From Terriglobales bacterium (GTDB lineage: Bacteria > Acidobacteriota > Terriglobia > Terriglobales > Acidobacteriaceae): a stretch of DNA of 64,000 bases. Positions 1 to 64,000 of the stretch are shown in pieces. A program made the position numbers and the translations under genes. Under the pieces are notes generated by a model. That model saw only the letters and a list, made by a program, of their open reading frames with translations. It was not told the DNA's origin and did not search any database. How positions within the stretch are numbered: position 1 is the stretch's first letter; every line of letters begins with the position of its first letter. Where the stretch lies: positions 124,001-188,000 of the forward strand of contig DASSIZ010000069.1 of assembly GCA_035691485.1 (NCBI GenBank). The letters run 5' to 3'.

Positions 1-50
1 CGCACCTGTATCGCAAGATGAAGACGCTGGGGATTGCGGTGAAGGAATAG
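1..50 (+). CDS. C-terminus of an NtrC/Fis-type transcriptional regulator (partial)
   Basis: Only the last 15 codons are in the window, in the frame starting at base 3 and ending with TAG at 48-50. They read HLYRKMKTLGIAVKE. This matches the end of the Fis-type helix-turn-helix of sigma-54-dependent response regulators, where the recognition helix is followed by LYRKLKxLGI. The complete NtrC-type protein elsewhere in this window ends its HTH with the similar TLYRKLKRYHI. The gene converges on era. Identification rests on this short motif only. Confidence 0.6.
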   Translation, partial: HLYRKMKTLGIAVKE

Positions 51-60
51 CGACTTGTCG

Positions 61-1008
61 CTAGCCCCTGTTTTCCCGTTTCCACTCCGCGCGGGCGGCG
101 ATGTCTTCCAACTGGCGTCGCCAGTCGAGGCCCTCGACGAAGTCGCTGGAATCGCGCCAGCCAGGACGCACCTTGACGAACAGTTCGAGAAAAACTTTTT
201 TGCCGAGCGCACGCTCGATCTGGTGGCGCGCCTCCGTGCCGATCTTTTTCAGCATGGCGCCGCCTTTGCCGATCAGGATTCCCTTCTGCCCTTCGCGCTC
301 GCAGTAGATAGTCGCGGCGATGCGCACCAAGCGCTGCTCCTCCTCGTAGCTGTCGACCAGCACCGTGGTTGCGTAGGGGATCTCCTGCTGGGTTTGAATC
401 AGCACCTGCTCGCGAATGATTTCGGCGGCGAGAAAGCGCGCGGGCTGATCGGTAAGCTGGTCGGCGGGAAAGTACGCCGGCCCTTCGGGCAGCGCCGCCA
501 CCACCGCGTCCAGCAATTCTTCCAGCCCTTGCTTCTTGCGCGCGCTGATGGGAATGATCTCGGAGAACTCGTGCAGCTTCGACCATTGCTCAATCAGCGG
601 CAGCAAGCGGCGTTTGTCGACCAGGTCAATCTTGTTGAGCAGCAGGATGACGGGCGTCTTCGCACGCCGGGCAAGATCAATCACGATCTGCTCGCCGGTG
701 CCGAATCTCTGCGTGATGTCGGTGATAAGCAGCACCAGGTTGCTGCCTTCGAGAGCTTCGCGGACCTCCTGCATCATTTTCTTGTCGAGGCGGGTTTCGG
801 GACGGTGCACGCCGGGAGTGTCGATCACGACGACTTGGGCCTTCGGCCTTCCCTTCCTCGCGGGAAGATTCAGGATGCCCTGGATGCGATTGCGCGTGGT
901 CTGCGGCTTGTGGGTCACGATGGCGAGCTTCTCGCCTACCAGCGCGTTCAGCAACGTCGACTTGCCCGCATTGGGACGGCCGAGAATGGTGACGAAGCCG
1001 GATTTCAT
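61..1008 (-). CDS. era: GTPase Era
   Basis: Era is a ribosome-assembly GTPase that binds the 3' end of 16S rRNA. The 315-residue product has the usual family length. The P-loop GRPNAGKS is at residues 10-17, the switch II motif DTPG at 63-66 and NKID at 125-128. A C-terminal KH RNA-binding domain contains GKGGAMLKKIG near residues 245-260. It is the last gene of the minus-strand run phoH-ybeY-corC-era, an order conserved in many bacteria. A repeat-filled spacer of about 76 bp separates it from the corC-like gene upstream. Nothing essential is missing. Confidence 0.97.
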   Translation of the reverse strand: MKSGFVTILGRPNAGKSTLLNALVGEKLAIVTHKPQTTRNRIQGILNLPARKGRPKAQVVVIDTPGVHRPETRLDKKMMQEVREALEGSNLVLLITDITQRFGTGEQIVIDLARRAKTPVILLLNKIDLVDKRRLLPLIEQWSKLHEFSEIIPISARKKQGLEELLDAVVAALPEGPAYFPADQLTDQPARFLAAEIIREQVLIQTQQEIPYATTVLVDSYEEEQRLVRIAATIYCEREGQKGILIGKGGAMLKKIGTEARHQIERALGKKVFLELFVKVRPGWRDSSDFVEGLDWRRQLEDIAARAEWKRENRG

Positions 1009-1092
1009 AGGAGTTAGGAGTTGGGAGTTAGAGTTAGGAGTTAGCGGGAACAGCGCCTAACTACTGACTCCTAACTACCAACTCCTAACTAC
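1009..1092. repeat. Imperfect inverted repeat built from GAGTTAG words
   Basis: The left half (about 1011-1044) repeats GAGTTAG/GAGTTGG and the right half (about 1051-1090) repeats CTAACTAC/CTCCTAAC. The right half is largely the reverse complement of the left, so the spacer can fold into one long imperfect hairpin. It fills the whole gap between the corC-like gene and era and reaches the last codons of the corC-like gene. Confidence 0.75.
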
Positions 1093-2341
1093 TACTCGTC
1101 TTCGCATGCTGCAAGGTCGAAATTCGCAAGCGTTCCACGCGCCGGTCGGTGGACTGCAGCACTTCGAAGCGGAGTCCCTCGGCATTGAGCACTTCCCCCT
1201 GCTGCGGTATCCGGCCCACAATCTCGCTCACCAGGCCCGCGACGGTCGTGGCCTCGTGCCCCTCGATGCGGATGCTGAACAACTCGTCGAGCCGGTCCAC
1301 GTCCATGCTGCCGGGAACGATGAAGGAATGATCGTTCTCGCGGACGATGTCCTTTTCGCGCTCGTCGCGGATTTCGCCGACGATTTCCTCGACCATGTCC
1401 TCGATGGTGACCAGGCCGGCGACGGCGCCGTATTCGTCAACCACGATCTCCATGCGGATGTTGTCGCGTTGCATCTCCCGTAACAGGTCGCTGACGCGCT
1501 TGCTCTCGGGGACGAACTTGACGTCGGGGTTCATCAGCTCTCGCGCGGTGCGGGTGCGCGCTTCCGTATCTGGGACCTGGAGCAGGTCGCGGGCGTGCAC
1601 GATGCCTACGATCTTGTCGATCGTGCCCTCGTACACCGGGACGCGCGAGAAGGTCTGGGTGCGCAACATGTCGGTGAGCTTCTCGACGGTGGTGTCGGCG
1701 GAAACGATAAACATTTCCGGTCGCGGCTTCATGACCTCGCGGACAATTTTGTCGCCGAATTCGACGACCGACTGGATGAGTTCGCGGTCGCTCTCCTCCA
1801 GGATGCCTTCCTCCTGGCCGGCCTCGATGAGCGCATCGACGGCTTCCGACGGGTGCTCCGGTTCGCGCTCCGCGTGTTCCTTGGTCAGAGCGAGCACGGA
1901 GTGGCAGAAGCCGATCACCAGAGTGACGGGCAGCGCAAGATAGAGCAACGCGCGCAGCGGAAGGATGAACTTTGCCATCCATGCGCCGCGGGTGCGCGAG
2001 AACAGAAGGAACGGAAGCAGGCGGTTGAAGATGACGACAACCAGAACCATCCCCAGGGCCGCTTGCGCCAGCTCGGCGGCGGTCCAGGTGCCGTGACGAA
2101 ACACCGCATACGCGGCCAGCATGGCCACCGCGGCGGTGGAGAGCTGCTCGAGAACTGCGACCGACAGAGAGGCGCGATCGCGTCCCATGCCGAGGCGCGG
2201 CTCGACGTGTTGCTCGAACGTCTCGATGTTCTCTTCGAATTCCCGGGAAAGAAATTTGCCGCGCTCGGTGTAGACACGCTCGACATACGACACCAGCGCA
2301 AGAACAAACAAAAGGATAATGAAGGCGATGGTGAGTGTCAT
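1085..2341 (-). CDS. CorC/HlyC-type membrane protein with CBS pair
   Basis: This 418-residue protein has an N-terminal hydrophobic region (about residues 1-160, with several membrane segments), a tandem CBS pair (about 185-310) and a C-terminal CorC/HlyC transporter-associated domain (about 325-410). The CBS part contains the usual TxSRxPVYEG and YGxVAGLVTxED signatures. The family is linked to magnesium/cobalt export. The membrane part is shorter and more divergent than a standard DUF21/CNNM domain, so transport activity is inferred from the family. The start codon overlaps the stop of ybeY by 4 nt, so the two are probably translationally coupled. Confidence 0.85.
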   Translation of the reverse strand: MTLTIAFIILLFVLALVSYVERVYTERGKFLSREFEENIETFEQHVEPRLGMGRDRASLSVAVLEQLSTAAVAMLAAYAVFRHGTWTAAELAQAALGMVLVVVIFNRLLPFLLFSRTRGAWMAKFILPLRALLYLALPVTLVIGFCHSVLALTKEHAEREPEHPSEAVDALIEAGQEEGILEESDRELIQSVVEFGDKIVREVMKPRPEMFIVSADTTVEKLTDMLRTQTFSRVPVYEGTIDKIVGIVHARDLLQVPDTEARTRTARELMNPDVKFVPESKRVSDLLREMQRDNIRMEIVVDEYGAVAGLVTIEDMVEEIVGEIRDEREKDIVRENDHSFIVPGSMDVDRLDELFSIRIEGHEATTVAGLVSEIVGRIPQQGEVLNAEGLRFEVLQSTDRRVERLRISTLQHAKTSSS

Positions 2342-2856
2342 CGGAATCGCCTCCGAACGCCATTGGCCTGTGGCCGTTGGCCATTGGCTCGACCATGTTG
2401 ACCGCCATTGGCATTGGGCGGCCTCTCTTCTGTGCGAGTTATCAAACCTTTGCTCAACCCCAGTTGGCGGCGGAGGCGTTCCTCTTTGCGCGCCATCTGG
2501 CCGCGGTCGGTTTCGTGATCGTGACCGGCGAGATGGAGCATGCCGTGAAGAATCAGGATCTTGAGCTCCTGCGTCTCGTCATGACCGTACAGACGGGCAT
2601 TGCTGGCGGCAATGTCGGCCGAGATCACAATGTCACCGGAAAATTTCTGGGGGACAACGGGGATCGGCGGAAACGACAGCACGTCGGTGGGCGCGTCTTT
2701 GCCGCGGAAGCGGCGATTCAGCGCGCGAAGGTCGCGACTGGAGGTCAGCAGGACATTGACCTCCCCGCGCAAGCCAACAGCTTCGCGCGCGCGCTGCGCA
2801 AAACGCTGCAGCGCCACCTGGGAGGTTCCCGGCGCCGCTTTCCTGACAATGACCAT
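2338..2856 (-). CDS. ybeY: Endoribonuclease YbeY (rRNA maturation factor)
   Basis: YbeY is a zinc-dependent single-strand RNase for 16S rRNA 3'-end maturation and ribosome quality control. The zinc motif HGMLHLAGHDH is at residues 104-114, giving His104, His108 and His114, and is preceded by the conserved TDVLSFP. I chose the ATG at 2856, giving 172 residues starting MVIVRKAAPG, because a possible TTG start at 2904 would add residues outside the family domain right behind the phoH stop. The domain ends near residue 134. The remaining ~38 residues (Asn/Gly/Arg-rich) are encoded by CCATTGGC-type repeats and look like read-through of a spacer repeat. Confidence 0.95.
   Translation of the reverse strand: MVIVRKAAPGTSQVALQRFAQRAREAVGLRGEVNVLLTSSRDLRALNRRFRGKDAPTDVLSFPPIPVVPQKFSGDIVISADIAASNARLYGHDETQELKILILHGMLHLAGHDHETDRGQMARKEERLRRQLGLSKGLITRTEERPPNANGGQHGRANGQRPQANGVRRRFR
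2359..2422. repeat. GCCATTGGC word repeats at the ybeY/corC junction
   Basis: The palindromic word GCCATTGGC and close variants (GGCCGTTGGCC, GCCATTGGCATTGG) occur about five times. They lie inside the 3' end of ybeY and directly upstream of the corC-like start. The same word family fills the spacer at 14142-14205. Confidence 0.7.
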
Positions 2857-2906
2857 AAAAGCGAACGGGAGGGCATAGGGGTACCCTCCCGCGACTGCCA
2901 ACAATT

Positions 2907-3974
<1,068 letters not shown>

Positions 3975-4097
3975 TTAATGCTGAGCGTAGCCTCCCGCTG
4001 TGACGCCGGGAACTCCGGCGCCTGCGTCTGCGGACATGGACATGTCTGGAATGGTCAGAAGGGCCGATGCTCGCCACCAGGTGGAAGCAACTACCAT
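3975..4097 (-). CDS. Possible 40-residue leader ORF upstream of phoH
   Basis: An ATG at 4097 opens a 40-codon frame whose TAA stop directly abuts the phoH ATG. The peptide begins MVVASTWWRAS and ends in a Gly-rich stretch; I recognise no family. The ATG lies about where transcription should begin for the candidate promoter at 4105-4133, so it would be leaderless. It could be fortuitous: there is no Shine-Dalgarno sequence and an in-frame extension reaches 4229. Confidence 0.2.
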   Translation of the reverse strand: MVVASTWWRASALLTIPDMSMSADAGAGVPGVTAGGYAQH

Positions 4098-4104
4098 TGA
4101 GCCT

Positions 4105-4133
4105 AGAGTACGACGTGCTCTGGACAGAGTCAA
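4105..4133 (-). promoter_or_regulatory. Candidate sigma-70 promoter for the phoH cluster
   Basis: Reading on the minus strand there is a -35-like TTGACT (4133-4128), a 17-nt spacer, and a weak -10-like TACTCT (4110-4105). The -35 box is good and the -10 box matches TATAAT at only three positions. It faces phoH with about 125 nt to the phoH ATG. Confidence 0.35.
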
Positions 4134-4390
4134 TGCCAACGCGCCTCGAGGGCGTGCATTAACAGCCTCCCCCTGCCCACTAAACGGGAACGGACGACGT
4201 TGACAAGCCCTTTCGTCCACCAGATACAAGCCCCTTCGTCCACCAGCTTAGATGTCTTCCACCGAATTAGATGTCAAAAGGCAATGAAAAGAACGGCTCT
4301 GGGCCGCAATTCTGGCCGGCGAATGAGGGCTGCGCCGCGCCTAAATAGCTCGTTATCAGCAAATTCGCCGCGATTGGGGGCAGAGCGCAA
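4134..4390. other. Spacer between phoH and rpsT without a recognised gene
   Basis: The 492-bp gap between phoH and rpsT holds the two divergent promoter candidates, the possible phoH leader ORF and a two-copy 23-bp tandem repeat. In 4134-4390 I see no coding sequence with family resemblance, no tRNA fold and no clear riboswitch. Confidence 0.5.
4203..4248. repeat. Two-copy 23-bp tandem repeat
   Basis: Copies at 4203-4225 and 4226-4248 differ at two positions; both contain TTCGTCCACCAG. They lie upstream of the rpsT promoter. Function unknown. Confidence 0.8.
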
Positions 4391-4419
4391 TTGACCGGCG
4401 CGGCATCAACCCGTAAAAT
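4391..4419 (+). promoter_or_regulatory. Sigma-70 promoter of rpsT
   Basis: A -35 box TTGACC (4391-4396) and a -10 box TAAAAT (4414-4419) are separated by exactly 17 nt. Transcription should begin near 4426, giving a leader of about 40 nt before the rpsT ATG, with AGAGG serving as Shine-Dalgarno sequence. Confidence 0.75.
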
Positions 4420-4466
4420 ACAGGTTTGGCCCACAGGAAAAATTCTCAGAGGATAATCAGTTCCAT

Positions 4467-4733
4467 ATGGCAAATCACTTCTCGGCTCTGAAACGCGCGC
4501 GGCAGACGGAAAAGCGCACCGCCGCCAATCGCGCCAACAAGTCGCGCCTGCGCAGCGCTCTGCGCACCTTCCGCGCGGCGCTGTCCGCCGGCAACCAGGA
4601 ACAGGCGCAAGCCGGGTACCGCGAAACCGCTTCGCAGCTGGATAAAGCAGTGCAGAAAGGCGTGCTGCACAAGAAAACGGCATCGCGTTATAAATCGCGG
4701 CTGGGCAAGAGACTGAACGCGGTTGGAAAGTAG
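4467..4733 (+). CDS. rpsT: Small ribosomal subunit protein S20
   Basis: S20 binds the 5' domain and helix 44 of 16S rRNA during 30S assembly. The 88-residue lysine/arginine-rich all-helical protein starts [17 protein letters not shown], has the family's NKSRLRS segment, and ends in the typical [16 protein letters not shown]. Length is normal. It is a single-gene unit with its own promoter (4391-4419) and a strong intrinsic terminator right after the stop codon. Confidence 0.97.
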
Positions 4734-4753
4734 TCGGATTTTTTAGGAGTTAG

Positions 4754-4783
4754 CGGCAGGCTACGTGCCTGCCGTTTTTGTTT
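4754..4783 (+). terminator. Intrinsic terminator of rpsT
   Basis: A perfect 8-bp stem (CGGCAGGC at 4754-4761 with GCCTGCCG at 4767-4774) has a 5-nt loop and is followed by TTTTTGTTTT. Confidence 0.9.
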
Positions 4784-4811
4784 TGCGGCAAGCAAGACGA
4801 TGACATAATCG

Positions 4812-6608
4812 GTGACAATGGGTTTCACCACAACCGAGATGATTGCCACCGTGGCAGTTCCGGCAGCGGAGAAAAGGGCCACCTTCGTTGCGAGGCCGGG
4901 CGCAATTCTCGCCTGCATTTGCGCAGCGACGTTCGTGCTGTACCTGGGTACGGCCTGGTTCGGATTCGTGCTCGACGACGTTTACCAGGTACTGGACACG
5001 GCCGCCATCCACTCGTGGGGTTACTTTTTCGGATATTTCACTTCTGCGACCTTCGCGACGCCCTATTATCGGCCGCTGCTGCTGGCCTGGTTCCGAATCA
5101 ACGATGCCCTGTTCGGAGCGAATGCCGCAGGATGGCACCTGTGCAGCGTGACCCTGCACGTGGCAGTGACGGCGCTGGTGTATGCGCTGGCGCGACGCCT
5201 CGGCGGAACCACGACGGTGGCCCTAATCGCGGCGCTTATCTTCGGAGTACACCCGATTCACATCCAGAGCGCAGCCTGGATATCGGACGCCTGCGATCCG
5301 CTGAGCGCGATCTTCTTGCTCGCTGCGTTCCTGGCGTGGGTGCACGGGGAGCAGCGATCTTCCACAACATGGAAAGCGGCAGCCGCGGCCGCGTATGTGC
5401 TGGCGCTTCTAACCAAGGAAGGCGCGGTTGCCCTTCCGGCGCTGATCGTCGCCTATGCCGCCATCTATACCGACGGCAATTGGAAAGACAAGGCGAGACG
5501 GGCTATCTCAAGCGCTCTGCCTTTCGCTGTCATCACCGCGGCGTATTTATACGTGCACGAGGAATTGACACGATCGGTGGTGGGCAACCAAATGAACCTG
5601 AGTTTCACCACGGCGCTGCTCACCGTACCGTCGTTGGTGATGTTCTATTTGAAGAAGCTGTTCGTGCCGATCGGCCTGAGCGGGTTCTACGACAACCCGT
5701 ATATCAGGACGGCAAGCTTCGGAGACTTCTTTTTGCCGTTGATCGTGCTTGCGGTGGTAGCGGGCGCAGTCTGGCTGTGGCAGCGCAGGGCAAAAGAATC
5801 GCGGCTGATCGCCTTCGCCACCTGTTGGTTCGTGCTCACGCTGGCGCCGGCACTCGATGTTCGCAAACTCCCACACGACGGCGCGGCGCACGATCGCTAT
5901 CTTTACCTGGCGTCGATGGGGTTCTCGATCCTGATCGCGCTCGGGCTGGAACAGATGCTGGCAAGTACAGCGCCTGCCAACCGCGAGCGAGTGACTGCGG
6001 CAGCAGCCATAGCGCTGGCCGTCGTTCTTGTTGCACTGAACTTGCCGCAACAGGTTTACTGGGCAAATGATTATCTGCTCTACCAGCGCGGGGTTGCGAT
6101 CGCGCCGGGCAACGACCGGGCGCGCAATAACCTGGGCCGCGTGCTGGCCGAACGCGGGGACTTCCGCGGCGCCGAAACCCTGTTTGTCGACATCCTGAGC
6201 CGCAACCCGGATTCGGCTCTTGCGCATTACAACCTGGGCTACACCCTGTATCGCGAGGGGCGTTACGCCGAAGCGGAGCCGCACCTGGTGCGGGCGACCG
6301 CAGGCGAGCCGTCCAATCCTTTCATGCACCTCTACCTGGGGCTCACGGCGATGCGGGAAGGAAAACTCGATATCGCGGAGCGCGAAGTCGGGCAGGCAGT
6401 CCGCATGCGGCCGGGCCATCTGGGTTTCCATCTCGCTCTCAGCTACGTGCTGGAGAGCAAGGGTGATTTGAGGGGCGCACTGCAGGAAACACGGGCGGAA
6501 CTGGCGCATGCTCCCGGAAATGCGGCCATCCGCGAGCGGGCGGAGCAGCTGGCGACGAGGTTGGGAACTAAACCGGCAACTGCTGCTGCTCCCAGCCGGA
6601 TTCGGTGA
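4812..6608 (+). CDS. Multispanning membrane protein with C-terminal TPR repeats (TMTC/GT39-like)
   Basis: The 598-residue product has about ten membrane segments up to residue ~415, then TPR repeats (about 420-590) with the typical ALAHYNLGYTLYREGRYAEAEPHL pattern. The N-terminal part resembles lipid-linked-sugar glycosyltransferases of the GT-C superfamily: an early acidic pair (FVLDDVY) after the first membrane segment and HPIHIQSAAWIS in a later loop, as in eukaryotic TMTC O-mannosyltransferases. Transfer of a sugar outside the inner membrane is inferred from this resemblance. The start is GTG at 4812 or ATG at 4818. The 3' end overlaps holA by 41 nt in convergent orientation. Confidence 0.7.
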   Translation: MTMGFTTTEMIATVAVPAAEKRATFVARPGAILACICAATFVLYLGTAWFGFVLDDVYQVLDTAAIHSWGYFFGYFTSATFATPYYRPLLLAWFRINDALFGANAAGWHLCSVTLHVAVTALVYALARRLGGTTTVALIAALIFGVHPIHIQSAAWISDACDPLSAIFLLAAFLAWVHGEQRSSTTWKAAAAAAYVLALLTKEGAVALPALIVAYAAIYTDGNWKDKARRAISSALPFAVITAAYLYVHEELTRSVVGNQMNLSFTTALLTVPSLVMFYLKKLFVPIGLSGFYDNPYIRTASFGDFFLPLIVLAVVAGAVWLWQRRAKESRLIAFATCWFVLTLAPALDVRKLPHDGAAHDRYLYLASMGFSILIALGLEQMLASTAPANRERVTAAAAIALAVVLVALNLPQQVYWANDYLLYQRGVAIAPGNDRARNNLGRVLAERGDFRGAETLFVDILSRNPDSALAHYNLGYTLYREGRYAEAEPHLVRATAGEPSNPFMHLYLGLTAMREGKLDIAEREVGQAVRMRPGHLGFHLALSYVLESKGDLRGALQETRAELAHAPGNAAIRERAEQLATRLGTKPATAAAPSRIR

Positions 6609-7692
6609 CAGGCGGCTCGGAGCAGAGATCCAGCACCAGGCGTTCGAGCACCAACCGCTTGCTGGGCGGATTGGAGCGGAGATCGAGATCGGCGCGCGCG
6701 ATGAGCCGCAAGGCGCGCGTGAGTTCACGGCGCGATTTGTAGCGGCGGGCTTGCTTGAGGATGTCCTCGGCGGCAAACGGAGGCACGCGGAAGCCTTGCC
6801 ACAGCGCCGCCCAGAGCGCACGCGAGTCGCGCACACGCTTCTCGAAGATGACCAGCATCTGGCGGAAGGATTTGGCCAGCATGTAAAGATGGCCAATGGC
6901 AGCCTCTTCGCCTTCCCCAGAGGACAAGATCGCTTCCAGCACACCCAGCGCACGCACGCGGTCCTTTGCGGAAATGGCGTCGGTCAGCTCGTAGAGCGAG
7001 CGCTGCTTGGCGGCCAGAACCATGGTCTCGACGTCGCCCAGCGTGATCCGTTTCTTGTCCCCGACGTAGAGGATGAGCTTCTCCAGTTCGTTGGCGACCA
7101 GCATCATGTCGCCGCCGAGTGCGTCCACTAGTTCGCGGGCGGCATCCGGGTCAGTGTTCACGCCTTCGGCGGATGCGGTCTCAATGGCCCAGCGCACCGC
7201 CTCGCCCTCCTCAACCCGCGCCAGCTCGATAATGCCGCAGAACTGGCCGAGCGTTTCACGAATGCGCTCGTAGCGGTCCCGGTCAGTGAGTTCCATGCGG
7301 CGCACGTCGGCGGGAATGCTGATGTGATCGGCGACAAAAATCAGCAGAGCGTCGGGATTGGGATTGGCGACGTAGTCTTCCAGCGCCTTGAATTCCGCAT
7401 CGTGGGAGCCGCGAGTGTAGAGCGCTTTTACGCTGCGGATGAAAAACACCTGGAATGGCGCCATCAGCGACGGCGTGCGAGCGGCGTCCAGGATCTCGAC
7501 CAGCGGCGTTTCGGCAAGATCGAATTCGTGGAGCGAGAAGTCGAGCAGATCAGCCGGAACCAGGTGCTGGAGAACCGCCTCGCGGCACTGTCGGCGAAAA
7601 AACGCCTCGTCGCCCGCGAGCAGGTAGCAGGACTTCAGCTTGCGCTGCTTGATCTCGGTAACGAATTTTTCCGCGGCCGCGAATGCGCGCAT
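6568..7692 (-). CDS. holA: DNA polymerase III subunit delta
   Basis: HolA is the clamp-loader delta subunit, which opens the beta sliding clamp. The 374-residue protein has the family's length and features: an N-terminal YLLAGDEAFFRRQ segment, the middle DLREANELEKL-like block (here MMLVANELEKLILY) and a C-terminal helical collar domain (LRLIARADLDLRSN). The ATG directly follows the TGA of lptE with no spacer, so the two are probably co-translated. Its 3' end overlaps the convergent TPR membrane protein gene. Confidence 0.93.
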   Translation of the reverse strand: MRAFAAAEKFVTEIKQRKLKSCYLLAGDEAFFRRQCREAVLQHLVPADLLDFSLHEFDLAETPLVEILDAARTPSLMAPFQVFFIRSVKALYTRGSHDAEFKALEDYVANPNPDALLIFVADHISIPADVRRMELTDRDRYERIRETLGQFCGIIELARVEEGEAVRWAIETASAEGVNTDPDAARELVDALGGDMMLVANELEKLILYVGDKKRITLGDVETMVLAAKQRSLYELTDAISAKDRVRALGVLEAILSSGEGEEAAIGHLYMLAKSFRQMLVIFEKRVRDSRALWAALWQGFRVPPFAAEDILKQARRYKSRRELTRALRLIARADLDLRSNPPSKRLVLERLVLDLCSEPPVTESGWEQQQLPV

Positions 7693-8217
7693 TCAGTAAG
7701 CCTCCAGAATGTTGGAGACCAGGGTGCGGGCGAAATCGCGGGAGAGGCGATCCACGGCGGGCGAGTCTTCCTCGAAGAAGCTGGTCAGCTCGCGCGAGAC
7801 TTCGTACTGCTCGCGAAAGGTGTAATTCGGGTTGTCGAACAGCACCGCGCCTTTGCGGTCCACCAGGGAGACGCGCATGGTAACGGTGACCAGCGCGCTG
7901 GAGGCGCGTCCGGTCTGCGAATCGTAGGTGAGCGGCGCCAGCTGCATGGTGGTAATGCTGCCGTGGAGAATGGCGTCGGCATCGTCTTTCGTTTCGCTGA
8001 GAATGCGGAATTTCGTCCGCGTAACGAATTCGCGCACCACGGCAGAGGTCAGCACCTGCTCCACGCGATAGCTCTGCGTCTGGTTGGTGAATGCAGGAAC
8101 GGCGATGGCGTGGATCGAGTCAGGCAGGCGGACGTAATGCGTGGTCGTGTGGTAACCACAGCTCGCGGCGAGCAGTGTAAACAAACTGAGAGCGGCGATG
8201 AGTGAAATCCTCGTCAC
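7693..8217 (-). CDS. lptE: LPS-assembly lipoprotein LptE
   Basis: This is an outer-membrane lipoprotein that would plug and assemble the LptD translocon. The 174-residue precursor has a signal peptide ending in the lipobox LAASC (Cys20), followed at once by GYH, the typical LptE start. The conserved SIHAIAVPAFTNQTQSYRVEQ block of the LptE/DUF799 fold follows. Its presence implies a diderm envelope with lipopolysaccharide. It lies between the Asd-like gene and holA on the minus strand; the lptE-holA pairing is common in Gram-negatives. Confidence 0.9.
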   Translation of the reverse strand: MTRISLIAALSLFTLLAASCGYHTTTHYVRLPDSIHAIAVPAFTNQTQSYRVEQVLTSAVVREFVTRTKFRILSETKDDADAILHGSITTMQLAPLTYDSQTGRASSALVTVTMRVSLVDRKGAVLFDNPNYTFREQYEVSRELTSFFEEDSPAVDRLSRDFARTLVSNILEAY

Positions 8218-8245
8218 AATTCGAGAAGTACCTTCGCGCGTATTC

Positions 8246-9304
8246 CTACTGCAGCTTTCCCTTCGGCATCGCCGTTGCCATCTGCTGGGCGGATTCGATG
8301 GCGGTCAATGCCATCACGCGAAGGTTGTCGGCTGCGGCCCAAATCCAGAAACCGGTCTCGCGCTGCGCATCGGCGCGGATCCACACCATCACATCCTCCT
8401 GGCCGGCGGCGGCAACGTTGCTCGGCGACTCCTCCGAGCCGCGGGTCAGCGCCACATGCTCGCCGGCAATGGCCTGGGAGAAGTCGCCCAACGAATGGGA
8501 CTCGTCCAGCTCAATGTAGAGCGAAAACACGTGGCCGTGGAAGATGGGCGCCTGGATGAGCATCAGCGAAGGTACCAGCGCATCCTGGCCGCTGATTTGG
8601 CGGTAATGCGCAAGAATACGTCGTTCCGCGAGGTCTAGAGACGGAGAGGACATCTCGCCATAACGCGCCAGCAGATTGAAAGCGACCTGCGCGTCGAAGA
8701 CATTCTTCGGCAGTTCCTGGAATGACAAGAGGTTCACGGTCTGCTCGTGGAGTTCGTCCATGCCGGCGCGGCCACGTTCGGAGGCGGGCTCAAAAACGGT
8801 GGCGACGGCGGAGCGCACGTTGGCAAGCTTCTGGGCGCGCGTGATGAGCAGCCCGAGAACGACAGCAGCAGGATGGGCGGCAATCACCGGCGCGGGCTCC
8901 AGCTCCGGCATGTGCAAGTGGCCCAGTTCGCGCTCCAACCAGGGCGAGCGGACGCGGGCGCCGGGCACGTCTTCCAGCCCGTAGGAGAGATCGACGATCA
9001 TGCTTCCGGCCTGTTGCGCCACGCGCCAGTGCTTGCGGGCAAAATCGGGTTGAGAAGCAAAGAAAGTGAAATCGATGTGCTGGAAATTTTCCGGGCGCAC
9101 GCTTTGCACGAACGTAACTTCCTCGCCGACAGCCTCCAGTTGGCCGAGCGATTCGTCGTCATCGAGCAGCTTCACGTCCACCGCGGGAAAACTGGTCTGT
9201 GGCAGCACCTCAGCAAGTTCTTTTCCCTTCAGGGTGCCGGCGCCCACGATGGCAACCTTGTACAGCCCGTTTTCTGACCTGGCGAGTTGGTGAGGGCGGT
9301 TCAT
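8246..9304 (-). CDS. Aspartate-semialdehyde dehydrogenase-like protein lacking the catalytic cysteine (USG-1 type)
   Basis: The 352-residue product starting [10 protein letters not shown] has the N-terminal NAD(P) fold of Asd (VAIVGAGTLKGKEL) and the C-terminal dimerisation domain. The active-site block, usually NPNCT in Asd, reads HPAAV at residues 144-148, so the nucleophilic Cys is Ala147. The same loss is known in USG-1 paralogues. It therefore probably does not make aspartate semialdehyde; its role is unknown. The start overlaps the pssA stop as ATGA. A longer reading frame extends upstream but is antisense-free shadow coding over pssA, so I rejected it. Confidence 0.85.
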   Translation of the reverse strand: MNRPHQLARSENGLYKVAIVGAGTLKGKELAEVLPQTSFPAVDVKLLDDDESLGQLEAVGEEVTFVQSVRPENFQHIDFTFFASQPDFARKHWRVAQQAGSMIVDLSYGLEDVPGARVRSPWLERELGHLHMPELEPAPVIAAHPAAVVLGLLITRAQKLANVRSAVATVFEPASERGRAGMDELHEQTVNLLSFQELPKNVFDAQVAFNLLARYGEMSSPSLDLAERRILAHYRQISGQDALVPSLMLIQAPIFHGHVFSLYIELDESHSLGDFSQAIAGEHVALTRGSEESPSNVAAAGQEDVMVWIRADAQRETGFWIWAAADNLRVMALTAIESAQQMATAMPKGKLQ

Positions 9305-10170
9305 CGGGCGGGCGTGGCCTCCAGCGGAGGCGCGGGCGGGCTGCCGCGTCGCCGGATGATATACAGCAGCCGCGCGAATACGCCCGACAGCATATAGAAC
9401 AAGGCCAGGAAAAACAGGAAATACTCGGAGAAGTAGCGGATGCAGGCGATGATGCCGCCGACGATCAGCACTACCCAGAAGGGATGGCGGCTGCGAAAAT
9501 CGAGGTCCTTGAAGCTGTAAAAACGCCAGGTGCTGATCATCAGGTAACCGGTTACGAATACCAGCGCGGCCCAGATCAGACCCATCCACCAAGTCATGAC
9601 GGGCGCGCCATCAGTGAAGTGCACGATGGCGGCAATCACGCCCGCCCCGGCCGGAATCGGCATGCCGACAAAATACTTCTTGCCGGGACGCCCGGGATTC
9701 GAGGGCTGCGGGTTGACCTGGATGTTGAAGCGGGCCAGTCGGCTGGCGCCGGCGATCAGGAACAGAAATGTAGCGATCGCTCCCAGTTGCACGATGCGCG
9801 CCATCATGTCATTGCCATTCAACGGTGCCAGCGTGCGGAATCCCCACATCCAGGCCAGGAAGGCGGGCGCGACACCAAAAGTAATGACGTCGGCCAGGGA
9901 ATCAAACTCGCGGCCGAAATCGCTTTCCGTGTTGGTCATGCGCGCGATGCGGCCATCGAGGCCGTCAAAGATTACGGCGAAGCCGATTGCCTTGGCAGCG
10001 TTGTCGTAATGCCAAGGTTCGGCGACCGAGCCCTGAACCGCGTGATAGAGGGCGTAGTAGCCAAGCGCCATGTTGAGCGTGGTGAACAGCGAGGGCAGGA
10101 GGTAGATGCCGCGGCGGAAACGGCGGGAACGGGGACGATCGCCGGCGCGGCGCAGCAATGGTCCGCTCAT
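9301..10170 (-). CDS. pssA: CDP-diacylglycerol--serine O-phosphatidyltransferase
   Basis: This integral membrane enzyme condenses CDP-diacylglycerol with serine to phosphatidylserine, the precursor of phosphatidylethanolamine. The CDP-alcohol phosphotransferase signature DG-x2-AR-x8-G-x3-D-x3-D is complete in [20 protein letters not shown]. About eight hydrophobic segments follow. The 289-residue length is typical of the class II enzyme with a short C-terminal tail. It sits directly downstream of psd, overlapping by 4 nt, so both steps of PE synthesis are translated from one message. Confidence 0.95.
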
Positions 10171-10859
10171 GGACGTGCTCCCTTCTCGCGTTGCGCCCCG
10201 GTGAGTACATCGCCACGTTCACCCGCTGGCGCGGCAACCGGCGCGACGGCAAGGATACTCGAACCGCCGGAAACGTGCTGGCCGACCTTGACTTGAACGG
10301 AGAATGTGGAGTCGAAAATCACGTCGCAACGCGAGCCGAACTTAATCATGCCGATCCGTTCACCGCGCGACACGGTGTCGCCCACGTGCTTGGTGAAGAT
10401 GATGCGGCGCGCAATCAGTCCCGCAATTTGCTTGAAGATCACGGTTTGCGAGCCGTCATCCACGGTGACGATATTCTGCTCGTTGCAGTCTGCGCTGCCG
10501 GCGCCCAACGCATTCTTGAACAGCCCTTTGCGGTACTGGACGTCGCGGATGATGCCCCCCATCGGCGAACGGTTCACGTGCACGTCAAACACGCTGAGAA
10601 AGATGCTGATCCGCGTGCGTGGACGACCATCGATCTCGACTGGAACGATGTCGGTGACACGACCGTCTCCGGGAGAGACGATGGCGCCGGGAACCGCGGG
10701 GATCTCACGCTCCGGATCGCGGAAGAACCAGGCACAAAACGCGCCCAGCGCCAGCGGAATGATCGCCCAGGCCGGAGAAGCCAGCCAGGCAAGCAGTCCG
10801 GCAGCGACCAGCGAACCGAGCGCGTAATAGTAGCCGTCGCGAACCATGGGCTTAGGCAA
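10167..10859 (-). CDS. psd: Phosphatidylserine decarboxylase proenzyme
   Basis: The product converts phosphatidylserine to phosphatidylethanolamine. It is the short (230-residue) type, with two N-terminal membrane segments, SPGDGRV near 62-68, [13 protein letters not shown] near 87-99 and the self-cleavage site FGS (Gly175-Ser176), where Ser becomes the pyruvoyl cofactor. Start at 10859 or at the internal ATG 10847. It heads the psd-pssA-asd-like-lptE-holA run. Confidence 0.93.
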
Positions 10860-10900
10860 TTATAAAGGGCGGGGGCAGGTTGACCGGGCGACCGGGCAAC

Positions 10901-10923
10901 AAAAAACGCGACCGAAGCCGCGT
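10901..10923 (-). terminator. Intrinsic terminator with UUCG tetraloop
   Basis: On the minus strand ACGCGGC-TTCG-GTCGCGT forms a 7-bp stem with a stable UUCG loop, followed by six T. It ends the DUF465 gene transcript before psd. Confidence 0.88.
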
Positions 10924-10987
10924 TGGTCGTACACGAAACTCATTTGCCGCGTGGCGGCAATATCCCCGAGAGGGGGCTAGTCAATGA

Positions 10988-11218
10988 TTACGCTACGTTG
11001 TTGCCCTGGTGCCGGAACTGCTGCTCCAGGGACTCCATCTGGTCCTTGAGGCGCAGTTTCAGCTTCTTCAGACGAACCTCTTCGATCTTCTCATCCTCGG
11101 ATAAAAATCTCTTTTGGATGAGGCTTTCGAGCCGTTGTGAGTATTGTGAATGTTCTGTAGCGAGGCGGCGAAATTCTTCATTGCTGGCGATGAGCACATC
11201 CCGAACCTGAGAAGCCAT
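10988..11218 (-). CDS. YdcH/DUF465-type small coiled-coil protein
   Basis: A 76-residue, highly charged helical protein starting [20 protein letters not shown]. It ends with the family's [19 protein letters not shown]. YdcH-like proteins are small, abundant and of unknown role. I chose ATG 11218 over an upstream in-frame ATG (11242) because an ideal Shine-Dalgarno GGAGGT (11231-11226) lies 7 nt before it and would be inside the longer frame. It is followed by a clear terminator, so it is a single-gene unit. Confidence 0.8.
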
Positions 11219-11371
11219 CCAGCAGACCTCCGGAGGGTTCAATCCTGCTAAAGGCTAGCACGAGGCCAGAGCGGCTTCAATCGGATTTGCAGGAGCGGCC
11301 TTGGTTTTTTTAACTGCCCCAATGGAAGTGCAATTTTGAGACTGCAGCCGCCAGCGACCGGCCGTCGGCAT

Positions 11372-11839
11372 TCAGCCGCACGCCGGGTTCTTTAACGGCG
11401 GAATACCGGTTTTACGGTACAGCACCGCGTCTTCCGCGGGATTATGGTAGTAGTCACGACGGCGGCCTGCCTCGACAAATCCATGCTTTTCATAGAGCTT
11501 CCGGGCCGCTGCATTCGATTCTCGCACTTCCAGGAACACACTCATCCCGCCGTGGTCTTTGAACACAGCAATGAAATGCGTCAGGAGTGCCGATCCGATG
11601 CCCCGTCGTTGGACGTGGGGAACCACCGCAATGTTTTCCAACTCCCACTCGGGACCGAGTTGGCTGGCGACGAGAAAGCCCTGCACGTCGTTATCTTCGA
11701 ACACAAGTGCGAGACGGGGCGGATTGCCGGAAAAGATGCGCTGGTAAGCCTGCTCGCTCCAGCGCGTGCCGGTGCCCGCCTGCGCTTCGATGGAGCGCAT
11801 GGCGGCAATGTCACCGGGAGTAGCGGGACGAATACTCAT
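11372..11839 (-). CDS. rimI: Ribosomal protein S18-alanine N-acetyltransferase-like GNAT enzyme
   Basis: The 155-residue GNAT acetyltransferase has the acetyl-CoA-binding motif VVPHVQRRGIGSALL and the RimI-type VRESNAAARKLYEKHGFVEAGRRRDYYHNPAEDAVLY. RimI acetylates the N-terminal Ala of S18. The neighbour tsaB immediately upstream is a frequent rimI partner, which supports the assignment. Spacing to tsaB is about 60 nt. Confidence 0.88.
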   Translation of the reverse strand: MSIRPATPGDIAAMRSIEAQAGTGTRWSEQAYQRIFSGNPPRLALVFEDNDVQGFLVASQLGPEWELENIAVVPHVQRRGIGSALLTHFIAVFKDHGGMSVFLEVRESNAAARKLYEKHGFVEAGRRRDYYHNPAEDAVLYRKTGIPPLKNPACG

Positions 11840-11902
11840 TTGGAAAATTGAGATTAGACGGATGTTCGCCGCTGGGCAAATTTCAGATTTTCAAATTTCA
11901 AT

Positions 11903-12619
11903 TCAAGTCTGCTTAGAGAAGATCTCCGCATCCGAGCGGCGGATGTAATTGGCATCCAGCGCTTCGGGTGAGGTGACATGGCCGGCTGCGATCTTCATGG
12001 CACCCAGGCGAGCGATCACGTCACTTTGCGGACGCGGCGCCACCCGCACCTCGGCGCCACGTTCGCGCAGCGCCGTCGCGATGGATTCGTCGGTAGTAAC
12101 GACAGGCATATTCGGCGCGACCTGCATTTCTGCCGCGAATTCCTGGAGCGGCATCAGAACCTCGCGCTGGAGCTTCGGCAGCGCACTTTCGACGATGACG
12201 TACTCGCCGACATAAACCTCACCTCGCATGGCATCGAGAGCGGCGATGACCGGCAGATCGGAGTGACTGTTGGATTGCAAAGAACCCCGATCCACACCCG
12301 CCCAGGCCATCGCCTCCAACAGCGACACGGCAGCGATCGGCTTCTGCGTAATTTCCGCCAGTGCCTTCACAGTTGAGAGCCCGACGCGTAAACCAGTGAA
12401 AGAGCCGGGACCCGAGGCCGCGACGTAGCCGTCAATCGCGCTTTTGTCGAAGTTGTGGCGCGCCAGGAGAGCAGAAATTTGCGGCATCAGTTGCGCCGAA
12501 TAGGTGCGGCCGGCGAGGGACACAATTTCAAGCAACTCACAGTCGCGGCCGTCCGCGCCACATTTGCAAAGGGCTACACTGCCACTCGCACCGGCCGTGT
12601 CTATGGAAAGAATCAACAT
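11903..12619 (-). CDS. tsaB: tRNA t6A37 biosynthesis protein TsaB
   Basis: TsaB is the inactive paralogue that pairs with TsaD to transfer threonylcarbamoyl to A37 of ANN-decoding tRNAs. The 238-residue protein starts MLILSIDTAG and has the ASGPGSFTGLRVGLSTVKALA block, diagnostic of the family. I start at ATG 12619; the upstream in-frame GTG at 12718 adds 33 unconserved residues that overlap the epimerase gene. The partner gene tsaC is also in this window (20642-21292). Confidence 0.93.
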   Translation of the reverse strand: MLILSIDTAGASGSVALCKCGADGRDCELLEIVSLAGRTYSAQLMPQISALLARHNFDKSAIDGYVAASGPGSFTGLRVGLSTVKALAEITQKPIAAVSLLEAMAWAGVDRGSLQSNSHSDLPVIAALDAMRGEVYVGEYVIVESALPKLQREVLMPLQEFAAEMQVAPNMPVVTTDESIATALRERGAEVRVAPRPQSDVIARLGAMKIAAGHVTSPEALDANYIRRSDAEIFSKQT

Positions 12620-12690
12620 TGGACCGAGTAACTGCGTAAGCGGTAACTGTTTAATCGGACTTGCACCCAAATTCCCAATTACACAATTCT

Positions 12691-13098
12691 CTAAACCCCC
12701 TCTGGCTGCTCCTCGCACAGCTCCAGCAGCACGCCGCCGGCGCTGGACGGATGGACGAACACGTAAAGGTGCCCGCCGGCGCCTACCTGGATTTGCTCAT
12801 TGATCAATCGCACGCCTGACTTCTTCAGGTTCTCCACCGTGGACGCCAAATCATCGACCCGCAGCGAGACGTGATGGAGGCCTTCGCCGCGCTTGGCGAG
12901 GAACCTGGCAATGGGGGAGTCGTCGGAGAGCGGTTCCAGCAGCTCGATGCGGCTCTCGCCAATCGGCACCATGGCCAGGCGAACCTTCTCCTGCGGGACG
13001 GTTTCTTCCGGCATGACCGTCATACCGAGTTTTTCGTAAAACAATTTCGCCTGGGCGAGGGATTTGACCGCGATTCCGAGATGATCGATTTCAAACAT
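12691..13098 (-). CDS. mce: Methylmalonyl-CoA epimerase
   Basis: This VOC-fold enzyme interconverts (2S)- and (2R)-methylmalonyl-CoA. The 135-residue protein starts MFEIDHLGIAVKSL and has expected metal ligands in DHLG, IELLEP, GLHHVSL and LLEL. Normal length. It lies downstream of meaB in the same direction, so the two probably serve propionyl-CoA/methylmalonyl-CoA conversion. The mutase itself is not in the window. Confidence 0.93.
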   Translation of the reverse strand: MFEIDHLGIAVKSLAQAKLFYEKLGMTVMPEETVPQEKVRLAMVPIGESRIELLEPLSDDSPIARFLAKRGEGLHHVSLRVDDLASTVENLKKSGVRLINEQIQVGAGGHLYVFVHPSSAGGVLLELCEEQPEGV

Positions 13099-13102
13099 AA
13101 AT

Positions 13103-13186
13103 TCAGTACCTCAGTACCTGAGTACCTCAGTTGTGTCCTGAGCATCGACTCAGGAACACTCAGGTACTTAGGTATTCAGGTACTCT
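13103..13186. repeat. Inverted array of ACCTCAGT/CAGGTACT words
   Basis: The left part (13104-13130) repeats CAGTACCT, the right part (13150-13186) repeats CAGGTACT and TTAGGTA. The halves are largely reverse complements, giving a long imperfect hairpin in the meaB-epimerase spacer. A related word occurs again near 15525-15540. Confidence 0.75.
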
Positions 13187-14140
13187 TTATCGTCCCAGTT
13201 TAGCTACGATCTCTTCTACCAGCGAGTACGGGTCGCGCTTGTGCTCGGCGATTTCAGCGGCATAGCGCTTCACCGCGCCGTCGCCCATCTGATCACGCAG
13301 CACGCGCTCCAGCAGCGATTCGCGCAACATCTCCACCAGGCGCTCCTGCCAGTTCTGCACTTTTTTCGACAATCCGAGATTGTTCTGCCGCAAAAAACTC
13401 TCATAGGAGGCGATCGCGTTGGCCAGCTCCAGCGTTCCCTGGCCTTCGCTGGCGACGGTTTTCACGATCGGGGGCGTCCAATTGTCGGAGCGCATGGAGA
13501 GCGACTGCATGGCGCGTATTTCGCGCTCCACCCGCTCGGCGCCTTCACGATCGCTCTTATTGATGACGAAGACGTCCGCAATCTCCATGATGCCGGCCTT
13601 GATGGTCTGCACGTCGTCGCCCATGCCGGGCACAAGCATGACGACCGTGATTTCGGCGAGGCGCACGATGTCCACCTCATCCTGGCCGACGCCGACGGTC
13701 TCAATGAGCACAAGGTCGCGCCCGCTGGCATCAAGCACAGTTGCGACATCCGAGGTGGTGCCTGCCAGCCCGCCCAGCGAGCCGCGCGTGGCCATGCTGC
13801 GGATGTAGATACCGGGGTCGGAATAGTGCGAGCCCATGCGAATGCGGTCACCGAGGATCGCTCCGCCGGTGTAGGGACTGGTCGGATCGACCGCAATGAT
13901 TCCGACAGTCTTGTTCTGCTTCCGGTATTGTTTCGCGAGCTGGTCGACGAGCGTGCTCTTGCCGGCTCCCGGCGCGCCGGTCAGGCCGATGATCCGCGCG
14001 TGTCCGGTATGGGGAAACAGCGCCTTCAGCAGTTCCAGGGATTCGGGAGAACGGTTTTCTACTGAGGAGATGGCGCGCGCCAGGGCGCGAGGATCGCCGG
14101 CGCGTATGCGCTCAACCCAATTTTTTATATCCAATGCCAT
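13187..14140 (-). CDS. meaB: Methylmalonyl-CoA mutase-associated GTPase MeaB
   Basis: MeaB is a SIMIBI-class P-loop GTPase that guards and reactivates the B12-dependent methylmalonyl-CoA mutase. The 317-residue protein has Walker A GAPGAGKS at residues 55-62, VDPTSPYTGGAILGDRIRM, the ETVGVGQDEVD switch segment and the NKSD base-specificity motif. Length is normal. It is transcribed with the epimerase gene, from which it is separated by a repeat-filled spacer of 88 bp. Confidence 0.94.
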   Translation of the reverse strand: MALDIKNWVERIRAGDPRALARAISSVENRSPESLELLKALFPHTGHARIIGLTGAPGAGKSTLVDQLAKQYRKQNKTVGIIAVDPTSPYTGGAILGDRIRMGSHYSDPGIYIRSMATRGSLGGLAGTTSDVATVLDASGRDLVLIETVGVGQDEVDIVRLAEITVVMLVPGMGDDVQTIKAGIMEIADVFVINKSDREGAERVEREIRAMQSLSMRSDNWTPPIVKTVASEGQGTLELANAIASYESFLRQNNLGLSKKVQNWQERLVEMLRESLLERVLRDQMGDGAVKRYAAEIAEHKRDPYSLVEEIVAKLGR

Positions 14141-14141
14141 T

Positions 14142-14206
14142 GGCTATTAGCCATTGGCAATTGGCTGGCCGGAATAAGCCAGCCGCCAAGCGCCAAAAGC
14201 CAAAAG
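14142..14206. repeat. CCATTGGC / GGCTGGCC / GCCAAAAGC word repeats
   Basis: The 66-bp spacer between meaB and the acyl-CoA dehydrogenase is made of short words: CCATTGGC twice, CAATTGGCTGGCC facing GCCAGCC, and GCCAAAAGC twice. The middle part can form a hairpin. Confidence 0.7.
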
Positions 14207-15349
14207 CTAGTCTTTCAGAAGCTGGCGTGCAATCACAAGCCTTTGAATTTCGCTGGTCCCCTCGCCGATGGTACACAGCTTGACGTCCCGGTAAAACTTT
14301 TCCGCCGGATAATCCTTGATGAAGCCATACCCGCCGTGGATCTGCACGCCCTCATTGGCGCAGCGCACCGCGACTTCGCTGGTATAAAGCTTCGCCATCG
14401 AGGATTCCTGCGTGGTTTTCATGCCCTTGTCCTTCATATCGGCGGCGCGCATGGTGAGCAGGCGGGCGGCATCGATCTCGGTGGCCATGTCGGCGAGCTT
14501 CCACTGAATGGCCTGGAATTCGCTGATCGCCTTGCCAAACTGCCTGCGCTCTTTTGAGTAATTCAGAGCCGCCTCGAACGCGCCTTGTGCCATGCCCAAG
14601 CCGAGCGCGGCGATGGAGATGCGGCCCCCATCCAGGATGCGCATGGCATCGATGAAACCGTCGCCTTCCTTGCCGAGCAGGTTTTCCGCGGGAATGCAGC
14701 AGTCCTCGAAAATCAGCTCCGCGGTATCGCTGGCGCGCAGGCCAAGCTTATTTTCTTTTTTGCCGGGACGGAATCCTTTCATGCCCTTCTCAACGATGAA
14801 CGCGGACAGCCCATGCGTATGCGCCGCCTTGTCGGTGACAGCGAGTACGACCACAACATCGGCGTAGTGGCCGTTCGTGATAAAAGTCTTAGTGCCGTTC
14901 AGGACCCAGCAATTGCGGCGGCGGACGGCGGTCATGCGCGCGCTGCCGGCGTCAGAGCCGCTGCCCGGCTCGGTCAGGCCCCAGGCGCCGAGGTGTTCGC
15001 CGGTGGCGAGTTTGGGAACGTATTTCCGCTTCTGCTCCTCGTTCCCGGCGACAAAAATGTGATTCGCGCACAGCGAAGTATGCGCGGCAACGATGATGCC
15101 CACCGAGCCGTCCACGCGCGACAATTCCTCGATCGCCAGTACGTACTCGATATAGCCCATTCCCGCGCCGCCATATTCAGGCGGAAAGATGATGCCCAGC
15201 AGCCCGAGCCGGCCCAGTTCCTTGATCGTCTCCAGGGGAAAACGTGATTCCTCGTCCCAAGCCATCACGTGGGGACGAATTTCACGCTCTGCGAACTCGC
15301 GCACGCTCCGCTGCAGTTGCAACTGCTCGTCGTTGAGTTGGAAGTCCAA
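14207..15349 (-). CDS. Acyl-CoA dehydrogenase (short-chain type)
   Basis: This FAD flavoenzyme introduces the alpha-beta double bond in acyl-CoA and passes electrons to ETF. The 380-residue protein has the three-domain family layout, with [13 protein letters not shown] at about 125-137, the TFITNG loop, [15 protein letters not shown], and the C-terminal [17 protein letters not shown] and [10 protein letters not shown]. The Glu of GEGTSE is the expected catalytic base. Sequence features fit butyryl-/short-chain enzymes best. It precedes meaB and the epimerase on the same strand, which suggests joint use in acyl-CoA or branched-chain catabolism. Confidence 0.93.
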
Positions 15350-15429
15350 ATCCTGCCTCCGACCAGTGCGGCGGTCGACCGCAAACCGAACCCAAACACA
15401 TATAACATACGCTGGGGGTAAGGCAAAGA

Positions 15430-15536
15430 GTCGCTTATGAAGAAGTGAGGAACTTCAGTAACTTAGAGGAGCCAGATGTCAAGAATTTGACAGGGTAGAA
15501 AGGGCGAAGTATCTGAGTAATTAGATGCTCAGGTAC
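15430..15536. repeat. Degenerate GAAGT/CAGGTACTT word region
   Basis: The gap between the acyl-CoA dehydrogenase and the Mpo1-like gene holds degenerate short words such as GAGGAACTTCAGTAACTTAG and GTATCTGAGTAATTAG, then CTCAGGTACTT. The last word is shared with the 13103-13186 array. Less regular than the other arrays. Confidence 0.45.
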
Positions 15537-15830
15537 TTATTTCGCGGAAGAAACCGTTTCGCTCTTGTGCATCTTGCTGGCAACGAACTTCCACAGCCAT
15601 ACCGGCGCTATCAGGATAGCGGCAGGGTTCTTCGTGAACGCGGGTTGATTGCCTTCGATCACGTGGCCAAGCGTGGCCAGCCCTAGGGCTGCGGGAATCA
15701 AAAGCAGGCCAAGGATGGGGTGCCACCACACCACTACGACCGAGGAAAATCCCAATGGAATCGCGACCAGGTGCAGCGCACGGTTCACGGGATGCGTGTG
15801 CTGATCGTCGTAGAGCGACAAGAGCTTCAT
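15537..15830 (-). CDS. Mpo1-like (DUF962) membrane protein
   Basis: The 97-residue protein has an N-terminal HTHPVNRALHLVAIP motif, two hydrophobic segments, and GHVIEGNQPAFTKNP. These are the two conserved histidine/asparagine blocks of the DUF962 family. The yeast member Mpo1 is an iron-dependent dioxygenase of 2-hydroxy fatty acids. The His residues that would bind iron are present, so alpha-oxidation of hydroxy fatty acids is a reasonable but untested guess. It is shorter than the yeast protein, having lost internal membrane segments. Confidence 0.75.
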   Translation of the reverse strand: MKLLSLYDDQHTHPVNRALHLVAIPLGFSSVVVVWWHPILGLLLIPAALGLATLGHVIEGNQPAFTKNPAAILIAPVWLWKFVASKMHKSETVSSAK

Positions 15831-15876
15831 CGTGCCATCCTCCCCCGCGGTTGGGAGAGTGTACCCAAAAATGGCT

Positions 15877-17121
15877 CTACTGGCTAATGGTTACGAACAT
15901 GGGCTGTGGCGAGCCCGAAGCGTTGGTGTTGACCACGGTGTCGTCGGAGGTGCGGATCGAGGAGATGTTGTTCGAATCGCGATTGGCGACCACGACTTTG
16001 GTGGAACCAGCGTCGGCTGCGAGAGATACCGGTGCGGCGCCCACGGTAATGGTCTTACGCACCGCCAGACTGACCGCATCCACCACGGACACCGTATTGC
16101 CGGTGCAACCGGTCAGGTTGACTGCGTCGGCGCAACCGGCGTTCGCCACGTAGATTCGTGATCCGTCCGGCAGCGGGGCGATCGAAGTAGGGCCGGCGCC
16201 GACCGTTACCCTGGTCAACAAGGTCAGGCCGACATCGGCGTTGAAGATCGAAATTGTGTTCGACCCGGCATCCGCCACGTAAAGCCGGCGATAACGTGCG
16301 TCGAAAATCATGAAGCGCGGCGAGGCGCCGGTGGCAACCGTCGCAACTACTGAATTGCTGGCCACATTGATCGCCGTCACCGACCCGCTGCCCTGGTTTG
16401 CGACGTAGACCGTATTGCCGTCGGAATTAATGGCAATCGCCGAAGGCAAGCTGCCGACGGGAATGGTCGCTACAACCGCTCCGTTGGCCGGAGTAATCAC
16501 GCTGACCGTCCCGTCTCCCTGGTTAACGCAATACAGCTTTGTACCGTCGGGGGTCTCGGCGAGCGCCACCGGCGTGCGTCCGACGGGAAAGCTTTTCTGC
16601 AGCGCGTGCGAGACAGTCGAAATCTGCCCGACGGTGTTCGCGCCCGAATTGGCCACGTAAATGAAAGAGCTCTCGGTCGAGCCTACGAAGACAGGCGCCG
16701 ATCCGCTCGGCAGGGTGATAATGCTGACCGTGGAACCCTGCGAAAAAGCCTGGAATGTTGCAACCGAATCATCCCCTTTGTTGGCGACGAACAGTGCACC
16801 CGCGCCAAGCAAAAATGCGGCGTGCACGGGGCCGCGTCCAACCGTGAAATTGCCGATGTTGGTATCGCCGGAAATGTCAATGGCGGTTGCCACGCCGGGA
16901 GAGCCGTTGTTGTTGCTGAGCACGACTGCCGCGCGCGATGCCTGCGGGTCGCCTCCGGGTTTGAGAACCGGGTTGGCAACCGGCCGATAGACGTCTCCAC
17001 AGCCCGTCAGGATGACCCAAGCGAGCGCGGCGGCTAGACCGGCGAGCACGCTGCCGCGTGTCTTCCAAGAACTGGCGGATGATTGCACCGGCAACGCCGG
17101 ACATTCAGCAGGTCTGCCCAT
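15877..17121 (-). CDS. YVTN-repeat beta-propeller lipoprotein
   Basis: The 414-residue precursor has a signal peptide ending in the lipobox ILTGC, so it is a likely lipoprotein. It is followed by seven or so 40-residue repeats with VYVANQGSGSVTAIN-type strands and PxSIA turns (YncE/YVTN beta-propeller family). I start at ATG 17121; an in-frame start at 17202 adds 27 residues that would precede the signal peptide. The surface or periplasmic propeller likely binds a partner; no catalytic residues are evident. Confidence 0.8.
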   Translation of the reverse strand: MGRPAECPALPVQSSASSWKTRGSVLAGLAAALAWVILTGCGDVYRPVANPVLKPGGDPQASRAAVVLSNNNGSPGVATAIDISGDTNIGNFTVGRGPVHAAFLLGAGALFVANKGDDSVATFQAFSQGSTVSIITLPSGSAPVFVGSTESSFIYVANSGANTVGQISTVSHALQKSFPVGRTPVALAETPDGTKLYCVNQGDGTVSVITPANGAVVATIPVGSLPSAIAINSDGNTVYVANQGSGSVTAINVASNSVVATVATGASPRFMIFDARYRRLYVADAGSNTISIFNADVGLTLLTRVTVGAGPTSIAPLPDGSRIYVANAGCADAVNLTGCTGNTVSVVDAVSLAVRKTITVGAAPVSLAADAGSTKVVVANRDSNNISSIRTSDDTVVNTNASGSPQPMFVTISQ

Positions 17122-17251
17122 GAGGAAATTTCTATTGTATCGGCAGCGCAGCTTTGGCGCTAGGGCGGTTCCGCGGTGCACGACCGGCAAAGCAATGCAC
17201 ACGACGAATCACCCAACACGCGTGGCAGCCGAACATCGTAAGCGCAGCCCG

Positions 17252-18118
17252 CTAGGCAGCTCTCTTTCGTCCCGCTGTCGTCTTTCCACGACCACCCTTG
17301 ATGTGCGATTGTGACGCTTCCTGCACTTGGCTGACGCGTTCCGCAGGCTTCTTTTTCTCCATCTGCGCCAAACTTTGTTTCAGGGCGGCCATCAGGTCGG
17401 TGACCGGCGCCGGTTTGGGCTTAGGGATCGCCGTGACTTCCTTGCCTTCCAAGTGCGCCTTGATCAGGGCCTTAACGTTGTCTTCAAACGTGTCGTGAAA
17501 CTTTTCCGGCTGGAACTTTCCCTGCAGGGCGTGGATGAGTTGGTGAGCGATCTTGATCTCCCCCTCGCGCACCTCGACATTTTCATTGCCGAAATTTTCC
17601 ATCTGGCGCACCTCATCGGCGTAATACATGGTGTGCAGCAGGATGCCGTTCTTGTACGGCCGCAGGATGACCGTGTACTCGCGGTTATGCATGGTGAGCT
17701 TAGCGATGGCGACGGTCTGCGTGTCTTCCAGCGCCCGGGCCAGCAGCACATAGGGACGTCGGCCCGCTTCCTCGGGCATCAGGTAATAAGAGGTCTCGTA
17801 ATAGATAGGATCGACCTCATCATCCTTGACGAATTCCAGGATCTCCATCGCCTTGGCGGTCTTAGGCTCGATTTTCTTGATTTCGTCCGGCTCGACAACC
17901 ACGTACTCACCCTTGCGGTACTCATAGCCCTTGACGATCTCGTTGCGCTCCACCACGCGCTCGTCGTGCGGGCAGTAGAGCTGCTGCTTGATACGCGTGA
18001 GATCGTCGCGATGCAGCATGTGAAAGGAAATGCGACTGCCGCGGGCGCCTGAAAACAAGCGCACCGGCATCGAGATCAGACCAAACGTCAGGTAACCAGA
18101 CCAAACGGAGGAAGGCAT
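17252..18118 (-). CDS. ku: Non-homologous end-joining protein Ku
   Basis: Bacterial Ku is a homodimeric ring that binds DNA double-strand ends and recruits LigD. The 288-residue protein starts MPSSVWSGYLTFGLISMPVRL, a typical Ku start, and has YCPHDERVVERNEIVKGYEY, the central beta-barrel and a basic Lys/Arg-rich C-terminal tail (GRGKTTAGRKRAA). No ligD is present in the window. It stands alone, divergent from the DUF92 gene. Confidence 0.95.
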   Translation of the reverse strand: MPSSVWSGYLTFGLISMPVRLFSGARGSRISFHMLHRDDLTRIKQQLYCPHDERVVERNEIVKGYEYRKGEYVVVEPDEIKKIEPKTAKAMEILEFVKDDEVDPIYYETSYYLMPEEAGRRPYVLLARALEDTQTVAIAKLTMHNREYTVILRPYKNGILLHTMYYADEVRQMENFGNENVEVREGEIKIAHQLIHALQGKFQPEKFHDTFEDNVKALIKAHLEGKEVTAIPKPKPAPVTDLMAALKQSLAQMEKKKPAERVSQVQEASQSHIKGGRGKTTAGRKRAA

Positions 18119-18137
18119 TCAAAGCTCCAGAGCAAAG

Positions 18138-18953
18138 TTGAGTAAGTGGTTTCTGCGCCGATATCCAGCCTCAGCGCCGAAAACGCGCAACACCCGCCCT
18201 TTGGTACGATGCTGGTCAGCGAATCTGGTGTCGCCAGCCGTCGTGCAGACTCTTATCAGGTCGGAAGCGCTGGTCGCGGTGGCCGTCACCACGGCATTTG
18301 CGGGGGGCGCATGGCTGCTGCGCGGAGTCACTCCGGGCGGCGCGATGGCGGGATTTCTGATTGCGCTGGCAGTCTTCGCCACCTCAGGCCCTGGCAGCTT
18401 TGCGGTGCTGGTCACGGTGTTTGCGGTGGCTTGGCTTACCACCAGGTTGGGCTATCGGCGCAAGCAAATGCTGGGCACCGCGGAGGACGCGCGCGGCCGC
18501 TCGGCGGCTCAGGTGCTTGCCAACTTGGGCGCCGCCGCTGGATTCTCCGTTGCTGCCGCCATCACAGGTCACCGCACCCTGCTGGTCGCGGCTATGGCGT
18601 CATTTGCCGAAGCTGCCGCCGACACTGCCGCCAGCGAGTGCGGCCAGGCGCTGAGCGAACGAGCCTACTTGATTGTCTCGATGCGCTCCGTTCCCGCCGG
18701 CGCCAATGGCGGGATCAGCGCACCGGGGACTCTGGCCGCAGTGGTGGCTGCAGCGATCGTGTCGACGATTGCAGCCGTCACGCACGTCGTGCCGTGGCCG
18801 GCATTGCCTGCGATTGCGGCAGCGGGCGTGTTGGGAACCATCGTTGACAGCGTGCTTGGCGCCACCCTCGAAACGCGCGGCGCAATCGGCAATAACGGCG
18901 TAAATTTCGCGGGCACGGTTTCGGCGGGACTACTGGCGCTGCTGCTCCGGTAA
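18138..18953 (+). CDS. DUF92/TMEM19-family membrane protein
   Basis: The conserved core runs from about residue 40 to the end. It includes GGAMAGFLIALAVFA, a TRLGYRRKQMLGTAEDARGRSAAQVLANLGAAAGF block, the acidic FAEAAADTAASECGQAL, and NNGVNFAGTVSAGLLALL. About six membrane segments are visible. In plants and cyanobacteria the family includes phytyl-phosphate kinase (VTE6), but function in bacteria is open. The TTG start at 18138 leaves only 19 bp to the divergent ku start; GTG at 18228 or 18243 is as likely. It is followed 5 bp later by the arsenate reductase gene. Confidence 0.78.
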   Translation: MSKWFLRRYPASAPKTRNTRPLVRCWSANLVSPAVVQTLIRSEALVAVAVTTAFAGGAWLLRGVTPGGAMAGFLIALAVFATSGPGSFAVLVTVFAVAWLTTRLGYRRKQMLGTAEDARGRSAAQVLANLGAAAGFSVAAAITGHRTLLVAAMASFAEAAADTAASECGQALSERAYLIVSMRSVPAGANGGISAPGTLAAVVAAAIVSTIAAVTHVVPWPALPAIAAAGVLGTIVDSVLGATLETRGAIGNNGVNFAGTVSAGLLALLLR

Positions 18954-18958
18954 ACGCG

Positions 18959-19372
18959 ATGATTAAGAAACTTGTTTTCGCTTGCGTGCACAATGCGGGA
19001 AGGTCGCAGATCGCCGCCGCTTGGGCGCGTCATCTTGCCGGGGGGCGCGTGGAAGTGCTCTCCGGCGGAACAGAACCAGGACCGCACCTCAATGTCCAGG
19101 TAGTCGAAGCCATGCGGGAGGCGGGCGTTGACCTCGCCGGCATTCGACCGCAATTGCTGACCCCGGAACTGGTGCGTGGCGCTGAATACATGGTCACGAT
19201 GGGCTGCGGCGAATCCTGCCCTGTCATCCCTGGAGTAAAACGCCGGGATTGGCCGATCGCCGACACCCGCGGGCAACCGATCGAGGTCGTGCGCACGATT
19301 CGCGATGAAATCAAGGGCCGGGTCATCGACCTTCTCCGGTCCGAGGGAATTCTGGCGAATCCTTCCTGTTAA
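18959..19372 (+). CDS. Arsenate reductase / low-molecular-weight phosphatase-fold protein (ArsC, thioredoxin type)
   Basis: The P-loop CVHNAGRS at residues 9-16 (Cys9, Arg15) is that of low-molecular-weight tyrosine phosphatases. Downstream, MGCGESCP (Cys83 and Cys87) followed by RRDWPIADTRG matches the redox pair and the WxxxD block of the arsenate reductases that use a Cys relay. Together these fit reduction of arsenate to arsenite rather than protein dephosphorylation. No arsR, arsB or acr3 is adjacent, so the physiological role could also be in another phosphatase branch. Length 137 is normal. Confidence 0.8.
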   Translation: MIKKLVFACVHNAGRSQIAAAWARHLAGGRVEVLSGGTEPGPHLNVQVVEAMREAGVDLAGIRPQLLTPELVRGAEYMVTMGCGESCPVIPGVKRRDWPIADTRGQPIEVVRTIRDEIKGRVIDLLRSEGILANPSC

Positions 19373-19457
19373 CTCCAAGGTGCTAATTCTTCAGTTCTGT
19401 ATTTTTTGGCGAAACATCTGGGATACGATTTGCGTCTAAGTGAGGGAGCTCTCCTCG

Positions 19458-19967
19458 ATGCGTTGGCGGACTTTCATGATCGGCTGGACGATGGCACTGC
19501 TGGTGCTGCTCATCGCCCATCCCAAACGGCGAAGCGCCAACCATGATGTAGGCACGGCAGTGGTTGAACTTACCTACGCCGCGACACCCCATTCCGCACC
19601 CAACCGGCAGTGGAATCCCAATTCCGGCCACCCGCAGCGGGTGGTCGCGCCGCTGGTGGTCGTAGATGTCACCTCGAAAGTGCGTTCCAATGCGCATTAC
19701 CGCCTGACCATGGATGATATCGCCGCCTGGGAAGAAGTACACGGACATGTCCCTTGGAATGCGGTCGTTCTTTCGCGTAGTGACGTATCCGCCGATTGGC
19801 TGGTTCGGGACCTTCGCCCGCAAGCCGGAAACGCCGGGCACTTCCCTGGCTTCAGTGAGGACGCAATCCGCTTCCTGGTAGAAGCGCGAGGCGTCTATGG
19901 CCTCGGCACCGAGACTCCTGACAGCGGGCGCTCGGTGGTTCTGGTTTACCGCGGCGTCAACCAATAA
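19458..19967 (+). CDS. Degenerate cyclase (kynurenine formamidase-like) family protein
   Basis: The C-terminal half follows the metal-dependent cyclase family: APLVVVDVTSKV, HYRLTMDDIAAWEEVHGHVPWNAVVLSRS and FPGFSEDAIRFLVEARGVYGLGTETP. The usual N-terminal part is replaced by a short hydrophobic segment and a linker. The family's metal motif HxGTHxDxPxH is absent, and the region between VVELTYAATP and the core seems deleted. So hydrolase activity is doubtful; it may be a shrinking or repurposed gene. I take ATG 19458; a GTG at 19440 is possible. Confidence 0.65.
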   Translation: MRWRTFMIGWTMALLVLLIAHPKRRSANHDVGTAVVELTYAATPHSAPNRQWNPNSGHPQRVVAPLVVVDVTSKVRSNAHYRLTMDDIAAWEEVHGHVPWNAVVLSRSDVSADWLVRDLRPQAGNAGHFPGFSEDAIRFLVEARGVYGLGTETPDSGRSVVLVYRGVNQ

Positions 19968-19979
19968 GCGAAAACTGGC

Positions 19980-20645
19980 CTACTGCGGAAACCACGACGG
20001 ATAAATCCGCCAAAAAATATAGCTAGCCGCCTCGCGGAGCGCGGCCGAGAGTTTGGCGCTCGTAGTACGAGGCACCGAAGCCGGGCGCGGCGAGCCGTAC
20101 GCGACAATACCGTAGCGCCACAGCAGCCGCTTGATGCGAAAAATGTGGTAAGCGTCGCTGACCGCGACCACGGTGCGCATGCCGTTGGTGCGCAGGATAC
20201 CGCTGACGCGCTGCGCCGATTCGGCCGTGTCCTCCCCCTGCGTCTCGGCAATCAGGTTGCCGTCGGGAATGCCGCGGCGCGACAGGTAATCGCGGCCCAC
20301 TCCTCCCTCGGTGAATTTGGGATCTGCACCGGCGCCCCCAGTGGTGATGACCATCGGCGCCAAACCACGCTCGAAGAGATCGTAGGCATGATCGAGACGA
20401 GCCCGATAGACGGGCGAAGGCCGGCCGGAATATTCCGCGGCTCCGAAAACAATGATGGCGTCGGCGCGCTGGGCTTCATCAATGTGTGCCTGCCGCACAA
20501 TCAGCAAAGCCGAGACCGCAAAGGCTACCGCGGCAATTGCCACGAACCACAGCGCCAGTCGGGCCAGGATCGCACCCGTGTGGCGAACACGTTGTCGGGA
20601 GGACACGACGGGTACGTTCAAAGCAGGTTCAGAGCCCGGTTTCAT
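19980..20645 (-). CDS. YdcF/SanA-type (DUF218) membrane-anchored protein
   Basis: The 221-residue protein has one membrane segment (about 28-50) followed by the DUF218 domain: DAIIVFGAAEYSGRPSPVYRARLDHAYDL, ITTGGAGAD, AETQGEDTAESAQ and AVSDAYHIFRIKRLL. Relatives (ElyC, SanA) act in envelope polysaccharide or peptidoglycan homeostasis; some bind nucleotides. The start overlaps the tsaC stop by 4 nt (ATGA). Confidence 0.82.
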   Translation of the reverse strand: MKPGSEPALNVPVVSSRQRVRHTGAILARLALWFVAIAAVAFAVSALLIVRQAHIDEAQRADAIIVFGAAEYSGRPSPVYRARLDHAYDLFERGLAPMVITTGGAGADPKFTEGGVGRDYLSRRGIPDGNLIAETQGEDTAESAQRVSGILRTNGMRTVVAVSDAYHIFRIKRLLWRYGIVAYGSPRPASVPRTTSAKLSAALREAASYIFWRIYPSWFPQ

Positions 20646-21292
20646 TCTCCGCCGAGCGTAGCGGCGATGTCCTGGCGTGGAACGGCGCCTTCACGCAGCA
20701 GGCGCCATCCGCCCTCACTGAGATCCACGATGGTGGAAGAAACGTCGCGAGGGGAGGGGCCGCCATCCACGATAATCGATATCCGTTCCTGCAGCTGGTC
20801 GCGCACGGCGGCGGCGGTGGTGCACTCGCTGGCGCCGCTGAGGTTGGCCGAGGTCGCGGTGATCGGCACGCCGGCGGCGCGGATCACCGACAGCGGGATG
20901 TTCGCCGAAGGCACGCGAATCGCAATGTGGCCGGTGTTCGCCGTCACTTTCAGGGGAAGGCGCGAGGCCGCCTGGACAATGATGGTCAGAGGCCCGGGCC
21001 AGAACTTGCGCGCCAGTTCATAGAATTCGTCCGGCAGGGGATCGCGCGCGAGCATCTCCGCCTGCTCCTCGCTCTCGATCAGCAGCGAGAGCGGCTTGTG
21101 GCGCGACCGCGATTTGATTTCGTAGACACGCTCCACGGCGCGGAGGTTGAACGGGTCGGCCGCGAGACCGTAAAAAGTATCGGTCGGCATGCCCAGCACT
21201 TGCCCGGACTTGATCTGTTCCGCCGCGTAATGCACCAAAGAAGACTCGGGCGTGTCGCTGCTGATTTTCAGGATTTCGGCGCGCACACTCAT
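20642..21292 (-). CDS. tsaC: L-threonylcarbamoyladenylate synthase TsaC/Sua5 family
   Basis: This YrdC-fold enzyme makes threonylcarbamoyl-AMP from threonine, bicarbonate and ATP, the first step of t6A37 tRNA modification. Diagnostic blocks are PTDTFYGLAADPFN, KSRSRHKPLSLLI, FWPGPLTIIV, IAIRVP and ITATSANLSG. It is 216 residues from ATG 21292 (start MSVRAEILKIS), the short form without a Sua5 C-terminal domain. A longer in-frame start at 21532 overlaps the divergent rRNA methyltransferase gene and is not conserved. Confidence 0.9.
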   Translation of the reverse strand: MSVRAEILKISSDTPESSLVHYAAEQIKSGQVLGMPTDTFYGLAADPFNLRAVERVYEIKSRSRHKPLSLLIESEEQAEMLARDPLPDEFYELARKFWPGPLTIIVQAASRLPLKVTANTGHIAIRVPSANIPLSVIRAAGVPITATSANLSGASECTTAAAVRDQLQERISIIVDGGPSPRDVSSTIVDLSEGGWRLLREGAVPRQDIAATLGGE

Positions 21293-21454
21293 CCTTATAG
21301 GCACAGACTGCATGGCTGAAACCGCGAATACTAACTTACCATCGGCGCAATCGCAAGGGAAGCAAACCAGTCGCGAGCGCGCCCTTGGCCAGGCGGGCCG
21401 AGGCCCGAATTGGACCCGCACGATGGCGAAACCGCGGAGCGTATTATTTTGTCG

Positions 21455-22267
21455 ATGCCACACCAGGATCGCCTGCGTCGCGTTTCCAGCCGCCACAACG
21501 CGCTGGTCAAGGAGCTCCGGCGCGCGTTTCACGACGGGGAGCCCGCCTCCGACGGCTCGATAGCGATTGAGAGTGTCCGCACGATCGAGGAAGCCATCCG
21601 CAGTGGATTACGTTTCCGCACCGTGTTCTTCAGCGAATCTGGGCAGGCCCGGGCAGAGCGGCTGTTGCCCCAGCTCTCGACCCAGGTGGAAACGCTGCTC
21701 TTGCCCGACGAGGTTTTCCAGGGTGTGGTTGCGACCGAGACGCCGCAGGGGGTCGCGGCGCTGGTCCGCCTGAAAACACACAAGCTTGAGGACCTTCTCG
21801 CCGCGACAAAGCCGCTGATCCTGGCCGCCGCCGGCGTGCAGGACCCCGGCAATCTCGGCACGATGATACGGTCCGCCGAAGCATTTGCCGCCGCCGGCCT
21901 GCTGACTGGGGAGGGAACGGTGTCTCCCTACAATCCGAAGGTGGTGCGGGCTTCGGCAGGATCGCTGTTCCGATTGCCGGTTTTGGTGGTGGAACTGGAG
22001 CCGGTCCTGGCGGAACTGCGCGAGCGCGGCCTGAAACTGCTGGCCACCTCGTCGCATAAAGGCACACCCGTGGACGAAGCGGACTTGACAGTTGGAGCTG
22101 TCGTGCTCATCGGCAATGAAGGTGCTGGCGTGCCGAAAGAGATCATGCGGCAGGTTGACAAGCAGATTGCCATTCCGCACAAATCCAAGGTCGAGTCATT
22201 GAATGCAGGAATTGCAGCATCTATCGTGTTGTACGAAGCTGCACGGCAGAGGCGGACCAAAGAATGA
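21455..22267 (+). CDS. TrmH/SpoU-family rRNA methyltransferase
   Basis: The 270-residue SPOUT-fold enzyme has an N-terminal substrate-binding domain and the three SpoU motifs: [29 protein letters not shown] and the knot loop [22 protein letters not shown]. These fit 2'-O-ribose methyltransferases of the RlmB/TsnR group; the exact target is not decidable. ATG 21455 (MPHQDRLRR) is preferred over 21410. The stop overlaps the rarA start by 4 nt. Confidence 0.88.
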
Positions 22268-23616
22268 GCCTGTTCCAGCCAGTTCCCAGCAGAGATGAGC
22301 CGCCGGACCGATCGACGCCGCTGGCCGATCGGATGCGACCGCGCTCCCTGGATGAGTTTGTCGGGCAAGAACACCTGCTCGCGCCCGGCAAACCGCTACG
22401 CTTGCAGATTGAGCGCGACGATCCCGGGTCGATCATCTTCTGGGGACCGCCGGGCGTCGGTAAGACTACGCTAGCGAAAATCATCGCACGCGTGACCAAG
22501 GCGGACTTCATCGAATTTTCCGCCGTGCTCTCCGGGATCAAGGAAATCAAGCAGGTGATGGCGGACGCAGCCAAAGCCCGCGAGTTCGGCACGCGCACGA
22601 TCGTCTTCATTGACGAAATCCATCGTTTCAACAAGGCGCAGCAGGACGCATTCCTGCCGCACGTGGAAAAAGGCAACATCCGGCTGATTGGCGCGACGAC
22701 GGAGAATCCGTCGTTTGAAATTATCGGCGCGCTGCTCTCACGCACGCGCGTCTACGTGCTGAACCCGCTTACGGAAGCGCAGATCGTGCTGCTATTGCGG
22801 CGCGCTCTGGAGGACCGCGAGCGCGGACTGGGTGAGATGAACCTGCGGGCCAATGATGAAGTGCTGCAGAAGATTGCCGCCTATTCCAGCGGCGATGCGC
22901 GGTCTGCGTATAACGTGCTGGAAGTTGCGGCCGCCAGCGCGGGCGAAAACGGAGAGATCTCCGACTCGCTGGTTCATGACGCGCTCCAAAGGCGGGTGCT
23001 CCTCTACGACAAGACCGGCGAAGAGCACTACAACCTGATCTCGGCGCTGCACAAGTCGGTGCGCAACAGCGATCCCGACGCATCTCTCTACTGGCTGGGG
23101 CGCATGCTGGAAGCGGGAGAGGACCCGCTGTACGTGGCGCGACGCCTGGTACGCATGGCGGTGGAGGACATCGGACTAGCCGATCCCAATGCGCTCTCGC
23201 TGTGCATGGCCGCGCGCGATGCGGTCGACTTCATTGGCATGCCGGAAGGGAATCTCGCGCTGGCCGAGGCTGCGGTATATCTGGCAATCGCGCCGAAGTC
23301 GAACGCGCTCTACACCGCCTATGGCTCGGTACAGGAGGACGTCGAAAAGACGGCGGCAGAACCGGTGCCGCTGCACCTGCGCAATGCGCCGACGGGACTG
23401 ATGAAGGAGCTCGGATATGGCGCTGGCTATCAGTACGCGCACGATACCGCGGAAAAAGTCGCCGACATGCAATGCCTGCCGGACAATTTGCGCAATCGTA
23501 GCTACTACCATCCGACCGCGGAAGGGGTGGAGAAACGGATTCGGGAGCGAATCGAAGAGATCAGGCGCAGGCGGAAGGCGCAGAAATTAAATACTGAAAC
23601 AGACAGTAGCTCGTAG
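22264..23616 (+). CDS. rarA: Replication-associated recombination protein A (AAA+ ATPase)
   Basis: RarA/MgsA/WRNIP1 acts at stalled forks. The 450-residue protein has Walker A GPPGVGKT at residues 61-68, [16 protein letters not shown] as Walker B, the sensor [10 protein letters not shown], and the C-terminal tetramerisation domain with [16 protein letters not shown] and YKYPHD-like block (here YQYAHD). It is coupled by ATGA overlap to the rRNA methyltransferase gene. Its last codons run into an intergenic word repeat. Confidence 0.95.
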
Positions 23617-23684
23617 CTGGTTAGCTCGTAGCTGGGGACTCCGAACTCCCCCGAGCTACCAGCTACCAACTCCCACCTACCAGG
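23604..23684. repeat. AGCTCGTAGCTGG inverted word array
   Basis: The left half repeats TAGCTCGTAGCTGG twice (about 23607-23635); the right half reads CGAGCTACCAGCTACCAACTCC (two adjoining words), largely its reverse complement. It occupies the convergent gap between rarA and the CoA-binding protein gene and might form a hairpin for either transcript. Confidence 0.75.
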
Positions 23685-24131
23685 TTATCCGAAGCGGGCG
23701 CGGTGTTCCTTGAGAATACAGTGGTCCATCACCACGAAAATGCCCGCGCGGCGTGCCTTTTCAGCCGCCTGCTGGTGCACCACACCCTCCTGCATCCAAA
23801 TGGCGGGAACTTTCAACTGGATTGCCTGGTCCACGACTTCGGGCACGTACTCCGGCCGCCGAAAGATGTTTACGACATCGATTTTTTCTTTGACGTCGAG
23901 CAGCGAGGCATATGCCGGCTCTCCAAGTACGTCGCTGATCGTGGGATTCACCGGAATGATGCGGTAACCCTGCAACTGCATGTACGCAGCCACCCCGTGA
24001 CTGGCACGCAAGGGGCTGTCGGAGAGCCCGACGACGGCTATGTTTCGCGCGTTCTTAAGAAGGTCGCCAATCTGATCGGACTTCGTGAGGGGCACGTGAT
24101 ACTCCGCCGGCAACCGGCCATTGTATAGCAT
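23685..24131 (-). CDS. CoA-binding domain protein (YccU-like)
   Basis: A single Rossmann CoA-binding domain of about 148 residues. Visible blocks are NIAVVGLSDSPLRASHGVAAYMQLQGYRIIPVNP, EPAYASLLDV, VDVVNIFRRPEYVPEVVDQAI and IWMQEGVVHQQAAEKARRAGI. The YccU family resembles the CoA-binding part of succinyl-CoA synthetase and lacks a catalytic partner domain; its role is unknown. Start uncertain (24131 or 24155). Starts further upstream would overlap the preceding gene. Confidence 0.85.
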   Translation of the reverse strand: MLYNGRLPAEYHVPLTKSDQIGDLLKNARNIAVVGLSDSPLRASHGVAAYMQLQGYRIIPVNPTISDVLGEPAYASLLDVKEKIDVVNIFRRPEYVPEVVDQAIQLKVPAIWMQEGVVHQQAAEKARRAGIFVVMDHCILKEHRARFG

Positions 24132-24207
24132 CCGCACGGCGACCAGAGGTCGCATGACGATACATATAACGACGCGACCGGCCGGCCGAATGCCGACTAC
24201 GCATCGA

Positions 24208-25326
24208 TCACTCCAATGCGCTCTTCTTCTCGGTGCGCTCCCGGAACAATTTAAGTGCGACCTTGCGAATGGTGTCGGTGACATTTTTGTTCATCGACAG
24301 CGCGCGCAAGTCCATGTTCAGCAGGTTCTTGACGATGTTGAGTTGCACATCGAGCGGGCAGCGCGGATTGTTGGCCAGGGCCCGTACGACGGCGTAGATC
24401 TTGATGTACTTTCGTTTTCCGGCAATGCCACGAAGGACTGTCTCCTGCACGTTTTTCATGGAAGCGAAAACTTCAACTTCCTGCTCGTTCACCTTCGGTG
24501 ACTCGAGCACGGCGGAAGAGACGACCTTGGAAGCATCACGGATCAGGATGTAGCGCTCCTCCCTGTTCCCCTTGATCGCCAACTGCACGCGGTCGGCGAC
24601 GGTCAGGCGCGCAATCTTCTGTAACGGCGAGATGCGCTCCTGATCCCTATTCGAAGGCTTCGCAATCCTGTGTCCGGAGTCTTGCACTGGTGGCGGCGCC
24701 GGCGCCTCTTCGGCATGCGGCGCCTCGGATTCATCTTCCCCGACCAATTGAAACTCTTTGCCCTCGTCGGCCGCGATTTCGTCAGCGTGCTCCGCTATAT
24801 ATTGAATGGCGGCTTCCTCGACCACGAGGTCATCCGCGTGCTCGGGCGCAGTCTCCGGTGGCGGCATCTGTTCGAGCGCCGCTTTCACTTGCTGCACCTG
24901 CGAGGCCAGCAGGGCCGGATTCGAACTGAGCGCCTGCAAAATTTCGCGCGATGCCCTGGCGCGAGCGGTCGCCAGCAGCAACTGCGCTGACTCGGTGGAA
25001 TGTTCCTGCGCCATTTCCAGCAATGCCGATTCCGGGGTCGCGGGGTTGTCGAGCAGCGCCGGCATCAGGCGGGGCCGCCGGTTTTTCAGAAAATAATCGA
25101 GAACTTCCCTGGGGCTGTCGGGATCGGAGCAGACTTGGCGACAGGCGGCCTCGTCCCAGCCGGCGAGCGTGAGGCGGGCATCCTCCCCGAAGATCGGAGT
25201 GGAGGCCAGGTGTACGAGAATCTCGATCATCTCGGCGGGTGGAAGGGCGAGCGCGCCTTTCGCGGCTGAGCGCACTACGTTAGCCGGCACCTCGGATTGC
25301 TTGATCAGGTCGATCATCCGCGGCAT
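24208..25326 (-). CDS. Uncharacterised helical-repeat protein
   Basis: The 372-residue protein has two mainly helical parts, residues ~1-150 and ~230-372, joined by an acidic Pro/Ala-rich linker. Both carry variant HEAT/leucine-rich-variant-like helices, e.g. LLDNPATPESALLEMAQ and ALANNPRCPLDVQLNIVKNLLNMDLRAL. I know no function. ATG 25326 has a good Shine-Dalgarno (AGGAG, 7 nt upstream) and overlaps the end of the HD gene by 13 nt, so it is probably co-translated with it. Confidence 0.6.
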   Translation of the reverse strand: MPRMIDLIKQSEVPANVVRSAAKGALALPPAEMIEILVHLASTPIFGEDARLTLAGWDEAACRQVCSDPDSPREVLDYFLKNRRPRLMPALLDNPATPESALLEMAQEHSTESAQLLLATARARASREILQALSSNPALLASQVQQVKAALEQMPPPETAPEHADDLVVEEAAIQYIAEHADEIAADEGKEFQLVGEDESEAPHAEEAPAPPPVQDSGHRIAKPSNRDQERISPLQKIARLTVADRVQLAIKGNREERYILIRDASKVVSSAVLESPKVNEQEVEVFASMKNVQETVLRGIAGKRKYIKIYAVVRALANNPRCPLDVQLNIVKNLLNMDLRALSMNKNVTDTIRKVALKLFRERTEKKSALE

Positions 25327-25994
25327 GGGTTCACTCCTGGGCCGCCGGCGCGCCGTTCCAGTTCCTCGACCACGCGTGACAATTCGTTCACCAGGCGTTT
25401 GCGGCCGTGAGCAGCCGCTTGATCTGCATCGTCGCGTCCCTCGGCGATGCGAAATGCGCCTACCAGGGCGCGGTAATACCATAACGTGCCCTGCTTCTTT
25501 CCGCTGAAACGGTCGAAGACGCGGTCGCCAATCTCGTAATGGTCGGAGAGAATGGCTCGGGCATTGTGGACTTTGTCCGCCGCGGACACGAGCCTCACCT
25601 CGGCATCGGCTTCGCGCTCGACGTGGGCGATGTACTTCTCCTTGCGCTCGCACCATGGCGCCTTGCAGTCGGGATCGATTTCATCAGAGTCGGTGCAGCC
25701 GTTCACAATGCGCGCAACCTTGGCGCCGAATATCCTGCGGATTTCCTCCAGGCGCGGCCGTCCACCCTGGTCTTCGACCGCGTCGTGGAGAAGCGCAGCG
25801 ATCGCCATCTCTTCATCGCCACTGGATTCCAGCACCAGCGAGGCCACCCCCAGCAGGTGCCCGAGGTAAGGGATGTCCTGCCCCTTGCGCGGCTGGTCGC
25901 GGTGCAGGCGAGCTGCATAGACCAGCGCGTCGTTGAACTTCTCGCTCAGTGGGCGAGAGAGGATGCGCTTCTTGAGCTTGTGAGAATCGGGCAT
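25314..25994 (-). CDS. HD-domain phosphohydrolase (SpoT/MESH1-like hydrolase)
   Basis: The 226-residue protein is a stand-alone HD domain. The metal-binding signature is clear: YLGHLLGVASLVLES, then ALLHDAVEDQGG, and AADKVHNARAILSDH. This pattern is that of the (p)ppGpp hydrolase domain of RelA/SpoT. No synthetase, TGS or ACT domain follows, so it would be a small alarmone hydrolase, or a hydrolase of another nucleotide. Preceded by a CDF transporter gene 6 bp upstream. Confidence 0.75.
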   Translation of the reverse strand: MPDSHKLKKRILSRPLSEKFNDALVYAARLHRDQPRKGQDIPYLGHLLGVASLVLESSGDEEMAIAALLHDAVEDQGGRPRLEEIRRIFGAKVARIVNGCTDSDEIDPDCKAPWCERKEKYIAHVEREADAEVRLVSAADKVHNARAILSDHYEIGDRVFDRFSGKKQGTLWYYRALVGAFRIAEGRDDADQAAAHGRKRLVNELSRVVEELERRAGGPGVNPCRG

Positions 25995-26000
25995 GAATGC

Positions 26001-26639
26001 TTACCCATGATTCCTATCGCATGTTGGGGACTCACAGCAAGTTTTTCCGCGCAGAGCTTCCAGGCCCTCGCGAGCGATGATCGGCACCATGATGAGCCCG
26101 GCGACGGGATCGGCCCACCACCACCGCAACAGCGCATTCAGCAGCAGTCCCCCGAGCAGAATGGCCGAGAGATAAGCGCAGATGTCGGTTTGGCGCGAAT
26201 CTGCGCGCAGCGCGCTGCTGTTCAATTGGGCCGCAACCCGCCGCTTGGCACGCGCAAGCAGCGGCATGGCAATCAATGACGCGATCGCAACCGCGATACC
26301 GAACCAGCTGCTTTCCGGCTTTTCATGCTTCACCAGTGAAGCGACAGCGTCATACGTAACGTACATTGCGAGCGCGAAAAAGCTCAGGCCGACCAGCCGC
26401 AGCGCCAATTGTTCTCGCCGCTCGCCTTCTTCTCCCGCCCGAAGCCGCCATAGCAGGACGCCGCCGGAGAAGCACTCAATGACGGAATCAAGCCCAAACC
26501 CGACCAGCGCGATAGAGCCGGCGATGACGCCAGCCACGATGGCGACGAACGCTTCGAGCGAGTTCCACGCCAGGGTGAGGTACTCGAGTCTTCGCCCAAG
26601 CCGGACGGCCGAAAAATCTTGAGAAGATGCTGTCACCAT
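26001..26639 (-). CDS. Cation diffusion facilitator-type transporter, truncated C-terminal domain
   Basis: The 212-residue membrane protein has the CDF metal site GLDSVIE in TM2 and a matching polar TM5 block (DSRQTDICAYLSAILLGGLL). About five or six membrane segments are seen. The usual ~90-residue cytoplasmic metallochaperone-like domain is missing; the protein ends in the Cys/His-containing tail CCESPTCDRNHG, which might bind metal. Zinc or iron efflux is inferred from the family. It lies 14 bp after prfB. Confidence 0.72.
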   Translation of the reverse strand: MVTASSQDFSAVRLGRRLEYLTLAWNSLEAFVAIVAGVIAGSIALVGFGLDSVIECFSGGVLLWRLRAGEEGERREQLALRLVGLSFFALAMYVTYDAVASLVKHEKPESSWFGIAVAIASLIAMPLLARAKRRVAAQLNSSALRADSRQTDICAYLSAILLGGLLLNALLRWWWADPVAGLIMVPIIAREGLEALRGKTCCESPTCDRNHG

Positions 26640-26653
26640 AGCAGGGTGAAGCC

Positions 26654-27767
26654 CTAGGTGTTTAACTGTTGCTGCTCGCTGCGCCGCATGAGCAAGTAAG
26701 CCCGGATAAAGGGCTGCAGGTCTCCGTCGAGCACGCGGTCTACATCCCCCATCTCGAAACGAGTGCGCAGGTCCTTGACCATGCGATAGGGCGCCAGCAC
26801 GTAGGACCGGATCTGCGAGCCGAAATCGATCTCGAGTTTGGAGTCCTCGATCTTCTTGCTCTGAGCGCGCTTCTTTTCCAATTCATGCTCGTAAAGCCGG
26901 GAGCGCAGCATGCTCATGGCGCGATCGCGGTTCTTGTGCTGCGATCGCTCGTTCTGGCAGCTCACGACGATGCCGGTGGTCAAGTGCGTGATGCGCACGG
27001 CCGAATCGGTGGTGTTGACGTGTTGTCCGCCCTTGCCGCCGGATCGATAGGTATCGACGCGCAGGTCTTCCGGCCGGATGTCCACCTGGATGGACTCATC
27101 GATTTCCGGCGACACAAAGACGCTGGCAAAGGAAGTGTGGCGCCGCTTGGCCTGGTCAAAGGGCGACATGCGAACCAGGCGATGCACGCCGATCTCGCTG
27201 GTCATCAGCCCATAAGCGTAATCTCCGTTGACCGTGAAAGTAGCCGACTTGATGCCCGCTTCTTCGCCGGGCTGGTAATCGTTCAGTTCGGCTTTGAAGC
27301 CCTGGCGCTCCGCCCATCGCATGTACATGCGAAGCAGCATCTCGGCCCAGTCCTGCGACTCGGTGCCGCCGGCGCCAGGGTGGATGGTGACGATCGCATT
27401 GCGCGCATCGTTCTCGCCGGAGAGCAGCGTTTCAGTTTCAAGCTTCTCGACGCGATCACGCAGCGACGCAAGCTCGCGCTGCAGGTCGTTGGAAACATCC
27501 TCGCCTTCGCGTCCGAGTTCGAAATAGGCGTCGAGATCGCTAATGCGGCGCGCCAGTTCGGCTTCCGTGGACAGCATGTCCTCCAGGCGCTTGCGCTCCC
27601 GCATCACAGTCTGGGATTTTTCAGGATTCGACCAGAGGTTGGGGTTGGAAGCTTCTTTTTCCACCCGCTGCATCTGCTCGCGCAGCCGGGGAACGTCAAA
27701 GATACTCCCGCAGCTCACGCACTTTGTCGCGCAACGGGAGATATTGCTGTTCGAATTCTTCCAGCAT
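26654..27767 (-). CDS. prfB: Peptide chain release factor 2 with programmed +1 frameshift
   Basis: RF2 releases peptides at UGA and UAA. The gene starts at ATG 27767. Codons 1-23 (MLEEFEQQYLPLRDKVREL..) are followed by in-frame TGA at 27698-27696, and the rest continues in the +1 frame from GAC 27697 (DVPRLREQM). The joined product is 370 residues. It contains the stop-codon-reading SPF (VRMSPFDQAKRRHTS) and the catalytic GGQ (GGKGGQHVN). The frameshift makes synthesis self-limiting: when RF2 is abundant, UGA terminates translation. Confidence 0.95.
27695..27710 (-). promoter_or_regulatory. RF2 autoregulatory +1 frameshift site
   Basis: On the minus strand the sequence is CGGGAG-TAT-CTT-TGA-C. 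It has the slippery CTT TGA C and a Shine-Dalgarno-like GGGAG three bases before CTT, as in the classical prfB site. Confidence 0.95.
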
Positions 27768-27894
27768 CTCGTACCGTCCCTACGGGACTCAGAATGAAAT
27801 TACGCTCGGTCCCGGCACTTACGGGCCGGGCTATGAACTGCCGCCCGGCGGGCTCTGTCCAGTCCGGTGCCGACCCTAAAGGTAAGGTGGCAAT

Positions 27895-29586
27895 TCATCG
27901 ATTGAAATGCCAGCCCTCGAATAACAGGTGACGAACAAAGGGCAGAGTTGCGAGCAACGCTATCAAGGAAATTATCGCACACAGCCAGACGAACCAGTTT
28001 CCGTGCCGGGTGTAAAACGTGGTACCGCGCACGACGCTGTAAGGCACGTCGATGGAAGTCCTCACGTTGCGCGCAGCCTGCGCCACCACGCGGCCATAGG
28101 GATCGATAGCAACGGTGATGCCGGTATCGGTGGCGCGCACCAGCCAGCGATTGTTTTCAATCGCGCGCATGCGCGCCTGGTTCAGGTGTTGCACCGGCGC
28201 GCCGGTCTGGCCGAACCAGGCGTCGTCGGAGATGTTGACGAAGACCTGCGCGCCGTTTTTCGCGAACTCGCGGATTTCCGCCGGGTACACCGCCTCGTAG
28301 CAGATAAAGACGCCCATGCGGTAGTCGCCTAGAGCGAGGGGTTGGCGCGATGTGCCGGGAATGAAGTCGCCAACCTCGCGCGTGAGTTTGCCGGCAAAGC
28401 TCAACAGGCGCTTGAAGGGAACATACTCGCCAAAGGGCACAAGGTGGATCTTGTCGTACCGTGCGATCCAGTCGCCGCTCGGGGCAATAACCGCGGCCGA
28501 GTTGTACAGCTGTGACGCTGACTGAGTACCGTTGGGCAAGCCCAGGCTGCCCACCACCAGCGTCGCGTGGGTGCGGCGCGCAACTTCGCTGACGGCAGCT
28601 CGAAACTCGGGATTGTTGATGAAGAACGGCGCCGGCGACTCCGGCCACACGATCAGGTCGGGCGACAACTCGGTGGGGCCGAGTTCGCCGGGTCGCGGCA
28701 CGCTGAGTTCGTTCAGTTCGCGCAAGGTACTCTGGAAATATTGTGAGGTCCACTGCTCGCCGTTGAGGATCGGTATATTCGCCTGCACCAGCCGGGCGGT
28801 GCGATCGGCGGGGAGCCGCGCCGGCTGCACTAGTTCGCCCGCTTGCAGCAAGCCAGCCACACATATGGTTGCCAATAGCACCATGCGACGCCGTTTCGCG
28901 TCTACCAGGAAGGCCGCGGCGAATGCGGTGTTGACCAGAACGATTTCAAAAGACAGGCCGTAGACCCCGGTTGCGGTCGCGATGCGGGTCAGCGGAATGT
29001 TATTCACCACCACAGTGCCGAGCGGATCCCAGGGAAAATCGAAAGGGAATCCGCGGACGATCTCCAGCGGCACCCACAGGAACGGCGCCAGCAACAACGC
29101 CTTCTGGCGCAGCAGGCCCTTGGCCAGGATCGCCAGCAGCAGGCCGAAGACCCCCCACATCACGCCCAGCGCAAGGCAAAACAGAATCAGGACACCCAAT
29201 GAGGTGGGACCGTCCAGCCCGCCATAGCTGTGCATGACGTGGTAGATCCAGTACGTCGTTCCAAACGACCAAATCACCCCGCCCACATAACCGAGCAGAA
29301 AACCCTGGCGGGCGCTGACCGGCGCGAAGTCCTCCCCGGCTACTTTTTGGCCGCGCACAATGGCCACGAAGACGGGTGCTAAGGCAAGCCAGGCGAGGAA
29401 ACTTAATGCAGGCAGGGGATAGATGAGGCTCTGCAGCACGCCCGATGCAACCGCGAGGATCCATGCCGAGCGGGCCAAGCGAGGTTGACTCGCGAGTTCG
29501 CCGCGAGCAACCAGGAACGGACGCGCGCCCCGACCCAGTTCCACCAGCCGGGCGTCTTTGCGATCATTGCCGTTGGCATCATCCAT
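27895..29586 (-). CDS. lnt: Apolipoprotein N-acyltransferase
   Basis: Lnt adds the third acyl chain to lipoproteins at the periplasmic side of the inner membrane. The 563-residue protein has about seven membrane segments (first ~200 residues) and a carbon-nitrogen hydrolase domain with the triad Glu (VWPESPAPFF), Lys (YDKIHLVPFGEYVP) and Cys (FICYEAVYP). I start at ATG 29586; upstream in-frame residues to 29706 overlap the promoter of the divergent nuclease gene. The substrate is illustrated by lipoproteins in this window, e.g. LptE. Confidence 0.93.
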   Translation of the reverse strand: MDDANGNDRKDARLVELGRGARPFLVARGELASQPRLARSAWILAVASGVLQSLIYPLPALSFLAWLALAPVFVAIVRGQKVAGEDFAPVSARQGFLLGYVGGVIWSFGTTYWIYHVMHSYGGLDGPTSLGVLILFCLALGVMWGVFGLLLAILAKGLLRQKALLLAPFLWVPLEIVRGFPFDFPWDPLGTVVVNNIPLTRIATATGVYGLSFEIVLVNTAFAAAFLVDAKRRRMVLLATICVAGLLQAGELVQPARLPADRTARLVQANIPILNGEQWTSQYFQSTLRELNELSVPRPGELGPTELSPDLIVWPESPAPFFINNPEFRAAVSEVARRTHATLVVGSLGLPNGTQSASQLYNSAAVIAPSGDWIARYDKIHLVPFGEYVPFKRLLSFAGKLTREVGDFIPGTSRQPLALGDYRMGVFICYEAVYPAEIREFAKNGAQVFVNISDDAWFGQTGAPVQHLNQARMRAIENNRWLVRATDTGITVAIDPYGRVVAQAARNVRTSIDVPYSVVRGTTFYTRHGNWFVWLCAIISLIALLATLPFVRHLLFEGWHFNR

Positions 29587-29720
29587 GGCCTGTCGCGATT
29601 CTACCGCGTTGAATCCGTTCAGCTCTGTTACAGTATGCGGTTCCCGAATAAAACTCCTCAGCCCAACATTCCGCACTTGCTGGTGGGGCAAACGGGACAC
29701 GATCAAAACCTGGAGATTTC

Positions 29721-30656
29721 ATGCGCCCGGTTGTGCAACGCATTTTCCTGGTCATCGTTCTGACGATTCTTGCCATTCAGCCCGCTTCTCCATGGTGGGA
29801 CAACGGGCACGTCTTGATCAATCGGACCGCGGCGCTGAAGGTGCCCGCCAGCATGCCTTCTTTCATGCGCCTGGCCGCCGAACGCCTCGCCTACCTCGGC
29901 CCGGAACCGGATCGCTGGCGCGAGCGTTCCGAGTTCTCTCTCAAGAATTCACAAGAGCCCGACCACTACCTCAACATGGAGATGGTTGCCGACGTTCCTG
30001 ACCTTCCCCAGGGACGCTACGATTATTACCGCCTGCTCTATGCCAAGCGCGTGGCCGCGAAAAAAAACGGCGACGAGTTTCTGCCGGAAACGGTTGGCAC
30101 GCAGCCCTACATTACGATCGAGATTTATGATCGGCTGAAAGTCGCTTTCCGTGAATACCGGCGTATGAAGCAGCAGAACCTGCCGACCGAAGCGGTCGAG
30201 CAGAACGCCGTCTTGTACGCGGGATGGCTCGGGCACTACGTTGCTGACGGGTCCAACCCCCTGCACACCACGATCAGTTACGACGGTTGGGTCGGTCCCA
30301 ACCCGAACGGCTACACCACGCAGAAGGGCATTCACGCAGAGTTTGAAGGACGCTTTGTCACTCGCACGCTGGACCAGATGGAGATCGCGAGCCTGGTGCA
30401 GGAGCCTGTACGCCAGAAGGATCCCTGGCACGATTACCTGCAATACCTTCGCGATTCCAACCATCTGGTCGAAAAGGTCTATCAACTCGAAAAGGCTGGC
30501 GAATGGAAGGACACGGGCACTCCGGAATCACGCCAATTCCTGCGCCAGCGCCTGGCCGCCGGCGCGCAGATGCTGCTCAACCTCTGGTACACAGCGTGGG
30601 AGGAAAGCGCATTGCCCGTGCCACCGCGTTCCCCAACTCCCGCAAGCGGAAAATAA
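29721..30656 (+). CDS. Secreted S1/P1-type nuclease or zinc phospholipase C family protein
   Basis: The 311-residue precursor has a signal peptide to about residue 24. The mature chain begins WWDNGHVLINRTAA, and in this family the N-terminal Trp itself is a zinc ligand. Further ligands are expected in EPDHYLN, WLGHYVADGSNPLHTT and KGIHAEFEG, all present. The protein is therefore likely a trinuclear-zinc phosphodiesterase acting on nucleic acids or phospholipids outside the cytoplasm. The C-terminal PPRSPTPASGK is an unstructured tail. Confidence 0.82.
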   Translation: MRPVVQRIFLVIVLTILAIQPASPWWDNGHVLINRTAALKVPASMPSFMRLAAERLAYLGPEPDRWRERSEFSLKNSQEPDHYLNMEMVADVPDLPQGRYDYYRLLYAKRVAAKKNGDEFLPETVGTQPYITIEIYDRLKVAFREYRRMKQQNLPTEAVEQNAVLYAGWLGHYVADGSNPLHTTISYDGWVGPNPNGYTTQKGIHAEFEGRFVTRTLDQMEIASLVQEPVRQKDPWHDYLQYLRDSNHLVEKVYQLEKAGEWKDTGTPESRQFLRQRLAAGAQMLLNLWYTAWEESALPVPPRSPTPASGK

Positions 30657-30818
30657 GCGACGAGCTATTGAAAAAATCGTGGAATCCGATCCGGCCTCCA
30701 ACTCCTCCAAGCTCAACATTTGCCGCCGGACATTACCTTCGTGACCCAACCTGGTTACGGGCGCAACGTTTCTCCCGCGTGTCGATGCGGCTACAGTTGA
30801 TGCAACTGGGGTGAACCA

Positions 30819-30956
30819 ATGAAAGAAGCGATCATTATCTGCTTCGAGTGCCGCAGACGGACGAACCGGGAAGAAATCCAGTCAGGCAACCACAGCCATG
30901 CCGACTTGCTGGAACTGGAATCCCCGTTCGATCCGGCGGTCAACGCGGAAGACTAA
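30819..30956 (+). CDS. Possible small acidic protein with a CxxC
   Basis: A 45-residue frame starting MKEAIIICFECRRR, with GGGGTG-like Shine-Dalgarno sequence 6-8 nt before the ATG. It has one CxxC and an acidic end (ESPFDPAVNAED). Its stop overlaps the end of the convergent ankyrin gene by 4 nt. No family recognised. Confidence 0.4.
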   Translation: MKEAIIICFECRRRTNREEIQSGNHSHADLLELESPFDPAVNAED

Positions 30957-31621
30957 CCGGCCGCCCGCTTCCGGCTGAACATCTGCGCCAGTTCAGTGTG
31001 CCCGCGCTCGTTCGCGATCTCGATGGCGGTCTTTCCCTCATCGTTGCCCGCAGCTGGATCGGCCCCGTGCCGCAGCAAACACTCCGCCATTTCACGATTT
31101 CCCTGGTTCGCCGCTTCATGCAGCGCCGTCCAGCCCAAGTGCTGACGCGCATTCACGGGCGCTCCGCGCTCCAGCAGCACGCGGACGATAGGCAATCGGC
31201 GTCCCGCGGCAGCGCTGTGCAGAGGTTGCACGCGCATTGGATTCTGCGCTATCGCCGTCACCTCCGCGCCACGGTCTAACAGGAACTTCGCTGCTTCTTC
31301 TTGTCCAAAAAAGCAAGCCAAATGGAGAGGGGTGAAGCCATCGGGGGACCAGGAATTCACTTGCGCGCGGTTCTCATCCAGCAACTCCCGCAAACGAGCG
31401 ATGTTGCCCAGCGTCGCCGCTTCGAACACGTCGAGGGAGATACCCGATGCAAGCAGCAGTTGCACGACCACGGTCTGACCGCGATAAAGTGCGTTCATTA
31501 CCGCGGAAATGCCGTTTTCGTCGCGTTCGGTCGCGAGTGCAGGATTGGCCCGCAAAGCTTCCCGGGCGCGGATGAGGTCATTCGCCTTGATGCCTGCAAT
31601 CAGATCATTGCCTGAAGCCAC
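30953..31621 (-). CDS. Ankyrin-repeat protein
   Basis: The 222-residue protein has about five to six ankyrin repeats, e.g. DGFTPLHLACFFGQEEAAKFLLDRGAEV, LGWTALHEAANQGNREMAECLLRHGADP. There is no signal peptide or membrane segment, so it is a cytosolic interaction module. The binding partner is unknown. Confidence 0.88.
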   Translation of the reverse strand: MASGNDLIAGIKANDLIRAREALRANPALATERDENGISAVMNALYRGQTVVVQLLLASGISLDVFEAATLGNIARLRELLDENRAQVNSWSPDGFTPLHLACFFGQEEAAKFLLDRGAEVTAIAQNPMRVQPLHSAAAGRRLPIVRVLLERGAPVNARQHLGWTALHEAANQGNREMAECLLRHGADPAAGNDEGKTAIEIANERGHTELAQMFSRKRAAG

Positions 31622-31682
31622 GATTCACCCCTTGCCACCATCCGACAATGCTAGTCCCGGGAAATGATCGGTGTAAAGAAAT

Positions 31683-31706
31683 CCGCCGCGGTCAGCGCCG
31701 CGGCGG
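31683..31706 (-). terminator. Terminator downstream of the Thr-rich protein gene
   Basis: A perfect 9-bp GC stem (CCGCCGCGG at 31683-31691 with CCGCGGCGG at 31698-31706) has a 6-nt loop and is followed on the minus strand by ATTTCTTT. Confidence 0.7.
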
Positions 31707-31734
31707 TCTCTTCTCATAAGAGTGGACTGTCAAT

Positions 31735-32388
31735 TTATCGGGGCGGGCAGTTCGCCATGCCGCCAGTGCCAACCGTCGCACTGGTGGTGGTCTTGGGACT
31801 CGTCGCCGAGCTCGGATTGGCAGACGTGCTGGAAGCGCCTGGAGTTGTGCCGGTTACGGTGCCGCTCGGCGTCGTGGTGGTTCCTCCAGTGGTCGCAGTG
31901 GCGCCGGTTGTGGACGGATTGGTTGTCGCGCCCGTTCCAGTGGCCGTGGTCGCGGCACCTGTTCCGGAGGCAGTCGTGCCCGCACCCGTTCCGGTGGCGG
32001 TGGTGCCCGCACCGAGATTCGGCGTCACCGGGCACGGATTCGAAACTCCGCTCGTGCCGGTTGCCCCGGTGCTGGAGGTGGCGCTCGGAACGCTAGTGGT
32101 TCCGGCTTGATTCGTCCCAGTCCCGGCAGTATTTCCAACTTGAGTGCCGGTGGTGGTCGTCGGGCCGGTGACGCCGGTAGTGGTATTCGACGGAGTGATA
32201 CCGGTGGTCGTCGCCGTGTTGTTTGTGCCGGTGGTTGATGGCGTTGTGTTGGTGCCCTGGGCCGGAGTGGCGGTGGTGCCGGCTGCTCCGGTTGCCTGAC
32301 CCGGTGTTGTACCGGCTGTGCTTTGCGCCACGGCCATTCCGGTCGCGAATAGCAAAGTGACAGCAATCATCGTCCATCGTGTTCGCAT
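31735..32388 (-). CDS. Secreted threonine-rich low-complexity protein
   Basis: The 217-residue precursor has a signal peptide (cleavage near AVAQS). The mature protein is almost only Thr, Gly, Ala, Ser, Pro and Asn, in repeats such as TGTGAGTTASGTGAATTA. There are just two Cys, in SNPCPV and at the end in MANCPP. The start is supported by CAGGAG 5 nt before the ATG. The opposite strand is also open over much of this region, as expected for a three-base repeat pattern, but lacks start signals. Function unknown; it may be an O-glycosylated surface or matrix protein. Confidence 0.65.
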   Translation of the reverse strand: MRTRWTMIAVTLLFATGMAVAQSTAGTTPGQATGAAGTTATPAQGTNTTPSTTGTNNTATTTGITPSNTTTGVTGPTTTTGTQVGNTAGTGTNQAGTTSVPSATSSTGATGTSGVSNPCPVTPNLGAGTTATGTGAGTTASGTGAATTATGTGATTNPSTTGATATTGGTTTTPSGTVTGTTPGASSTSANPSSATSPKTTTSATVGTGGMANCPPR

Positions 32389-32515
32389 GTGTGCTCCTGG
32401 TTATAGGTGATTCAAGAATGGGATGGAGAAGGCAGGCGCGAAGATGTCTTGTGGAGGCGGGTTGCCCGCTTCCTTCCGCAATTCGCGAGCATCCAATACC
32501 GGGAGGTTTGTCACG

Positions 32516-32776
32516 ATGACGAAATTCGCCGCCGAGCCGCAGGTCACGTTCCAAGAAGAAACTCCACGCGATCCCGAAGACCGGCTCGTTGCGTTGGCGC
32601 CGGAATCCATTCGCGACAAGATGCTCGACAAGACGATCGCCGACAGCTTCCCCACAAGCGATCCGCCTTCCAGTCTTCCCGACCCCTGCACGGAGGATTC
32701 CTTCGCCACCCGCGAGGAGAAATTGCTGGAGCGGCAAATCGGGTTGGATTCTGGGAAGCCAGGAAAAGCGGCGTAG
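32516..32776 (+). CDS. Small acidic conserved protein
   Basis: An 86-residue protein from ATG 32516 with Shine-Dalgarno GGGAGG 8 nt upstream. The centre LDKTIADSFPTSDPPSS is a short motif found in many small bacterial proteins of unknown function. It is acidic and likely unstructured at both ends. An in-frame ATG at 32423 would add residues not supported by a ribosome binding site. Confidence 0.6.
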   Translation: MTKFAAEPQVTFQEETPRDPEDRLVALAPESIRDKMLDKTIADSFPTSDPPSSLPDPCTEDSFATREEKLLERQIGLDSGKPGKAA

Positions 32777-32777
32777 C

Positions 32778-33278
32778 TCAGGCCTGGTCGCTCAACAATT
32801 TCTTTAGGTAGGCTTCGATGTCCGGCCCGCGCGCGTTTCCGAGCACCTTCTCGACCCAGGCGTTGCGCTCAAACCAGAGAATCTGCAGGTCCCAGACCGT
32901 CCCAAAACATCCTGTGGCGGTGACGTCGTCCAGCGCTTCCGGATTTCCGGTTGCCGAGCGGTAAACGTAGCGCTGCAACTCGTTTTCCCGGCTCCACCAG
33001 GCAACAAAAACAAAGTTGGCGTCACGACCCTCATGGATGGCAAGGAATCCGACGCTATGCGCGCCGTTGTCGTCGCACGCAACGGGCAGCCGCTGTGCCG
33101 CGATGCGCTTCGCGGTGTCAACCAGCGATTGCGCAGGTCGTTGATGCTGGCTTGATGTTCCATACACCTTGACGCGCCATCCGTTGTGCTCCCACAATTC
33201 AAAAAAGCGGACTGGCAAGGGACGAAAGGGTTCCGAAAGATGGATGGGTTTACGCTTTGGAGCTTCGGTGGCGGGCAC
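32778..33278 (-). CDS. Conserved protein of unknown function
   Basis: A 166-residue soluble protein with a Trp/Phe-rich core: RPLPVRFFELWEHNGWRVKVYG, HSVGFLAIHEGRDANFVFVAWW, and WDLQILWFERNAWVEKVL. It reads like a single folded domain with no catalytic motif I recognise. I recall similar hypothetical proteins in acidobacteria and planctomycetes. It ends 1 bp after the convergent small acidic gene. Confidence 0.6.
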   Translation of the reverse strand: MPATEAPKRKPIHLSEPFRPLPVRFFELWEHNGWRVKVYGTSSQHQRPAQSLVDTAKRIAAQRLPVACDDNGAHSVGFLAIHEGRDANFVFVAWWSRENELQRYVYRSATGNPEALDDVTATGCFGTVWDLQILWFERNAWVEKVLGNARGPDIEAYLKKLLSDQA

Positions 33279-33322
33279 GGTGGCCCCAGTGTCCTACATC
33301 CGCGCCGATTCGTAAATCCATT

Positions 33323-34057
33323 TCAGTAGATCTGGTAGGCAGGAGCCATCGAGCGAACGTCCGGCTTGCGCCCGGTCAGCAGCAGCGCTCCAATACGTTT
33401 GAAATCGCGAAGCTCCGCGGCATTGCGGAACCACTTTCCACTGTATTCATCGGGTGTGGGTGTCTCGTCGGGGATGCGCATGGCTTCGACATCTTCGAAA
33501 GCATGCGCCTTCAGTAACTGCACGTACTCGGCCTCGGAACGCACGTGGACAGGGATCTTCAACTCCTCTACCCAACGCAGGGAATAAGGATTGTCTTTGT
33601 ACAGGTTGATAAGCAGGAAAAACCGGCCGCGCGGTGCCAACACGCGGAACAACTCCGCGAGCGTGCGCTCCTGGTCGGGATAATAATAAAAGGCCTCGAC
33701 CGATAGCGCTTTGTCGAAGAAGTTCTCTTCCCAGGGAATCTGTTGCGCCGAGCCCCATATGAACATGACGTTTTCGAAATCTCTCGACGCGACGCGCGCC
33801 TGGCGGATCATTTCGTCAGAAATGTCAACGCCGATCACTTGCCCAAAGCCTTGCGGCCCTTCGCCGACCAGGCGGGCCAGCAGGCGCGTAGCCCAGCCGG
33901 TGCCGCAGCTCAAATCCAGGACACGCTCGCCCGGCCGCAGGTCCATGATCCGGATCGTTTTTTCGGTGATGTCGAGATGGTGTTTTTCCATCTCCGCGCC
34001 GCGGCCTGTCTCGGCCCAGTGGTTGAACTCATCGCGTAGCTGCTGTTCGGGAGTCAT
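33323..34057 (-). CDS. Class I SAM-dependent methyltransferase
   Basis: The 244-residue protein has the SAM-binding motif I VLDLSCGTGWATRL, motif II GVDISDEMIRQAR, and ALSVEAFYYYPDQERTLAELFRVLAPRGRFF. These fit the UbiE/COQ5-like methyltransferase fold. The substrate is unknown. The start at ATG 34057 (MTPEQQLRDEF) is preferred; the frame is open far upstream, but that part overlaps the divergent zinc-ribbon gene. Confidence 0.82.
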   Translation of the reverse strand: MTPEQQLRDEFNHWAETGRGAEMEKHHLDITEKTIRIMDLRPGERVLDLSCGTGWATRLLARLVGEGPQGFGQVIGVDISDEMIRQARVASRDFENVMFIWGSAQQIPWEENFFDKALSVEAFYYYPDQERTLAELFRVLAPRGRFFLLINLYKDNPYSLRWVEELKIPVHVRSEAEYVQLLKAHAFEDVEAMRIPDETPTPDEYSGKWFRNAAELRDFKRIGALLLTGRKPDVRSMAPAYQIY

Positions 34058-34114
34058 GCCTTTATTGTAGCGAGGAGATTTCATTTCGTGCACGTGTGCT
34101 ACAGTAACGCGCCG

Positions 34115-34276
34115 ATGGCTGATCCCAACCGGCCGCAGACTCAGCTGCCCATCCTCTATTGCCCCAATTGCGCCCGCGAAGTCTCCGACCCGCTCACCTG
34201 CGGCGACTGCTCGGCAGTGATTTGCCGTGCCTGCGGCACTCCACTGGAGTCGCCGGATGAACTCGGGATCGCCTGA
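34115..34276 (+). CDS. Small zinc-ribbon protein
   Basis: A 53-residue protein with three CxxC pairs in YCPNCAREVSDPLTCGDCSAVICRACGTPL. The pairs (CPNC, CGDC, CRAC) could bind one or two zinc ions. The rest is a short polar tail. Divergent from the methyltransferase gene and 33 bp before the Clp_N gene. Confidence 0.65.
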   Translation: MADPNRPQTQLPILYCPNCAREVSDPLTCGDCSAVICRACGTPLESPDELGIA

Positions 34277-34309
34277 TCCCGGCGGCACAAACACCGTATA
34301 GTAGAAGTG

Positions 34310-34870
34310 ATGGGCAGGGTTGTATTCAGACTGCCGGTAGGCGGGTTGCGATACAACGTCACCGGCGCCGACTTGGCTGCGCTGGCGGCGGTGCTGCTGC
34401 TTTTGTTTGCTTATCTGTGGCTGCTGCGCTCGGCGCGACATCGTGAAACTCGCTTCACTAGCGAAGCGCAACGTGCCATCGCCTTTGCGCGCGTCGAGGC
34501 CGAACGCTTGCAATCGCCGACCATCGAACCCGTGCATCTGCTTCTTGGGCTGCTGCATGTCGCCGTGCCAGCGATCGTGCGCTACTTGCCTGCCGATTCG
34601 CACCAAGCCATTCGGGAGGAGATCAGGGACCGCGTCGGCGGCGGGGCCATCGTGGATTACCGCGATGACCTTCCCTTCAGTGACGATGCGCAGCGCGCCC
34701 TGGTGGCGGCGGCGCGTGAAGCTCGCGGCCTCAACTCACGCCAGATCGGAGCCGAGCACCTGCTGCTCGGATTGCTCCACTCCGATACTTCCCTTGCCGC
34801 GCTCATCCTTCGCGAACGCGGTCTCCGACTCGACCCGTTGCGTGCCTCGCTCGGCGGCTGGCAGGAATAA
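34310..34870 (+). CDS. Membrane-anchored Clp N-domain protein
   Basis: One N-terminal membrane segment (about residues 20-40) is followed by two Clp_N repeats: FTSEAQRAIAFARVEAERLQSPTIEPVHLLLGLL and FSDDAQRALVAAAREARGLNSRQIGAEHLLLGLL. This is the substrate/adaptor-binding domain of ClpA/ClpC. No AAA+ module follows, so the protein cannot unfold substrates itself. It may act as an adaptor or as a competitor for Clp adaptors at the membrane. ATG 34310 follows an overlapping GTG at 34307. Confidence 0.75.
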   Translation: MGRVVFRLPVGGLRYNVTGADLAALAAVLLLLFAYLWLLRSARHRETRFTSEAQRAIAFARVEAERLQSPTIEPVHLLLGLLHVAVPAIVRYLPADSHQAIREEIRDRVGGGAIVDYRDDLPFSDDAQRALVAAAREARGLNSRQIGAEHLLLGLLHSDTSLAALILRERGLRLDPLRASLGGWQE

Positions 34871-34959
34871 CCTCACCTGGCGGTTGGGCCGATTCCGGCG
34901 CTCGCATTGCGCTTGCACCCGCTGGTTCGATAACCTGCCTCCGGTAGGGAGGTGCGGAG

Positions 34960-36147
34960 TTGAAGCTGTTGGTGATCGGCGCAGGCATGATGGGATCGGC
35001 GGCAGCATACGACATGGCGCGCGCGGAAACGGTGGAGTCGGTCACGCTGGCTGACATGGACCGCAAGCGCGCCAGAGAAGCGGCAACGCACATCAACAAG
35101 TTGGCCGGAACGAAAAAAGTGCGGGCCGTCGAGGTCGACGCGCGAAGCGAAAAATCGGCTGTGAAACTGATGCGCGGACATGATGCCGCGCTCTCCGCGG
35201 TGCCGTACTTCTTCAATCTGGGTCTGGCACGCGCGGCGGTGGAGGCTCGTTGCCACTTCGCCGACCTCGGGGGAAACAACACCGTCGTCCGCCAGGAATT
35301 CGCTCTCGACCGCAAGGCCGCCAAGCGTGACGTCGCCCTTGCGCCCGATTGCGGCCTCTCCCCCGGCATGGCGTCAATTCTTGCGGGCGAATTGATGCGG
35401 AGGATCGGCGGCGAGGCCGCCGCGCTGAAAATCTATGTCGGCGGACTGCCTGAAAATCCTAAGCCACCTTTCAACTACCAGCTCGTGTTTTCCGTAGAAG
35501 GTCTCATCAACGAATACGCCGAACCAGCGAAAATCCTGCGCAACGGAAAGATCGTCGAAATCGAGCCGCTTACCGAGCCCGAGGTCTTCCGCCTCGAAGG
35601 CTTTCCACCGCTGGAAGCATTCCACACTTCGGGAGGCACCTCAACGCTGCCCGAAACCTATCGCGGCAAGGTGGGTGAATGTTTCGAGAAGACGCTGCGC
35701 TACCGCGGTCACTTGGCGATGATTCGCGCGCTCTATGACCTGGGTCTGTTTGCAAAAGAGAAAAGGAAATTGGGAAAAGTTGAGGTCGGCCCGCGCGAAC
35801 TGATGGCCCAGTTGTTCGAGGAACGCTTCGCGGGCATGGATCCTGACATCACTATCCTGCGCATCGAGGTGCACGAAAAGCGTCCCGGCGGCCTGCGCGC
35901 GTTGCTGGCGGAGAAACGCCCGGCTCGCGTTCTCTCGTTCACCCTGGTGGACCACTACGACCCGCGCACCGGAATGACCTCGATGATGCGCACGACCGCA
36001 TGGCCGGCTTCGATCATCGTGCAGATGCTCGCCGCCGGTGAAATCGCAACGCGCGGCGCGGTCCGGCAGGAATTGGATGTCCCGGCGGAAGCGTTTCTGG
36101 CTGCCATGGCTCGCCGCGGCATCCAAATTCATTACGAAGAGAGATGA
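34960..36147 (+). CDS. Saccharopine dehydrogenase-like NAD(P)-binding oxidoreductase
   Basis: The 395-residue protein begins with a Rossmann fold MKLLVIGAGMMGSAAAYDMAR and has the family's LAPDCGLSPGMASILAGEL, GGLPENPKPPFNYQLVFS and GGTSTLPETYRGKV blocks. This is the lysine dehydrogenase/saccharopine dehydrogenase C-terminal-like group. The substrate is uncertain: an amino-acid or imine reductase is likely. The start is TTG at 34960, supported by a GGGAGG Shine-Dalgarno about 7 nt upstream. It overlaps the DoxX gene by 4 nt. Confidence 0.82.
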   Translation: MKLLVIGAGMMGSAAAYDMARAETVESVTLADMDRKRAREAATHINKLAGTKKVRAVEVDARSEKSAVKLMRGHDAALSAVPYFFNLGLARAAVEARCHFADLGGNNTVVRQEFALDRKAAKRDVALAPDCGLSPGMASILAGELMRRIGGEAAALKIYVGGLPENPKPPFNYQLVFSVEGLINEYAEPAKILRNGKIVEIEPLTEPEVFRLEGFPPLEAFHTSGGTSTLPETYRGKVGECFEKTLRYRGHLAMIRALYDLGLFAKEKRKLGKVEVGPRELMAQLFEERFAGMDPDITILRIEVHEKRPGGLRALLAEKRPARVLSFTLVDHYDPRTGMTSMMRTTAWPASIIVQMLAAGEIATRGAVRQELDVPAEAFLAAMARRGIQIHYEER

Positions 36148-36575
36148 AAGCGTTGACCAAGTATCTCGACCGTCTGCAGCCTCTGGCCCTGCTGATCCTG
36201 CGCCTGGTTCTGGCGACGATCATGATCGCGCACGGCTCGCAGAAGGTTTTCGGCGGAATGCCGCGGCACGAGTCACTGGTGTCCGCCATTGGCTTCCCGG
36301 CGTGGATGGCCTATCTTTCGGCAGCGGCCGAGTTCGGGGGCGGCATCCTGGTATTGCTCGGCGTTTTGACGCGCTTGGGCGCGCTGGCCATCACGATCGA
36401 CTTGGCGGTTGCCATCGTGAAAGTGCATGCGAAAGCGGGCCTGCGCGGGCCCGGCGGTTTTGAATTTCCTCTGGCCGTGGTGGCAATCGCATTCGCGTTG
36501 ATTTTCTTCGGCGCCGGACCCATCTCGCTCGACACCATCTTCAGCGGAAGGCCCACTCTCGATCGCGGGCGCTAA
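36144..36575 (+). CDS. DoxX-family membrane protein
   Basis: The 143-residue protein has four membrane segments and the DoxX pattern LRLVLATIMIAHGSQKVFGG and GFPAWMAYLSAAAEFGGGILVLLG. The family is linked to redox and thiosulfate/quinone chemistry in different bacteria; the role here is unknown. It is translationally coupled to the saccharopine-dehydrogenase-like gene by an ATGA overlap. Confidence 0.85.
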   Translation: MKALTKYLDRLQPLALLILRLVLATIMIAHGSQKVFGGMPRHESLVSAIGFPAWMAYLSAAAEFGGGILVLLGVLTRLGALAITIDLAVAIVKVHAKAGLRGPGGFEFPLAVVAIAFALIFFGAGPISLDTIFSGRPTLDRGR

Positions 36576-36581
36576 AAATTA

Positions 36582-36623
36582 TCCCCACTCCGTACCGCCC
36601 ACTGGGCGCCACGGGAGTGGGGA
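36582..36623. terminator. Bidirectional hairpin between DoxX and YciE-like genes
   Basis: A perfect 10-bp outer stem (TCCCCACTCC at 36582-36591 with GGAGTGGGGA at 36614-36623) encloses a small inner hairpin GCCC-ACT-GGGC. On the minus strand it is followed by ATAATTTTT, so it best fits the end of the ferritin-like gene, while serving the convergent DoxX gene too. Confidence 0.75.
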
Positions 36624-36640
36624 ATGTTTATGTCATTGAG

Positions 36641-37135
36641 CTATGCCGCACGCGCTTCCACGTTAATCCGTTCTGCGATCTGGTTCAGCAGGCGATCGGT
36701 TTCCTTCTCCTCGTCAAGCGTCTCCTGCAGGATACGCGCAACTTCCTGCTGCCCCAGCAGGGCGGCATAGGTGCGCACCGTTCCATACGCTGCAATTTCG
36801 TAGTGTTCCACTCGCTGCGCGCCGGCAATCATGCCCGCATCCCGCGTGTCCGGATCCTTTGCGTCCTTGATCAGCTTTTCGCCTTCCTTGATGATCCCTT
36901 TGATGCCATCGCAGGTTTTATCCTCACGATCGACGCCTCGGAGCTGGTCGAAAACGCGGTCCAGGCGCTGCAGGTGCACGCGCGATTGCTCCAGGTGCTT
37001 GTTGAAAGCCTGGCGCAATTCACCAGATGAAGCCTTTTCCTCCATCTTCGGCAACGCTTCGATGATCTGCTTTTCCGCTGAGTACAAGTCCTGAAGTTCA
37101 TCCACAAATAGTTGTTGCAGGTTCTCGATTTTCAC
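36641..37135 (-). CDS. YciE/YciF-type ferritin-like (DUF892) protein
   Basis: The 164-residue four-helix protein has the DUF892 pattern: LQQLFVDELQDLYSAEKQIIEALPKM, VHLQRLDRVFDQL, GAQRVEHYEIAAYGTVRTYAALLG, and LQETLDEEKETDRLL. The Glu/His residues form a ferritin-like di-metal site. Relatives are stress-induced. GGAGA Shine-Dalgarno is present upstream of the ATG. Confidence 0.88.
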   Translation of the reverse strand: MKIENLQQLFVDELQDLYSAEKQIIEALPKMEEKASSGELRQAFNKHLEQSRVHLQRLDRVFDQLRGVDREDKTCDGIKGIIKEGEKLIKDAKDPDTRDAGMIAGAQRVEHYEIAAYGTVRTYAALLGQQEVARILQETLDEEKETDRLLNQIAERINVEARAA

Positions 37136-37233
37136 AGGGTTCTCCTTCTTTGGAAGTAGGGTTTCGGTCGAGCTGATCTCAATCGGTCTTGATTTGGGGT
37201 TAGTAAGAATCCAGGAGGGAGGTATGGGTTGTC

Positions 37234-37257
37234 ATGCGGGAGTTGCAGCTCCCGCAT
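37234..37257. other. Perfect 9-bp hairpin in the E1 dehydrogenase-ferritin spacer
   Basis: ATGCGGGAG (37234-37242) pairs with CTCCCGCAT (37249-37257) across a 6-nt loop. There is no T tail on either strand, so it is not a standard terminator. It sits after the E1 stop and before the ferritin-like gene. Confidence 0.5.
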
Positions 37258-37296
37258 TTCCAGTGAATCTGCTGAAGGCCTGAACGGAACCGTAAC

Positions 37297-39501
37297 TCAG
37301 AATTCCGAGAGCTGGAGCATGGCCCGGTATAGGTCCTCCGACTGCGGCAGGATCTCGTCTTCGAGAATCGGCTGATAAGCGACAAAGGTGTCCTTTGCCG
37401 CAACCCGCTTCACGGGCGCGTCCAGGTGCTCAAAGAGTTCATCGGCAATGCGCGCAGCAATCTCGGCGCCGTAGCCCCAGCTCTGCGTGTCTTCATGCGC
37501 CACGATCACTCGGCTGGTCTTGCGCACCGACGCCGCCACCGCCTCCCAGTCGTATGGATTCAGCGTGCGCAAATCGAGAAGCTCGACTTTGAGTCCATGC
37601 TCGCGCTCCAGCCGTTGCCCCGCCTGCAGCGCCCGCGGCACCACCGCGCCGTAGGTCACGACCGTCAGGTCTTCCCCGTGCTGCACGACGCGGGCCTTTC
37701 CGAACGGCAGCATGAAATCCGGCCCCGGATAGGGTGCGCGTCCGAACGTTTCACGGTAGAGCCGCTTGTGCTCCAGGAACAGGACCGGGTCGTCACAACG
37801 GATGGCGGTGCGCAGCAGCCCGGCTGCGTCCAGCGCGTTCGACGGAAACACCACTCGCAATCCGGGAATGTGGGTGAAGATGCTCTCGCCGCATTGCGAG
37901 TGATAAATCGAGCCGCCAGTCAGGTACCCGCCAATGGCGACGCGTACCACCAGGGGGCACGAGAAAGCGTTGTTCGAACGCCACCGGATCAGCGGCATTT
38001 CATTGCGCAGTTGCTGCATCGCCGGCCAGATGTAGTCGAAGAACTGGATTTCCACCACCGGCTTCAGGCCCCTGGTGCCCATGCCGATCGCCCTTCCGAT
38101 AATGTTGGCCTCGGCGAGAGGCGAATTGAACACGCGGTCGGAGCCGTATTCGCACTGCAGTCCGGACGTCAGCTTGAATACGCCGCCTTTGCCCTTAATC
38201 AGCTTTTGCTGCAGGTACTGCTCGCGCGAACAATCCGCCACGTCCTCGCCAAACATCACGATCCGTTCGTCGCGCCGCATCTCGTCCTTCAGCGTGGCGT
38301 TGATCAGGTCAGCCATGGTCTTGTCACCGGGCGCTGGCTTGCCGGGCTCGGCATGCGGGAACTGCGGCTGCGTGTGGAAGCTTTCGGAGCGTGGGTCGAC
38401 ATTCGGTGAGTACACGAAGTTGGTTACGCTCTTCGCTTCCGGGAATGCGGCGGTCGCGGCACGGTCGCTTGCTTCCTGCACTTCTTCCTCGACCTCCTTC
38501 TCCAGCTTGTTGATTCCCTCCTCGTCAAGGATGCCCTCACGCAGCAACAGCAGCTGCAAGCGCGTGATCGGATCGCGTTTAGCTTCGTCTTCACGCTCCG
38601 AAGTGGGCCGGTAGAGCCGCTCATCGTCGGACAACGAGTGTGAGTACGGACGGACGACGTGGCCGTGTACGAACGCCGGCCCGTTGCCGGCGCGGATGTA
38701 CCCTGCCGCTTTGGTCATGGCTGCGTAACTCGCAATGGCGTCGGTGCCATCGATTTCGGCGAAATAAAAATTCGGAAAATTGGCTACCAGCCGCGAGATG
38801 TTGCCGCCGGGCGTTTGCACTTCGACTGGCACGGAAATCGCGTATTCGTTGTCTTCGACCAAGAACAGCAGCGGCAGCTTGCCCGTTGAGGCGGTGTTCA
38901 TGGCCTCCCAGAATTCGCCTTCGCTGGTGGTGCCCTCTCCGCACGAGACGTACACCACTTCGTCGGGATGGAAGATGACATCCTTGAACTCGCGGTAATC
39001 GCCCCTCTTCTTTTTCGCCGCTTCTGGATGGCGAGTGAAGTAGCGTCCAGCCTCGGAGCAGCCCACCGCCTGGAGAAGCTGGGTGCCGGTCGGCGAGGAC
39101 TGGGTGACGATATTCAGTTTCTTGCTGCCCCAGTGAGACGGCATTTGTCGCCCGCCCGACGCGGGATCCTCGGCGGCGCCCACGGCCTGCAGCAGCTGCT
39201 CGTACGGCGTCATGCCCAATGTCAGACATAGCGTGCGGTCGCGGTAATAGGGATAAAACCAGTCGTAGCCGCCCTTCAGCGCCATTCCTGCTGCGACGCC
39301 CAGGGCCTCGTGTCCGGCGCCGGAGATCTGGAAAAAAATCTTCTGCTGCCGTTTGAGCAGGATTTCGCGATCGTCCACACGCCGAGACATGAACATGAGG
39401 CGATACATGCGGACCAGTTGCTCCGCCGTCAGCCCTTCATAGCTGCGCTCGGGCTTGCTCTCGCGCCGCGCCGTCTTCGGCTCGGTTCTGGTAGTTGCCA
39501 T
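37297..39501 (-). CDS. Fused alpha/beta E1 component of a 2-oxoacid dehydrogenase
   Basis: This thiamine-diphosphate enzyme decarboxylates a 2-oxoacid and acylates E2. In most bacteria alpha and beta are separate; here both are in one 734-residue chain. Residues ~25-370 are E1 alpha, with the ThDP motif [18 protein letters not shown]...[10 protein letters not shown]. Residues ~395-734 are E1 beta ([55 protein letters not shown]). The sequence fits branched-chain (2-oxoisovalerate) type best. No E2 or E3 gene is adjacent, so the partners must be encoded elsewhere. Confidence 0.88.
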
Positions 39502-39612
39502 GCGCGGTTCCTCAACCCCTTAGATGTGCCAGGCGACATTGTAAATGCCTGCGCAAACAGCGGATATACTCAATTGGATAGCGGGGGATTGCCGCCCGGT
39601 TACTTTCGTCAG

Positions 39613-40359
39613 ATGTTAAAAATCAACAAGCGCGTTCCGGGAGATACGATCCGGCTGGTCATTTTCGACCTGGACGGCACCTTGGTCGATTCGCGTCTTG
39701 ACCTTGCCAATTCCGTGAATGGCATGCTGCGTCATTTCGGCCGTCCCGAGTTGCCGCTGGAGGTTATCGCCAGCTATGTCGGCGACGGTGCACCCATGCT
39801 CGTCCGCCGCGCTTTGGGCGATCCAGAAGACGAGAAGTACCTGCGCGCCGCAATTGATTTTTTTCTCGCCTACTACCGCGAGCACAAGCTCGACACCACG
39901 GTCGTGTATCCCGGCATCATCGAAGCCTTGCGGGCCGTGCGCATTCCGGCCAATGGCGCCGGAAGTGAGCGTCGCATGGCCGTGCTTTCCAATAAGCCGG
40001 TGAACCCTTCGCGTGCGATCGTGGAAGCGCTCGGCTTGGCAGAATTTTTCACCCAGGTTTACGGCGGCAACAGCTTTCCCACCAAGAAGCCTGACCCGCT
40101 CGGGGCGCTGACTCTGGCGAAAGAAAACGAGGTAGAACCAGGCGACACGTTGATCGTCGGAGACTCTGATATCGACGTCCTCACCGCCCGCAATGCCGGC
40201 ATGTGGAGTTGCGGCGTAAGCTACGGCTTTGCGCCGCATTCCCTCGAGCAAGCGCCACCAGACGTGTTGGTCACCTCACCCCACGAACTGCCGCTGGTAT
40301 TTGAAAATCACCCGCCGGAAGGGGACGAATACGCCGAAATCCCCGGGATCACAGCATGA
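39613..40359 (+). CDS. HAD-family phosphatase (phosphoglycolate phosphatase-like)
   Basis: The 248-residue protein has the four HAD motifs: FDLDGTLVDS (motif I, nucleophile and acid/base Asp), VLSNKP (motif II), the Lys in TKKPDP (motif III) and VGDSDIDVLTARNAG (motif IV). The alpha-helical cap is of the Gph/PGP type. The substrate could be 2-phosphoglycolate. ATG 39613 is chosen; the frame is open upstream but overlaps the divergent E1 gene. Confidence 0.85.
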   Translation: MLKINKRVPGDTIRLVIFDLDGTLVDSRLDLANSVNGMLRHFGRPELPLEVIASYVGDGAPMLVRRALGDPEDEKYLRAAIDFFLAYYREHKLDTTVVYPGIIEALRAVRIPANGAGSERRMAVLSNKPVNPSRAIVEALGLAEFFTQVYGGNSFPTKKPDPLGALTLAKENEVEPGDTLIVGDSDIDVLTARNAGMWSCGVSYGFAPHSLEQAPPDVLVTSPHELPLVFENHPPEGDEYAEIPGITA

Positions 40360-40361
40360 TT

Positions 40362-40462
40362 TCCGTATTGCGAATTGTCGAACGTCGGCATTAGGCCATC
40401 ATTCCTAATTTCTGCGATCCCGCAATTCTGTAATTCGGCAATCCCGGAATGCGTGGAGCGCG
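40362..40462. repeat. GCAATTC/GGAATTG-type word region
   Basis: The convergent spacer between the HAD phosphatase and the methyltransferase genes is built of words such as TTGCGAATTG, GCAATTCTG, TAATTCGGCAATCCCGG. It resembles the other word arrays but less perfectly, with a weak inverted arrangement. Confidence 0.55.
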
Positions 40463-41215
40463 TTACAGCTTCCCATAGAACATCCTCGTCTCCTGTTCCA
40501 GTTTGACGATCCCATTCTTCTGATACTCGTCGAAGAGATTATCGATCGCTCCCAGCATGGGCGCAAAGTTCGGATGTCCGCGATGCGGCATGTAAGACGC
40601 CGACAGGATTCGTCCTGTCAGCCCCTTGCGATCGAATCGCTGCGAATTTTCGAACACTGCCTTCTGGAATTTATGGTCAGCGAAGAATTCCGGCAGCGAG
40701 TTCTTGTTCCACAGCGGCTTTACCTTGTGGTAGTCCACGCCGAAGCGCAGCAGCAACTGTTCGTAAGCGATCATGAACGGCGTGGCCTGCATGCGGCGCT
40801 CGTTCCACAGCAGCACCACCCATACGCCGGCTTTCCCGATGCGCGCGAATTCGCGGCGCGTTTCGTGTAAATCGAACCAGTGAAATGCCTGGGCCGCGGT
40901 AATGAAATCGACGAGCCCGGACTTGAGCGTGGTCGCTTCTGCCCGGCCAAGCACGGCCACAAAGTTGGCGCAGTCCCGCAGAGACTTCCGCGCCTCCTCC
41001 AGCATGGATGCGTTCGGCTCCACTCCGAACACGTGATTTCCGGCGTCGCAAAACAGGCGCGACAGAATTCCCGTTCCGCATCCGACATCGGCAATCACCG
41101 ACTCCCGTTTCAGCCCGCATTCTCGCTGCATCGTCTTCAGCACCTGCGGCGGATAGCCGGGCCGGTACCGGGCATAGTCTTCCACTCGATTCGAGAATCG
41201 TTGGGTCGCGTCCAT
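40463..41215 (-). CDS. Class I SAM-dependent methyltransferase
   Basis: A 250-residue protein with motif I VIADVGCGTGILSRLF, the acidic loop GVEPNASMLEEAR and DFITAAQAFHWFD, the latter typical of the methyltransferase type-11 group. It starts MDATQRFSNRVEDYARYRPGYP, a common N-terminus of this group. Target unknown. Confidence 0.85.
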   Translation of the reverse strand: MDATQRFSNRVEDYARYRPGYPPQVLKTMQRECGLKRESVIADVGCGTGILSRLFCDAGNHVFGVEPNASMLEEARKSLRDCANFVAVLGRAEATTLKSGLVDFITAAQAFHWFDLHETRREFARIGKAGVWVVLLWNERRMQATPFMIAYEQLLLRFGVDYHKVKPLWNKNSLPEFFADHKFQKAVFENSQRFDRKGLTGRILSASYMPHRGHPNFAPMLGAIDNLFDEYQKNGIVKLEQETRMFYGKL

Positions 41216-41384
41216 ATCGATACTGTAGGCGCTCGCGCGCGCGATGATCCGCCTTCGATCTGCGCTTGCGCATTCGCGCCTTAACCCGCATTATTGCAGG
41301 TTCAAGAGTTCGTTTCGAGTGACGGCTGGAGAAAGACCGACGTGTCTTGTCCTGCCGAAACCGAAACTGAAACTGAAACCTTCA

Positions 41385-41999
41385 ATGTCCACCAATTCGA
41401 CCTTTGGCTTCACTCCTGCCGAACTGCGCAAGCTGCGCTCGCTGAAAACTCCGTATGGCGTCCAGAAGTTTCTCGATTCGCTCCCCTATCACTTGGAAGA
41501 CACTTCGTGGTCACCACGCAGGGTCCTCCACGAGCGCACCGCGCATTGCCTGGAAGGCGCGATTTTTGCCGCTGCGGCGCTTCGAGTCATCGGCTTCCCC
41601 CCGCTGCTCTGGGACCTGGAAGCGGACCACGACACCGACCACGTTCTGGCGATTTTCAAAGTTCGTGGTCACTGGGGCGCGGTCGCCAAATCGAACTGGA
41701 GCGGCTGCCGATATCGGGAGCCCATTCATCGCAGCCTGCGCGAGCTGGCCTTGACCTTCTTCAACCTTTATTGCAACCGCCGCAAGCAGCGCACTCTCCG
41801 CCGCTACTCGCGCCCGGTCAACCTTGCTCGCTTTGACCACCTCCACTGGATGACCGCCGAAAAAGATCCCTGGTTCATCGCCGAATATCTGTGCGAGATT
41901 CCCCACTTCAAACTTGTGACCCCTGCCATGGCGAAGCATTTCCGCCCGGTCGATGATCGCCTTTTTCGCGCCGAATTGACCGACCACCGCTGGAAGTAA
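41385..41999 (+). CDS. Conserved protein, possible transglutaminase-like fold
   Basis: A 204-residue protein from ATG 41385. Conserved-looking blocks are KTPYGVQKFLDSLPYHLED, RRVLHERTAHCLEGAIFAAAALR, DHDTDHVLAIFKVRGHWGAVAKSNWSG and RYREPIHRSLRELALTFFNLY. The Cys in TAHCLEGA and the His in TDHVLAIF could be part of a papain/transglutaminase-like active site, which I infer from spacing alone. The stop is 2 bp before the GTG of the MutS-like gene. Confidence 0.6.
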   Translation: MSTNSTFGFTPAELRKLRSLKTPYGVQKFLDSLPYHLEDTSWSPRRVLHERTAHCLEGAIFAAAALRVIGFPPLLWDLEADHDTDHVLAIFKVRGHWGAVAKSNWSGCRYREPIHRSLRELALTFFNLYCNRRKQRTLRRYSRPVNLARFDHLHWMTAEKDPWFIAEYLCEIPHFKLVTPAMAKHFRPVDDRLFRAELTDHRWK

Positions 42000-42001
42000 C
42001 C

Positions 42002-43795
42002 GTGACGACGTCGCCACTCGCCGAGTACACCCGCCGCACCGCGGACCGCACCACTGAAGCCGCACGCCTCGACCGCCGCTCGGCCCTGCTTGGCAACATC
42101 AAGCTCGCCGCCGTAATCGCCTTCTTCGTCGCCGGCGCGTTTTACGTCAAGCAGCATTCCTTCTCGCCGTATTGGCTGCTCATCCCGGTGATCTCGTTTG
42201 CCGTCCTCGTTGTCGTACACGATCGCGTGATCAGGTCCAGGCAACGCAGCGAAAAAGCCGGCGATTATTACCGCCGCGGCCTGGCTCGGATCGAGGATCG
42301 CTGGTCCGGGGCGGGCGATCCCGGCGAAGAGTTCCGCTTACCTGATCACGTCTACGCTGAAGATCTTGACCTGTTTGGGCGCGGCAGCCTTTTCGAACTG
42401 CTCTGCACTGCCCGCACCCCCATGGGCCGACAGACCCTCGCCAATTGGCTCCTTGACGCCGCACCTGCCGAGGAAGTTCAGGCGCGCCAGAAATCAATCG
42501 ACGAACTCCGCTTCCGTCTCGATTTTCGCGAAGACCTTGCCATCACCGGCGGCGACTTACCCTCGCCTCGCCGGCCCGAGTGGCTCGTGGAATGGGGCGA
42601 GTCGCCGATTGCCTTGCAAGGTCCGGCATTGCGCGTATTGGCTGCTTTACTGGCGTTGGCGGGGGTGGCAACGCTGGTCTATGGCGGCTTACACCGTGAC
42701 TGGGTCCCGTTGCTGTTGGTCGTCGCCGCGACTTCTTTGATCGCCAACCGGCTACGGCACCGGGTTCACCTGGTGCTCGACGCCCTCAGCGCGGCTGCCG
42801 ATGAACTCGCGCTCGTCTCTGCCCTCATGGCGCGCATTGAACGGGAACCCTTCACCACAGCCTGGCTTCGCGCTCGCGCCGCCGGACTGGCGAGTTCCGG
42901 CATGACTCCATCGCGCAGCCTGGCGCGGCTTCGCCAGCTCGCCGATCTCGCCAACAGCACCCATAACCTGTTCGTAAAATTAATCGATATCCCGCTGCTA
43001 TACTCGGTCCAGGTTGCCTTCGCCGCCGAATCCTGGCGCCGGAAGCACGGCCGTTCGGTCGGACAGTGGCTGCGCGCGATGGGAGATGTCGAGGCGCTGG
43101 TCTCATTGTCTGCATACGCCTTCGAGCACCCATCGGATCCCTTCCCTGAATTTGTTCCCCAGCGTGTGCCTGGCCTGTTCGACGCCGAAGCGATCGGACA
43201 TCCGCTCTTACCCGCTGCGGGCTGCGTTCGCAACCGGGTTTGTCTCGGCAACCCCACGCAACTGCTGCTGGTCAGCGGCTCCAACATGAGCGGCAAAAGC
43301 ACGCTCATGCGCGCCATTGGCGTCAACGCGGTGCTCGCACAGGCGGGCGCGCCGGTCCGAGCCGCTCGCCTCACCATGTCCCCGGTGCGAATGGGAACTT
43401 CGATCCGCGTTACCGATTCGCTCCAGGCCGGCCGTTCTGGCTTCTACGCAGAGATTGTTCGCCTGCGTCAAGTAATGTCGCTTACCGAGGCCGGCAAGCC
43501 CGTGCTGTTCTTGCTCGACGAACTGCTGCACGGAACCAATTCTCACGATCGCAAGATCGGCGCGGAAGGAATCCTGCGCGCACTGCTGGAACGGAGAGCG
43601 ATCGGGATCGCCACCACCCATGATCTTGCGCTCACCGCGATCGCTAATACTGCGCCGGATGGCCGGGTCCGCAACGCCCATTTTGAAGATCATGTCGAAG
43701 ATGGCCGGATGCGGTTCGATTACATCCTGCGCGATGGCGTCGTCACCAAGAGCAACGCCCTGGAACTGATGCGCAGCATCGGCCTCGACGTTTAG
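42002..43795 (+). CDS. Membrane-associated MutS-family ATPase
   Basis: A 597-residue protein. The first ~65 residues have two membrane segments, a second hydrophobic pair is near 215-245, and the C-terminal 200 residues are a MutS ATPase: [20 protein letters not shown] (Walker A), [15 protein letters not shown] (Walker B) and TTHDLALT. The mismatch-binding (domain I) and connector domains of MutS are absent, so it is not a mismatch-repair MutS; similar membrane MutS homologues are known of unknown role. GTG start at 42002. Confidence 0.82.
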
Positions 43796-43928
43796 TGATT
43801 CTGCGCGTTGCGACTGTTGGGACCGAAGCTCGCGTTATAATCAAGAGATATCTACCCGTCGAGATTGGTTTCTGTGGGCGCCAAACGCCGACGGAGCAAG
43901 GCCGGCCAGGTGTCTAAAAGAGCTTTCA

Positions 43929-45923
43929 ATGGCTGATTTCAAGCTGGTTTCCGACTACAAGCCGCGGGGCGACCAGGAGAAGGCGATTGAGTCGCTGGGC
44001 CGCGGTGTCTTTGATGGCGACAAGCACCAGGTGCTGCTCGGCGTCACCGGCTCCGGCAAGACTTACACCATGGCCAAGGTCATCGAGCAGGTCAACCGTC
44101 CAACGCTCGTGCTCGCGCACAATAAGACGCTGGCGGCGCAGCTCTACCATGAATTCAAGAGCTTTTTCCCGCATAATGCGGTCGAATACTTTGTGTCGTA
44201 TTACGACTATTACCAGCCGGAAGCCTACATTCCTGCCGCCGACGTCTATATCGAAAAAGAAGCCACGATCAACGACGAACTCGACAAGCTGCGCCTGTCG
44301 GCTACCAAGTCCCTGTTCGAGCGCCGTGACTGCATCATTGTCGCTTCCGTGAGCTGCATTTATGGCCTGGGCTCGCCGGAAGCCTATTACGGCATGCTGC
44401 TCTTCCTCGAAAAAGGGCAAAAAATCAAGCGCGAGGACATCCTCCGCAAGCTGGTCGAAATTCTTTACGAGCGCAACGATACCGATTTCCGCCGCGGCAC
44501 CTTCCGCGTGCGTGGCGATGTCATCGAGATCTTCCCCACCTACGAGGACAATGCCTATCGCATCGAGCTCTGGGGAGATCAAGTCGAATCGCTCGCCCAG
44601 ATCGATCCTCTCTTCGGCACGGTGAAGCAGAAGTACGCGCGGCTGCCGATTTATCCGAAAACGCATTACGTCATGAAACCGGAGACCAAGAATTCCGCCA
44701 TCGAGTCCATCCTGAAGGAACTCGCCTGGTGGGAGGTCGAACTGGAAAAACAAGGCCGCCTGGTGGAATCACAACGCGTGCACCAGCGCACGCGCTTCGA
44801 CGTCGAGATGATGAAGGAAGTCGGGTACTGCCACGGCATCGAAAATTACTCGCGCCATTTCACCGGGCGGTTGCCGGGCGAGCCTCCCCCCACGCTGCTC
44901 GATTATGTGTCGCGCGACTTCATGTTGTTCATCGACGAGTCGCACCAGACCATCCCGCAGCTGCACGGCATGTGGCACGGCGACCGCTCCCGCAAGGAAA
45001 CGCTGATCGAGTACGGCTTTCGCCTGCCGTCGGCGCTCGATAATCGCCCCTTGACGTTCGAAGAATTCGAACACCGCGTCAACCAGGCAGTGTACGTGTC
45101 TGCGACGCCGGGCCCCTACGAACTTACAAAATCCGCCGGCGTGGTGGTCGAACAGATCATCCGGCCGACTGGATTGATCGACCCTGAAGTCGAAGTGCGT
45201 CCGGTCAAGGGGCAAATTGACGACCTGTTGCACGAGATCCGCGCACGTGTTGAGAATGGTGAGCGCGTGCTCGTCACCACGCTTACCAAGCGCATGGCTG
45301 AGGACCTGGCCGAATACTACAGTGAGGTCGGCGTGCGCTGTCGCTACATGCATTCCGAGATCGAGACTTTGGAGCGGGTAAAAATTCTGCGCGACCTGCG
45401 CAAGGGCGAGTTCGACGTTCTCATCGGCATCAACCTGTTGCGTGAAGGCCTCGACCTGCCGGAAGTCTCGCTGGTGGCCATTCTGGACGCCGACAAGGAA
45501 GGTTTTCTTCGTTCCGCGGGATCGCTCATCCAGACCATGGGCCGCTGCGCCCGCAACTTGCATGGGCGCGCTGTTCTCTACGCTGATCGCATGACCGACT
45601 CCATGAAGAAGGCGATGGACGAAACCATGCGCCGCCGCGCCATCCAGCAGGCTTATAACGAAGAGCACGGCATCACGCCTGAGTCCATCGTACGGCCCCT
45701 CGACATGTCGCTGGCGCACATCATCGAGGCCGATTACGTGGACGTGACCGAACAGGCCGAGGGCATTCCGGAATTCAAATCGCAGGAAGACCTGGATGCT
45801 TACATCGCAAAGCTGGAAGAGGAAATGCGCCAGGCCGCCAAGCGCTTCGAATTTGAAAAGGCCGCCAAGCTGCGCGACAGCATCCGCGAACTACGCACCA
45901 AGGAATTTCTCTTCGCGTCCTAG
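43929..45923 (+). CDS. uvrB: UvrABC system protein B
   Basis: UvrB is the damage-verifying helicase-like subunit of nucleotide excision repair. The 664-residue protein has Walker A GVTGSGKT, the beta-hairpin [12 protein letters not shown], the helicase motifs [19 protein letters not shown] and [32 protein letters not shown], and a C-terminal UVR domain ([22 protein letters not shown]) for UvrC contact. TATAAT at 43836-43841 may be its -10 element, but no correctly spaced -35 is seen. It ends 15 bp from the convergent receiver gene. Confidence 0.97.
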
Positions 45924-45938
45924 GCACAAGGCGGCGCG

Positions 45939-46304
45939 TTATTCGATTCCTAACAGCTTATCGATGATCTGCAACATTTCGCTTGGCGGCTTGCCCTTCA
46001 CCATGAATCCATCCACCGTCGCCAGAACATCGGTTGGCATCTCGGAGACGCCGGTGAACAGAATGATCGGCACCTCAGGCTTCATGCGCTTCATCAGCGC
46101 CGAGACCGCCGTGCCGTCCCGCTCCGGCATGTTGTAATCGAGAATGACCGCGCTCACCGGCTGGGTGGCAAACCGTTGTAACCCTTCGTCAGGGCTAAAT
46201 GCGCTGATCACCGCGTATCCGTGTTGCTGGAGGTACAGGGACCAGCCGGAAACGGCAACCTGGTTGTCGTCGACGCAGAGGATGGTGTGTTTTCTTCGCG
46301 GCAT
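45939..46304 (-). CDS. Stand-alone receiver-domain response regulator
   Basis: A 121-residue CheY-like domain. The acidic pair is VDDN (12-13), the phospho-acceptor Asp56 is in VILDYNMPERDG, the Thr is in ILFTGVS and the Lys is in MVKGKP. It is transcribed with the upstream atypical methyl-accepting protein (15 bp gap), so it is a likely output or adaptor of that receptor. Confidence 0.85.
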   Translation of the reverse strand: MPRRKHTILCVDDNQVAVSGWSLYLQQHGYAVISAFSPDEGLQRFATQPVSAVILDYNMPERDGTAVSALMKRMKPEVPIILFTGVSEMPTDVLATVDGFMVKGKPPSEMLQIIDKLLGIE

Positions 46305-46319
46305 CGATCTTGCCAGCTG

Positions 46320-47756
46320 TTAGGCTCGCCCGAACACCGCCGCCGATGCCGCTTCCGGTTTATCGGTCTTGACGACTGCCGGTCCCAGTGCCGGCTTCGA
46401 CTGGGGGATGGCCTGTGTGAGCTGCTCGGCTGATCGTACCACCTGCTCCACGATTTTCGCGCTCTGTCTAGCCTTTGTCGAATTTTGCCGCAAGTTGGCA
46501 GCGAGCTCTTGCACCGCGCCGGCGACGTGTTCAGTGCCCTGCACCTGCTCCGAGGAAGCCGCCGAAATAGCCTGTGCGAAGTCCGCCGTCTGGTGCAGCA
46601 CGGTGGAGATGCCCGTGAAGGCTCGGTTTGCCTGTTCCATCAGTTGCGTGCCGTTGGCGGCGACGCGATTTCCTTCTTCCATTACGGATACCGCCTGGTT
46701 CCCTTCCGCCTGGATGGACTTCAGCAAGCTCACGATGTCGCGTGTCGTAGAACGCGAGTGCTCGGCCAGTTTTTTCAGTTCGGCGGACAGTACTTCGAGC
46801 GCATGGCTGCCCTGGTTGCCGCGCGACATCTCCACAATCGCGTTCTGTGCCAGCAGGTTGGTTTCGTGAATCAGGTTAATGATCTCGTAGATTTCCAGGG
46901 AGCGGTCGGCCAGCGATTTGATTTTCTCCGCTGTTGCCTGCATGGAGACGCGAACCCGCTGCATGCCTTCCGCGGTGTCCCGTACCGCCCGGCTTCCCTG
47001 CTCGGAAAGATCGAGCGCGCGTTTTGCTGCATCGGCAGTGGCCGAGGCATGGGTGGAGACCCGCTGCGTACTCTGGCTGAGCTCCGCGATGGCGGCGGCA
47101 GCATCCATCGTCGCTTGCTCCTGCTGCGCCGCGCCATTGGCCATTTCGGTGGCCGCAGTCGAGACCTGTGCTGCCGAGGTCGCGATATCGCTGCTCGCGG
47201 TTCGCACTCGCTCGATGCGCCGAGCGTAATTGTCCGCCAGCGCATTGAACGATTCGACCACCGCTGTCAGAAACGGATGCGAGGGGTCCGCGGCGCGGGC
47301 CGACAACTCACCACGTGACACGTGGTTGATCACTTTTTCCAGTTCCGCCAAGTCCGACCGCAGCAGTTCTTCTCCGGTTTTGATGGCCGCCGACTGGGCA
47401 ACCAGCTCCGCCAACCGATTCCAGTTTTCCGCAATCAGGCCGAAATCGTCCGAGGTGATGGTGGCGCGCGTCTCGTAATCCCCGGCGACCATCTTTTCTG
47501 AAATCTCCAGCAATTCGCTGGTCGGCTTCACCACGGTGCGGCCAAGCTTTACCAGCAGCACAATGCTGCTCACCAGGACCAGCAACAGCGCCGTCAGGAA
47601 TTCCAGTCCCGCCACTTGCGGCAGCGCGCCAAAGTCCAGCACTGACAGTCCGCCCGAACGCGAGCCCGCCGCATAAGCGAGCAGCAGAATGACCAACAGC
47701 GCGCCGGCATTAAACCCGACCAGCGACCACACACGCGACTTCACTCGGTCCTTCAC
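46320..47756 (-). CDS. Methyl-accepting chemotaxis-like protein with an atypical signalling tip
   Basis: The 478-residue protein has two membrane segments close together (about 12-29 and 51-69), leaving only ~20 residues outside, then a HAMP domain (~70-125) and a long coiled coil. The hairpin tip normally reads NLLALNAAIEAARAGE; here it is TNLLAQNAIVEMSRGNQGSHALEVLSAELKKLAEHS. So it keeps the register but has lost most CheA/CheW-contact residues. It may sense a membrane or cytoplasmic signal and use another partner. A copy of the island's inverted repeat lies ~145 bp upstream of the start. Confidence 0.8.
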   Translation of the reverse strand: MKDRVKSRVWSLVGFNAGALLVILLLAYAAGSRSGGLSVLDFGALPQVAGLEFLTALLLVLVSSIVLLVKLGRTVVKPTSELLEISEKMVAGDYETRATITSDDFGLIAENWNRLAELVAQSAAIKTGEELLRSDLAELEKVINHVSRGELSARAADPSHPFLTAVVESFNALADNYARRIERVRTASSDIATSAAQVSTAATEMANGAAQQEQATMDAAAAIAELSQSTQRVSTHASATADAAKRALDLSEQGSRAVRDTAEGMQRVRVSMQATAEKIKSLADRSLEIYEIINLIHETNLLAQNAIVEMSRGNQGSHALEVLSAELKKLAEHSRSTTRDIVSLLKSIQAEGNQAVSVMEEGNRVAANGTQLMEQANRAFTGISTVLHQTADFAQAISAASSEQVQGTEHVAGAVQELAANLRQNSTKARQSAKIVEQVVRSAEQLTQAIPQSKPALGPAVVKTDKPEAASAAVFGRA

Positions 47757-47865
47757 AAAATTCTCCGGAACAAATTTCGGAAATCACACCGATGGCTGAA
47801 GAGATTGACCAGTGTACTGTACCCAACTATAGCGGTCGCGGGAAACGGATTTTAGGACATGCACC

Positions 47866-48552
47866 TCAGCGTGCAGCAGCGAGAGGCGAAGCAGAAGATT
47901 GCATCTCAGAGTGAGACTTGACTGACTTTGCGGCGAGCTTGACTTCTGACTCCAGAGAGCTGAACCGCTGCACAATGTCGTGAATGCGCAGCGCCATGGT
48001 GTGAATGGTCGCCAGTTGGTCGCGGACTTCGGCGGAAAATGCGCCCGGCTCCAGCAGCATGAGTTCTGCGTTTCCCAGCACCGAGGTGAGCGCGTTATTC
48101 AGAGTATGGCGCATATCGAGCATGTAGCGGCCCAGCATGGCGTGGCCTTCGGCTTGAGTCATAGCCTGTTCGGCGCGGCGGGCATGTGCGTTCGCATCCA
48201 AACGCCGCAGAGTTTCGGTGGCGAGCGCCACCAGCACCTCGACCCAGCCTTCATGTTCGCGTACCAGCATCATTCGCGGATACTCGTTGCGAACGTGCTG
48301 CAAATCCATCCCTTCGCTAACCAGCAAGATCGCAGGTTTACCGGATTCCTCCACCGCCTTGAACAGCGGCGCGACCACTTGTTTCACGCCGGCGATCACC
48401 GCCACATGACAAGACGCCAGCAGCGACTCGCTCCAAGCCGGCGTCGTCATCAGGAGAAATGAAGGCAGGCTGCGCTCACTCTGCCAGCGCGCCATGATGG
48501 TGGGCGCGAATTCCGGCTCGTCCGAGACGATCAGTACCGATGCTTGCGACAC
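47866..48552 (-). CDS. Pseudo-receiver plus histidine-kinase dimerisation domain, no ATPase
   Basis: The 228-residue protein has an N-terminal receiver-like fold (VLIVSDEPEF...) without a phospho-acceptor Asp at the usual place (CHVAVIAGVKQ). A DHp-type helical hairpin follows, with His149 in MRHTLNNALTSVLGNAELML. It ends there: the HATPase domain is missing. It could be a phosphotransfer or phosphatase partner of the nearby kinase. The start is GTG 48552. An inverted-repeat site lies 124 bp upstream. Confidence 0.7.
   Translation of the reverse strand: MSQASVLIVSDEPEFAPTIMARWQSERSLPSFLLMTTPAWSESLLASCHVAVIAGVKQVVAPLFKAVEESGKPAILLVSEGMDLQHVRNEYPRMMLVREHEGWVEVLVALATETLRRLDANAHARRAEQAMTQAEGHAMLGRYMLDMRHTLNNALTSVLGNAELMLLEPGAFSAEVRDQLATIHTMALRIHDIVQRFSSLESEVKLAAKSVKSHSEMQSSASPLAAAR
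47901..47915. promoter_or_regulatory. RTCTCA-N3-TGAGAY inverted repeat, site upstream of the atypical MCP
   Basis: ATCTCA-GAG-TGAGAC, a perfect match to the consensus. It lies within the last codons of the pseudo-receiver gene, about 145 bp upstream of the atypical MCP start, where an activator of that gene could bind. Confidence 0.5.
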
Positions 48553-48675
48553 GTTGCGGCTCCCGCGGGCGCTGTTTGGCTACCCGACAAAAACAATGCA
48601 CGAAAAACTCCAAACGCCGTCTTGCGTATGTCGCTGAAAACAAGAGAGTAGTGGTGCGTCCATAACGCCGATTCC

Positions 48676-48690
48676 GTCTCACCCTGAAAC
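48676..48690. promoter_or_regulatory. RTCTCA-N3-TGAGAY inverted repeat, site upstream of the DHp gene
   Basis: GTCTCA-CCC-TGAAAC, one mismatch to the consensus. A further half-site (GTCTCA, 48694-48699) follows. The 239-bp spacer that holds it lies between the NtrC gene and the pseudo-receiver/DHp gene. Confidence 0.4.
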
Positions 48691-48791
48691 TCAGTCTCAA
48701 CTGTAACGGTAACCAGGCCCAGTTGATCGCCAACAACTGATATGGCATGGATGGCGGTGAATCCGTTGGGCGTCCCGCGCGGCCACACGAG

Positions 48792-50219
48792 CTAATTGCT
48801 CTGCATGGCAGCAGCGGCCGAGGCCTGTGCTCCGGCTGCCTCGATGTGATAGCGCTTCAGCTTGCGGTAGAGGGTGGCGCGGCTGATGCCAAGCATCTTG
48901 CCGGCAAGCGCCTTGTCCCCTCCTACCTGCTGAAACACACGCTCGATGGTCTGGCGCTCGATGTCTTCCAGGTCAGTGGAATTCGGCGCCGCCGCGGACG
49001 GCATCGCTGAAGGCGCTTCTGCCGGCACTGGAAGCGACGGACCGGTCATACGAATAGCCGCCGGCAGATCCTGTACATCAATGGTTCTGTGGTTGCCAAG
49101 AGCAATAGCGCGCTCGATGCAATTCTCCAACTCGCGCACATTACCCGGCCAATCGTACTGGAACAGGCAATGCATAGCCGCAGGGGTGACCGTGACATTT
49201 TCTTCTGGCGCATAGCGGGCCAGAAAGGAACGCACCAGGCACACCATGTCGGACTTGCGCTCCCGCAATGCCGGCAGATGAATGGTGACCACGTTCAGCC
49301 GGAAGTAAAGGTCCTTGCGGAAGGTTCCGTTGCGGTAAGCCGCCTCGAGGTCGCGGTTGGTGGCGGCAATGACGCGCACGTCCACCCTAACCTTGTCGTT
49401 ACTACCCACCGGTCGAACTTCTTTCTCCTGCAGGACGCGCAGCAGTTTTGCCTGCATCTCCAGCGGCAGCTCGCCAATTTCGTCGAGAAAGATGGTACCG
49501 GTATTGGCCGCCTGGAACAGGCCCTGCTTGGATTTCATCGCGCCGGTGAAGGCGCCCTTTTCATAGCCGAAAAGCTCGCTTTCGATCAGCGTCGGAACCA
49601 GGGAACCGCAGTCGACCGCCACGAATGGGCGCTTCTGGAAGGAACCGCGGAAATGGATGGCGCGCGCGACCAATTCCTTTCCCGTGCCGCTTTCACCGGC
49701 GATCAACACCGGGGTGCGGGTGTCCTTCAGTCGCGAGACCATGCGCAGCACGTCCTGGATCTTCGCCGAGGAGCCGTCAATGACGTTGAGCTCCTGCTCG
49801 TTGCTGACGCGGTCGCGAAGGTATTCATTTTCCGAAACCAGGCGCACTTTTTCTTTCATGCGTTGCAGGACCAGCTTCAGTTGCCCGGCGCCGAAGGGCT
49901 TGGTGATGTAGTCGTAGGCGCCCAGCTTCATCGCTTCCACCGCCGATTCAATGGAACCATGGCCGGTGATGATGGCGACCTCGGTGCGCGGCAGCATGGA
50001 CTTGATCTGTCGCAGCAGATCGTCGCCGCTCATCGCGCCAAGCTGCCGATCGAGCACGATGATATCCGGCGACTCCGATTCCAGGTACGCCAGCGCCGCC
50101 TCGGCGCTTTCCGCTTCGGCGCATTCAAACCCGAGCGAAGCGCCAATGGTCATGCATAGCTTGCGGATGCTCTGCTCGTCATCCACGATGAGGAAACGAA
50201 CGCGAAAATCGTCTGTCAT
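48792..50219 (-). CDS. NtrC-family sigma-54-dependent response regulator
   Basis: The 475-residue protein has a receiver (phospho-acceptor Asp57 in IIVLDRQLG), an AAA+ domain with Walker A GESGTGKE (175-182), the sigma-54-contacting GAFTGA (222-227), and a C-terminal Fis-type HTH (DIERQTIERVFQQ...KMLGISRATLYRKLKRY). It thus activates sigma-54 promoters when phosphorylated. It is last in the kinase-receiver-NtrC operon, overlapping the upstream receiver gene by 4 nt. The inverted repeats in this island are plausible binding sites. Confidence 0.93.
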   Translation of the reverse strand: MTDDFRVRFLIVDDEQSIRKLCMTIGASLGFECAEAESAEAALAYLESESPDIIVLDRQLGAMSGDDLLRQIKSMLPRTEVAIITGHGSIESAVEAMKLGAYDYITKPFGAGQLKLVLQRMKEKVRLVSENEYLRDRVSNEQELNVIDGSSAKIQDVLRMVSRLKDTRTPVLIAGESGTGKELVARAIHFRGSFQKRPFVAVDCGSLVPTLIESELFGYEKGAFTGAMKSKQGLFQAANTGTIFLDEIGELPLEMQAKLLRVLQEKEVRPVGSNDKVRVDVRVIAATNRDLEAAYRNGTFRKDLYFRLNVVTIHLPALRERKSDMVCLVRSFLARYAPEENVTVTPAAMHCLFQYDWPGNVRELENCIERAIALGNHRTIDVQDLPAAIRMTGPSLPVPAEAPSAMPSAAAPNSTDLEDIERQTIERVFQQVGGDKALAGKMLGISRATLYRKLKRYHIEAAGAQASAAAAMQSN

Positions 50220-50608
50220 TTCGGGCCCCCGAAAATTTTTTCGACCATACCGATCAGCTGCTGCACGCGAAACGGCTTTTCCACGCAGGGCGCTCCGGTC
50301 CGGCGCAAGGCCGCCGCTGTTTCTTCGTTCACAATATCGCCGGTAATGAAAATCACACGCGTGGCCAGCTCCGGCTTGTGGCTGGCAATCCAGGCGTGAA
50401 CATCGGCGCCGTCCACGCCGCCGGGTGTGCGCATGTCAGATACCACTCCCAGAAAGTCTTCGCGCGCGAGCATGAGCAACGCGTCCGCCCCCGTCCCTAC
50501 GGGCACGACGCCGTAGCCGGCCCGCTCCAGGGCGGCCTTCACGAAGGAAAGAACGGCGGGCTCGTCCTCAATGACCAACACCGGATGCTTGCCGTCGTTC
50601 GCAATCAT
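50216..50608 (-). CDS. Stand-alone receiver-domain response regulator
   Basis: A 130-residue receiver with the acidic EDE (14-16), the phospho-acceptor Asp58 in VVSDMRTPGGVDG, FITGD and the Lys in VEKPFRVQQL. It is wedged between the GAF/PAS kinase and the NtrC gene with 4-nt overlaps on both sides, so it is a likely intermediate or sink of that kinase. Confidence 0.88.
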   Translation of the reverse strand: MIANDGKHPVLVIEDEPAVLSFVKAALERAGYGVVPVGTGADALLMLAREDFLGVVSDMRTPGGVDGADVHAWIASHKPELATRVIFITGDIVNEETAAALRRTGAPCVEKPFRVQQLIGMVEKIFGGPK

Positions 50609-53451
50609 CGTGTGCCTCCCGATGCAGAAGCGGCGGCGTCCAGGGGAAGGCGGACAATGAAGGTGGCGCCGTATCCATCATCATTGTTCCGGCAAAGGAT
50701 TTCGCCGCCGTGCTCGCGCACGATGCCGTAACAGATGCTGAGGCCAAGGCCGGTTCCCTTGCCGACTTCCTTGGTGGTGAAGAAGGGATCGAAGATGCGG
50801 TCGGGATAGGCGATGCCGTGGCCGTTATCGCGGAAGTGCGCCTCGGCGAAGCCGTTCACACAGGCGGTGGAAATCTCGATGCGCCCCTTCCGCCCGGTTT
50901 CGCGCACCGCGTCGTAGGCATTGTTCAGAATGTTGAGGAAGACCTGCTGCAACTGGTGGGCATCGCCGATGACTTCCGGAATCCGCTCATTGAAGTGCTC
51001 TACCACTTCGACCCCATGGCTGGCGAAATCATAGGCGCGCAGCGCGAGGGTGCGGCGCGCGATGACGCTTAAGCGAAGGGCGTCGCGCTGCGGCGGCATC
51101 TGGCGCGCGAAGCTGAGCAGGTTCTGCACGATCTGTTTGGTGCGCTGCGCTTCCTGCAGGATCACGCGCAAATCTTCCTTGGCATGCGGCGGAATTTCTG
51201 GGCTCTCCAGCAGTAGGTCGGTGAAGCCCAGCACCGCCGTCAGCGGATTGTTGACCTCGTGGGCGACGCCGGAGACAAGCTGGCCCACGGCGGCCATCTT
51301 CTCGGTGTGCATGAGCTTGGCCTGCAGCATGGCGGCATCGGTGATGTCGGTCATCACTACGACAATGCTATTGACGTTGCCGGCCTCGTCCCGCATGGGA
51401 CTGAGGTTAATCGAGAACTGCCCTCCCCTGCCCTGCCCCAGCAGGACCGGCAACTCCATGTTGTCCGCCTGGCCGCCCGCCAGTGTTCCATTCAGGGCTT
51501 CGAGCAGCGCCTGGCGCCGGCCGGGTGGAACCAGCTCGACCAGTTTGTGGCCAAGCAAGTCTTCCTGCGTGTAACCGCCTGCTTCGAAGCAGCGCTTGTT
51601 GGCGTAGCTGATCAGCCCGGCGGTATCCACCACCAGAATCATGCTCTGGGTGTTGTTGAGGATCTTGTTGTTGAAGTCTCGCTGGCGCTGCAATTCCGAC
51701 TGGAAGTTCTTCAGCTCCGTGATGTCGAGCATCAGCCCGCGATATTGAACCACCTTGCCTTGCGCATCGCGAACGGCGAAAGCGTTTTGCAGGCTGTAGA
51801 TGAGCGAGCCGTCCTTGCGGCGCAGGGTCTCCTCAAAATTGCGCACCACGCCCCTGGAGTTGATTTCTCTTACGAAATGATCGCGCTGCTCCGGCGAGAC
51901 GTAGAGCTGGCTGCTAATGTCGATCTGCAGCAGGTCTTCGCGGTTATCGTAGCCGAGCATGCGGACCAGAGCGTCGTTCACCTCGATGAAGCGCCCCTCG
52001 GGCGTCGAGAAAAACAAGCCCTCCTGGATGGTGTCGAAGAGCTCGCGGTAACGGCGCTCGGCCTCACGGCGGTCGGTAATATCCTTGAGCACGTGAATGG
52101 TCTGCATGCCTTCGTTCGCAGCCCCGTGAATGCGTGAAGTCGAGACCAGGTACGTCCGGTCAAGCACCGGGTGAACGTAGTCATCGGCGAGGTCGAATCC
52201 GGCGCGACAGAAAGGACAAGGCGCGGTGCTTTGGTCGGCGGCCATGGCAACCAGCGCCCGCACGCTGACTCCGATCAACTCCGATGGCCGCACCCCGATG
52301 AAGTCGGCCAGCGACTTATTGACGCGCAGCACGCGATACGACTCATCGTGCACCACAATCAGGTCGGTGATGGCGTCGAAGATCTCCATCCAGTGCCGGT
52401 TCGCCTGGTCCATGCGCGTGAACCAGCGCGCGTTTTCCAGGGCCACGGCAGCGTGGGACGCCAGCGCCTTCAGCAGATGACGATCATCGTGCGACAGCGG
52501 TCCGCCACAATCACTGAGGCACAACAGCCCGATAAACTCCCCGCCACCGCCGGTGAGACGAGCGATGGTGAGGTCCTTCCAGCCAAGCGTCGCGGCAACG
52601 GAATCTCCCAACACTCCGGCGGCTGTACCGCAAAACACCGGGTCCAAATGCTGGCTGGCGAAGTCGCCGAGTGCCACGTCAAAGCGATGATGCGATGCCG
52701 AATCGTGTCGCGCGCCAGGATCGTAAAGAACGACCGTATCCAAGTGCTTGCCCTGAACGATGGCGAGCGCCGCCGCGCGCGCGCCCAGCATCGCAGCCGC
52801 CCTCACCGTGAAATTCTCCATGAATTGCGGCAGCCGTACTGTGGAATTGAACTCCAGGGCTGCCGACATCAAGTTTTCCGATCGGCGGCGGTGCTGGTCG
52901 GCGGCGTAGAGGTTGGAAGTTGCTTCCAGCACGACGGCTGCCTCTGACCCCAGAGTGGTGGCACGGTGGAGGTCTTCGGCGGCGATGTTGCCGCCATCCA
53001 TACGGTCAAGCAGGCCGGCAATGCCTAACGGCTGGCGGTTCGAGCCGAGTAGCGGTATGACGAGGCACTGCGTCGAATTTAGTGAAGAGAAGGGATCAGT
53101 CAGACCTTCGGCCCACTGGCTGAGGTCGGTGGTCCAAAAAGGCTCGTCGGTGGCCTGGACCCGGCGTTCGAGCAAGTGCGGCAGTGGCGCGCGCACTGGG
53201 CGGGCCTTTCCGTCTTCAGCAATCCACCGGATTTCGTAAGTTGCCCCGTCTGCGAGCGCGATAAAGGCCCGGGCGAATCGGAGATATTCGGTGGCACGCA
53301 GGACGAAGTTTTCCAGGTATTCGTCCAACATTTCCCCCCGCCGTCGCTCTGACGCTACAAGGCCCTCCGCGCGTGCGGACGAGAGGGCCACCGGCTTTTC
53401 CCCAGTTTGCATGGACGGAGCTGTAGGTGCTTGTCGCTCAGAGAGAACCAT
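50605..53451 (-). CDS. Hybrid-sensing histidine kinase with GAF and PAS domains
   Basis: A soluble 948-residue kinase without membrane segments. In order: a GAF domain (about 35-175), a second GAF (about 195-340), three PAS domains (about 350-715; the first contains a CPFC pair that might bind metal or sense redox), a HisKA domain with His731 in SGVAHEVNNPL, and HATPase with NNAYDAV, DNGHGI and GTGLGLSI. The NtrB-like AHEVNNPL and the GAF/PAS array suggest a cytoplasmic signal. It is the first gene of the kinase-receiver-NtrC operon and diverges from the chemotaxis operon. One inverted repeat sits just before its ATG. Confidence 0.92.
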   Translation of the reverse strand: MVLSERQAPTAPSMQTGEKPVALSSARAEGLVASERRRGEMLDEYLENFVLRATEYLRFARAFIALADGATYEIRWIAEDGKARPVRAPLPHLLERRVQATDEPFWTTDLSQWAEGLTDPFSSLNSTQCLVIPLLGSNRQPLGIAGLLDRMDGGNIAAEDLHRATTLGSEAAVVLEATSNLYAADQHRRRSENLMSAALEFNSTVRLPQFMENFTVRAAAMLGARAAALAIVQGKHLDTVVLYDPGARHDSASHHRFDVALGDFASQHLDPVFCGTAAGVLGDSVAATLGWKDLTIARLTGGGGEFIGLLCLSDCGGPLSHDDRHLLKALASHAAVALENARWFTRMDQANRHWMEIFDAITDLIVVHDESYRVLRVNKSLADFIGVRPSELIGVSVRALVAMAADQSTAPCPFCRAGFDLADDYVHPVLDRTYLVSTSRIHGAANEGMQTIHVLKDITDRREAERRYRELFDTIQEGLFFSTPEGRFIEVNDALVRMLGYDNREDLLQIDISSQLYVSPEQRDHFVREINSRGVVRNFEETLRRKDGSLIYSLQNAFAVRDAQGKVVQYRGLMLDITELKNFQSELQRQRDFNNKILNNTQSMILVVDTAGLISYANKRCFEAGGYTQEDLLGHKLVELVPPGRRQALLEALNGTLAGGQADNMELPVLLGQGRGGQFSINLSPMRDEAGNVNSIVVVMTDITDAAMLQAKLMHTEKMAAVGQLVSGVAHEVNNPLTAVLGFTDLLLESPEIPPHAKEDLRVILQEAQRTKQIVQNLLSFARQMPPQRDALRLSVIARRTLALRAYDFASHGVEVVEHFNERIPEVIGDAHQLQQVFLNILNNAYDAVRETGRKGRIEISTACVNGFAEAHFRDNGHGIAYPDRIFDPFFTTKEVGKGTGLGLSICYGIVREHGGEILCRNNDDGYGATFIVRLPLDAAASASGGTR

Positions 53452-53454
53452 GTA

Positions 53455-53469
53455 ATCTCAATTTGAGTC
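53455..53469. promoter_or_regulatory. RTCTCA-N3-TGAGAY inverted repeat next to the kinase start
   Basis: ATCTCA-ATT-TGAGTC, one mismatch to the consensus. It is 3 bp from the kinase ATG on the minus strand, where binding would block translation or initiation; autoregulation is possible. Confidence 0.5.
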
Positions 53470-53501
53470 AAGACAAATGGAGGCGCAGTACCAAAGTCGC
53501 A

Positions 53502-53516
53502 ATCTCAGCGTGAGAC
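53502..53516. promoter_or_regulatory. RTCTCA-N3-TGAGAY inverted repeat in the divergent spacer
   Basis: ATCTCA-GCG-TGAGAC, a perfect match, 47 bp from the site at 53455. A half-site TTGAGAC follows at about 53544-53550. Confidence 0.55.
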
Positions 53517-53671
53517 CCTACTTGAAGCCCGATTCGTCCGAAGTTGAGACTGCATCCCTTCGGGCGCGGCTGGTCTCCGCCCCCTCTGCTCGCCTTCGCA
53601 GCCGATCTATTCAGCCTGATTTCAGCAACTTACATTTCCATTGTTACTTCCCACCGCGACCCCAATTGGGC

Positions 53672-53687
53672 TGGCAGCCACCGTGCA
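53672..53687 (+). promoter_or_regulatory. Sigma-54-like -24/-12 element of the chemotaxis operon
   Basis: TGGCAG-CCACCG-TGCA has the invariant GG and GC separated by the required 10 nt, with TGGCA matching the -24 consensus. Transcription would begin near 53698, 22 nt before the first ATG. The flanking -12 base is G, not T, so the match is partial. Confidence 0.45.
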
Positions 53688-53719
53688 TTTACTCGGGTGG
53701 AATTTGTCCTCGGGCGGCC

Positions 53720-54046
53720 ATGTTCGGAATGACTAAAGGGCGCTGGGTGATGGTGGCAGTTCTCGGCCTGGCGCTATGTTCGCCGGCATCGACGACCGAA
53801 AGCGAACGCAAGGTCCTGAGCAAAGTAAAGCCGGCCTATCCCGCACTGGCGCGGGAAATAAATATTAGCGGGACGGTGAAGATCGAGGCCGTGATCACGG
53901 CCAACGGTACCGTGAAGGCCGTTCGCCCGTTAGGGGGGCACCCGCTGTTGATCCTGTCGGCCACGGATGCACTGCGCAAATGGCGCTACGCGCCCGGACC
54001 GGAGACCACGGTGATCGTGGAGTTCCAGTTTTCCCGCGGCGATTAA
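53720..54046 (+). CDS. TonB C-terminal-domain periplasmic protein
   Basis: A 108-residue protein with a signal-like N-terminus (MVAVLGLALCSPAST) and a TonB C-terminal domain: KVLSKVKPAYPALAREINISGTVKIEAVITANGTVKAVRPLGGHPLL and ALRKWRYAPGPETTVIVEF. It lacks the membrane anchor with the ExbB/D-contact motif and Pro-rich linker of TonB. It is the first gene of the chemotaxis operon, ending 23 bp before the MCP gene. A role in sensing at the outer membrane or cell wall is inferred. Confidence 0.78.
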   Translation: MFGMTKGRWVMVAVLGLALCSPASTTESERKVLSKVKPAYPALAREINISGTVKIEAVITANGTVKAVRPLGGHPLLILSATDALRKWRYAPGPETTVIVEFQFSRGD

Positions 54047-54069
54047 CGCGCCCGATTGCGAGAGTAGCC

Positions 54070-56076
54070 ATGACGATCAGTAAGAAACTGTACCTGAATT
54101 TCGGAGCGATACTGGCGCTGCTGCTGGTGCTGTTCATAGTGAATATCACCGCGGTGCAACGCGAGCACATGGCTCGTGCCTCGGCATCGCGCGCTCTGGA
54201 ACTGGCGCAGCAAGGCGAATTAGTCCGGTTCCAGATGATGCAGAACCGGTTGTACCTGCGCAATTACCTGCTTAGCGGCGATTCGCGCGAAGTGGACAAG
54301 ATGGATGAGGGCATCGCGCGACTGCACAACCTGCTGAAGAACTTGAGTTCACAGGTGAATTCCGAGGCCCATCGTAACGCCCTGCACAGCCTCGAGAGTG
54401 CGGAGCAGCAATGGGAATCCGGCTTTGCGCGTCCCCTGGTGCAAAAGCGCAAGGAAGTTGAAAGCGGCTCGACCACGGTGGCGGCGCTCCAGATTTTTTA
54501 CCTGCAGCTCAATCCCACGCAATGGATGAAGACTTCCACCGGCTACCTCGATGAAGGCGAAGCGGCCAACTCCAAGCTGCTGGAGTCGGAGCGCAAGAAG
54601 GACGAAGCAGCCACTTCGGCAACCACCGTCATCAGCATCGTCGGTACGGTATTGGCCATCCTGTTTGGTGTCTTCATTTCCTACAAAACTTCGAAATCCA
54701 TCTCCGATCCGCTGCAACAGCTGATGCGCGTGGCGCGAGAGATCGGCGAATCCGGCGATTTGGCCCACGAGGTGGACTGCAAGCGCGACGACGAAGTCGG
54801 CGACCTGGCCCGCTCCTTCACTTCCATGGTGACCTACCTGCGCGAAATGGCGGCGGTTTCGGAATCGATTGCCGGCGGAGACCTGGCGGTCGAAGTCAAG
54901 CCGCGCTCCTCGCGCGACACCCTGGGCAACGCATTCGCCAAGATGGTGGATGGCTTGCGTGCCTTGGTGAGCAGTGTTCGCGACAGCGCGGCGCAGGTGG
55001 CCAGCGGTTCCAACCAGGTGGCCGGCGCCTCCGACGAATCGGCCAAGATCAGCCTCAATGCCGCCGCCGCCATCGATGAAGTGAGCAGCACCATGCACGA
55101 GATGACGATCAACGTGCAGAGCATGGTGAAAAACACGCAGGTGCAGGCGTCGAGCGTGAGCGAAACCTCCGCCTCCATCGACCAGATGGTCACCTCCATC
55201 CAGCGCGTGGCCGACACAGCTAAGGTGCTGCTCGACATCAGCCAGCGCTCGCGGGAAGAGGTGCAGAACGGCATCAGCACCATGGAAAAGGCGACCGACG
55301 GGCTTACCCGCATCAATCGATCGATCTCGTCGTCGGGCGAAATTATTGCCGTGCTTGGCCAGCGGGCGGACGATATCGGAAAGATCGTCGAGGTGATTGA
55401 CGATTTGGCCGAGCAGACGAACCTGCTCGCCTTGAACGCCGCCATCGAAGCTGCGCGCGCCGGTGAACATGGCCTCGGCTTCGCCGTGGTCGCCGACGAG
55501 GTCCGCAAGCTGGCGGAAAAATCCGCGCAATCCACCAAGGAAATCGCCGAACTCATCACCAGCATTCAGAAAGAGGCGCGCAAAGCCGTGGACAATATGG
55601 AGAAGAGCACGACCATCGTGAACGAAGGCATCACCTTCGGGAACGACCTGAACATGGCGTTGCGCAAGATTTCCACCGTGGTCACTGAGGTTTATAAGTT
55701 CGCGCAGGAAATCGGCGCCGCCACCAACGAGCAGTCGCATGGCTCGTCGCAGATCGCCCGCGCCACCACGCGGCTCAACGAAATCACCCACGAGATCAAT
55801 TCCGCGGTCGAAGAGCAGGCGTCCGGCGCGCAGGCGGTGGTGAAGGCGATGGACCGCATGCGCGAATTGGTGCAACGCTCAACTTCGGGTTCCACCGAAT
55901 TGGCGGCTTCGTCGGAACAGATGTCAAAGATGTCCAGCAGCCTGCTGGATGCGATGAATCGCTTCGTCCTCGAGGGCTATAGCGGCAACGGCAATGGGAG
56001 CGCGCCCTCACCGCCGTCTCCCAAGCAGCCGAAACGGGTAGCGCCGGAGAGCTATGCGGCGGTGTCGCGCTCCTAG
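54070..56076 (+). CDS. Methyl-accepting chemotaxis protein
   Basis: The 668-residue receptor has TM1 (about 9-27), a helical periplasmic domain (28-183, four-helix-bundle/CHASE3-like), TM2 (184-204), a HAMP domain (205-258) and a long cytoplasmic coiled coil. The tip is canonical: LAEQTNLLALNAAIEAARAGEHG at about 445-468. It should therefore couple to CheW and CheA, whose genes follow. The C-terminal tail is short and Pro-rich, without an NWETF-like pentapeptide. ATG 54070 is chosen. Confidence 0.93.
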   Translation: MTISKKLYLNFGAILALLLVLFIVNITAVQREHMARASASRALELAQQGELVRFQMMQNRLYLRNYLLSGDSREVDKMDEGIARLHNLLKNLSSQVNSEAHRNALHSLESAEQQWESGFARPLVQKRKEVESGSTTVAALQIFYLQLNPTQWMKTSTGYLDEGEAANSKLLESERKKDEAATSATTVISIVGTVLAILFGVFISYKTSKSISDPLQQLMRVAREIGESGDLAHEVDCKRDDEVGDLARSFTSMVTYLREMAAVSESIAGGDLAVEVKPRSSRDTLGNAFAKMVDGLRALVSSVRDSAAQVASGSNQVAGASDESAKISLNAAAAIDEVSSTMHEMTINVQSMVKNTQVQASSVSETSASIDQMVTSIQRVADTAKVLLDISQRSREEVQNGISTMEKATDGLTRINRSISSSGEIIAVLGQRADDIGKIVEVIDDLAEQTNLLALNAAIEAARAGEHGLGFAVVADEVRKLAEKSAQSTKEIAELITSIQKEARKAVDNMEKSTTIVNEGITFGNDLNMALRKISTVVTEVYKFAQEIGAATNEQSHGSSQIARATTRLNEITHEINSAVEEQASGAQAVVKAMDRMRELVQRSTSGSTELAASSEQMSKMSSSLLDAMNRFVLEGYSGNGNGSAPSPPSPKQPKRVAPESYAAVSRS

Positions 56077-56085
56077 TTCGTTCCC

Positions 56086-56544
56086 ATGGCTAAGGAACTT
56101 CAAATCGTCGGCTTCCGAATCGGGCAGGAGACGTTTGGCCTGCCCATTTCGCTGGTCCACGAAATCGTGCGCCCGCCGGAGATCACCAGCGTCCCGCACG
56201 CGCCTGAATACGTGGAAGGGGTGATGAACCTGCGCGGACGCATCGTGCCGGTCATCGACCTCCGGCGGCGCTTCGGCAACGCCTCGGCGGGGACAAGCAG
56301 AAAAAACCGCGTCCTGGTCGTGGAGGTGGAATCGCGCGCGGTCGGACTGGTGGTGGACAGCGCCTCGGAAGTCCTGAAGATCAGCGATGCGCAAATCGAG
56401 CCGGCGCCGAATGTCTTTACCGATCCCGGCACCAACTACGTGACCGGGGTCGCCAAGTACCAGGGGCGGCTGATTATCCTGGTGGACATGAAGAAGATCT
56501 TGCAACCCGGTGAATTGTGCCTGCCCGCGAACGCAGGCGTGTAA
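56086..56544 (+). CDS. cheW: Chemotaxis coupling protein CheW
   Basis: The 152-residue SH3-like adaptor links receptors to CheA. It has the family's FGLPISLVHEIVRPPEITSVPHAPEYVEGVMNLRGRIVPVIDLRRRFG and the end block VAKYQGRLIILVDMKKIL. Located 9 bp after the MCP gene. Confidence 0.95.
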   Translation: MAKELQIVGFRIGQETFGLPISLVHEIVRPPEITSVPHAPEYVEGVMNLRGRIVPVIDLRRRFGNASAGTSRKNRVLVVEVESRAVGLVVDSASEVLKISDAQIEPAPNVFTDPGTNYVTGVAKYQGRLIILVDMKKILQPGELCLPANAGV

Positions 56545-56550
56545 CGGACT

Positions 56551-57450
56551 ATGGCGACTCCTTCGATCCAGTTGTCGGAACCCGAGCTGAAACTGCTGCA
56601 GACACTGGTTTACCAGGAATGCGGTATGGTCTTCGACCGTCGGCGAGCCCATTTTCTGCGGGACCGGTTGCAGCGTCGGCTGCTCGCCTGCCGGCTGGAC
56701 TCCTTCTACAGCTACTACCGGTTGCTTACCAGCCGCGAAGGCCGGACAGAATTGGCCACCTTGCTGGAAAACCTCACCATTAACGAAACCAGCTTTTTCC
56801 GCAACAAGCCGCAGCTGGACTTGTTTCACAAGGTTACTCTGGAAGATTTGCTGCGAAAAAAGCACGCGGAGTGCGATTTTTCCATTCGCATCTGGAGCGC
56901 GGGCTGCTCGACCGGGCAGGAGCCGTACACGATTGCCATGCTGCTGTGCGACGCACTGGCGTATCACACGCTGTGCAACGTGCCTCGTCCCATTATGCCC
57001 TCACCCAAGCCGCTGGTTCCGCCGCCGTGGAAGGTGGAAATCCTCGCTTCCGACATCAGCTACGCCGCGCTGCGGACGGCGCAGGAGGGCAGTTACAGCG
57101 AACAGCAGATGGAGCCCGTCGACTTCATGTACCGGCTCCGCTATTTCGACAAGATCGGCTCGCGGTACGCGGTGAAGCAATCCGTCAAGCAGATGGTGAA
57201 GTGCGATTTTCACAACCTCAAGGCCGACTTCCTGCCGCAGGGTAATGACGTCATCTTCTGTCGCAACGTCATGATTTATTTTGACGAGCCGGAGCAGAAC
57301 CGGCTGGCCGAGAAGCTCTACCGGTGCCTGCGTCCGGGCGGGTATTTGTTCGTTGGTCATAGCGAAACGCTTTTTGGGCTGAGTGACAAATTCCGCATGG
57401 TCCACCAGAACAACGGGACCGCGTACCAGCGCAATGAGGTGCAGGCGTGA
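56551..57450 (+). CDS. cheR: Chemotaxis protein methyltransferase CheR
   Basis: The 299-residue SAM enzyme methylates receptor glutamates. N-terminal helical domain (RRRAHFLRDRLQRRLL), then the SAM site IRIWSAGCSTGQEPYTIAMLL, FCRNVMIYFDEPEQNRL and the end GYLFVGHSETLFGLSDKF. TINETSFFRN is the substrate-loop motif. A Pro-rich insert (PRPIMPSPKPLVPPPW) after SAM motif I is unusual. Its stop overlaps the cheA GTG start (GTGA). Confidence 0.94.
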   Translation: MATPSIQLSEPELKLLQTLVYQECGMVFDRRRAHFLRDRLQRRLLACRLDSFYSYYRLLTSREGRTELATLLENLTINETSFFRNKPQLDLFHKVTLEDLLRKKHAECDFSIRIWSAGCSTGQEPYTIAMLLCDALAYHTLCNVPRPIMPSPKPLVPPPWKVEILASDISYAALRTAQEGSYSEQQMEPVDFMYRLRYFDKIGSRYAVKQSVKQMVKCDFHNLKADFLPQGNDVIFCRNVMIYFDEPEQNRLAEKLYRCLRPGGYLFVGHSETLFGLSDKFRMVHQNNGTAYQRNEVQA

Positions 57451-59558
57451 GCTCCCATTCCGACGATCGCTCCTCTGAGATGCGGGACCTGTTTTTCCAA
57501 AGCGCGCAGGACCTGTTGCAGGCGCTCAACGAGCAGGGGCTCGCGCTGGAACAGGATTCGTCGAATGCAGAGGCGGTGCGAGAAATCCGGCGCATCGTGC
57601 ACACGCTCAAAGGCGACTCCGCCGCTTGCGGCTTCCGGGAACTCACCGACCTGGCGCACGAGCTGGAAGATGTGCTCACGCCGGAGATCGCCGCCGCCAA
57701 TGGCCCTTCCTTGCCGGATGTCGTGCTCAGCGCGGCCGACATGTTCGACGCGCTATGCGCCGCCTATCGCGCCCGTCTGGATCCGCCGAACGGAGACCCG
57801 CTGCGCGCCATGATTTGGCGCATGGCGCAGCAAGCTTCGCAGCCGGTGAGGCCCGCGGCCGAACTGAAGCCGGGGTTCTCCTGGTCTGAGTACGAACAGC
57901 TCGCAATGCGCGAAGCGGCGGGACGAGGACTTCATGTCTTCGAAATTGCCATCGCCATTGCCGCAGACTGCCCCATGCGCGCGGCTGGCATTGCTCTGCT
58001 GAAGAAAGTTCTGGAGAAAGCGGGTACGCTGCTAGCGACCTCCCCCGAGGAATCGAAGTGGGCCGATGCCCGCCATATGGAATTTGCCATCGCTACCGAA
58101 CGCGATGAACAGTGGCTGAACAACAAATGCCGCCTGCCTGGCGTGGTGGCAGAAGTCGCGATCGAAAAATTTGCGCCAGCGCTGGAACTCACCGACGAGG
58201 ACGCGGCCATGGCAACCACTGCAAGCGCGACCTCCGCGGTGGGCTCATCACTGACGGCTTCGCCGGCGGGTAGCCACAGCGCCGCCGTAAATCGGATGGC
58301 GGCGTCCCCGGCCGAAAGCACGCTGCGTGTCGACGCCGAGCGCATCGACAATCTGCTCAATCTCGTCGGTGAACTGGTGATTGGCAAATCCATGCTCCAC
58401 CAGTTGCTGCAAGAATTCACGGTGCGCTTGCCGAAGGACCCGCTGCGCGCCAAGTTCGCCGACGCCCTCGCATTCCAATCACAACTGCTCAATGGGCTGC
58501 AGCGCTCAGCGATGAAGATTCGCATGGTGCCGGTAGACCAGCTGTTCCGCCGCTTCCCGCGCCTGGTGCGTGACGTCGCGAGAGTGTGCGGGAAGGATGT
58601 GAAGCTCGAGGTGAGTGGGCAGGAGACCGATCTCGACAAAGGGTTGCTGGACGCGCTTGCCGAGCCGCTGGTCCACTTGGTCCGTAACGCCGTAGACCAC
58701 GGCATCGAAACGCCCGCCGAACGCCGCGTCGCCGGCAAGCCGGAACAGGGCACGATCCATCTTCACGCCTGCCACCAGGGCAACCAGGTAGTGATTGAGA
58801 TCAGCGACGATGGCCGCGGCATTGATTCCGCAGGCGTGCTTGCGAAAGCGGTCTCGCGTGGCCTTATCACTGCCGAGCAGGCGGAGCGCACCACCGAAGC
58901 GAGCGCCATCGATTTCATTTTCCAACCGGGATTCAGCACTGCCGAACGAATCAGCGAAATTTCCGGACGCGGAGTCGGCATGGACGTGGTGAAGAGTGCC
59001 ATCCAGAAACTGAAAGGCAGCGTCGGCGTCGAAACACAGCCCGGGCGGGGAACCGCCTTTCAGCTGCGTATGCCGCTCACGCTCGCCATCATCCGCGCCA
59101 TGCTGTTTCGTGTCGCCGACCGCCTGTACGCAATGCCGCTCGAATCGGTGCTCGAGATTACCCGCGCGAGCGGAACCGACATCCACCGTGTGGACAATCA
59201 CGAGGTGCTTCAGCTCCGTGAAGACGTGCTGACCGTGGTGCGGTTGAGCCAGCTTTCGGCGGCGACGCCGGCCGGCAATAGCGATGGACGCGTGTTCGTT
59301 ATCGTGATCGGGAACGGCGGCCGCAAGTTCGGGCTGCTGGTCGACCAGTTGGTCGGCGAAGAAGAACTCGTGATCAAGCCTTTGGACGAGACCATCGTCG
59401 CCAGCGAGTTGGTGAGTGGAGCTTCGGTGCTCGGCGATGGGAGCGTGGTCCTGATCCTCAATGTCAGCGAAGTTCTTCGGAAATTCGCGCGCACTCGCCT
59501 CAACACTGCCTTGATTTCTGAGTCCGGGGACGGCCGCTCCAGGGGGGCAATGGCGTGA
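57447..59558 (+). CDS. cheA: Chemotaxis histidine kinase CheA
   Basis: The 703-residue kinase has a P1 HPt domain with His52 in VHTLKGDSAACGFREL, a P2-like domain (about 150-240, FEIAIAIAADCPMRAAGIALL), P3 dimerisation (DNLLNLVGELVIGKSMLHQ, about 300-370), P4 ATPase (LVHLVRNAVDHGIE, ISDDGRGID) and a P5 regulatory domain at the end. All parts needed for transphosphorylation are present. GTG start at 57447 overlaps the cheR stop. Confidence 0.95.
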   Translation: MSSHSDDRSSEMRDLFFQSAQDLLQALNEQGLALEQDSSNAEAVREIRRIVHTLKGDSAACGFRELTDLAHELEDVLTPEIAAANGPSLPDVVLSAADMFDALCAAYRARLDPPNGDPLRAMIWRMAQQASQPVRPAAELKPGFSWSEYEQLAMREAAGRGLHVFEIAIAIAADCPMRAAGIALLKKVLEKAGTLLATSPEESKWADARHMEFAIATERDEQWLNNKCRLPGVVAEVAIEKFAPALELTDEDAAMATTASATSAVGSSLTASPAGSHSAAVNRMAASPAESTLRVDAERIDNLLNLVGELVIGKSMLHQLLQEFTVRLPKDPLRAKFADALAFQSQLLNGLQRSAMKIRMVPVDQLFRRFPRLVRDVARVCGKDVKLEVSGQETDLDKGLLDALAEPLVHLVRNAVDHGIETPAERRVAGKPEQGTIHLHACHQGNQVVIEISDDGRGIDSAGVLAKAVSRGLITAEQAERTTEASAIDFIFQPGFSTAERISEISGRGVGMDVVKSAIQKLKGSVGVETQPGRGTAFQLRMPLTLAIIRAMLFRVADRLYAMPLESVLEITRASGTDIHRVDNHEVLQLREDVLTVVRLSQLSAATPAGNSDGRVFVIVIGNGGRKFGLLVDQLVGEEELVIKPLDETIVASELVSGASVLGDGSVVLILNVSEVLRKFARTRLNTALISESGDGRSRGAMA

Positions 59559-60646
59559 TGCAGCCCGTCCGAGTGCTGGTGGTCGATGATTCCGCCCTGA
59601 TGCGGAAACTGATCCCGCAAATGCTGGAGCGGGACGCCTCGATTCGAGTTGTAGACACCGCCATGGATGGCGCCTTCGCGCTTTCCAAGATCGAAGAAGT
59701 GAAGCCGGATGTGATCACCCTGGATTTGGAAATGCCGCGCATGCACGGAATCGAGACCCTGCGCGAGATCACGCGCCGGCACCGCATTCCCGTGATCGTC
59801 GTCAGCGCACACACCACTGCGGGCGCCACTACGACCTTTAAAGCTCTGGCGATGGGCGCGCTCGATTTCGTGGCCAAGCCGGCCGGTGCCGCGTCGGCAC
59901 AGATGGATGAAATCGCCACCGAACTGATTTCCAAGATCAAGATCGCTGCCGGGGTGATCGGCGCTGCGCCCGCCATCGCATCCCTGCCACAGAACCCCAA
60001 GCGGCCCCGCCCCAGGATCACGCACGAGCCGACTCGAATTATCGCTATAGGAATTTCGACCGGCGGACCTACTACGTTGCAATACGTGCTGTCGCAGCTT
60101 CCGGGCGATTTCCCCGGCAGCATTCTTGTTGTGCAGCACATGCCGGAGGGTTTTACCGAGATGTTTGCGCGCCGGCTCAATGACACCTGCGCCGTCGAGG
60201 TGAAAGAGGCGCGCTCGGGCGACCTGCTGGCCGCCGGGCGCGTGCTGATCTGTCCCGGCAACCACCATTTGCGCTTGCGACGCATGCCGCTCGGTCCGGT
60301 CGTCATTTTGGGAAACGAGGAGCGCGTAAACGGACATCGCCCCTCGGTGGACGTGCTGTTCCGTTGCGTTGCGCGGGAATTCGGGCCCAAGGCAATCGCG
60401 GTCCTGATGACGGGAATGGGCGACGACGGCGCCGACGCGATGGCCGAAGTAAAAGCGGCCGGCGGTCTTACCATTGCCCAGAGCGCTGAATCGTGCGTCG
60501 TGTTCGGCATGCCGAAGGCGGCCATCGAGCGCGGCCACGCGGAGCGCGTGCTCTCACTCGACGGGTTGGTTAGCGCCTTGCAGGCGCAGTGCAACTTGGG
60601 GCGCACGGAAGCAGCCAGCACGGTGGCTGCTCAGCCGGCGAGGTGA
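59558..60646 (+). CDS. cheB: Chemotaxis protein-glutamate methylesterase CheB
   Basis: The product is a receiver domain (phospho-acceptor Asp56 in DVITLDLEMP, counting from ATG 59558) linked to the CheB esterase: Ser in GISTGGPTTLQ, His in VVQHMPEGF and Asp in MTGMGDDGADAM. It removes methyl groups from receptors. The ATG overlaps the cheA stop (TGATG). Receptor adaptation enzymes CheR and CheB are thus both in the operon. Confidence 0.95.
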   Translation: MQPVRVLVVDDSALMRKLIPQMLERDASIRVVDTAMDGAFALSKIEEVKPDVITLDLEMPRMHGIETLREITRRHRIPVIVVSAHTTAGATTTFKALAMGALDFVAKPAGAASAQMDEIATELISKIKIAAGVIGAAPAIASLPQNPKRPRPRITHEPTRIIAIGISTGGPTTLQYVLSQLPGDFPGSILVVQHMPEGFTEMFARRLNDTCAVEVKEARSGDLLAAGRVLICPGNHHLRLRRMPLGPVVILGNEERVNGHRPSVDVLFRCVAREFGPKAIAVLMTGMGDDGADAMAEVKAAGGLTIAQSAESCVVFGMPKAAIERGHAERVLSLDGLVSALQAQCNLGRTEAASTVAAQPAR

Positions 60647-60719
60647 AGGAATTGTGACCTGACTTCTCGTTTGGATTCTGCGCCAATGGCCGACGGCCAG
60701 CGGCGCGATGAGGTAAACC

Positions 60720-61166
60720 ATGGAGCAATTCACGACGTTGCTGCGCAAAAAAGACAGGCAACCGATCCGCTATCTGGTGGTGGACGATTCCATTTTCGCG
60801 CGCAAGAACCTGGCGCGCATGATCGAGTCCTTCGGTGGGCGCGTGGCCGGCGAAGCCGGCGATGGTTGCACGGCTATCACAGAATACACGCGCACTCTGC
60901 CTGACGTAGTCCTGATGGACATCATCATGCCGCAGATGGAAGGCATCGAGGCAGCCGAGAAAATTCTTCGCCTGCACCCGCAGGCGCGCATTGTCATGGT
61001 CTCCTCGGTGGGCTACCAGGAAAACATCATCGCCGCTTTGGAAAAAGGGGCGCGCCACTTCGTGCAGAAACCGGTCAAACCCGCGGTCCTGTACGACGTG
61101 GTGAAGTACGTGATGGCGGACGACGCCATCACCGCCGTCGAAGCGTCGGCAGGAGCAACGCTATGA
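60720..61166 (+). CDS. CheY-like receiver protein
   Basis: A 148-residue receiver with a short N-terminal extension (MEQFTTLLRKKDRQP). The acidic pair is VDDS, the phospho-acceptor Asp67 is in VVLMDIIMPQMEG, and the Lys is in FVQKPVK. It lacks a DNA-binding domain, so it is likely the output of CheA to a motility apparatus; no flagellar or pilus genes are in the window. Overlaps cheX by 4 nt. Confidence 0.9.
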   Translation: MEQFTTLLRKKDRQPIRYLVVDDSIFARKNLARMIESFGGRVAGEAGDGCTAITEYTRTLPDVVLMDIIMPQMEGIEAAEKILRLHPQARIVMVSSVGYQENIIAALEKGARHFVQKPVKPAVLYDVVKYVMADDAITAVEASAGATL

Positions 61167-61636
61167 GACTGGAACTGATTCAGCCGTTTATCAACGCGGC
61201 CGATGCAGTGCTGGCTCAGAACCTGGAATGCAGCACGCGCGTGTCCAATGTCAGCATGGAGCAGGCGGCGTACCGGCGGCGCGGTTTGGCGGCCGTCGTC
61301 ACCATCAAAGGAGACATCGAAGGCAGGATCGTCTTCGACCTCGACCGCGACATGGCGGTGCGCGTCGCGTCGGCTCTGGCGGGTGACGGACTGTGCGATG
61401 CCGATAATTTCGTGAGCGAGACCATCTGCGAACTGGCCAACCAGGTGATCGGCAATGCCATCACCAGCCTCAATGACCAGGGATTTCACTTCCGCATTCA
61501 GCCACCCGAGGTGCATACCGCCGAGGAGGGCCTCGCCGGCAGTGAAGATACCGAGGCGCTGGTCATGTGCTTCGATACGCCTGGCGGCAGCGTGTTCATG
61601 AATATCGCACTGCGCTTCCCGCGGCTAAGCGCCTAG
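61163..61636 (+). CDS. cheX: CheX-like CheY phosphatase
   Basis: A 157-residue CheC/CheX/FliY-type protein. The phosphatase motif ExxN is present in SETICELANQVIGNA, and VTIKGDIEGRIVFDLDRDMAVRVASALAG matches the family core. With CheZ absent it would dephosphorylate the adjacent CheY-like protein. It ends the operon. Confidence 0.88.
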   Translation: MRLELIQPFINAADAVLAQNLECSTRVSNVSMEQAAYRRRGLAAVVTIKGDIEGRIVFDLDRDMAVRVASALAGDGLCDADNFVSETICELANQVIGNAITSLNDQGFHFRIQPPEVHTAEEGLAGSEDTEALVMCFDTPGGSVFMNIALRFPRLSA

Positions 61637-61652
61637 AGCAGGCGACCTGCTC
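61636..61652. terminator. Stem-loop at the end of the chemotaxis operon
   Basis: GAGCAGG (61636-61642) pairs with CCTGCTC (61646-61652) around a CGA loop, overlapping the cheX stop codon. No T run follows, so it is only a weak terminator candidate. Confidence 0.35.
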
Positions 61653-61669
61653 CTTACACCGCCGATGAT

Positions 61670-62128
61670 TCAGGAGCGCGCCATCTCTTCGCGCGCGATC
61701 TTTTCCGCTTCCGCCTTCAGCGCTTCCAGCCAGTCTTTGTGCATGGCGAGAAGCGCTTGCTTCATGCCGTTGCCAAACAGCGCGGCGACCAAACCAGACA
61801 TGTCTTCCCACGTCTTGATCAGAGTGGTGCCGTCGCTCTGCGCCTCGAAGCTGAACCAATGCTCGCCGGTAAAGCCGGTGGTCTTCCCCACCCAGGCAAT
61901 CTTATTAGGCACTGCCGATTCGATGATGACTGGCCGGAAGCTGATCTTGCGCGGGTACACCAACTCCATCAGGAACTGGCTGCCTTTCTGCCATGGCGCT
62001 CCGCTGATCCACTTGGCCCTTCCGACAACGCGGTTCCACCACGGCCACTCTTCCAGCTTCTGAAACTTTTGCCAGACGTGTTCCGGCTTACACTTCGCGG
62101 TCACGGCGTATTCCAACCTGGTTGCCAT
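61670..62128 (-). CDS. SRPBCC-family (START-like) protein
   Basis: A 152-residue protein starting MATRLEYAVTAKCKPEHVWQKFQKLEEWPWWNRVVG. It has the SRPBCC/Bet v1-like pattern with a hydrophobic pocket that binds a lipid or other hydrophobic ligand. Its function is unknown. The ATG at 62128 is preferred to a GTG six codons upstream. Confidence 0.82.
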   Translation of the reverse strand: MATRLEYAVTAKCKPEHVWQKFQKLEEWPWWNRVVGRAKWISGAPWQKGSQFLMELVYPRKISFRPVIIESAVPNKIAWVGKTTGFTGEHWFSFEAQSDGTTLIKTWEDMSGLVAALFGNGMKQALLAMHKDWLEALKAEAEKIAREEMARS

Positions 62129-62183
62129 CGCTCGGAGTTCCCCCACCGTACTTGTTCAGAAGCCGAGACCTGACCGCTGACTC

Positions 62184-63275
62184 CTACCGACTCCCGACCA
62201 CTTCTTGTACCGCTTGCACCGCCCGCTCGCAGGCCGCCCGGTCCACGTCCATGTGAGTGACAAACCGCACCAGTTCATTGTTCACCGAACCGCACAGGAC
62301 ATTCTTCTCGGCCAGCCGCCGCGCGAACTCGCCGGACGTCATTCCGGTCCTGCTGATGTCGCAAACCAGAATGTTGGTCATGACCTTGGCGGGATCAATC
62401 TTGATGCCCGGCAAACGCGCCAGGCCTTCCGCCAGAAATTTCGCATTCTCATGATCGACGTGCAGCCGCTTCGGCATCTCCTCCAACGCAATGAGTCCAG
62501 CCGCGGCCAGCACGCCCGCCTGCCGCATCCCGCCCCCGAGGGCCTTGCGATACACCCGCGCCTGCGTAATGAACTGCTTGCTTCCCACCAGGAGCGACCC
62601 CACCGGCGCACCCAGCCCCTTGGACAGGCAGAACATCACCGAATCAAATTTGCGAGTGATATCCGCCACCGGCCGGCGCAGCGCCACCGACGCGTTGAAC
62701 ACGCGCGCGCCGTCCAGGTGCACCGGCAAGCCGGCGGCATGCGCGCCTTCGCAAATCTCGTCCGCAATGACCTGCGGATACACCGTGCCGCCTCCCATGT
62801 TGTGCGTGTTTTCCAGCGCCACGAGCCCGGTCTGCGCGTAGTAGTAAGTTTTGGGCGAAATCTTGCGCTCGATCTGTGGCCAGCGCAGGATGCCATCCTC
62901 ACCGTAAATCGGCCGCGCCAGGCAGCCGGAAAAATGCGCCATCATCGCCATCTCGTAATTGAAGACGTGGCCGCGCTCGTCGCAAATCACTTCCTGCCCC
63001 GGCCGCGTGTGAATCTTGATCGCGATCGTGTTGCCCATGCTCCCACTGGGAACGAAGATCGCGGCTTCGCGTTCGAAAACTTCTGCGGCGCGTCGCTCCA
63101 GGCGATTGATGGTCGGATCCTCGCCGTACACGTCGTCTCCGACCTCCGCCTCCGCCATGGCGCGGCGCATCTCCGGCGTCGGCTTGGTTACGGTATCGCT
63201 GCGCAGGTCAACCGTGGTTATGCGTGCGCGCTGGTCGGCGTTTTCCTTTGCTGTCGTCGAGGTGATGCTGCTCAT
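62184..63275 (-). CDS. ltaE: Low-specificity L-threonine aldolase
   Basis: The PLP enzyme splits threonine/allo-threonine to glycine and acetaldehyde. The 363-residue protein has [62 protein letters not shown] and the Lys-containing [20 protein letters not shown]. Length is normal, and all catalytic blocks are intact. Possible relatives are aromatic amino acid lyases. Confidence 0.9.
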
Positions 63276-63344
63276 GGGATTTCCCGTTGGTGATCAGACA
63301 TCAAAGGGGCCAGTCTAATGAATCCGCATGGGCGGATGCAAAGT

Positions 63345-63713
63345 TCACCGTGGTTTGCTTGCGGCCTGGATCAGAATGACATTGTGACCTTCAGGATCGT
63401 GCAGTACAGCCCAAGTGGGTGGGCCTCCTGTTGTGCGGGAAACGCTTTCCAGAATTCGATCTCCAAGCTTTCCGAGCATTGCGCCCAGATCTGCCACCTC
63501 AATAAACACCACCGCTTTGTCGGCCGACGGATACGTTTCCACGCCCTTTCGTTCCAGGCACAAAAACGCTTGCAAGCCGTCGAACTTTGCATGATGCGCG
63601 GGGACATGTTCTGTGAGCGGCGAGCCGAGAACGTCGCGATAGAACTCTTTCGCCGCTTGCAGCCGCTCGAAGTAGATTTCGAAACCCATGATGCGCGGCG
63701 TATCGCTGCTCAT
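63345..63713 (-). CDS. VOC (glyoxalase/bleomycin-resistance fold) protein
   Basis: The 122-residue protein has a single VOC domain, GFEIYFERLQAAKEFYRDVLG and the C-terminal LHDPEGHNVILIQ. Metal ligands of the type seen in glyoxalase I are only partly present, so catalytic activity is unclear. The start overlaps the end of the HemW-like gene by 4 nt. Confidence 0.8.
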   Translation of the reverse strand: MSSDTPRIMGFEIYFERLQAAKEFYRDVLGSPLTEHVPAHHAKFDGLQAFLCLERKGVETYPSADKAVVFIEVADLGAMLGKLGDRILESVSRTTGGPPTWAVLHDPEGHNVILIQAASKPR

Positions 63714-64000
63714 GTTTTCCTCGCGACGCGCGTTTCCGGCTGTTCCGTCGTCACAAATTCCTGAAATACCTCATTCGACAGCAAGCGCCCGCGCGCCGTC
63801 AGACGCGTAACGCCATCGCTGACCTCAAGCAGCCCCAACGACCTCAGCTCCGCGATCTGCTCGCGAAACATCGTCGCCGCCTCCGGACCGTACCGCTCCG
63901 CCAATTCATTGGCATGCAATCCGCGGTTCAAACGCAAGCCCAGGAAATATGCCTCTTCCAGCGCTGCCGCATACCCCACTTCTTTGCGCTCGTGCGGCGT
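63710..64000 (-). CDS. C-terminal part of a HemW-like radical SAM protein (runs off the window)
   Basis: Only the last ~96 codons are visible; the frame is open through base 64000 (TPHERKEVGYAAALEEAYFLGLRLNRGL). The block LNRGLHANELAERYG...LRSLGLLEVSDGVTRLTARGRLLSNEVFQEF matches the C-terminal HemW domain of the oxygen-independent coproporphyrinogen oxidase family. HemW acts as a heme chaperone. The radical SAM core is outside the window. Confidence 0.82.
   Translation of the reverse strand, partial: TPHERKEVGYAAALEEAYFLGLRLNRGLHANELAERYGPEAATMFREQIAELRSLGLLEVSDGVTRLTARGRLLSNEVFQEFVTTEQPETRVARKT

Follow-up and report, generated by a model that had tools for sequence, protein, structure and literature searches.

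The gene at positions 47866-48552 of the window (the whole 64,000-nucleotide stretch of Terriglobales DNA analysed here) encodes a 228-residue protein in which a receiver domain without its acceptor aspartate is followed by the DHp hairpin of a HisKA histidine kinase, with no ATPase domain behind it. We find that this protein belongs to a real family, conserved across a clade of acidobacteria, and is not a broken kinase. Judged by its aligned residues, the family lacks the features that HisKA kinases require and keeps the residue that HisKA phosphatases require. The best reading, to which we give about an even chance, is that of a kinase-dead DHp protein that docks on the linked NtrC-type regulator and removes its phosphate.

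A receiver fold and a DHp hairpin without an ATPase domain

The open reading frame starts with a GTG codon, ahead of which a GGGAG could serve as ribosome site. The protein and its main residues lie as follows (window coordinates, with the basis of each assignment):

47866..48552, minus strand: target open reading frame, degenerate receiver plus HisKA DHp hairpin, no HATPase (open reading frame and translation, Pfam, AlphaFold2)
48250..48552, minus strand: residues 1-101, receiver fold without acceptor Asp (AlphaFold2, PDB receivers, column counts)
47938..48141, minus strand: residues 138-205, DHp hairpin of HisKA type, where conservation is highest (Pfam, column counts)
48106..48108, minus strand: codon of His149, the phospho-acceptor position (alignment column, tree)
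48103..48105, minus strand: codon of Thr150, H+1 (alignment column; role from PMC3510030)
48094..48096, minus strand: codon of Asn153, H+4, the phosphatase residue of HisKA proteins (alignment column; role from PMC3510030)

The sole Pfam domain is HisKA (PF00512), which covers residues 144-200 and scores 28.5 bits, above its cut-off of 26.9; neither Response_reg (PF00072) nor HATPase is matched in this protein by Pfam at E ≤ 1. His149 is located in MRHTLNNALTSVLGN. An AlphaFold2 monomer model built from a 65-row alignment (mean pLDDT 92.4, pTM 0.71) gives residues 1-100 a five-strand (beta-alpha) receiver fold of alternating strands and helices, followed by a long linker helix (103-146) and the two arms of the DHp hairpin (148-167 and 174-220). 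An earlier note, made from the letters of the DNA, had described DHp helices carrying His149 in a protein that ends before any HATPase domain, fused to a receiver-like part with no acceptor Asp. The reading frame, Pfam and the model confirm the first of these statements and the residue at position 54 the second, and the structure prediction that the note had proposed returns a receiver fold and a DHp hairpin, not a different fold.

Over most of its length the model matches LvrB best among PDB structures (8vc9, Foldseek E 5.4e-05); VIA-align superposes 218 residues with Z 13.3 and an rmsd of 17.4 angstrom, which means that the domains are placed differently in the two proteins. The matches after LvrB are mostly single receivers (HupR, DctD, NtrC1; Z about 12-13). 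A sequence search of the PDB with the family profile returned only a designed Rossmann protein (E 3.5e-5) and a polyol dehydrogenase (E 0.0059), while NCBIfam gave nothing but weak kinase matches far below their cut-offs and PHROGs gave no match. The target shares with LvrB and other Rec-controlled histidine kinases the order of REC, linker helix and DHp, but LvrB has its own CA domain and a phosphorylatable Asp56, both absent from the target (PMC13269768, as far as the part of that paper available to us describes it). Of the REC-DHp-CA arrangement with a phosphorylatable REC that defines LvrB-type kinases, the target thus has the REC-DHp order only.

The acceptor position after strand 3 of the receiver is Ala54 in the window's protein, and among 95 orthologues it is Gly in 87, Ala in 5, and Ile, Asn and Asp in one each. 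Most orthologues retain the acidic pair that follows strand 1, with Asp11 in 89/95 and Asp or Glu at position 12 in 85/95. Twenty-two Pfam families are matched by any of 65 members, and Response_reg is not among them. From these columns we predict that the receiver half cannot be phosphorylated.

Distribution of the family and residues of its H-box

A clear orthologue (E below 1e-25) is present in 25 of 61 related genomes, one in each. Some match at E ≤ 0.001 is found in 42 of the 61, the remainder of these matches being mostly kinases, a fragment at a contig end in genome G008, and sister proteins. A scan of a genome collection identified 124 relatives, 80 loci of which were kept, all of them acidobacterial and from records titled Acidobacteria, Acidobacteriales, Acidobacteriaceae, Terriglobia, Terriglobales, Acidiferrales or Sulfotelmatobacter; the scan used three peptide patterns, one of which contains the His, so that members without the His may be under-counted. 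In a sample of the phylum, a match at E ≤ 1e-15 occurs in 5 of 297 genomes. Adding 16 orthologues from the 61 related genomes to the 80 scanned loci gives a set of 96, with lengths from 123 aa (L025, a truncated copy in G006) to 237 aa and a median of 227. The mean column identity over 65 aligned members is 53%, with 19 invariant positions; HisKA is matched at E ≤ 1 in 65/65, and none of the 22 Pfam families with a match in these orthologues is HATPase. We considered a longer kinase cut short by a sequencing error or frameshift and rejected it, the relatives being of about the same length and followed by other genes.

In another family of the order, 11 of 14 genomes encode proteins of about 190-240 aa (E ≤ 1e-8) that form a sister family. 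Its members (L180-L191, 11 distinct proteins) are the reverse of the window's family: the receiver acceptor Asp is kept in 11/11, and the DHp His is missing from seven, which carry Ala, Arg or Val at H, the other four having His followed by Glu at H+1.

Of the 96 orthologues, 82 have His at position 149, 12 have Pro, and Asn and Ser occur once each. The next residue is never an acid (0/96); Ser is the commonest (40), followed by Gly (26), Asn (15), Thr (13) and Ala (2). H+3 is Asn, H+7 is Thr and H+11 is Gly in 96/96, and H+4 is Asn in 94 and Asp in two (L124 and L137). H+5 is Ala in 91/96, instead of the Pro found in the CrdS phosphatase. In all 21 rows without the His, orthologues and sister proteins together, H+3 and H+4 are both Asn, and H+3, H+4, H+6, H+11, H+13 and H+15 are invariant; the 12 Pro149 proteins are full length (220-230 aa). 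The earlier note's description of a good H-box with His149 therefore stands in part: the His is present in this copy, but it is not conserved through the family, and the H-box is not a good one for a kinase because H+1, here Thr, is not acidic.

We followed the His on a tree of 106 rows, 95 orthologues and 11 sister proteins, from which the His column had been removed; the truncated L025 was left out, as was L186, identical to L185 across the part compared. At least four changes are needed to explain the presence of the His, falling on the clade that the 12 Pro proteins form (support 96), on two single rows and within the sister family; this is a quick tree with several long branches (L022, L023 and L024 among them) in which the placing of single rows is unsure. 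Change counts by themselves do not tell loss from gain; we read the changes as losses because the His is present in all 37 other HisKA domains of the genome.

These 37 domains provide a further comparison. The genome holds 38 HisKA domains above cut-off and 47 HATPase matches, the only two of the latter inside the window being those of the linked GAF/PAS kinase and CheA. At H+1, 23 of the 37 other HisKA domains have E, 11 have D, two have H and one has Q, and 35 of the 37 have an HATPase domain in the same frame. One exception (C129:4442-4636) runs into the end of its contig inside the following domain, and the other (C60:14997-15158; G000, L171) is a 115-aa frame without HATPase, with the H-box HQINSP and hence Gln at H+1. 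Several kinases of the same genome have Leu, Val or Ile at H+5.

In HisKA proteins, the acid at H+1 is needed by kinases and the Asn or Thr at H+4 by phosphatases (Willett and Kirby, PMC3510030). In CrdS, H+1 is needed only for kinase activity and H+4 only for phosphatase activity, and the H371A variant, which has lost the His, still cuts the half-life of CrdA~P from 53.5 to 2.6 min (PMC3510030). The earlier note had suggested either an HPt-like relay or a phosphatase, and with the H+4 Asn kept and both the H+1 acid and the CA domain lost, a phosphatase fits the family much better than a relay. The fit has its exceptions. CrdS P376A, which has Ala at H+5, is a much weaker phosphatase, with more than 50% of CrdA~P left at five minutes (PMC3510030), and the Ala in 91 of the 96 orthologues counts against a phosphatase because the same change costs CrdS so much; the H+5 Pro is a supporting residue in CrdS, not a universal one. 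The Asp at H+4 in L124 and L137 counts against it as well, since CrdS N375D has no significant phosphatase activity (PMC3510030). Known HisKA phosphatases are much helped by their CA domain (PMC3510030), and nucleotide bound to the CA domain stimulates the phosphatase activity of EnvZ and HK853, according to the portion of PMC7005713 at hand. PleC depends on its His for the phosphatase reaction as well, as retold in PMC3510030, and His149 may matter in the orthologues that have it, which we also count against a phosphatase.

The linked regulator and kinase and the chemosensory genes

In the window the target gene stands in a row on one strand, in the order GAF/PAS kinase, REC2, NtrC-type regulator, target, MCP-like gene, REC1:

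50605..53451, minus strand: GAF/PAS histidine kinase, HisKA and HATPase both intact; the regulator's likely cognate kinase (Pfam, profile ranking)
50216..50608, minus strand: REC2, single-domain receiver, alternative substrate (Pfam Response_reg)
48792..50219, minus strand: NtrC-type sigma-54 response regulator, likely substrate (Pfam, co-occurrence)
46320..47756, minus strand: MCP-like protein, 109 bp downstream of the target (Pfam; HAMP-like region below cut-off, MCPsignal above)
45939..46304, minus strand: REC1, single-domain receiver, end of the gene row (Pfam Response_reg)

The regulator and the target gene occur together. An orthologue of the NtrC-type regulator (E ≤ 1e-150) is found in 26 of the 61 genomes, that is, in 24 of the 25 with the target gene and in 2 of the 36 without it (Fisher's test, p about 1e-13, ignoring shared ancestry). 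These two are G008, where a contig end interrupts the target gene, and G030, which has the kinase as well but no copy of the target. In G018 and G007 the target gene is on another contig than the kinase-NtrC pair. Where at least 6 kb of upstream sequence is available, NtrC lies within 8 kb upstream on the same strand in 49 of 58 loci. An NtrC-type gene is also directly upstream of the sister family in 12/12 loci, its NtrC similarity ending 33-140 bp before the gene. In G006, the one genome of the 25 whose regulator misses the cut-off, the NtrC orthologue (L054) beside the truncated target gene has lost residues 139-360, the ATPase region, through an in-frame deletion; the ATPase region of the one and the receiver part of the other are both gone, as if they had decayed together.

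We further ranked the 37 other HisKA domains of the genome with a profile of the family's DHp. The linked GAF/PAS kinase comes first at 40.0 bits, the next domain scoring 25.3, and with the window's genus left out of the profile it is still first (39.8 versus 25.0 bits). A profile of alpha1 only also ranks the linked kinase first; one of alpha2 only does not favour it. A connection to this neighbouring kinase, one of two raised in the earlier note, is thus supported by the most similar DHp of the 37 and by the co-occurrence of the adjoining regulator with the target gene. The lack of preference in alpha2, the absence of a copy from G030 and the unlinked genes of G018 and G007 count against the phosphatase reading.

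Two more genes recur upstream in the relatives. Gene B (about 310-575 aa when complete, e.g., L103:8844-9902) is found no more than 400 bp upstream of the target gene at 73 of the 80 loci, and 55 of the 58 loci with at least 6 kb of upstream sequence have it. It has no Pfam match (two copies), no PHROGs match (one copy) and no PDB sequence match, and AlphaFold2 gives it an all-helical core (mean pLDDT 82.9) whose best PDB match has E 1.0. As an obligate partner it was rejected, being absent from the locus in the window's genus, with only distant matches (22-26% identity) elsewhere. Gene A (about 120-160 aa, e.g., L044:7528-8007) lies within 8 kb upstream in 54 of the 58 loci; the copy scanned has no Pfam match and looks PilZ-like only by eye. 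In the window, both genes are missing between NtrC and the target.

Downstream, a part of the relatives carry REC, CheW, MCP, CheR, CheA and CheB after the target gene. Counted within 9 kb in the 50 loci with at least 6 kb of downstream sequence, CheA is present in 17, MCP in 18, CheW in 17, a receiver in 17 and CheR in 40, and in many other loci a CheR-like gene stands alone before uvrB. All 12 Pro149 proteins have at least one gene of this second Che cluster downstream. The window's MCP family is part of the second cluster found next to the target in some relatives, and the MCP-like gene and small receiver at 45939-47756 of the window look like leftovers of it. The earlier note's expectation of orthologues next to MCP-like genes is accordingly borne out in part, at the 18 of 50 loci with an MCP of the same type, and the tie to CheA that it had also raised is weaker than that to the GAF/PAS kinase, the CheA of the second cluster reaching E 1e-250 in 10 of the 61 genomes. 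The first Che cluster of the window (53980-61636) is a distinct one and includes a CheX-type phosphatase gene at 61163-61636, with which the locus would hold two candidate phosphatases of different kinds.

Candidate functions and relation to known systems

Taking these observations together, we favour a "half kinase", that is, the DHp half of a HisKA protein without ATPase, placed behind an unphosphorylatable receiver and acting in trans. The docking site of its DHp dimer would be the receiver domain of the NtrC-type regulator (48792-50219); a small receiver encoded in the same gene row is a less likely one. Asn153 would then position a water molecule and remove the phosphate, which the linked GAF/PAS kinase would have put on the regulator. 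The degenerate receiver is probably a binding site through which another protein turns the phosphatase activity up or down.

The conserved stretch around Asn153 could also be explained by binding without catalysis, the DHp sequestering the NtrC-type receiver as a decoy or adaptor with no hydrolysis. The whole alpha1 stretch, and not Asn153 alone, is held in the 21 rows without the His, the H+5 Pro is missing, two copies have Asp at H+4, and sequestration of the regulator is also described for PhyT, a phosphotransferase that resembles kinases (PMC5898713, in the part available). We think this unlikely, as docking alone leaves unexplained why the catalytic Asn at H+4 is held while H itself is His, Pro, Ala, Asn, Ser, Arg or Val. 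The resemblance to the linked kinase suggests instead a pseudokinase partner, which would form mixed dimers with the GAF/PAS kinase through the DHp bundle and shift its balance of kinase and phosphatase activities; the pseudokinase RocA, whose putative phospho-acceptor His is dispensable, binds CovS and needs the activities of CovS (PMC7028121, from the sections we could draw on). That resemblance, however, sits in alpha1 and is not favoured by the alpha2 profile, and in G018 and G007 the gene is on another contig than the kinase-NtrC pair, which is weak evidence; we regard such a partner as distinctly unlikely.

Spo0B and ChpT are kinase-like DHp phosphotransferases that do not act as ordinary kinases. 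A relay of this HPt-like type would take phosphate from a receiver to His149 and on to NtrC or another receiver, and it draws on the His of this copy and of most orthologues, and on the single-domain receivers near the gene in the window and downstream in 17 of the 50 loci. As the function of the family it was rejected, the His being changed in 14 of the 96 orthologues and in seven of the 11 sister proteins with the surrounding motif intact; among the changes on the tree is that to Pro in a clade of 12 proteins, all of them full length, with the motif kept and with genes of the second Che cluster downstream. The relay proposed in the earlier note is therefore unsupported as a conserved function, and we hold it to be very unlikely. 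Least of all do we expect a decayed remnant of a Rec-controlled histidine kinase with no function of its own: both halves carry inactivating changes and the copy in G006 is truncated, but the column identity and invariant positions of the family and its one clear orthologue in each of 25 genomes make this extremely improbable.

Among known systems, laboratory DHp fragments come close to the phosphatase reading, being DHp hairpins without CA and with Asn or Thr at H+4, and the partner of one of them, NtrB, is NtrC; the target differs from them in being natural and conserved, in having a degenerate receiver in front, and in that the His is gone in 14/96. The CrdS-CrdA pair and Che3 system of Myxococcus xanthus (PMC3510030) is alike in combining an NtrC-type regulator, a HisKA kinase and an extra chemosensory input, but there CheA3 and the full kinase CrdS set the level of CrdA~P, whereas here a separate DHp protein without CA stands beside the pair. 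PhyT, as the available part of PMC5898713 presents it, has a kinase-like DHp and relays through a conserved His, unlike the target family, which has changed this His repeatedly. A SMART count in the accessible part of PMC3591291 gives 1556 HisKA proteins without HATPase among 42417, 711 of the 1556 having HE/DxxN/T; compared with these, the target orthologues have E or D at H+1 in 0/96. HisKA proteins without HATPase are thus already known as a kind, and the changed His together with the dead receiver is a new variant of it. Our literature searches, judged mostly from titles and the starts of abstracts, recognised no described family with this combination.

The family may represent a natural class of dedicated regulator phosphatases derived from halved kinases, in which the dead receiver reads a partner, in places from a chemosensory array; we advance this tentatively, at somewhat less than an even chance. 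On this view the ATPase, the acid at H+1 and, in several lineages, the His would have gone, and the remaining DHp hairpin would do nothing but dephosphorylate an NtrC-type regulator, controlled by the receiver. If true, it would show in nature what laboratory work has found for isolated DHp domains, which can dephosphorylate a regulator by themselves; the mutagenesis has been done by evolution, which put Pro, Ala, Asn, Ser, Arg or Val in place of the His and left the Asn at H+4. How far the kinase and phosphatase chemistries of HisKA separate could then be tested directly in proteins that never need kinase activity, and the case warns against labels such as histidine kinase or HPt protein for genes of this kind.
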